Virus record (IMG/VR): IMGVR_UViG_3300044961_000030
Coordinates: 1 to 24,241 of that record
DNA: 24,241 nt
Origin: a virus
Strand: one strand, 5' to 3'
Part shown: piece by piece, positions 1 to 24,241 of the stretch
How the letters are laid out: each line of letters opens with the position of its first letter
Position numbering within the stretch: position 1 is the first letter of the stretch
The notes under the pieces: model-generated
The model's input: only the letters and a program-made list of their open reading frames with translations
The model's database searches: none
Told to the model about the DNA's origin: nothing
Made by a program: the position numbers and the translations under genes

Positions 1-1976
1 CAAGTGATGCCATCAGGCGAGGTCATCACGCGATTGCCGGTGCCGGTGTTGGATACGGCTGCAAACAGACCAAGTTCAGAAGACCACGCAATAGACCGCC
101 ACTCATTATCGGCAGGAGTCGTGCGGGTGGTCCAGTTGATGCCGTCTGGTGAGGTCATCACGCGATTGCCTGTGCCAGTGATGGCTGTGGCCGCAAACAG
201 ACCAAGCTCAGGAGACCACTCAACTGCATACCAAGCGTTTGAAGCGGACTCGGCTCTGCCGATCCACGGAATGCCGTTGACAAAGTTCCTTTTCGGCACA
301 TTCGGCTGCTTGAGGAACCTGTGATTGCTGACAAGCGAGATCGAATTGTTCGGGTCATCGTAGACGGGGGTGACGCCGACATGCCTGCCGTTAGCCAATG
401 CAGATGCAACCGCATCCTGCGCTTGCTCATCGGTATATTGGATAATGGTCGAAGCAAACGTAAGGGTATTGGCATTGTCATCGTAAGTGACAGTGATTCC
501 TGTACCTCCGACTGAAAAAGCCCCCACAACGTCTTGGACCGCCTCAGTGAAATCAGAGATGATTGCAGATGTACCCGAAACAGTCGGAGTCAAGGTGTTT
601 GCGTTATCGTCATACGACCATGTGATTCCAGTTCCGTTCTGGATCATGGCCGCAACCGCATCCTGCGCTTGCTCATCGGTGTACTGAGTGATAGTGACTG
701 TTGGTGTAAGTTGACCACTGCCGTCGTTGTAACTCCAGGTGATACCGGCACCATCCTGGATCATCGCAGCAACATAGTCCTCAACGTTTTCTTGTGTGAG
801 ACCACCCCCAGACGTTGTCCAAGGAACTGCGACCCATACGTTCCGCGACTTCTGCTTGAATAGCCAAGCGTCATAACGATTGGCGATAGTGATAGAGCCC
901 CCTAGTGTACCGTTGAGCGTGACGGCAGAATCTGCCGCGATGGTTTTAGCTACATCGTTACCACCTACCCACTGAACAACGAAAGACGAGCCGTTAGCCA
1001 TCGGCTGAACTGCGTACTCTTCGAGCGTGATCGTCTGAGCGGCATTGCGCGTCAGATAAATCCATTTGAACCTGTCGCTGGACAGAATAGTGTAAGCTGA
1101 AGCTCTGACGTTCTTGTTGACGTAGTCAGCTGCAACTGTCGTAGCATCGACGTCCCAGTTGAGATCAGTAGTGCCGAGGACGATAGCGCCAGTAGTCAAG
1201 AGCTGAAAGAGCTTGCCGCCGTTGTTTCCTTCGTCCACAGGAACGATTGTCCCAGGCGCGACTGTGTCGATAGTATCCCATCCATCGGCAATGTCCCAAT
1301 CGTCTGGGCGCACAACCCAGACGCGGTTATCTGCTGCTACTGTCTGATCAGTAGCTAGCACTCGGTCGCCATCAACAAGAGCAATGCCTTGAAGAGTGTA
1401 CTCTCCGGACAGAGCGATATCGCCATCTGCTGTTGTCGTAGCGACTCGAACACTCTCGTGGAAATCATTGTTGCTCTGGACTGTGAAGCTCAAGCTGTTC
1501 GCCGGATCGTCATGGACAACAGTAAGGCCAGACTGGTTGCCTGCTGCGATCATAGCAGCAATAGCGTCGCGCGCACTCTCGTCCGAGTATGACCCGCCCG
1601 ATGAAGCCAGAGTATAGACGTGGTTCCCGTCGATCACGAAAAGGCCCATAGTATCGTTGGCGAGCGTCTGAGTCGTCGAGAATGTGCCCGCTCGGATCGT
1701 TGCTGTCTGACCACTGTCGTTGAAGATCAGTATCCACCTGTCTACTGCGCCCAGGTCAAGGTTGAACGCGCTGGCAGGTGTGCCTGTAAGGTAGAGCAAA
1801 CCATTTGCACGAAGGACAGCGGCAGCCACAGCTACGTTGCCGCCTGCTGTGCAGACTACGTCTGCGTTGGCGAGGATACCTGCCTCTACAGCATTGAGCG
1901 CATTGTTGATAGTCAGATACTTGTTGTTCTGCGCTGCGGCAACGTGAGTGATGTTCAGAATAGGAGTGGTAGTCAT
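1..1976 (-). CDS. Tail fibre / receptor-binding protein, C-terminus cut by window edge
   Basis: The frame is open from the ATG at 1976 to the left edge, giving at least 658 residues with no stop. The ATG overlaps the stop of the upstream hub gene (ATGA), so the two are probably translationally coupled. About residues 150-260 hold a module common in phage tail fibres, with motifs like VRVATTTADG, GDRVLATDQT and NNGGKLFQLLTTG. Five copies of a repeat of the type YTDEQAQDAVAAM...G.GITWSYDD lie near residues 129, 394, 428, 474 and 510. From about residue 575 a 44-residue repeat begins (WS.ELGLFAA, GTGNRVMTSPDG, W), which resembles beta-propeller-type repeats of phage adhesins. The position after the hub gene and the repeat content support a distal fibre that recognises the host surface. 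The receptor cannot be inferred. The remainder lies outside the window. Confidence 0.85.
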   Translation of the reverse strand, partial: MTTTPILNITHVAAAQNNKYLTINNALNAVEAGILANADVVCTAGGNVAVAAAVLRANGLLYLTGTPASAFNLDLGAVDRWILIFNDSGQTATIRAGTFSTTQTLANDTMGLFVIDGNHVYTLASSGGSYSDESARDAIAAMIAAGNQSGLTVVHDDPANSLSFTVQSNNDFHESVRVATTTADGDIALSGEYTLQGIALVDGDRVLATDQTVAADNRVWVVRPDDWDIADGWDTIDTVAPGTIVPVDEGNNGGKLFQLLTTGAIVLGTTDLNWDVDATTVAADYVNKNVRASAYTILSSDRFKWIYLTRNAAQTITLEEYAVQPMANGSSFVVQWVGGNDVAKTIAADSAVTLNGTLGGSITIANRYDAWLFKQKSRNVWVAVPWTTSGGGLTQENVEDYVAAMIQDGAGITWSYNDGSGQLTPTVTITQYTDEQAQDAVAAMIQNGTGITWSYDDNANTLTPTVSGTSAIISDFTEAVQDVVGAFSVGGTGITVTYDDNANTLTFASTIIQYTDEQAQDAVASALANGRHVGVTPVYDDPNNSISLVSNHRFLKQPNVPKRNFVNGIPWIGRAESASNAWYAVEWSPELGLFAATAITGTGNRVMTSPDGINWTTRTTPADNEWRSIAWSSELGLFAAVSNTGTGNRVMTSPDGIT
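3..222 (-). repeat. 132-bp tandem coding repeat in the tail fibre (44-residue units)
   Basis: Similar DNA segments start near positions 6 and 138, exactly 132 bp apart. They encode successive 44-residue units containing GTGNRVMTSPDG and WS.ELGLFAA. The copies differ mainly at synonymous or conservative positions. The array continues beyond the left edge, so the copy number is unknown. Confidence 0.85.
398..690 (-). repeat. Repeated YTDEQAQDAVAA segments in the tail fibre
   Basis: A 29-bp DNA stretch is identical at 406-434 and 652-680 and encodes the core of YTDEQAQDAVA. A diverged copy lies between them (near 520-555, FTEAVQDVVGAF), and two more lie upstream in the protein (near 795 and 1590). 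Such repeats are common in the shaft of phage tail fibres. Confidence 0.8.
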
Positions 1977-4900
1977 AGTGTTGCTTCTCCAGGATAACCG
2001 CGTCCGTTGTCATGGGTTAGTTCTTGGCTTATCTGATAGATCACGACTCGGACCTCAGGAATGACTGTCGGCGATCCTCCTACATCCATCGCATACTCCG
2101 ATAGTGTGTAGGTGAAAGTCGGCGAAGACAAAGCGAGCTTTGTCCTCAACAGTGTAACACCCGAGTAGATCTCTGCTTCGTACTCCTCGGAAGTTTCGTT
2201 CAGCGGCACGGCCTCAGTGCCATCTAGCCATTGATAATTATACCGCGATTGGCGCTGCCATGTAACTGTGAGGCTTTCGGTGTTTCCCGTGTCACGCACT
2301 CCCTTTATGTCCACAGGGCGGAAAGGCTTCAGCGAAGCCCCTCGATTAGTAAAGCTGATAGCTTTAGTGGAGTCGAACAGCTTGCCAGACGCTACAGGTA
2401 CAAACATCTGGAGCGCATCGACTGCGCCTGACGATGTTCTCGCCATTGTCTCGGCGTTAAGCCAGACAACGCGGTTACCAGTCTCATGGAGTCCGATCAT
2501 GTTCTCTGTGCCTCTGAAGCCGCGGATCAATCCTGTGGCTCGGTGCGAACCATCACCATTGTCTGTGATCGTCAGAACGCTGATGACTTCCCATTCGCTA
2601 TCTACCCCGTCGGCAGTTGTCTCGACAGCGCAGAGCAGCGTCCCATCTAGCCATTCGTCATTAGTCACTGATGCGGGCACATCTCCTCCATACAGCCTGA
2701 AATCGAAGTGGGCAGTCGGGTAGGTCACATAAGGAGATAGCACGCCCGGCAGTTCGGTTAGAACAAGACCAACAGACGTAGACGCGCTTAGTGACGCCCA
2801 GCCCTCGTAAGCGTTGCCTCCGTCGAGCGAGCGATACACGCTTACGCTCGAAGGCTCCTGGGTGCCTCTGTAGTATGTCAAGAAGTAGAAGCCTGACGTG
2901 TTGTCTATGTCATTGTCCCGGATCATGTTCATATCCATAGGCAAGAAGTACGCAACTGAACTATTGAGCTTCGTGCCTCCAATATCAGGCGTTGCTACAC
3001 CAATGGCGTCCGACGAATAGTCAATAGTGCGCTTGTGAGCTTTAACCTTGATAACTAGATCGTCTTCTATCTCGTTGATGACGACACGGAGCGTCTTGTT
3101 TCCCTCAAGCGGCAGCAACAGCACATCTCCAGGATGCGCTCGCGCGTACCTAGGAGGCAGGTTGAACGTGTACTCGTCGGGAACTTCACGACTCTCGCGC
3201 AAGAGAATGTCTGCCGCTCGCGCTCCTTCTGTGTCGCTCAGGGCGGCGTTTGTCGTCGCAGTACCCTCAGACAGCGACTCAGTGCTGTCCAGAGGCATGT
3301 CGATCCTCTGTGATCCTTTCCGGTACTGAGCGTCCCAGGCAAGATAGCTGTAAGTGAAGGCGTTGGGAAGATCCATCACGTCTGCAATAAGCTCGCTCAC
3401 TCGACTTTGTGGGTAGCCATCGTCTTTGAACTCAGCCCCGACATGATCCTCGTCTACTACAAGGTCTACTACGTTGTCTCGCTCAAAGAACGTATAGACT
3501 CCGTCAACCTGGCAGTGGTCAATTCCATACAGCCGGCACAAGTCTTCGATCACTCCTCGAGGCGTTGAGTCATCCTTGACAGCGTAACCACGAGCCATCT
3601 TCGTGACGTTGGAGACGTCGACTGTAAGGCCTGCAAGCGCGCACTCAGCTTCGAGAATATTGGCTAGCGGAATCATGCCACGGGTTACTGTAGGAAGAAA
3701 GTCGACATACCACTTAGCCGAAGAGCCACGCAGAGCGAGAAAGCCACTCATTCCTTCGACGTAGGCCAAGCGGTTGCTGATATTGCTGCCAGTGTACGAG
3801 GTCGGACCAAACTGCTCGAGCACAACGAAGTTCACAGCGTCGAACTTGACAATATAGGTAGAGCCTCCAGAGTCATATGAGAACCAGTAGACGCCATTCT
3901 TATCCGTATTGACATGCTCTGCTGCACTATTGCGCGATCCTGAAGCATAGCTCGAAGTGCTAGCGATAAGCGCCAGCGTATCGGCGTCATACTTGAACAG
4001 CCCATTAGTCGAACGGATAAGAAGAGAGTCATCGTTCAAGCAGTAGACCAGCGTTCCCTGGATACCTGAGCCATGCAGCGTGTTGTTGTTGACTGAGGTC
4101 ACAGCAGTCTCGGAGACACGGTAGAGCATGTAGTTCGTGATGATATAGAAGAACATCTGATCCGCGTCTTCGTCATACTTCAGAACAGCGCCTTTCGTAG
4201 AGGTGCCGGAGTCTACGCCAGCGTTCACTGTCGCACGCACTGTCCAGACGTGGCCGCCCGCTGTCAGGGTGTTCCGGAACTCGACTCTCGTACCACGGAA
4301 GAACGCGCCGTAGGTAAAGCCGTTACTGCCTTTGACGACCCGGTTATAGTTCTCCTGGTTGATTGCTGGCCAGCCGTGGTCGAAGTCATAAGTAGCGAGC
4401 CTTGCGCCGGTGAACAAGTCATAAGCGTCAGCCTGTCCAATACGGTCGCTGAACCAGACAACGCCATTGAGGTCGAAATATGGATCCCCATCAATTCCTG
4501 TCAGCCCTGAAGAATAGATGATCTTCTTCGACCACAGAAGCTTGCCATTCGAGAGATCATAGGCCCAAGCCTTGTTGACTGTGGGGCCAGACAGGGATCG
4601 GTCATAGAACACGGCAACTAAGTTCACTGGGTCGATGAAGCCGCTTTTGTTATGGCCCGACGGATAGTCGTTGTTAGTGAGCAGCTTGGAAAGGTACGAG
4701 TAAGAAGGATTGCGAACGACCTCTATCTCGATGTTCGGCATACGGATGCCGATCTCTTCATGGTTCAAGTTAGCCATGACCACGCCAACAATTCCCCGAT
4801 AAGCGCTGGCTGCGCTCGCTCCCTTGTCGGCGACAAGACGCGCATCCGGCTCTTGATCCTCAGTGCCCAAGTAGAACGTGAAGTCGACGCCTTCCCACTT

Positions 4901-5314
4901 GCCAAAGCCCTTGCCCGATACGACATTGAGGACGTTCTGGAGGGCTTCTGTGGTGTTGTCATAGGCTAGCTCGTCGTCGATCCAGACGCGCGAGATAGCA
5001 GCGACAGGCCCGGTCCAGTCGAAGATCGCCATGCTTGTCGATACATAGCTGTACTCTGTGACGATAGGACCACCTTTGCCAGCGCGATAGGTGCGCTTTT
5101 TCTCCTTGATCTTGTCGCCTTCGAGCCAGATATACGAGCCTGCGATCCTGACGGTGCCATGGGTATGCCCGATTGGGTCGCCGAACTTGTTAGTCGTGGC
5201 TTTCGTGTTGTCCTGACGGGGGCCCTCGACCTTCTGAGGGAACAGGAACTGAAGCAGGATACCGACGCCTAGCGATACAAAGCCGCCAAGCGGTCCTCCT
5301 AGCAGGTTACCCAT
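1973..5314 (-). CDS. Tail hub / host-specificity protein (GTA-type, J-like) with inserted beta-propeller-like region
   Basis: This 1113-residue protein occupies the tail-tip slot of GTA-like phages, after the DUF2460, DUF2163 and NlpC/P60 genes. Residues 1-30 include a Gly-rich hydrophobic segment. Residues 45-200 (RIAGSYIWLEGD, IRMPNIEIEV) look like the N-terminal hub domain. Residues about 205-545 are Tyr/Trp/Gly-rich repeats (NGKLLWSKK, NGVVWFSD, NGVYWFSYD) of beta-propeller type that are not expected in the core hub. Residues about 546-760 (ARGYAVKDDSTPRGVIEDL, DGVYTFFERD) resemble the Phage-tail_3 domain. Residues 780-960 end in GLIRGFRGTE, typical of GTA tip proteins, and about 998-1100 look like a fibronectin type III domain. 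It should form the central hub/tip that contacts the cell envelope. Its start overlaps the peptidase gene by 8 bp. The family assignment is firm; the propeller is inferred from pattern only. Confidence 0.88.
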   Translation of the reverse strand: MGNLLGGPLGGFVSLGVGILLQFLFPQKVEGPRQDNTKATTNKFGDPIGHTHGTVRIAGSYIWLEGDKIKEKKRTYRAGKGGPIVTEYSYVSTSMAIFDWTGPVAAISRVWIDDELAYDNTTEALQNVLNVVSGKGFGKWEGVDFTFYLGTEDQEPDARLVADKGASAASAYRGIVGVVMANLNHEEIGIRMPNIEIEVVRNPSYSYLSKLLTNNDYPSGHNKSGFIDPVNLVAVFYDRSLSGPTVNKAWAYDLSNGKLLWSKKIIYSSGLTGIDGDPYFDLNGVVWFSDRIGQADAYDLFTGARLATYDFDHGWPAINQENYNRVVKGSNGFTYGAFFRGTRVEFRNTLTAGGHVWTVRATVNAGVDSGTSTKGAVLKYDEDADQMFFYIITNYMLYRVSETAVTSVNNNTLHGSGIQGTLVYCLNDDSLLIRSTNGLFKYDADTLALIASTSSYASGSRNSAAEHVNTDKNGVYWFSYDSGGSTYIVKFDAVNFVVLEQFGPTSYTGSNISNRLAYVEGMSGFLALRGSSAKWYVDFLPTVTRGMIPLANILEAECALAGLTVDVSNVTKMARGYAVKDDSTPRGVIEDLCRLYGIDHCQVDGVYTFFERDNVVDLVVDEDHVGAEFKDDGYPQSRVSELIADVMDLPNAFTYSYLAWDAQYRKGSQRIDMPLDSTESLSEGTATTNAALSDTEGARAADILLRESREVPDEYTFNLPPRYARAHPGDVLLLPLEGNKTLRVVINEIEDDLVIKVKAHKRTIDYSSDAIGVATPDIGGTKLNSSVAYFLPMDMNMIRDNDIDNTSGFYFLTYYRGTQEPSSVSVYRSLDGGNAYEGWASLSASTSVGLVLTELPGVLSPYVTYPTAHFDFRLYGGDVPASVTNDEWLDGTLLCAVETTADGVDSEWEVISVLTITDNGDGSHRATGLIRGFRGTENMIGLHETGNRVVWLNAETMARTSSGAVDALQMFVPVASGKLFDSTKAISFTNRGASLKPFRPVDIKGVRDTGNTESLTVTWQRQSRYNYQWLDGTEAVPLNETSEEYEAEIYSGVTLLRTKLALSSPTFTYTLSEYAMDVGGSPTVIPEVRVVIYQISQELTHDNGRGYPGEATL

Positions 5315-5723
5315 CTTTCAGCTCCCAGTAAGAATGTGGATAGTCGATCCAGGGCTTGGAGAAAGGTACTTCTTGCACTTTCTTAAACGCCTGGTCGGCG
5401 TGTATCATGTTGCCATGGTCAGTGATGATCCCGACATGAGCGAGATCCTGGCGGATAAAGACGACTATGTTGCCATACTCGCGAGACATAGACCTGATTG
5501 CGATACGCTGCAGGTGCTTCAGCATCTTCGCCCGGTTCGGCGCTTGAGAGTACGCAGGAACAACATAGTCCTCGGCGTATAGCCCGACTCGCTTGCCTGA
5601 GTAGAGAATGAGCCCAACGCAATCGACTCCGAGCTTGCCTCTTCCCATGTGAACCCAGGGAACGCCGATCAGTTCACGCGCTGCGGCGACAAACTCATCC
5701 CTTCGGGGTCTTGACCATTGCAT
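5307..5723 (-). CDS. NlpC/P60 family tail-tip peptidase
   Basis: This 138-residue protein matches NlpC/P60 cysteine peptidases, which cleave peptidoglycan stem peptides. The catalytic Cys is residue 35 in GVDCVGLI, the catalytic His is residue 96 in LAHVGIIT, and His108 (MIHA) is the likely third member of the triad. The N-terminal ARELIGVPWVHMGR motif is typical of the phage/GTA branch. In GTAs the equivalent sits between the DUF2163 protein and the tip protein and is thought to open the cell wall locally during DNA entry. The gene overlaps the DUF2163 gene by 29 bp and the hub gene by 8 bp, so it is part of the same translational chain. All catalytic residues are present, so it is probably active. 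Confidence 0.93.
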   Translation of the reverse strand: MQWSRPRRDEFVAAARELIGVPWVHMGRGKLGVDCVGLILYSGKRVGLYAEDYVVPAYSQAPNRAKMLKHLQRIAIRSMSREYGNIVVFIRQDLAHVGIITDHGNMIHADQAFKKVQEVPFSKPWIDYPHSYWELKDG

Positions 5724-6771
5724 TCTCAGTCACCAGGTGGGGAAACGCCCAAGCGTTCTTTGTGTTGTCGAACTTCTCAGTGCAGTCCTCGACGATGCGC
5801 TTGCGGCAACCTGCGTCAATCAGAAACGTGTCTCCAACGACTATGTTCTCGTAGGCTTCATCCTCAAGCACGAGATTGCCAGCGCCATCGTCGCTGTAGA
5901 CCTTCATTCTGAGAGTGGCGTTGTTTCCTGTCAGCCACATCACGCGTCCTTTAGCGAACCAATCGTTAGCGAGAGAGATGCCTGATGCCGCAAAAGTGCG
6001 CCTGTCCGTGACTGCTGTCACGGTGCCGACCATGCGGCCAGCGCGAATCGCTTTCCAGTTCACAGTACCATCAGCAACTATACCTCCAAGGACTACAGGC
6101 CAGGCCGGTTCTGTGACACCGCTTGTCCCACCGACTGTCGCTTCATACCAAAAGCCGTTGGGAGTCGTCGGCTTGACAATCGACTTAGCCTTGTGGTCCT
6201 TCGCAACGCTCAGAGCATAGACAGTCGACGCAACCCAGCTTGGAGGATTGAGATTGTAACCGCATCGCGCATTAGCGAAAGTGTGTTGGCAGTTCGCTGT
6301 CAGCCGCTTCGTGATCGGCATTTCCAGCAGCCGCTCCTTGCCACGAAGCTCGAGCTTGAGTACACCATTCTCGGCTTTTGCATTGGAGACGACATAGACG
6401 GCTTGGATATAAGCCCCAGCAGCAGCGTCTTTCCACGAGCAGTATCCTACTCGGACCTCGGCGTTGTGCCATGCGCGTGTGCGAATGTCGAACCAGTTGA
6501 CTATCGAGTCGTCGATCTTCAGGTGCAGCTCAGTGTCATCAATAGCCGTGTTGAGCTTCGAGTTATAGCTTGCCTCCTGCACGATGAAGCGAGGATTGAA
6601 TGTCACAGGCGCCAAGTACAAGGTGCGCGTCAGCTCGACGTTATGGTTGGTGAAGCCTAAGCGAGTGACTCCTGACTTCGTTGTGTTTGGGAACTCGACC
6701 TGGACAAGCGTTGCGCGAAACATGCGCCGCGATTGGAGCATAGTCAGCAGATTGGCCGGAATCGTCCTCAT
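5695..6771 (-). CDS. DUF2163 / BR0599-type tail hub protein with gpL-like cysteines
   Basis: This 358-residue protein belongs to the DUF2163 family with a C-terminal phage BR0599-type domain. Its place after DUF2460 and before NlpC/P60 equals that of the GTA hub protein. Cysteines 161 and 170 (CX8C in TANCQHTFANARCGY) and 322 and 330 (CX7C in DAGCRKRIVEDC) form a four-cysteine set resembling the iron-sulfur ligands of phage lambda gpL. Between the pairs, residues about 176-242 form an extra small domain with W/Y/P-rich motifs (GFWYEATVGGTSGVTEPAWP, DGTVNWKA), like carbohydrate-binding modules often inserted in phage virion proteins. The ATG overlaps the previous stop (ATGA). Family call is strong; metal binding and sugar binding are inference. 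Confidence 0.9.
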   Translation of the reverse strand: MRTIPANLLTMLQSRRMFRATLVQVEFPNTTKSGVTRLGFTNHNVELTRTLYLAPVTFNPRFIVQEASYNSKLNTAIDDTELHLKIDDSIVNWFDIRTRAWHNAEVRVGYCSWKDAAAGAYIQAVYVVSNAKAENGVLKLELRGKERLLEMPITKRLTANCQHTFANARCGYNLNPPSWVASTVYALSVAKDHKAKSIVKPTTPNGFWYEATVGGTSGVTEPAWPVVLGGIVADGTVNWKAIRAGRMVGTVTAVTDRRTFAASGISLANDWFAKGRVMWLTGNNATLRMKVYSDDGAGNLVLEDEAYENIVVGDTFLIDAGCRKRIVEDCTEKFDNTKNAWAFPHLVTENAMVKTPKG

Positions 6772-7400
6772 TCCACGACCTCCTCGAGGATGATGCCATC
6801 CAATGTGCCGGACTTGAACTTGTCCAGAACCCAGTCAAGCGAAGAGTCGACGAAGTCCACAGGAACGTAGAAGTGGAACCCAGCTGTCACCTGATGACCG
6901 TTAGGAGGAGCAACGGCATAGGTTAGTAGCCCAGTATTGATGTTGACAGTCCAATCTGTGCCAATAGCCTTCTCTACTCCGTTCACACCCGACTTGACTG
7001 TGCCAGCTATAAGACGGGTGATCTTGCGATCATAATTCAGGCCGCCTGCGCTGTAGCGCTTCTTTACCTGAAAGACAGTAGTCACGCCATCGCCTACGCC
7101 AATCACGCTGTCTCCAAACGCTGCTGTCTGCAGCGGAGCGCATGACTTGAAGTCCGTCTTGTCTAGGAACAGAACTACCGCATCGTTGACCTGCATCACG
7201 TTGAAGAAGCGCACTAGCTCGTGGCAGTCGTCTAGCGACTTGACGCCAGAAGCCACGTCGTACCTCATCAACGCCTTGTTGAAAAGTTGGTTAGACTGTA
7301 CATAGCCAGAAGGAGTCGCTACACGTCGCTTGTTCCACTGAGAGATAGCCGACGAACCGAAGCCAATACCAGTCGGGAAGATCGCAGACAGTGTGGTCAT
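6768..7400 (-). CDS. DUF2460 distal tail protein (GTA-type)
   Basis: This 210-residue protein matches the DUF2460 family. It has the N-terminal FPTGIGFGSSA start, a mid region VNDAVVLFLDKTDFK, a VGDGVTTVFQVKKRY segment, and a C-terminal VTAGFHFYVPVDFVDSSLDW segment. In GTA the equivalent forms the distal tail ring that joins the tail tube to the hub. It starts at an ATG that overlaps the tape measure stop (ATGA), and its own stop overlaps the start of the DUF2163 gene in the same way. Length is usual for the family and no unusual feature is seen. Confidence 0.92.
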   Translation of the reverse strand: MTTLSAIFPTGIGFGSSAISQWNKRRVATPSGYVQSNQLFNKALMRYDVASGVKSLDDCHELVRFFNVMQVNDAVVLFLDKTDFKSCAPLQTAAFGDSVIGVGDGVTTVFQVKKRYSAGGLNYDRKITRLIAGTVKSGVNGVEKAIGTDWTVNINTGLLTYAVAPPNGHQVTAGFHFYVPVDFVDSSLDWVLDKFKSGTLDGIILEEVVE

Positions 7401-9502
7401 GACGCCCTCTGCCCAATCTCTATGTTACGCCTCAGCTTACGGCCTAGGCTGTTCTCAGTCGAGCGGAAGCTGTCCACATCTCGAGCGTAGACATTGATGT
7501 TCTGGACAACACTGCCGCGCGTGATTGGTATGACTTTGTTATTGCTCGCCGCCTTCATCGCTTCCACGCTATGCCGGTTGCTTACGATTGTGCCGCGCAC
7601 CTTCGGGATGAACAGCTCAGGACCGTTCTCGCCGACAATGCTAGGCTTGTTCAACGGCGGGTTGCCTCCTTTTGCAAAGAGGCCCCCAAGCAACCCGCCG
7701 CCCCCACCTAAGCCACCGAACAAGTTCTTGAAGATCGTATCAAGTCCCCAGTCGATAAGCTTAGACGAAATGTCTGCTATAAAGCGTTCAAGGTCGAACT
7801 TGCCCGTCTTGATGAACTCAGAGATGTACGACTTGACAGTGCCAGCTAGTCCCTGAAACAGCGAAGCGACTTCCTTAGTCGCTGCTTCGGCGGGCTTGAC
7901 TAGGTTCTCATCCAGCGTCGCCATATGTTGCCCGATCTCAGTGACCATGTCGGGAATATACGACCCGCCGACAACGGCTTGATAGAGCCCCTGGAACGCG
8001 CCCTTGACGCTATCAATGCCAGCCTTGGCTGTCTCCCATACAGCATTGAGCTTCGCACCAATCCAGTCTTTGATCCCGTTCACCATCGCCATGACCGCCT
8101 CGAGCGCCATAGTTTCCATGTCTCGGATAGCGGTGATGATCGTAGTTGTGGCCGTCGTGACTGAGGTCGAGACAGCTGTCCATGTCGTCTTGACGAACTC
8201 AACCAGTCCCTCCCAGGCTTCCTGGATTAGCGTCAGAATACCTCTAGCCCAAGCGCTGATCGTTTCGGTAAGGCCCGGGAAGAGTGCGTCCAGAACGTTA
8301 GCTATTGTCTGCCAGAGATTGACCCACATCTCTTTCATTGTCTGCAGTACGCCAGAGAGGTCGCCGGTGAAAAGCTGAGAGATAAGGCGGACGCCAAGCC
8401 TGAGCTGGTCTACGATGCCATTGAACAGAGCGACGACAGCATTCCACTGCTGCTCGAAAGTCACGCCCATAGCGTCGAGCGCAACACTGACAGCGGCAAC
8501 AGCAGCGATAAAGACGCCAATGGGCGAAGCAAGAGCAGCGATCATAGGCGCGAGCGCAGCGAAAGCGCTGATGATAGGTCCTAGGATCGCCAGAACAGGA
8601 CCCAGCACGGCGGCAATGCTAGCTCCTATGACAATCATCCTCTGTGTCTCAGGAGCGAGCCCACGGAACGCCTCAAGCCAGCCATTGAGCATCTCGAGGA
8701 AAGGCGCGCCGATTTCAACGATGAGGCCCCCAATAGTCTCGCGGATTTCACTGAGCTGCTTGTTGAACTCGTTGACTCCGCCGAGCCCACCGGCGTTGGC
8801 TTGTGCTTCCGCTGCGCCCTTGAACTGAGACTCGACCTCGTCCAAGATCATACCCTGGGCCTTCAGCAAGTCGCCGGATTTGACTAGCCCCTTTATCATC
8901 TCCTCTTGAGCGTCAGTGAACTGGATACCGACACGGCTTAGAGCAGCGAGGCCGGCCACAGGATCATTGAGCGCCTTGCCTAGCTGGATCGCTGAGGATT
9001 GCAAGTCCTGGCCAAGGCGCGCGCTCATGTCAAGAGCTGCAGACTGAGCGCGGTCGAACGTATCGCCTGAGACGTTCTTGAAAGTCAGCAGGTTAGCAGT
9101 AAGAGACTTCAGGATCTCCTCATCCTGATAGAGCGTCCTGAACTGAGCGTCCGAGGCGAACTTCTGCAGCTCCTCGCTCGTCTTGCCTGCTGTGTTGCCA
9201 GTCGACTTCAGCGCAGCCTCAACATCAGCGACAGCGCGAGCGGCCTCAGCAAAGTCACCAACTGACTGCTTAGCGAACAAGGTCAGCGGCGCTGTCAGGG
9301 AGGCCGACATTCCCAGGCCGATATTGCGGACGCGGTTGCCGAACGCTTGTATCTTCTTCTCGACGGCAGACCAGTCCTTGACGATGGCGCTAGAGGCTTT
9401 AGCAGACGCCCTCTCAGCATCCGCCATGCCCTCTTTGAAGCCTCTGGCGAAATCGTCGAAGACCGCCTTGATACGGACCCAGACTGTACGCTCCTCAGCC
9501 AT
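7397..9502 (-). CDS. Tail tape measure protein
   Basis: This 701-residue protein sits right after the tail assembly chaperone, the standard place for the tape measure. Residues 1-280 are mostly alpha-helical with the motif ALKSTGNTAGKTSEELQKFA, usual in lambda-like tape measures. Residues about 289-345 are a long hydrophobic Ala/Ile-rich segment that could enter the inner membrane. The C-terminus is Gly-rich and then carries the motif SIVGENGPELFIPKVRGTIV, typical of these proteins. At roughly 1.5 angstrom per residue it would specify a tail near 105 nm (inference). The ATG lies inside the end of the frameshift extension of the chaperone gene (ATGGCTGA). Confidence 0.95.
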   Translation of the reverse strand: MAEERTVWVRIKAVFDDFARGFKEGMADAERASAKASSAIVKDWSAVEKKIQAFGNRVRNIGLGMSASLTAPLTLFAKQSVGDFAEAARAVADVEAALKSTGNTAGKTSEELQKFASDAQFRTLYQDEEILKSLTANLLTFKNVSGDTFDRAQSAALDMSARLGQDLQSSAIQLGKALNDPVAGLAALSRVGIQFTDAQEEMIKGLVKSGDLLKAQGMILDEVESQFKGAAEAQANAGGLGGVNEFNKQLSEIRETIGGLIVEIGAPFLEMLNGWLEAFRGLAPETQRMIVIGASIAAVLGPVLAILGPIISAFAALAPMIAALASPIGVFIAAVAAVSVALDAMGVTFEQQWNAVVALFNGIVDQLRLGVRLISQLFTGDLSGVLQTMKEMWVNLWQTIANVLDALFPGLTETISAWARGILTLIQEAWEGLVEFVKTTWTAVSTSVTTATTTIITAIRDMETMALEAVMAMVNGIKDWIGAKLNAVWETAKAGIDSVKGAFQGLYQAVVGGSYIPDMVTEIGQHMATLDENLVKPAEAATKEVASLFQGLAGTVKSYISEFIKTGKFDLERFIADISSKLIDWGLDTIFKNLFGGLGGGGGLLGGLFAKGGNPPLNKPSIVGENGPELFIPKVRGTIVSNRHSVEAMKAASNNKVIPITRGSVVQNINVYARDVDSFRSTENSLGRKLRRNIEIGQRAS

Positions 9503-10066
9503 CGGACTTCTTCCTCCTCAGGTTGGGAGTGTCAGGGTACTGCTCATGCAGTTCCTCGATCCTGTCCATGGTCATCGGGTCACTGTCCATGTTCTTCGCG
9601 TTCAGGTACTCAACTGTCAAGGCCCATTCGTAAAGCGGCGTAGACCAGAAGCGCTTCGGCTTCCACTTAAGTTCGACTGTGGCGAGTCCGTACCAATTAG
9701 ACCACGGAGTCGCGTCATCTTCAGCTACGCCGCTTTTACGTTTCCCCTTGACGGCTTCGAGTTTCCAGTCATGGTGCGCTTCAGCGCTTCGCCGATGGCC
9801 TTGGACAACTCGCTCATGTCACACTCAGCGGTCATGAAGAAATCATCAGGAACTTGCTCGCCACCACAGCGGATAGCGACAAGAGCCACCTCGAGAATAT
9901 CGCCCATGCTAGGGTCTTCGAGACGCTGACCAAGTTCCTTGATGTTCTTCACGCCAAGCTTGCGCTCGAGAGCCGCGAGGCCCCCAAGCGTGATGCGGAG
10001 TGCGTAGTCTTCGCCATCAATCCTCACAGTGCAGACGTCAGGGGTAGCGTTCTTGTCTTTGGTCAT
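9495..10066 (-). CDS. Tail assembly chaperone, -1 frameshift fusion (gpGT-like)
   Basis: After a -1 slip at GGGAAAC (9746-9740) translation would continue in the frame that stays open to the TGA at 9497-9495. The fusion would be about 190 residues: 109 from the short form plus 81 new ones, including ATPWSNWYGLATVELKWKPK and TPLYEWALTVEYLNAKNM. The heptamer fits the X XXY YYZ rule (G GGA AAC) in the correct phase, and the second frame has no plausible start codon near its beginning. This matches the conserved programmed frameshift of gpG/gpGT chaperones in long-tailed phages. No downstream pseudoknot was worked out, and the efficiency is unknown. The extension fills a 222-bp stretch (9503-9724) that would otherwise be empty. 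Confidence 0.82.
9725..10066 (-). CDS. Tail assembly chaperone, short form (GTA gp10-like, gpG-like)
   Basis: This 113-residue protein resembles the GTA-gp10 family: DGEDYALRITLGGLAALERKLGVKNIKEL at the N-terminal half, followed by a VALVAIRCGG helix. In phages, proteins in this place act as chaperones that coat the tape measure and recruit tail tube subunits. Near its 3' end it has the heptamer GGGAAAC (9746-9740), with zero-frame codons GGA and AAC. That allows a -1 shift into the frame that continues to 9495 (see the separate entry). It follows the major tail protein gene with a gap of 42 bp. The family call is good. Confidence 0.9.
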   Translation of the reverse strand: MTKDKNATPDVCTVRIDGEDYALRITLGGLAALERKLGVKNIKELGQRLEDPSMGDILEVALVAIRCGGEQVPDDFFMTAECDMSELSKAIGEALKRTMTGNSKPSRGNVKAA

Positions 10067-10108
10067 CTCCTCTTCCTCTCAACAACCGCTCAACCACAGG
10101 TGCAGCGA

Positions 10109-10519
10109 TCAGGCTGCGGTGAAGGTGAGGTCCGAGGCGTTCTCAAACGTCATCTTGTACATGGCAGCATTGTTGTACTCGCCGGAGTACTCGATCTGGG
10201 TGCACAAGAACGCGCCCTCAAACGTACCGAAGCTCGGCATGATGAACTGGTAGTCGGGCGTTGTGCCCGCTGTCCAGGAAGTGAGCACTGCAGCTTCCGC
10301 CGCGCTGTCCTTGAACACGCCCTCGAGCTCGATGGTCGCCGAGCGGACGCCGGCGCCTCCCTGCAGGATCTCACGCCAGCCGCCAGCGCTATCCTGGTCG
10401 GTTATGTCGATGGTCTCCTGGTCGAGCGTCAGCGTCTTCGTACGGCCGCCGCCGATGGTGGTGAACACGCCAGCAATGTCAATCTTGACAAGGACGTCTT
10501 TTCCGAGCTGCCCAGCCAT
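10109..10519 (-). CDS. Major tail (tube) protein, GTA/TP901-1 type
   Basis: This 136-residue protein matches the small major tail proteins of GTA-like phages. Visible features are an N-terminal GKDVLVKIDIAGVFTTIGGG, then LDQETIDITDQDSAGGWREI, and a C-terminal YSGEYNNAAMYKMTFENASD. It polymerises into the tail tube. Its neighbours are the tail terminator upstream and the tail chaperone downstream, the usual order. The length is normal. Start and stop are clear, with only 3 bp between this gene and the DUF3168 gene. Confidence 0.93.
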   Translation of the reverse strand: MAGQLGKDVLVKIDIAGVFTTIGGGRTKTLTLDQETIDITDQDSAGGWREILQGGAGVRSATIELEGVFKDSAAEAAVLTSWTAGTTPDYQFIMPSFGTFEGAFLCTQIEYSGEYNNAAMYKMTFENASDLTFTAA

Positions 10520-10522
10520 AAT

Positions 10523-10942
10523 CTAAGTCTCCTCTAGCAAGGCTCTGAAGGACGTCAGGCTGTGCCAGACCTGGCCGTCAGGTTCACGGATGCACGAATA
10601 TCCCTCACGGCGCAACAGCACCACTCGGCAATTCGTGAGCACAAAAGGCGCAGTATCGTGAAGGAGCTCTTCGATCCTCCCGCTGATTAGTCTTGCCGGC
10701 TTGCTGCTCTCAGCGTCGCTGAAGACGTGGATGCGAGGACGAGTCTCCCAACCATCCTCAGTCGACGTGTCCCACTCGGCCGTATCGCCAGCCTCATAGA
10801 AGACGTACGGAAACGCAGCCTCATCAGAGACGTGATCGAAGAAGCGCAATGTCCCTCCGCACAACGCGACGAGCGGCGCGTCTGCGAGGAGAGTTGCCCG
10901 GACGTAAGCCTGCAATTCTGTGGTCGCGGTCATCTCATCCAA
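10523..10942 (-). CDS. DUF3168 tail terminator / tail completion protein
   Basis: This 139-residue protein has the DUF3168 pattern: a leading ELQAYVRATLLADAPLVALCGG helix, then FPYVFYEAGDTAEW and RIHVFSDAESSKPARLISGRIEELL. Members cap the tail tube and join it to the head in GTA-like phages. The start overlaps the end of the HK97 gp10-like gene by 8 bp. Domain content, length and gene order all agree. Confidence 0.92.
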   Translation of the reverse strand: MDEMTATTELQAYVRATLLADAPLVALCGGTLRFFDHVSDEAAFPYVFYEAGDTAEWDTSTEDGWETRPRIHVFSDAESSKPARLISGRIEELLHDTAPFVLTNCRVVLLRREGYSCIREPDGQVWHSLTSFRALLEET

Positions 10943-11366
10943 CTCTCAACGCATCAGCGATCAGCTCGGCGATCTTGTCAGCGCTCTCACGAGCGCTTGG
11001 CATGAGATATGGACGAGGCGCCATCTTGCTCGTGCCATTCTCCAGATAGCCTGCATAGTCTGCTAACGAGTTTACGTCATAGCTGAGAGGCTCGTCACCT
11101 GGCTGGATGTTGATGCCGCGCACTAGCGTTCCAGTGTCGTTTGCTGGCGCTTCGCCCGGAGCAGATGCGCGATGGGTACCTTTCTTGCCAGACTTGTAGA
11201 AACGGCCTGACTTCGGCCCGCTCAGTATCTTTCTCTGGGCTGTCGACTGAACGAGAAACGCGCCTGCGCGAAGCGCAGTCATCACGCGGCTCTGTCCTTC
11301 GCTACCTGAGATCTGATCTTCGATCTCCTTGAGTACAGTAGAGTCGACTCTGATTTCTAGCCTCAT
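10935..11366 (-). CDS. HK97 gp10-like head-tail junction protein
   Basis: This protein of about 143 residues resembles the HK97 gp10 family: basic, with the central SGRFYKSGKKGTHRASAPGE segment and the C-terminal YAGYLENGTSKMAPRPYLMP motif characteristic of the family. It belongs to the neck region between head and tail. I place the start at the ATG at 11366 (MRLEIRVD) because it overlaps the previous stop as ATGA and has a good ribosome-binding site (TAGGAG, 7 nt upstream). An in-frame start at 11387 would add 7 residues but would lie further inside the upstream gene. Confidence 0.9.
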   Translation of the reverse strand: MRLEIRVDSTVLKEIEDQISGSEGQSRVMTALRAGAFLVQSTAQRKILSGPKSGRFYKSGKKGTHRASAPGEAPANDTGTLVRGINIQPGDEPLSYDVNSLADYAGYLENGTSKMAPRPYLMPSARESADKIAELIADALRVG

Positions 11367-11713
11367 AACGGAGCTCCTACAACGCAATCGAGTTGCATGT
11401 AGTTCTTCCTGTGGTCAGTTTCCTGGGCCCCGATGACGTAAAGCTCTAAGCCATTCCACAGGATCGTCATGCCGCGAACAATGTCTGAGCGGTACCGCAA
11501 GAAGACCGTGTAGTCGACGCGCTTGTCTATCTGCTGATACCTCCAGACTTCACGCGCGCCTGCAGGCGTCACATAGGCGTATAGCTCATCCCCCATAGTA
11601 TCGGCGCGAGAAAAGCCGCCAATGTCGTCAGCCGTGCGCGCAATCACTTTCAGCGTGATCCTATCACGCATCCTTCCGATGAGGTGTGGTCGACGAGTAG
11701 GCCCGCTACCCAT
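11363..11713 (-). CDS. Head-tail adaptor / head closure protein
   Basis: This 116-residue protein matches the phage head-tail joining family (SPP1 gp16 / HK97 gp7-like). It shows IGRMRDRITLKV at the N-terminus, then DELYAYVTPAGAREVWRYQQ, VFLRYRSDIVRGMTILWNG and a C-terminal YVIGAQETDHRKNYMQLDC. These proteins close the portal channel and provide the interface for the tail. It starts only 2 bp after the connector stop, and its TGA overlaps the next ATG. Family, size and position are all normal. Confidence 0.92.
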   Translation of the reverse strand: MGSGPTRRPHLIGRMRDRITLKVIARTADDIGGFSRADTMGDELYAYVTPAGAREVWRYQQIDKRVDYTVFLRYRSDIVRGMTILWNGLELYVIGAQETDHRKNYMQLDCVVGAPL

Positions 11714-11715
11714 AG

Positions 11716-12366
11716 CTACAGCCTCCTGACCTTGAACCTGTCGAGGATCGACAAGGCAGACACAGGCACCCTGGCTAAGATCGTGCCAACTTCGAACAGC
11801 TCGCGGTTCTCGTACCAGTGCGCCGCAATCTGCATCAGAGCGATCTTGAGCATGGGCGGGATTGAGCCATTAGCGTAACCCGCTGTAAAGTCGACAGTGA
11901 CGCAGTTGTCTTTTCTCAAGTCGCTTGGCCAGAACCTACCTTGCTTCAAGATCAGCTTGCCCGGCTCGCTGTAAATGTCAGCATAATAGTTCTCTGACGC
12001 ATAAGCAGACGTCTCTCCCGCCGAGTTTGTCGTCGTCACGGACTCAATGCTCACGAGCGGAGGCAGAGGAAGCTCAAGCTCACGCAACATATCTGTGGAC
12101 ACGATTGCACCTTCGCGCACGCCATCCCACCACTCGAACAGTTCGGGGCTAAAGCGGGCCTTGTTCACCGTGTCGAAGATAGCGCGGAAGGTACGGAGTG
12201 GGATGACTGTGCCCGTATGGCGCTCAGCGAAATCTCGCACACCCGGAATGATCGTGCTCTCGATGAGCGTGTCATCCGCTGTTGTGTCGAGCCTGAGGTG
12301 CGCCTTGACTCCAGCCAGAGTGATCGGCTCGAATGAAGGATTGGTTAGCTGAGCGTACTTCGCCAT
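11716..12366 (-). CDS. Head-tail connector protein (GTA gp6 / phiE125 gp8 type)
   Basis: This 216-residue protein has the typical start of this connector family: FEPITLAGVKAHLRLDTTADDTLIESTI, then VRDFAERHTGTVIP. The C-terminal part has the NCVTVDFTAGYANGSIPPMLKIALMQIAAHWYENRE segment also typical of it. It forms the adaptor ring under the portal. The ribosome-binding site AGGA lies 6 nt before the ATG. It follows the capsid and small unknown gene with a gap of 60 bp that holds only a weak 5-bp hairpin. Confidence 0.92.
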   Translation of the reverse strand: MAKYAQLTNPSFEPITLAGVKAHLRLDTTADDTLIESTIIPGVRDFAERHTGTVIPLRTFRAIFDTVNKARFSPELFEWWDGVREGAIVSTDMLRELELPLPPLVSIESVTTTNSAGETSAYASENYYADIYSEPGKLILKQGRFWPSDLRKDNCVTVDFTAGYANGSIPPMLKIALMQIAAHWYENRELFEVGTILARVPVSALSILDRFKVRRL

Positions 12367-12426
12367 GGGCCATCCTAAAGTAGGGACACGATCCCTCGCA
12401 TCCCCACCTCCCTGTCAGAAGTTCAG

Positions 12427-12858
12427 TCACGCCGGCGGGTTAGCAGCGGCGCCGGCGCGATCAGTCTTCGTGAGCCACATGCCGGCGAGCGGCGCTGCGC
12501 TAGCATTGTTGGTCACGGTGATCTTCGCACGGATATACCGCTTGTTGCCCTTGTAACCGAGCTTGAAGGCCTTGTTGTCCGCCGACTGGTTGAACGATGC
12601 CAGTTCTTCCGTGCCGATCAGGTCGGCGTCGGCTACCGCAGCCTCGTCGCTCATGTTAGCAGCGTTGCCTTCGTAGAGCGTGGTCACGAACTCAGCTCCA
12701 GCGTCGGCGAGCGTGCCAGTGAGCAAGAACAGAGTAGCGGCGTGAGAGCCCTGAAGGTCCAGAGTCGTCGTGACCTGCTGGGTGTTGTCGTTGAGAGCTG
12801 TGGCCAAAGGCGCCAGCGCAATGCTGGGGTTAAAACCGTTGACAAGATCGAACTTCAT
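12427..12858 (-). CDS. Unknown small virion-type protein after the capsid gene
   Basis: This 143-residue protein is not assigned to a known function. It has a beta-rich look with motifs ALNDNTQQVTTTLDLQGSHA, TGTLADAGAEF and KGNKRYIRAKITVTNNASAA, a pattern often seen in small proteins encoded next to capsid genes in phages. A role as a capsid decoration protein is plausible from its place and repetitive beta pattern but is not shown. A ribosome-binding site GAGGT lies 5-6 nt before the ATG. It is read directly after the capsid gene, with a hairpin in between. It has no cysteines and is Ala/Asn/Thr-rich. Confidence 0.8.
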   Translation of the reverse strand: MKFDLVNGFNPSIALAPLATALNDNTQQVTTTLDLQGSHAATLFLLTGTLADAGAEFVTTLYEGNAANMSDEAAVADADLIGTEELASFNQSADNKAFKLGYKGNKRYIRAKITVTNNASAAPLAGMWLTKTDRAGAAANPPA

Positions 12859-12892
12859 GGTCTACCTCGTTTGCTTTCGATCATTGAGTGAA

Positions 12893-12912
12893 GAAGGAGC
12901 CGAAGCTCCTTC
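12893..12912 (-). terminator. UUCG-loop hairpin just after the capsid gene
   Basis: On the minus strand GAAGGAGC and GCTCCTTC form an 8-bp perfect stem with a TTCG tetraloop, 4 nt after the capsid stop. The following tract (TTCACTC) is only weakly T-rich, so it is either a partial terminator or an mRNA-stabilising 3' hairpin that raises capsid output relative to downstream genes. Confidence 0.65.
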
Positions 12913-12916
12913 AAGT

Positions 12917-14239
12917 TCAGGTGGAGAACTTGAGAAGCTTGATCGCTTCGTAGTTCTGGATGCCCCCGCCTACGCGCTTCGTCGTGTAGAACCCGACATA
13001 GGGCTTCTGGGTGAAAGCGTCACGCAGCACGCGCACGCCGATCCGGTCGACGATCAGATAGCCACGGCGGAAGTCGCCGAAGGCGATAGCAAACGCATCG
13101 GGATCAGTGTCGGGCATTTCCTCAGCTTCGATGGTTGGGAAGCCGAGGATCGTGCTGGGCTGGCCGGCAGTGATGCCAGGCTGCCACAGGTAGGCGCCAT
13201 CAGTGTCCTTGAGCTTGCGGACCTCAGACATGGTGGTGCGGTTCATCATAAAGCGAGCGCCCGAACGGAAGCCCGCCTTCAGCGAGTAGACGAGGTCAAT
13301 CAGGCAGTCACCGCCGTTGGGCGCAGCGACAAAGGCGCCAGAAGCTCCGGAAACGACAAAGCCCAGCTTGCCCCAGGTCCACGAAGCGTTGGCGACGGTG
13401 GGAGCCTGAAGGATGCCATGCGGCTTGTTCACGCCATTGCCGTTGATGAACGCATCAGACTCCTGCTCGGCGAAGGTCACGTTGACCTCATCGGCGAGCC
13501 ACTGCTCGATGTTCACGGCGCTGTCATCGAGAATGGACTGAGTGGCGAGAGGGAACGCATAGAGCTCCATCACAGGAAAGTTCAGTTCATCGAGAACTGG
13601 CGTGTCAGTCACCGGCCTGGACGACTGCTCGCCCACCCAGCCGCTGGCCGCTCCTCCCAGATTGAAAGGCTTCTTGAATATCGCAGTGCTCACCTGGCGC
13701 ACAGTGCAGACAGAACGCATCGGCGATGCTTCTGAGAGAAGTCGGTCCATCGCGAGCTCTGCTTCCACAGGAACGAGATAGCCGCCATCCGGATTGGTGC
13801 CGACGGACAGCGCCTTGACCTCGTTGTCCAGAAGGCCAGCGTCGACTCCGCGGCGCACATAGTCCAGGAAAGCGTCGCGGTGCTTGACTTGCAGGTCCGT
13901 GAGCTCGACGCCACTCTTGGTGGTCTGGCGCGGCGAACGCTTCAGCGACAGGCGGAGCTCGTCGATCTGCTTGGTCTGCGCGGCCAGCGCGTCGTTCAGC
14001 TTCTTGACCTCTTCGACGGTCACAGGATCGGCGCCTGGCGCGCGGCCGGGGACCATCGACTTCTTGAGCTCCGCGATTTCTTGATCGTTCTTGGCTTTGA
14101 ACTCCTCGAACGTCTTGAGCAGCGTGCTCATCGCTGCCTTCAGTTCCACGCTGTCGGCGGACTGCTGGCTCCCGCTATCGTCTTTGGTCTCGAGAACGGA
14201 CAGAAGGCGGGAGCGGTGCTTGAGAGCCATACGGTTCAT
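12917..14239 (-). CDS. Major capsid protein, HK97 family
   Basis: This 440-residue protein is an HK97-fold capsid protein. Residues 1 to about 110 form a charged coiled-coil delta (scaffold-like) domain, expected to be removed by the protease encoded just before it. The mature part carries familiar motifs: SVGTNPDGGYLVPVE (about 145-159), FNLGGAASGWVGE, AFINGNGVNKPHGIL, and the C-terminal LVDRIGVRVLRDAF-like segment RIGVRVLRDAFTQKPYVGFY. The start ATG has AAAGGG 6 nt upstream and follows the protease stop by 3 bp. The exact cleavage site cannot be fixed by eye. Confidence 0.96.
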   Translation of the reverse strand: MNRMALKHRSRLLSVLETKDDSGSQQSADSVELKAAMSTLLKTFEEFKAKNDQEIAELKKSMVPGRAPGADPVTVEEVKKLNDALAAQTKQIDELRLSLKRSPRQTTKSGVELTDLQVKHRDAFLDYVRRGVDAGLLDNEVKALSVGTNPDGGYLVPVEAELAMDRLLSEASPMRSVCTVRQVSTAIFKKPFNLGGAASGWVGEQSSRPVTDTPVLDELNFPVMELYAFPLATQSILDDSAVNIEQWLADEVNVTFAEQESDAFINGNGVNKPHGILQAPTVANASWTWGKLGFVVSGASGAFVAAPNGGDCLIDLVYSLKAGFRSGARFMMNRTTMSEVRKLKDTDGAYLWQPGITAGQPSTILGFPTIEAEEMPDTDPDAFAIAFGDFRRGYLIVDRIGVRVLRDAFTQKPYVGFYTTKRVGGGIQNYEAIKLLKFST

Positions 14240-14242
14240 GGC

Positions 14243-14884
14243 TTACCCTTTCATGACTTGGTTGAGCTTGTTAATCATCTCCATGAGCGCGTCGTCTCGA
14301 CGCTGCGGCTGGAGTCGTGCTTTCGCACCATCGAAGCCGTGAGCTGCCACGAGCTTGGCGAAAGCGTTAGGGAGGCCCGCTTCCCGCAGTACCTTCTCCA
14401 CATCTCGGATTGTCACGTCCTCCTTGACAGCTCGCACTGTGGCGCGCTCGTTCATGCCGAATGTGACAAGCGAGATTTCCCATAGATCGACTTCGAGCAG
14501 CTTGCGGAACACGCCCGCAGCGTCGCCCGGCGCCGACTTGATAGCCCGGAAGCCAATCGACAGGCTGTCGATGGCGCCGTCTTTCATAAGGGCTAGCGTC
14601 TCGCGTGAGCGCTGCACCTCGAGATTGAGCTTGCCCTTGACCCAGAGTCCCTTCCTGTCCTCAGCCATCTCGAGCCATTTGCCCAAAGGCTGGCTGGGAT
14701 CGTGCTGGAACAGCATCTTGACTTTGCTGGCGCCCTTCTTCAAGGTCTTGGCAAATGCACCCGCTTCGACAACATCGCCACCTCGGTCGACGTTGCCGAA
14801 TGTGCTGGCGTAACCCTCGAACTCGCCCGCCTCCGTGAGCTTCTTCACGTCGAGCGGTTCGGAGAAGAGCCGTTCAAAGTCCAT
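14243..14884 (-). CDS. HK97-type prohead protease
   Basis: This 213-residue protein has the hallmarks of the HK97 prohead protease (family U35). EFEGYASTFGNVDRGGDVVE opens the domain; the probable catalytic His is residue 61 in MLFQHDPSQPLG, and the catalytic Ser is in DSLSIGFRA (Ser109, less likely Ser107). VDLWEISLVTFGMNERA closes the catalytic core. It trims the delta domain of the capsid protein during maturation. Residues after about 155 are helical and may serve as a scaffold tail. It is packed between a small unknown gene (4 bp away) and the capsid gene (3 bp away). Confidence 0.95.
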   Translation of the reverse strand: MDFERLFSEPLDVKKLTEAGEFEGYASTFGNVDRGGDVVEAGAFAKTLKKGASKVKMLFQHDPSQPLGKWLEMAEDRKGLWVKGKLNLEVQRSRETLALMKDGAIDSLSIGFRAIKSAPGDAAGVFRKLLEVDLWEISLVTFGMNERATVRAVKEDVTIRDVEKVLREAGLPNAFAKLVAAHGFDGAKARLQPQRRDDALMEMINKLNQVMKG

Positions 14885-14888
14885 GCAG

Positions 14889-15263
14889 CTAGCCCTCCAT
14901 GCTCAAAGCGCGAACTTTGAAGGCTACGTCATGGGAAGCATAGGTCAAGTTGACCTTGTTGGCCGAGGTCAAGTAGTACTGCAGCACCTTGGCCGGGATA
15001 CGGACGCAGCGCGTTGCGCCAGCAGCAACAGCGACAGACAAGTCAGCCTTCTCGACTTTGCCGAAGTCAGACGACCTCAGCGACGCGGGGACCTGGTTGG
15101 CGATGGTCGGCGTCACCGACCCAGCGGCATCGTTCAAGAACTCGATGACCAGATCAGCATTTGGCTTGTTGACAGTGATGGAGTCTCCGCCTGAGGCAGT
15201 AGCAGCAAATGGCGCCGCTGTCAGGGTTTCGCCTTCCAGATTCACCGCAGCAATGTCAGCCAT
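14889..15263 (-). CDS. Unknown small beta-rich protein before the protease gene
   Basis: This 124-residue protein has no assigned function. It reads MADIAAVNLEGETLTAAPFA at the start, with no charged coiled coil, and shows alternating beta-type stretches (ADLVIEFLNDAAGSVTPTIA, VAAGATRCVRIPAKVLQYYL, VNLTYASHDVAFKVRALSM). This layout resembles small beta-sandwich proteins found in phage head modules, and a minor virion or decoration role is possible. A strong ribosome-binding site, GGGGAG, sits 7 nt before the ATG, which suggests high expression. It lies between the Mu F-like protein and the protease, a slot not filled by a conserved gene in GTA-type clusters. Confidence 0.78.
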   Translation of the reverse strand: MADIAAVNLEGETLTAAPFAATASGGDSITVNKPNADLVIEFLNDAAGSVTPTIANQVPASLRSSDFGKVEKADLSVAVAAGATRCVRIPAKVLQYYLTSANKVNLTYASHDVAFKVRALSMEG

Positions 15264-15307
15264 GATGTATCTCCCCTAGAATAGTTCGTCATGTTGCAAT
15301 GGATGAC

Positions 15308-15337
15308 AATGTACGCGGCGCGGACTCAGCATGGCAA
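15308..15337 (-). promoter_or_regulatory. Possible internal late promoter
   Basis: In the 84-bp gap after the Mu F-like gene the minus strand reads TTGCCA (15337-15332), 18 nt, TACATT (15313-15308). It would drive the strong-RBS small gene, protease and capsid. The match is moderate and other arrangements are possible. Confidence 0.3.
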
Positions 15338-15347
15338 CTATGAAGTT

Positions 15348-16127
15348 TTAGCGTATGATCTTGCCAGTGCTCGTCCTTGGCCAGTACAGCGCGACGCATC
15401 TGCAGTTGATGACTTGCCCAGCGCTGCCTGACGGATCGCCAGGAAACATCAGCTTCTCGCCGCCTACGTCGAATGGCTCGTCTATCTCACGGAGCTGACC
15501 ATCAGCTTGCGCGTGATCGGGCCTAGTGCGGGCGTCCTCTGTAGCCCCCCACTCCTTGACAAGATCGACGCCGCTCTCGGCCGCAGCTTCTTGTTGCCCC
15601 TTGTTCGCCGCGGTATGAGCCACAGTCCTGGCGATGCGTTGCGCAATGTGCAAGGCCAGCCCCTTCTTCATCGCTTGGGCTACGGCCCTGACGCCTTCAC
15701 GCTCTCCCTTGCCTTGCGCTATCCACCGAGCGATAGCCTGGCTCACGCGCTTCCTGAGGCTGTCTGCAACATACTTGCTCTGCTTTGCCGCTTGCGAGAG
15801 CACCCAGCTCAAGATGCGTCGCTTGAACCTAGCGAACACGCTCTTCTCTTCTAGCTTGAGATGCAGAAGCTTGGCGTTGTCGATCACCTCGAACGCAAAG
15901 ACGGCAGCGATAGTCTCGATCTGATGACGCAGCAACACTCGTAGCCTCTGCTCGAAATCGTCAATGGCGGCCTCCCAGTCAGCCTCCTCGTCGAGCCTAT
16001 CGGCTAGGCGGCGGAGGAGTGCGAGGCTTCCTCTTGAGAGGCTTTGCTCCCACCTCACTAGAAGCCGGTTCAGCGTCAGCATCTTGCGTTTGCGATGCCG
16101 CGTCCTCAGGTTCAATGGGCTCGCCAT
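15348..16127 (-). CDS. Minor head protein, Mu F-like
   Basis: The C-terminal part has the phage Mu gpF-like signature: VKEWGATEDARTRPDHAQAD, then FDVGGEKLMFPGDPSG and the INCRCV ending. The N-terminal two thirds are highly basic and helical. Such proteins are minor head components involved in head morphogenesis, some of them injected. I choose the ATG at 16127 (MASPLNLR, about 259 residues) because GGGAG lies 9 nt upstream. An in-frame TTG at 16163 would add 12 residues, and an ATG at 16082 has no ribosome-binding site. With this start it overlaps the portal gene by 131 bp in a different frame. Confidence 0.87.
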   Translation of the reverse strand: MASPLNLRTRHRKRKMLTLNRLLVRWEQSLSRGSLALLRRLADRLDEEADWEAAIDDFEQRLRVLLRHQIETIAAVFAFEVIDNAKLLHLKLEEKSVFARFKRRILSWVLSQAAKQSKYVADSLRKRVSQAIARWIAQGKGEREGVRAVAQAMKKGLALHIAQRIARTVAHTAANKGQQEAAAESGVDLVKEWGATEDARTRPDHAQADGQLREIDEPFDVGGEKLMFPGDPSGSAGQVINCRCVALYWPRTSTGKIIR

Positions 16128-17430
16128 CTTCGTCAACTCCCGTTGCTGCGCTCCCAGGCACAAGGTCTGTGGTCATCAGAGGCGTGTCTCCACTGCTCAC
16201 CAAGATCACGTCGCCAACCTTCTCGCCCCCTGTTCCATCCTCTCCTGGCTCTTTCGGCTCATAAGGCTCGTATCCGACAGCTTCACGCTTCTCGTTGATC
16301 GTCAGGAACCGGGACTCGTTTATCCTCTTCCACAAGGCCTCCCGCTCTGTGTCGAGCGCCGGAATCTTGTCCTCGTCGAAGCCAATCCTGATTTCCTCGC
16401 CATACGAAGGCATGAAGAAGTTGGTCAGCGCGCGGCATGCCTTCGTCACCAGCGGGATGATCGTCTGCCTGTAGAACGCGCGGTTCGCCTCCTGATAGTT
16501 AGAGAACGTGTTGTCTCCCGGAATGCCGAGCAGCTGTGGCGGTACACCATAAGTCAACGCAACCTCGCGCGCAGCCTCTCGCTTCCCTTCGATAAACTCC
16601 ATGTCTTTGGGGTTAGTCGCCATCTCCTTCCAATCGAGCCCGCCTTCGAGGAGCATGGGTTTGCCTGCGTTCTGCGGTCCGCTGTACCGGTCTTCGAGTT
16701 CCTTCTTGAGCCGATCATACTGCTTGTCAGTCAGCGAGCTGTCTGCGTTCTCGTTAGGCGGCGAGTACACGAGCGCTCCCGATGGCCTAGCCTGATTATC
16801 GAGCAGCGACTTGTTGTAGGCGCCAGCCGCGTTGTGAACGTCGACTGAGAACGCGCCTGCTTCCACAGGGGCCATGCCATACCAGTCAGACAGCGGGTGG
16901 AACTCGCGCATGTGGAGCACTGGCATCTGCTTGCCCACCTCGATCACGAACTCCACCTCCCTCTGACCACCAACTCTGTACAGATAGCTTTCGGGGTAGC
17001 CCGTCGGACCGACCTTGATCCTCATGCGATCAGGCCGCAGCACGAAAAGCTCCTTGGGCTTGCCGTCCAGCATGACCGCTTCGAGGTAGGTATTGCCGGC
17101 GATGCGGTAGAAAGAATAGAACGCATCCCACATCTCGTCACCGGACTGGAATGGATTCGGGCGGCGCAACAGCTTGATGAGCTCGTGATCTTCGACCTCA
17201 TCTTCTCCAGAATAGATCAAAAACGGAATAGATGCCGACGCCTCAGCGATCATCCGCACGCACCGGTAGGCGATGGCGTTCTTCATGTACGACTCTACTG
17301 CAAGAGCGTCATACCTGCGCGGCGTCCATACAGGCGAGCCCATCGTCTGCAGGAACAGAGAGCGGCCTGCCTGAGAGGCTTTCTGCTGCAACGCAGGCAG
17401 CGGCTTCCTGAACCAGTCTAGTATCGCCAT
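15997..17430 (-). CDS. Portal protein, HK97 family
   Basis: This 477-residue protein is a clear HK97-type portal. Motifs include NAIAYRCVRMIAEASASIPF (51-70), LLRRPNPFQSGDEMWDAFYS (87-106), GNTYLEAVMLDGKPKELFVLRPDRM, AREVALTYGVPPQLLGIPGD (286-305) and SNYQEANRAFYRQTIIPLV. It forms the dodecameric DNA channel at the head vertex. The last 80 residues are acidic and Pro-rich (PEDAASQTQDADAEP, PRTPPPPSR) and probably disordered; codons from about 435 onward overlap the start of the Mu F-like gene. The gene follows the small Trp-rich ORF. Confidence 0.96.
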   Translation of the reverse strand: MAILDWFRKPLPALQQKASQAGRSLFLQTMGSPVWTPRRYDALAVESYMKNAIAYRCVRMIAEASASIPFLIYSGEDEVEDHELIKLLRRPNPFQSGDEMWDAFYSFYRIAGNTYLEAVMLDGKPKELFVLRPDRMRIKVGPTGYPESYLYRVGGQREVEFVIEVGKQMPVLHMREFHPLSDWYGMAPVEAGAFSVDVHNAAGAYNKSLLDNQARPSGALVYSPPNENADSSLTDKQYDRLKKELEDRYSGPQNAGKPMLLEGGLDWKEMATNPKDMEFIEGKREAAREVALTYGVPPQLLGIPGDNTFSNYQEANRAFYRQTIIPLVTKACRALTNFFMPSYGEEIRIGFDEDKIPALDTEREALWKRINESRFLTINEKREAVGYEPYEPKEPGEDGTGGEKVGDVILVSSGDTPLMTTDLVPGSAATGVDEDGEPIEPEDAASQTQDADAEPASSEVGAKPLKRKPRTPPPPSR

Positions 17431-17431
17431 C

Positions 17432-17623
17432 CTACCCTCCGATGATCGTGAAACTCGAGCCAGCCTGCAGCCATGCGCGGTTGACGTTGCCTGCGTGCCG
17501 CTCGACCCGTACAGCTACGCGCTCGTTGGTAAGCCAGTTCCAGTCGTACCTCCAGCCGTCTACTACCCCAACGCGGTTCCACGCACGATAGCGCCGCCAC
17601 CAGAGCTTCAGCCGCTTCCACAT
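17432..17623 (-). CDS. Small Trp- and Arg-rich protein between terminase and portal
   Basis: This 63-residue protein of unknown function has 8 Trp and 10 Arg. It starts MWKRLKLWWRRYRAWNR and ends in a likely beta segment (RAWLQAGSSFTIIGG). The ATG at 17623 overlaps the terminase stop (TGATG), with AGGAG 6 nt upstream, which supports translation; a GTG at 17626 would add one residue. It ends 1 bp before the portal ATG. Tiny genes at this place are seen in other GTA-like clusters, but I do not recognise this one. An N-terminal amphipathic helix is likely. Confidence 0.7.
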   Translation of the reverse strand: MWKRLKLWWRRYRAWNRVGVVDGWRYDWNWLTNERVAVRVERHAGNVNRAWLQAGSSFTIIGG

Positions 17624-18990
17624 CACAGGCTCCTGATCTTCGGTTCCACGTCTTCGTTCTTCATCAAGTAGGTTATTCCCCAGACGAGAGCGTCGAGCCG
17701 GTCAGGAGAACGCCCGTTTGCCTCGCCCGTCGGGTTGAAGTCGATCATCTGATCCTCCAGAGTCGCCAGCAGCCCGACGTGATGCACTCGGCCCTGCTCA
17801 TATAACCCAGCAACCGGCTCCGCGCGCAACCACTTGCCGCGAGTGGCGCGTACAGCGTGCACTGGCACCGTCTTGTCCACTTCGTTCAGGATAGACACAA
17901 CCAGGTCTCCGCCCTGATTGATCTCAGCCACAGCCGTGCTCGCCTGGAAAGTGTGGTAGAGCGAGATGGCCTTGGTGGCCCAGACATAAGGCTTCTTCCC
18001 CTGCACCGAGCCATCTGCGAGCACCCAATAGTGATCGTCCTCAGTCTTGCCTACCACTATGATGCCGCACTCGTCGCTGTTTTCATTCGAAGACGCAGGC
18101 GGGTCGATTGCTACGACAATCTTGGCGCAGCTTCGCCAGTCGAACACCCTGACTCGGTGCTGCTCGATCTGGGCGTAGGTCCACAGTGCGTTGGGGTTGT
18201 CGTCGAGGATCTCAGCGAAGATCTCTTGCCGGCCCAGGCGCGTCCCTTCGTACTTGCGCTGGACTTGCTTGTAGAACTGGTCTGCGAGATTGGCCTGGTT
18301 GTCATAAGTCGATCCTCGGGTGATGCGAGTAGCCTCATCCTTCATCAGGTCTTTCAGCAGCGGAATCGGCCGAGGCGTCGTAGTGACGCACTGAAGCGGC
18401 CTGACTCCGAGGCGCAAGCCGAACTGCAGCATGTCCCACGCCTCGCGCGCATACCGCCACTTGCACAGCTCATCCAGCCAGGCAGCGTCGAACTGCGGGC
18501 CTCTCAAGGCCTCTGGGTCATCCGCCGAGTACAACGTCGCCATGGCTCCGTTTGGCCAAGTGAGGCGTTTCTTGGAAGGTTCATACTTCGGACGGAACCA
18601 AGGTGCGGCTGTCGCAAGGATGCCGCTTTCGCCTTCCACGATGACGTCTCGAGCGTCGCCAGCGTCTTCGGCTACTAGAGCGATGCGCCCATAGTTCCCT
18701 GACTCCACAAGCATCCGCACCCATTCAGCGCCAGCGCGCGTCTTGCCAAAGCCACGTCCTGCCAGAATGAGCCATGTCACCCAGTCAGGATCGCTTGGCG
18801 GAAGCTGTTCAGCCCTCGCCCACGCCATCCAGTGGTGTTGCAGAAGGATCGCTTCCTCGTCTGTCAGCTCCTTCAGCAAGCCCACGAGCGCGCTCTCTTT
18901 CAAGGATCGTAGCGAACTTCTGGACAAGACGTTCAGCCGCTCCCGCAAGACCGGCAGCACTGAATGAAGCTGTTCCGTCTCTGTACTCAT
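17623..18990 (-). CDS. terL: Terminase large subunit
   Basis: This 455-residue protein has both terminase domains. The ATPase has Walker A LILAGRGFGKTRAGAEW (Lys83), Walker B DAAWLDE (Asp173, Glu174) and the coupling motif QCVTTTPRPIP (200-210). The nuclease has VVAIDPP (Asp295), VAEINQGG (Glu356) and SPDRLDALVWG (Asp430/Asp433). The HHWMAWARAEQLPP-type lead-in before Walker A is typical of the GTA gp2-like branch. It packages DNA into the prohead. The ATG at 18990 has AAAGG 9 nt upstream and lies inside terS, giving a 182-bp overlap in another frame. Confidence 0.97.
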   Translation of the reverse strand: MSTETEQLHSVLPVLRERLNVLSRSSLRSLKESALVGLLKELTDEEAILLQHHWMAWARAEQLPPSDPDWVTWLILAGRGFGKTRAGAEWVRMLVESGNYGRIALVAEDAGDARDVIVEGESGILATAAPWFRPKYEPSKKRLTWPNGAMATLYSADDPEALRGPQFDAAWLDELCKWRYAREAWDMLQFGLRLGVRPLQCVTTTPRPIPLLKDLMKDEATRITRGSTYDNQANLADQFYKQVQRKYEGTRLGRQEIFAEILDDNPNALWTYAQIEQHRVRVFDWRSCAKIVVAIDPPASSNENSDECGIIVVGKTEDDHYWVLADGSVQGKKPYVWATKAISLYHTFQASTAVAEINQGGDLVVSILNEVDKTVPVHAVRATRGKWLRAEPVAGLYEQGRVHHVGLLATLEDQMIDFNPTGEANGRSPDRLDALVWGITYLMKNEDVEPKIRSL

Positions 18991-19408
18991 CGAGATGTGC
19001 CTTTGCCATGAGCGTCAACAGCCCATCGGACTTGACGCGCTCAAACGTGACTAGCTTTCCGGCGCTGACCACAGGCTTGAGGTAGCCATGGATAGCCCGG
19101 TTGCTGATCTCCTCCCGGATCAGGTCCTTCGACTTCATCTGCTCTAGCTCGAGCGCCTTTCTGAAGTCGTCGTCCAGCTTCAAGTACTTGTAGAACGTCG
19201 TTATGCCGCAGCCAGCAGCGCGGATGAGCTCCCGCGTCGAAGCGCATCGAGGAGCGAGGTCGATCAGCCGCTGCTTCACTTTAGCGGCTCGCTTCTGAGC
19301 CATGATATACGCAGGAACGGTTTTTGCCGTCACGGGGAGGCGTCCAACCAGCTGCCCGGCAGAGTCCCTGCGGTCTCTGTAGTAGTCCTTTTTCCGCTTC
19401 TTCTTCAT
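18809..19408 (-). CDS. terS: Probable terminase small subunit
   Basis: This 199-residue protein is directly upstream of terL, has a very basic N-terminus (MKKKRKKDYYRDRRD) and a predicted helix-turn-helix (about residues 56-88: STRELIRAAGCGITTFYKYL). These features fit a small terminase that binds the packaging site. The central region FERVKSDGLLTLMAKAHLDEYRD is also seen in phage small terminases. No ribosome-binding site is seen before the ATG at 19408, and the predicted transcription start falls at or next to the ATG, so it may be translated leaderless. Its last 60 codons overlap terL. Confidence 0.85.
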   Translation of the reverse strand: MKKKRKKDYYRDRRDSAGQLVGRLPVTAKTVPAYIMAQKRAAKVKQRLIDLAPRCASTRELIRAAGCGITTFYKYLKLDDDFRKALELEQMKSKDLIREEISNRAIHGYLKPVVSAGKLVTFERVKSDGLLTLMAKAHLDEYRDGTASFSAAGLAGAAERLVQKFATILERERARGLAEGADRRGSDPSATPLDGVGEG

Positions 19409-19415
19409 AGGTCAT

Positions 19416-19444
19416 AAGATAACAGACAACAAACCCCTCGACAA
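19416..19444 (-). promoter_or_regulatory. Promoter for the late operon, minus strand
   Basis: The minus strand reads TTGTCG (19444-19439), 17 nt, TATCTT (19421-19416). The predicted start of transcription, about 7 nt further, lies at 19409-19408, that is at the A of the terS ATG. It is a moderate sigma-70-type match in the only gap upstream of the late operon. Confidence 0.5.
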
Positions 19445-19458
19445 CTTGCAGAATGGCG

Positions 19459-19487
19459 CTGACACGTCGGGCCTGCGATCCTATGTT
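19459..19487 (+). promoter_or_regulatory. Rightward promoter for the first two early genes
   Basis: CTGACA (19459-19464), 17-nt spacer, TATGTT (19482-19487) is a near-consensus sigma-70-type match 38 nt upstream of the gene at 19525. With the terS promoter on the other strand, about 120 bp serve both operons, and the two cores lie 14 bp apart. Confidence 0.6.
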
Positions 19488-19524
19488 CTCTCCGTCATTC
19501 TCAACCACAGGAGGACTCATCGAG

Positions 19525-19827
19525 ATGATAACCTTGAAGCATTTCGCGCAGCATTGGGAGGTCAGCCCGGCGAAGCTGCGGCGGCTGTTCCGGAAGGAGT
19601 ACCCAGGCAAGGAGAAGGGGCGATGGGAGTTCGAGCACGACAGCGAGACACTGATTGGGGTAGCCGATCTCTTGAAGCGCAAGCTCGGCGAACCTACCGG
19701 CAACTGTCTCGCGCTCTCCCAGGCCATGTCTTCAGCAGCATCCAGCCAAGGCAAGACCCTAGCAACATCGAGCTTCACGAGCTCCAAGAGTTCCAGAACC
19801 CGCGCCAAGCGCGCATCGCGAGGATAG
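19525..19827 (+). CDS. Small HTH-type DNA-binding protein (early gene A)
   Basis: This 100-residue protein starts MITLKHFAQHWEVSPAKLRR and its residues 3-53 form a small helix-turn-helix-like module (FAQHWEVSPAKLRRLFRKEY, then GRWEFEHD). The tail from about 57 on is Ser/Thr/Arg-rich and probably disordered. Start choice: ATG at 19525 with AGGAGG 10 nt upstream; a longer in-frame start at 19453 would lie upstream of the promoter's -10. The module resembles the C-termini of the next two proteins. It may act as a regulator or nucleoid-type DNA binder. I do not recognise a named family. Confidence 0.75.
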   Translation: MITLKHFAQHWEVSPAKLRRLFRKEYPGKEKGRWEFEHDSETLIGVADLLKRKLGEPTGNCLALSQAMSSAASSQGKTLATSSFTSSKSSRTRAKRASRG

Positions 19828-19832
19828 AGTAC

Positions 19833-20441
19833 ATGGCGAAAGAACACGAACCGACTCTCGGCCTTCCTGCCCCGTTCCCGTCGTCCCCGAGGCGTCCTCC
19901 TAAGTACGTCGTGCGGTTCGAGAACGAACAGGTTGGGCTCTTCTATGTCACGAGCTTCTGCGAGCTGTACGCCGCAAAGTACCCTACGGCGTTAGTGCTC
20001 GGCGAGCGCCAATGGGCCTGGAAGGATGAGAAGACCATCCAGTGTGCTGACGGCATGGTCATCCACAGTGACGACCTGGAAGAGATCATCGAGCATGAGC
20101 TCACGCCAAAGGAAGAGCAGTGGGTCCCGCCACCGCCATACTACGGCCAGTGGCACGACCTCGCTGCAGGCCATAGTGTCCGAGCCCAGGAACGCTCACA
20201 GACGCCCAAAGGCAGCGGAAGCGCTGAACAGCGGAAGAAGACCGATCCTAAGCGCACAGCGTCGAAAGAAGGCCTCGTCACTATCTCCGAGATCGCCGAA
20301 CAGCTCGGCAGAGACCCGAAGCAGTGCCGCATCGCGCTCAGGAAGAGCGGTACGCCTAAGCCTGGAGCCAGCTGGGCATGGCCACAGGATGAAGCCGACA
20401 GCATCAAGGCAATGATCCTCGAGCGCCTCAGGAAATCCTAG
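19833..20441 (+). CDS. Unknown protein with C-terminal HTH-like module (early gene B)
   Basis: This 202-residue protein starts 5 bp after gene A, with AGGA 8 nt before the ATG at 19833, so the two form an operon. Residues 23-100 form a globular domain (KYVVRFENEQVGLFYVTSF, GERQWAWKDEKTI) that I do not recognise; a Pro-rich PPPPYY segment follows, then a basic linker (110-146). Residues 147-200 (GLVTISEIAEQLGRDPKQCR, PGASWAWPQDEADSIKAMI) match the HTH-like module of gene A. The longer in-frame start at 19446 was rejected because that stretch is the shifted frame of gene A. DNA binding is inferred. Confidence 0.75.
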   Translation: MAKEHEPTLGLPAPFPSSPRRPPKYVVRFENEQVGLFYVTSFCELYAAKYPTALVLGERQWAWKDEKTIQCADGMVIHSDDLEEIIEHELTPKEEQWVPPPPYYGQWHDLAAGHSVRAQERSQTPKGSGSAEQRKKTDPKRTASKEGLVTISEIAEQLGRDPKQCRIALRKSGTPKPGASWAWPQDEADSIKAMILERLRKS

Positions 20442-20451
20442 CGATCTCGCA

Positions 20452-20501
20452 CAGGCGCTATTGAGATCCGATGGCGCCTGCACCATATTCCTGTGCAGGC
20501 G
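20452..20501 (+). promoter_or_regulatory. Overlapping hairpins with promoter between genes B and C
   Basis: TTGAGA (20461-20466), 17 nt, CATATT (20484-20489) forms a fair promoter for the gene at 20532. Two hairpins overlap it: CAGGCGC (20452-20458) pairs with GCGCCTG (20474-20480), with the -35 in the loop; CGCCTGCAC (20475-20483) pairs perfectly with GTGCAGGCG (20493-20501), with the -10 in the loop. They exclude each other. The pair may terminate gene A-B transcription while starting the next. Confidence 0.5.
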
Positions 20502-20531
20502 ATCATGCCTAACCAACCACAGGAGCCTGAT

Positions 20532-21053
20532 ATGAACACCATCAACCTCGTCACCCTGAACAGCCTCCGCGCCCAGAACGGCAAAGCGCCGCTCAAGAGC
20601 TGGAAGGAGTCCAAGTCGAAGCTGGAAGCGGCGATCCTCTCGGAGAAGAACGTGATCGCTGCCAAGGCTGTCGATCACGCGAAGATGGAGGAGCAGAGGG
20701 TAGCGCGTCTCCGCCAGGAGCAGCTCGAGGCGTCAGCGAAGGCAGCGCGCGAGAAGGCAGAGGCCGACGCCAAGGCTCTCAAGGAAGCCGAGGCGAAGCT
20801 GCCGAAGCCCCAGCCTCGGAAAGTGTCGAAGCCTGTCAGCCTCCAAGAGCTGCAGAAAGCGCTGGCGAAGACGGACAAGCAGCCCCGGAAGCTGCCTGCG
20901 AAGCCAGCAGCGAAGGCCAGTTCCGAAGCAAGCATTGCTGCAGAACGCCTCGGGATCACAGCGAAAGCAGTGCGCGCGAAGCTGCGCAAGCTCGGTCACT
21001 CTGCAGGACACGGCCTGAGCGCCGACCAGATCGTGAAGGCTCTCAGAGCCTGA
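20532..21053 (+). CDS. Coiled-coil protein with C-terminal HTH-like module (early gene C)
   Basis: This 173-residue protein starts at the ATG at 20532 (MNTINLVTLNSLRAQNGKAP), with AGGAG 6 nt upstream. A 13-residue longer start exists but lies in the promoter-leader. Residues 18-36 hold KAPLKSWKESKSKLEAAI, residues 48-92 form a charged Ala/Lys/Glu helix that is probably a coiled coil, 93-130 is a Pro/Lys-rich linker, and 131-172 (SEASIAAERLGITAKAVRAK, GHGLSADQIVKALRA) matches the HTH-like module of genes A and B. It is very basic at the C-terminus. It could act as a DNA-organising or regulatory protein. A perfect terminator follows the stop. Confidence 0.78.
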   Translation: MNTINLVTLNSLRAQNGKAPLKSWKESKSKLEAAILSEKNVIAAKAVDHAKMEEQRVARLRQEQLEASAKAAREKAEADAKALKEAEAKLPKPQPRKVSKPVSLQELQKALAKTDKQPRKLPAKPAAKASSEASIAAERLGITAKAVRAKLRKLGHSAGHGLSADQIVKALRA

Positions 21054-21070
21054 GAAACTTCAATGTTTTC

Positions 21071-21100
21071 AGGCGTTGCAGCGATGCAACGCCTTTCTTT
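21071..21100 (+). terminator. Rho-independent terminator after early gene C
   Basis: AGGCGTTGCA (21071-21080) and TGCAACGCCT (21085-21094) form a perfect 10-bp stem around a GCGA loop (GNRA type). The stem runs straight into the T-rich tract TTTCTTT (21094-21100). Confidence 0.9.
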
Positions 21101-21162
21101 CAGAGTCGACGAGGAGGTCTTCGCGCGCGCGTACACAGTCATCTCCTCGTCTCCTTTCTCCT

Positions 21163-21190
21163 TTGTTATGGGAATAAAACACAATATATA
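21163..21190 (+). promoter_or_regulatory. Rightward promoter-like sequence in inverted repeat
   Basis: TTGTTA (21163-21168), 16 nt, TATATA (21185-21190) could drive the gcrA-like gene through a leader of about 210 nt. The -35 comes from the left arm of the inverted repeat. Confidence 0.4.
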
Positions 21191-21206
21191 GGAATAAAAC
21201 ACAATA
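21171..21206 (+). repeat. AT-rich direct repeat, 20-bp period
   Basis: GGAATAAAACACAATA occurs at 21171-21186 and again at 21191-21206, separated by TATA. The repeat lies inside the spacer of the large inverted repeat, which makes it the most AT-rich spot in the neighbourhood. It looks iteron-like. Confidence 0.85.
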
Positions 21207-21230
21207 AAGGAGGAGGAGATAAACTTCGCT

Positions 21231-21260
21231 TTTATATGCGCGCGCGAGCAACCATAACAA
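21231..21260 (-). promoter_or_regulatory. Leftward promoter-like sequence in inverted repeat
   Basis: The minus strand reads TTGTTA (21260-21255), 18 nt of CG-rich spacer, TATAAA (21236-21231). It uses the same TTGTTATGG block from the right arm and would fire toward gene C, giving a transcript antisense to its end. No gene is seen in its path. Confidence 0.4.
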
Positions 21261-21404
21261 GGAGACAAGGAGACGAGGAGACGAGGAGATTATCGCGCGC
21301 GCGCGCGAAGATCTCCTTTGTTCCTGTGGTGTAGAACATCTCAGAGCTGAAGCGTTGCAGCGGCGGCGCTGATGCGTGAACATGCGAGCGACCAGGAGGA
21401 CACG

Positions 21405-21902
21405 ATGACCTTAAATCACGCTCTGAAGTGGACGCAAGACGAAGACGTCATGCTGAAGCGCCTCGTCATTGATGAGCGCAAGAGCTTCGGTGTTGCAGCT
21501 GCTGAACTGAAGCGCAAGTTTCCAGAATCGGCTGTGACGTTCACCCGAAACGCTTGCATCTCGCGTGCCCACCGGCTTCAGCTTGGCGGGCGCACGAAGC
21601 AGGAAGACAAGTGGTGCAATCAGCCACCAGGCGCGAGGTCGCCTGACAAGCGCAAGAACCTCCCGTCGCCGCCAAGCCTGCCGCTGATACGGCTGAGCAG
21701 GCCTGCGCCATCGCTCATCAGTCACGATCCTAGCGAGTATGAGCCAATGCTCAACGCCCGTAGAGCCGAGCTAGTAGACGGCACTTGTCAGTTCATCGGG
21801 CAGACGTGGAGAGAGAAGTGTGCCCGCCCGTGCGACGGCCAGACGAACTACTGCGAGTATCATCGGAGCCTGTGCTATCAGCCAGACCCCCGGCGCCGTT
21901 AG
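21405..21902 (+). CDS. GcrA-family cell-cycle regulator homologue
   Basis: This 165-residue protein matches GcrA, the alphaproteobacterial transcription factor that works with sigma-70 RNA polymerase and GANTC adenine methylation by CcrM. Residues 8-63 form the DNA-binding domain, with the signature TRNACISRAHRLQLGGR (47-63). The C-terminal domain has the family's Cys/His pattern: CQFIGQTWREKC (128-139), Cys143, YCEYH (149-153) and the CYQP ending. Between them is a Pro-rich linker. The start is the ATG at 21405 with AGGAGG 5 nt upstream; an in-frame ATG 11 codons earlier has no such site. It probably alters host or phage transcription. Confidence 0.88.
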   Translation: MTLNHALKWTQDEDVMLKRLVIDERKSFGVAAAELKRKFPESAVTFTRNACISRAHRLQLGGRTKQEDKWCNQPPGARSPDKRKNLPSPPSLPLIRLSRPAPSLISHDPSEYEPMLNARRAELVDGTCQFIGQTWREKCARPCDGQTNYCEYHRSLCYQPDPRRR

Positions 21903-21962
21903 GCGGCCATGCTGTCCTGTGGCGTATTATCTAGCTAGATTCTATTCTCTAGTCGGATCATG

Positions 21963-22015
21963 TTGAGTCCGCGGCAATACCGCCCTATGTAGAGCATGAG
22001 CGCAATTCGCGCTCA
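21963..22015 (+). promoter_or_regulatory. Promoter and 5' hairpin for the DUF932 gene
   Basis: TTGAGT (21963-21968), 17 nt, TATGTA (21986-21991). Six nt later the predicted mRNA 5' end folds as TGAGCGC (21997-22003), loop AATTC, GCGCTCA (22009-22015), then ACCACAGGAG. A GAGTC (GANTC) site overlaps the -35 at 21965-21969 and a GATTC lies at 21938-21942. Confidence 0.6.
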
Positions 22016-22034
22016 GACCACAGGAGAAACTACC

Positions 22035-22973
22035 ATGACTGATGCAGTTGAAACGATGGCCTACACCAACGAAGTGCCTTGGCACGGCTTGGGCGTGAGG
22101 CTCGAAAAAGCGGCTACGCCTGCCGCCATGCTGAAGCACGCTGGCCTCGACTGGCGTGTCGACCGGGTCCCGCTGTACGCAGGTGAGAGCAGAAAGCCCA
22201 TCGAGGGCTTCGCAGCCCTTCAGCGTTCCAGCGATGGCAAGACCTTGGACGTTGTAGGCTCGCGCTACAAGCCAGTCCAGAACGAGGACGTGTTCGCCTT
22301 CTTCAAGGAGTTCACCGAGGCTGGCGAGGCGACGATGGAGACGGCCGGCTCCTTGAATGGCGGACGCTACGTCTGGGCGCTCGCCAACCTTAGCGCCAGC
22401 TTCTCGCTGGCCGGCGGCGACCGTGTCAACGGCTACCTCCTTGTGGCCAGCCCCCACATCCAAGGCAAGACTTTAGTCGTCAAGTTCACCACAATCCGTG
22501 TCGTCTGCCAGAACACGCTTAGCCTGGCGCTGAGGTCGGGCGGCAGCTCATGGCGGATGAGCCATACCCGTAGCTTCGACAGCGTGACCCAGGCGGAAGC
22601 CAAGGAAGCGCTCGGGATCGCACGCGATCAGATGGGCGAGTTCGAGGCGACGGCCAGGAAGCTGAAGAAGATGAAGCTGGACAGAAAGAAGATCGTCGAG
22701 GTTCTGGCGATGACGTTCCAGCCTGGCTTCGAGGTCAAGGAGCTGCTCAAGGACAGCAGCCTCCTCAGCAGGAAGATGGAGGTGCTGCTCGACGTGAACG
22801 AGAAGGCTCCCGGCGCCGATCCTGGCACAGGCTGGGGGCTGCTGAACGCTGTCACCTACTACGCTGACCATGTGGCGAGCAGGACGGCTGACAAGCGTCT
22901 GACCAACGCCTGGCTGGGCAAGACAGCGAACCAGAAGGAAGCAGTCCTCGAGTCGCTGCTCGAGCTGGCCTAA
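22035..22973 (+). CDS. DUF932 / phage-plasmid-like protein (TIGR03299 type)
   Basis: This 312-residue protein matches the DUF932 family, found on phages and plasmids. It has the early ETMAYTNEVPWHGLG motif, LDVVGSRYKPVQNEDVFAFF, and the central VVKFTTIRVVCQNTLSLAL motif that defines the family. The C-terminal half is helical and charged, ending in a KLTNAWLGK-like segment (RLTNAWLGKTANQKEAVLES). Its biochemical role is not established. I choose the ATG at 22035 because AGGAG is 8 nt upstream; the frame extends 13 codons further but into the 5' hairpin. It is a single-gene unit with its own promoter and a terminator hairpin right after. Confidence 0.92.
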   Translation: MTDAVETMAYTNEVPWHGLGVRLEKAATPAAMLKHAGLDWRVDRVPLYAGESRKPIEGFAALQRSSDGKTLDVVGSRYKPVQNEDVFAFFKEFTEAGEATMETAGSLNGGRYVWALANLSASFSLAGGDRVNGYLLVASPHIQGKTLVVKFTTIRVVCQNTLSLALRSGGSSWRMSHTRSFDSVTQAEAKEALGIARDQMGEFEATARKLKKMKLDRKKIVEVLAMTFQPGFEVKELLKDSSLLSRKMEVLLDVNEKAPGADPGTGWGLLNAVTYYADHVASRTADKRLTNAWLGKTANQKEAVLESLLELA

Positions 22974-22987
22974 TCCTGCAATCGCAT

Positions 22988-23026
22988 GGGGTTCGCCTTG
23001 CTAATAGGCGGGCCCCGTGTTATGTT
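22988..23026 (+). promoter_or_regulatory. Fused terminator-promoter between DUF932 and orphan gene
   Basis: GGGGTTCGCC (22988-22997) pairs with GGCGGGCCCC (23007-23016), including two G-T wobbles, and is followed by a T-rich tail. TTGCTA (22998-23003), 17 nt, TATGTT (23021-23026) is a good promoter whose -35 begins exactly in the hairpin loop and whose -10 lies in the tail. Confidence 0.6.
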
Positions 23027-23033
23027 TCTTTCA

Positions 23034-23063
23034 CGGGCAATGACGCCCGCAACACAGGAGAAT
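23034..23063 (+). promoter_or_regulatory. Leader hairpin with conserved RBS sequence
   Basis: CGGGC (23034-23038), loop AATGAC, GCCCG (23045-23049), 8 nt after the -10. The 20 nt CGCCCGCAACACAGGAGAAT (23044-23063) is repeated identically in the leader of the gene at 23668 (23643-23662). Confidence 0.6.
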
Positions 23064-23067
23064 GAAC

Positions 23068-23505
23068 ATGAAGCGTATTGCTGTTGCTTACAACTGGGCC
23101 TCTGACTCCCACAGCAACGATGGTCAGGGCTTTGAGGCTAGGCTGATCGTCAAGGACCCGAACGACCTCGAGGCCATCAAGGCCATCCTCGCTGACTTCG
23201 TCGCTGAAGACCTTGTGGACCCGGAGCTGGTCTACACAGGCGAGGCTGAGCCGGCGGCTGCTGAAGACGTCGAGATCGAGGCGCTGTCTGTGACGATCCT
23301 CGAAGGCGGCTACCTTGTTAGCGGGTACTGCATTGATGGTCTCGTGTACGCTGGCGCCGGCAGCAGCTGGGAAGGGGATCTGCAGGCGGCGCAGGTCTAT
23401 CAGACACGCGAGGAAGCGCAGGCTCGCATCGACGAGCAGAAGAAGAAGAACAAGCAGTCTGGGTTCGACAGCATCGTTGGCCAACTCAGGCTGATCGAGC
23501 TGTAG
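23068..23505 (+). CDS. Unknown acidic protein
   Basis: This 145-residue protein is not recognised. It starts MKRIAVAYNWASDSHSNDGQ, has an acidic middle (ADFVAEDLVDPE, PAAAEDVEIEALSV), a hydrophobic beta-type stretch (ILEGGYLVSGYCIDGLVYAG), and a charged C-terminal helix rich in Lys and Glu (REEAQARIDEQKKKNKQSG). The start is the ATG at 23068, with AGGAG 7 nt upstream; the in-frame ATG at 23062 is only 2 nt from AGGAG and too close. It has its own promoter and is followed by a strong terminator, so it is expressed as a single gene. Confidence 0.78.
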   Translation: MKRIAVAYNWASDSHSNDGQGFEARLIVKDPNDLEAIKAILADFVAEDLVDPELVYTGEAEPAAAEDVEIEALSVTILEGGYLVSGYCIDGLVYAGAGSSWEGDLQAAQVYQTREEAQARIDEQKKKNKQSGFDSIVGQLRLIEL

Positions 23506-23527
23506 GCGCCTAGCAGCGCGACAGCTT

Positions 23528-23558
23528 AGCGCCGCCCGAAAAGGCGGCGCTATTCTTT
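23528..23558 (+). terminator. Rho-independent terminator after the orphan gene
   Basis: AGCGCCGCC (23528-23536) and GGCGGCGCT (23543-23551) form a perfect 9-bp GC-rich stem around CGAAAA, followed by the T-rich ATTCTTT. Confidence 0.85.
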
Positions 23559-23589
23559 AGCGGCGACCTTCTGTTAATCTTTCATAGGT

Positions 23590-23662
23590 TTGCTATTCGA
23601 TCCTCGGGCCTTGCATGTTATATTCTCTGAATGGGTGGTAGCCGCCCGCAACACAGGAGAAT
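23590..23662 (+). promoter_or_regulatory. Promoter region and leader for the 57-aa gene
   Basis: A TATATT (23619-23624) is the likely -10. TTGCTA (23590-23595) is 23 nt before it, too far; with CATGTT (23614-23619) the spacing would be 18. The first option fits the leader better, since the hairpin GGGTG-GTAGC-CGCCC (23633-23647) then starts 8 nt after the -10, as at the previous gene. The leader ends with the conserved CGCCCGCAACACAGGAGAAT. Confidence 0.5.
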
Positions 23663-23667
23663 ATGCT

Positions 23668-23841
23668 ATGCAGACCCGTTTCTTTCAGGCCCGGTTCGCT
23701 CGCACGCCGCTCAACAGCGACAGCGAGCGCTATACCCAGACAGAGCTTCAGGCGCAGGCTAGCGCTGCCGCCGCTGCCCGCGAGTATCGTGAGAAGTATC
23801 CGCTGAGCAGCGCTTCCAGCAGGGAGATCCTCGATGTCTGA
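23668..23841 (+). CDS. Small unknown protein
   Basis: This 57-residue protein starts MQTRFFQARFARTPLNSDSE, then has an Ala-rich helix (LQAQASAAAAAREYREKYP). No family is recognised. The start is the ATG at 23668, with AGGAG 8 nt upstream in the conserved leader; a longer in-frame start at 23590 lies upstream of the promoter -10 and is rejected. It overlaps the next gene by 8 bp, so the two are probably translated together. Confidence 0.68.
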   Translation: MQTRFFQARFARTPLNSDSERYTQTELQAQASAAAAAREYREKYPLSSASSREILDV

Positions 23842-24241
23842 CGCGGAGGCTGGCGTGACCCAGAACAGGATCAGAGAGCTCATCGCTAAGCTGCTGCGCC
23901 TCGCGCGCGATGCAGGTGCAACATCGGCTGAAGCAGAGTCAGCGCTGAGCAAGGCGCGAGCCATGATGCTCGAGCACGGGCTCGCCGAAGCCGATACAGC
24001 CGAAGCTGAGGTGAGGATCGTCGCGAGCGGCCTGTACGACCAGGACAGCAAGTGGAAGTTCATAGCCGCCTATGCTTGTGCAAAGCTCATGGGTGTCGTC
24101 AATCTGACGCGCGGTGAGCAGTGTTACTTCGTCGGGCGGCAGGACCTGATCGACGCTGCGGGCCTCGCATACGCCTATGTCTGCGATCAGATCGAAGCGA
24201 AGTACAAGCTGGCGCTGACTACGCTAGGACAGCACGGGACG
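23834..24241 (+). CDS. DUF2786-type protein, C-terminus cut by window edge
   Basis: The frame is open from the ATG at 23834 to the right edge (136 residues) with no stop. The N-terminus RIRELIAKLLRLARDAGATS, then EAESALSKARAMMLEHGL, fits the DUF2786 domain, a helical domain found in phage and mobile-element proteins, of unknown function. Residues from about 60 on (SGLYDQDSKWKFIAAYACAK, QCYFVGRQDLIDAAGLAYAY) look like the domain that usually follows it. GGGAG lies 7 nt before the ATG, and the gene overlaps the preceding stop by 8 bp. Confidence 0.85.
   Translation, partial: MSDAEAGVTQNRIRELIAKLLRLARDAGATSAEAESALSKARAMMLEHGLAEADTAEAEVRIVASGLYDQDSKWKFIAAYACAKLMGVVNLTRGEQCYFVGRQDLIDAAGLAYAYVCDQIEAKYKLALTTLGQHGT

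Follow-up and report, generated by a model that had tools for sequence, protein, structure and literature searches.

A noncoding inverted repeat with CG tracts and an AT-rich centre in an uncultured phage fragment: a candidate replication origin or initiation-control region

What is the role of a noncoding stretch of about 200 bases, built from a large inverted repeat, an AT-rich centre and CG tracts, that lies between two genes of a phage? The question is raised by an uncultured tailed phage fragment of 24.2 kb, an IMG/VR virus record that was analysed over its whole length (24241 bases; here called the window) and is classed as linear, which often means a fragment. Minus-strand genes for terminase, portal, protease, capsid and tail proteins extend up to ~19.4 kb, and plus-strand genes run from ~19.6 kb onward; the phage is probably a siphophage. 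The element is located between the terminator of the P0002 gene and a GcrA-like gene, whose most likely start is 21405, with AGGAGG at 21394-21399 just ahead. As the GcrA family is alphaproteobacterial (PMC3667746), the host is probably an alphaproteobacterium. No replication genes were recognised within the 24.2-kb fragment, and the minus-strand ORFs that cross the element gave no family match. The surrounding features are as follows.

19623-20441, plus strand: gene with a predicted C-terminal winged-helix-like domain, start codon uncertain; homologues in G001, G002, G003, G004 and G009
20532-21053, plus strand: P0002, predicted long helix and C-terminal helical domain; marks the syntenic group, family motif LNxLR..PLKxWKESKxKL
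21071-21094, plus strand: intrinsic terminator of the upstream gene P0002; left limit of the gap
21405-21902, plus strand: GcrA-like regulator gene to the right of the element (Pfam PF07750, 28.2 bits, cut-off 26.9)
22038-22973, plus strand: DUF932 gene (phrog_1221), syntenic in G002

Terminator-like hairpins at 22984-23020 and 23527-23552 close individual plus-strand early genes of the window. Within the gap, the element is made up of the following parts.

21112-21171, plus strand: left arm of the large imperfect inverted repeat (blastn self match of 79%; repeat search)
21252-21317, minus strand: right arm of the inverted repeat, with expanded 8-bp units (self match, repeat search, shuffles)
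21122-21137, no strand: Z-DNA-prone CG tract 1 (CGCGCGCGCGTACACA), rank 3 of 22 in the record
21237-21246, no strand: Z-DNA-prone CG tract 2, rank 6 of 22 in the record
21294-21307, no strand: Z-DNA-prone CG tract 3, (CG)7, strongest in the record
21173-21222, no strand: AT-rich centre, the least stable 50 bp in 24 kb by nearest-neighbour stability scan; candidate unwinding element
21167-21206, plus strand: 20-bp direct repeat in two copies, TATRGGAATAAAACACAATA (95%)
21257-21288, plus strand: four tandem 8-bp units, ACAAGGAG/ACGAGGAG (repeat search)

The arms, which carry TTGTTATGG at 21163-21171 and CCATAACAA at 21252-21260, are 79% identical as reverse complements (self-blastn E 1.7e-8) and stand 80 bp apart. 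Their local alignment score of 31 was equalled by 1 of 1000 dinucleotide shuffles of the 351-bp intergenic gap (mean 13.0) and by 0 of 1000 shuffles of the 231-bp core (mean 11.9). The element is the top inverted repeat of the 24-kb window, and its strand folds far better than shuffles (z -7.9 as DNA, z -11.1 as RNA). An RNA-fold span scan did not discriminate it, and a search of Rfam produced no match at the gathering threshold. The self match and the shuffles thus bear out the initial annotation, which had described a large inverted repeat with arms of ~60 bp at 21113-21316; the position is right, although the arms reach ~1 base further out. Its three CG tracts were recovered within a base or two (21122-21131, 21238-21246 and 21294-21307), and the only other (CG)4 run in the window is at 23902. 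The expansion of an 8-bp unit in the right arm and the 20-bp-period direct repeat in the AT-rich centre are likewise present. The repeat had also been judged not to be a terminator, in agreement with its 80-nt loop, the lack of a T run and the real terminator at 21071-21094.

The element is a single copy and, in the searches made, had no match in public sequences and no DNA-level homologue; a DNA search of phage records with positions 20441-22000 found no match either. Searching IMG/VR for the exact inner-arm pattern, TTGTTATGG-N65..95-CCATAACAA, returned 25 matches, which were rejected as chance because none has extended arms. The search for relatives therefore turned to the neighbouring genes. 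The GcrA-like protein had no match in IMG/VR or phage records, and P0002 had none in phages, plasmids or one GTDB genome scan; P0002 also lacked a Pfam or PHROG match, and a fold search with its model gave nothing useful. In IMG/VR, P0002 relatives were found at 14 loci. Three of these records, G001 (57.4 kb), G002 (39.7 kb) and G003 (8.4 kb), encode a P0002 relative and an adjoining homologue of the 19623-20441 gene, followed by a noncoding gap, which is the gene order of the window. Further on, DUF932 and DUF2786-type genes follow in the same order in the window and G002. After the gap, G003 and G001 encode a small protein whose matches to sigma-70 region 4 and helix-turn-helix families are weak; the palindrome of G002 is preceded by a small divergent gene whose product is related to the C-terminus of P0002. 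This small G002 protein and the products of 19623-20441 and 20532-21053 have a related C-terminal domain of DNA-binding type, as if paralogous. A further record, G004, has the same neighbours and no such gap. The gaps of the window, G001, G002 and G003 are mutually unalignable, and since the sequence of the element is not conserved, comparison of the four rests on properties.

The four records were chosen by their genes and the presence of a gap. Each gap contains a significant imperfect palindrome, with 0-6 of 1000 shuffles as good. In all four, the 50-bp stretch of lowest stability anywhere in the record (records of 8-57 kb) lies inside the gap, a result that is weaker when taken alone because noncoding gaps are generally more AT-rich than genes. 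The strongest alternating purine-pyrimidine (Z-DNA-prone) tract of the whole record is also inside the gap in 4 of 4, in a ranking that was not fully blind, as the CG tracts of L116 (G003) had been seen by eye before the scan. Z-prone ranks 1, 3 and 6 are held by the gap in the window, and ranks 1, 2 and 3 in G002. It is the pairing of meltable DNA with CG tracts that is unusual. The distance between the most meltable site and the highest-ranked Z-prone site is 103, 60, 111 and 74 bp in the four records, compared with more than 1 kb in 15 of 16 comparison phage records; among 55 further loci, the two sites fall within 300 bp of each other in 4, including G002 and G005 themselves.

Two of these regions have additional features. 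In the G003 gap (L116:6022-6140), five iteron-like copies built on TGGCACGAATG and variants lie beside an AT palindrome. G005 (L140:11017-11210), an outside record with a related terminase, combines a palindrome with its strongest Z-prone tract and most meltable DNA; this element is 1.7 kb from the terminase and near a sharp composition switch of opposite sign.

Strand composition changes at these sites, sharply in G001 and G002, moderately in the window and weakly in G003. The biggest GC-skew switch of G001 (57 kb) is at 11828, inside its own palindrome (11761-11903), and that of G002 (40 kb) is at 5548, also inside its palindrome (5458-5623). In G001, the recognised genes on either side of the palindrome share one direction. 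In G002, an opposite-strand gene within the skewed block has the same top-strand skew, and the skew there therefore follows the strand and not the coding direction. The GC skew of the window has no switch at the element; its amino/keto skew (A+C against G+T) makes the largest drop of the record at 21207-21260 with windows of 1.2-1.5 kb, and with other window sizes the top is elsewhere, the element being within about the top 1.4%. G003 has a weak signal, a slope change only, and the outside analogue G005 has a switch near its element with the sign opposite. A GC-skew minimum at the element, which the initial annotation had named as support for an origin, agrees loosely with the window, whose broad minimum lies near 20.5 kb and is confounded by the gene-strand switch. 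As skew is confounded with gene modules, it supports a boundary at the element, and an origin only in part.

Our leading reading, which we hold at about even strength, is that the element is a replication origin or initiation-control region of the phage. Of the two options first proposed for it, an origin with an AT-rich core and flanking inverted repeats or a switch controlled by DNA shape or methylation, the origin is the better supported through the equivalent regions in relatives, although its skew minimum is loose. It is favoured because relatives have equivalent palindromic, meltable gaps with CG tracts and because composition switches there (GC skew in G001 and G002, amino/keto skew in the window). 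An origin would jointly explain the melting, the supercoil-sensitive tracts, the inverted arms, the neighbouring proteins of DNA-binding type and the composition boundary. The evidence favours an origin, or initiation control, for which DNA structure matters more than sequence. Candidate initiator sites are repeated in the window as direct and inverted repeats, and clear iteron-like repeats occur only in G003. The arm repeats would be bound by a DNA-binding protein of phage or host origin, P0002 and its winged-helix-like neighbour being candidates, while the CG tracts and the palindrome would take up or release negative supercoiling; the AT-rich centre at 21173-21222 would then melt, and a helicase could load there. 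We infer both the replication start at the element and the identity of the acting protein. In the alternative option of a switch, a role for DNA shape is compatible with the data and methylation is not favoured: the sole GANTC site is at 21103, outside the arms, and there are none in the gaps of the relatives, making a GANTC methylation switch unlikely.

The main rival, possible and less probable than an origin, is a transcription-control region, in which the arms would hold operators and the centre promoters, together controlling rightward expression of the GcrA-like and DUF932 early genes and possibly a transcript that runs left towards the late genes, with meltable and Z-prone DNA aiding promoter opening and supercoil buffering. 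Facing promoters had been proposed from an inward-pointing TTGTTA box in each arm, and these boxes were found where described, within a base or two, as parts of two weak pairs.

21163-21190, plus strand: weak sigma-70-like pair TTGTTA-16-TATATA (scan; set barely above chance, P 0.04)
21231-21260, minus strand: weak sigma-70-like pair TTGTTA-18-TATAAA (scan; set barely above chance, P 0.04)

Both point inward, as transcription control would have it, but such facing pairs are scarcely above chance (4 sites against 1.2 expected, P 0.04) and none is reported by a stricter promoter scan, which leaves the promoters weakly supported. The element follows an intrinsic terminator, the gene next downstream has regulator-type matches in the window and weak ones in G001 and G003, and a leftward transcript could also yield a keto-rich minus strand left of the element. 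However, 60-bp arms and CG tracts are needless for ordinary promoters, which also give no reason to expect every such gap to hold the top CG tract of its record. Transcription control could also overlap with an origin.

Two further explanations are both improbable, and to a similar degree. In the first, the element is a partition (centromere-like) site of a phage persisting as a plasmid, where the repeats would be binding sites for P0002 and the winged-helix-like neighbour, after the manner of partition systems with a single protein. The P0002 model shows a long helix with a small C-terminal domain, and the C-terminal domain of the 19623-20441 protein has weak fold matches to RacA-DNA (match probability 0.82), to the pSK1 Par-centromere complex (match probability 0.51) and to excisionases; however, the Foldseek E-values are ~1 or worse, no ParA or plasmid replication genes were seen, and the plasmid search with P0002 was empty. 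In the second, the element is a neutral repeat-rich intergenic relic with no function, either a mobile-element remnant or a slippage product. Its single copy and lack of a DNA-level homologue would suit a relic, and 8-bp repeats and CG runs can come from slippage, but the same combination of properties is kept in the same gap by three diverged relatives. Least probable is a packaging (cos/pac) or telomere-type DNA-processing site, as the small terminase gene ~1.7 kb from the element and the large palindromes upstream of terminase in several phages with related terminases are offset by G001, where 4.4 kb separate the element from the terminase and another palindrome (15580-15730) is closer, and by the 80-bp spacer between the arms, which a protelomerase site, as a continuous palindrome, would lack.

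If the element is an origin, it gives a group of uncultured phages, of undescribed replication, a start site that can be tested and genes that are candidate initiators. Its structural properties (melting, Z-propensity and palindrome) would be kept by position while its sequence is not, and such origins could be found by their properties where homology fails. A broader and rather doubtful proposal is a phage origin family defined by DNA mechanics instead of sequence. Across diverged phages, the sequence in one gene gap would turn over while its unwinding element, its Z-DNA-forming CG tracts and its large palindrome persisted, and the origin would be recognised by two dedicated coiled-coil/winged-helix proteins encoded next to it.

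Palindromes and repeats were also encountered at other positions. In another clade, a palindrome of ~165 bp occupies a conserved position ~290 bp upstream of DUF932 in ~15 phage contigs (L173:9718-9880 and its equivalents in L159, L161-L172 and L175), with outer ends CAAAATCCCTATAGA...TCTATAGGGATTTTG and an alignment too invariant for covariation. These palindromes were set apart, having no skew switch and no strong CG tract inside. The contigs with the next closest DUF932 (51-52%), L157 and L158, have tandem iteron-like repeats upstream of this gene (L157:780-900 and L158:1700-1900; ~12-bp ACATATTTAAT units and ~70-bp units), and their palindromes were rejected as reflecting very AT-rich DNA. 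Large palindromes also lie 0.5-1.5 kb upstream of related or syntenic terminases at L014:6464-6581, L028:5047-5233, L016:7422-7513 and L117:2610-2759.

Several known systems resemble the element in part. Iteron-type origins of plasmids and phages consist of direct repeats and an AT-rich unwinding region near a gene of DNA-binding type. The window has all three, and the iteron-like repeats of the G003 gap are clear; however, the direct repeats of the window number only two (20 bp) and four (8 bp), a DnaA-box cluster was not found, and no Rep protein was recognised in the fragment. Herpesvirus-type origins place an AT-rich centre between inverted binding sites. The AT-rich spacer between inverted arms is alike here, in layout only, as the viruses and proteins are unrelated. 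A search of the literature on phage origins with Z-DNA and palindromes found nothing directly comparable. At GcrA/CcrM promoters of Alphaproteobacteria, GcrA binding depends on N6-adenosine methylation at the GANTC sites of CcrM (PMC3667746); a GcrA-like gene adjoins the element, but the repeat is without GANTC. In the PLE satellite of Vibrio cholerae, the origin is the noncoding region between orf5 and orf7, with a RepA_N initiator, as demonstrated by deletion and binding assays, and its initiator-binding iterons contain inverted sub-repeats (PMC7145576). Like the PLE origin, the element is noncoding, lies between two genes and combines repeats of several types; the PLE origin, however, is served by a RepA_N initiator, whereas the element of the window is distinguished by its CG tracts and 60-bp inverted repeat.
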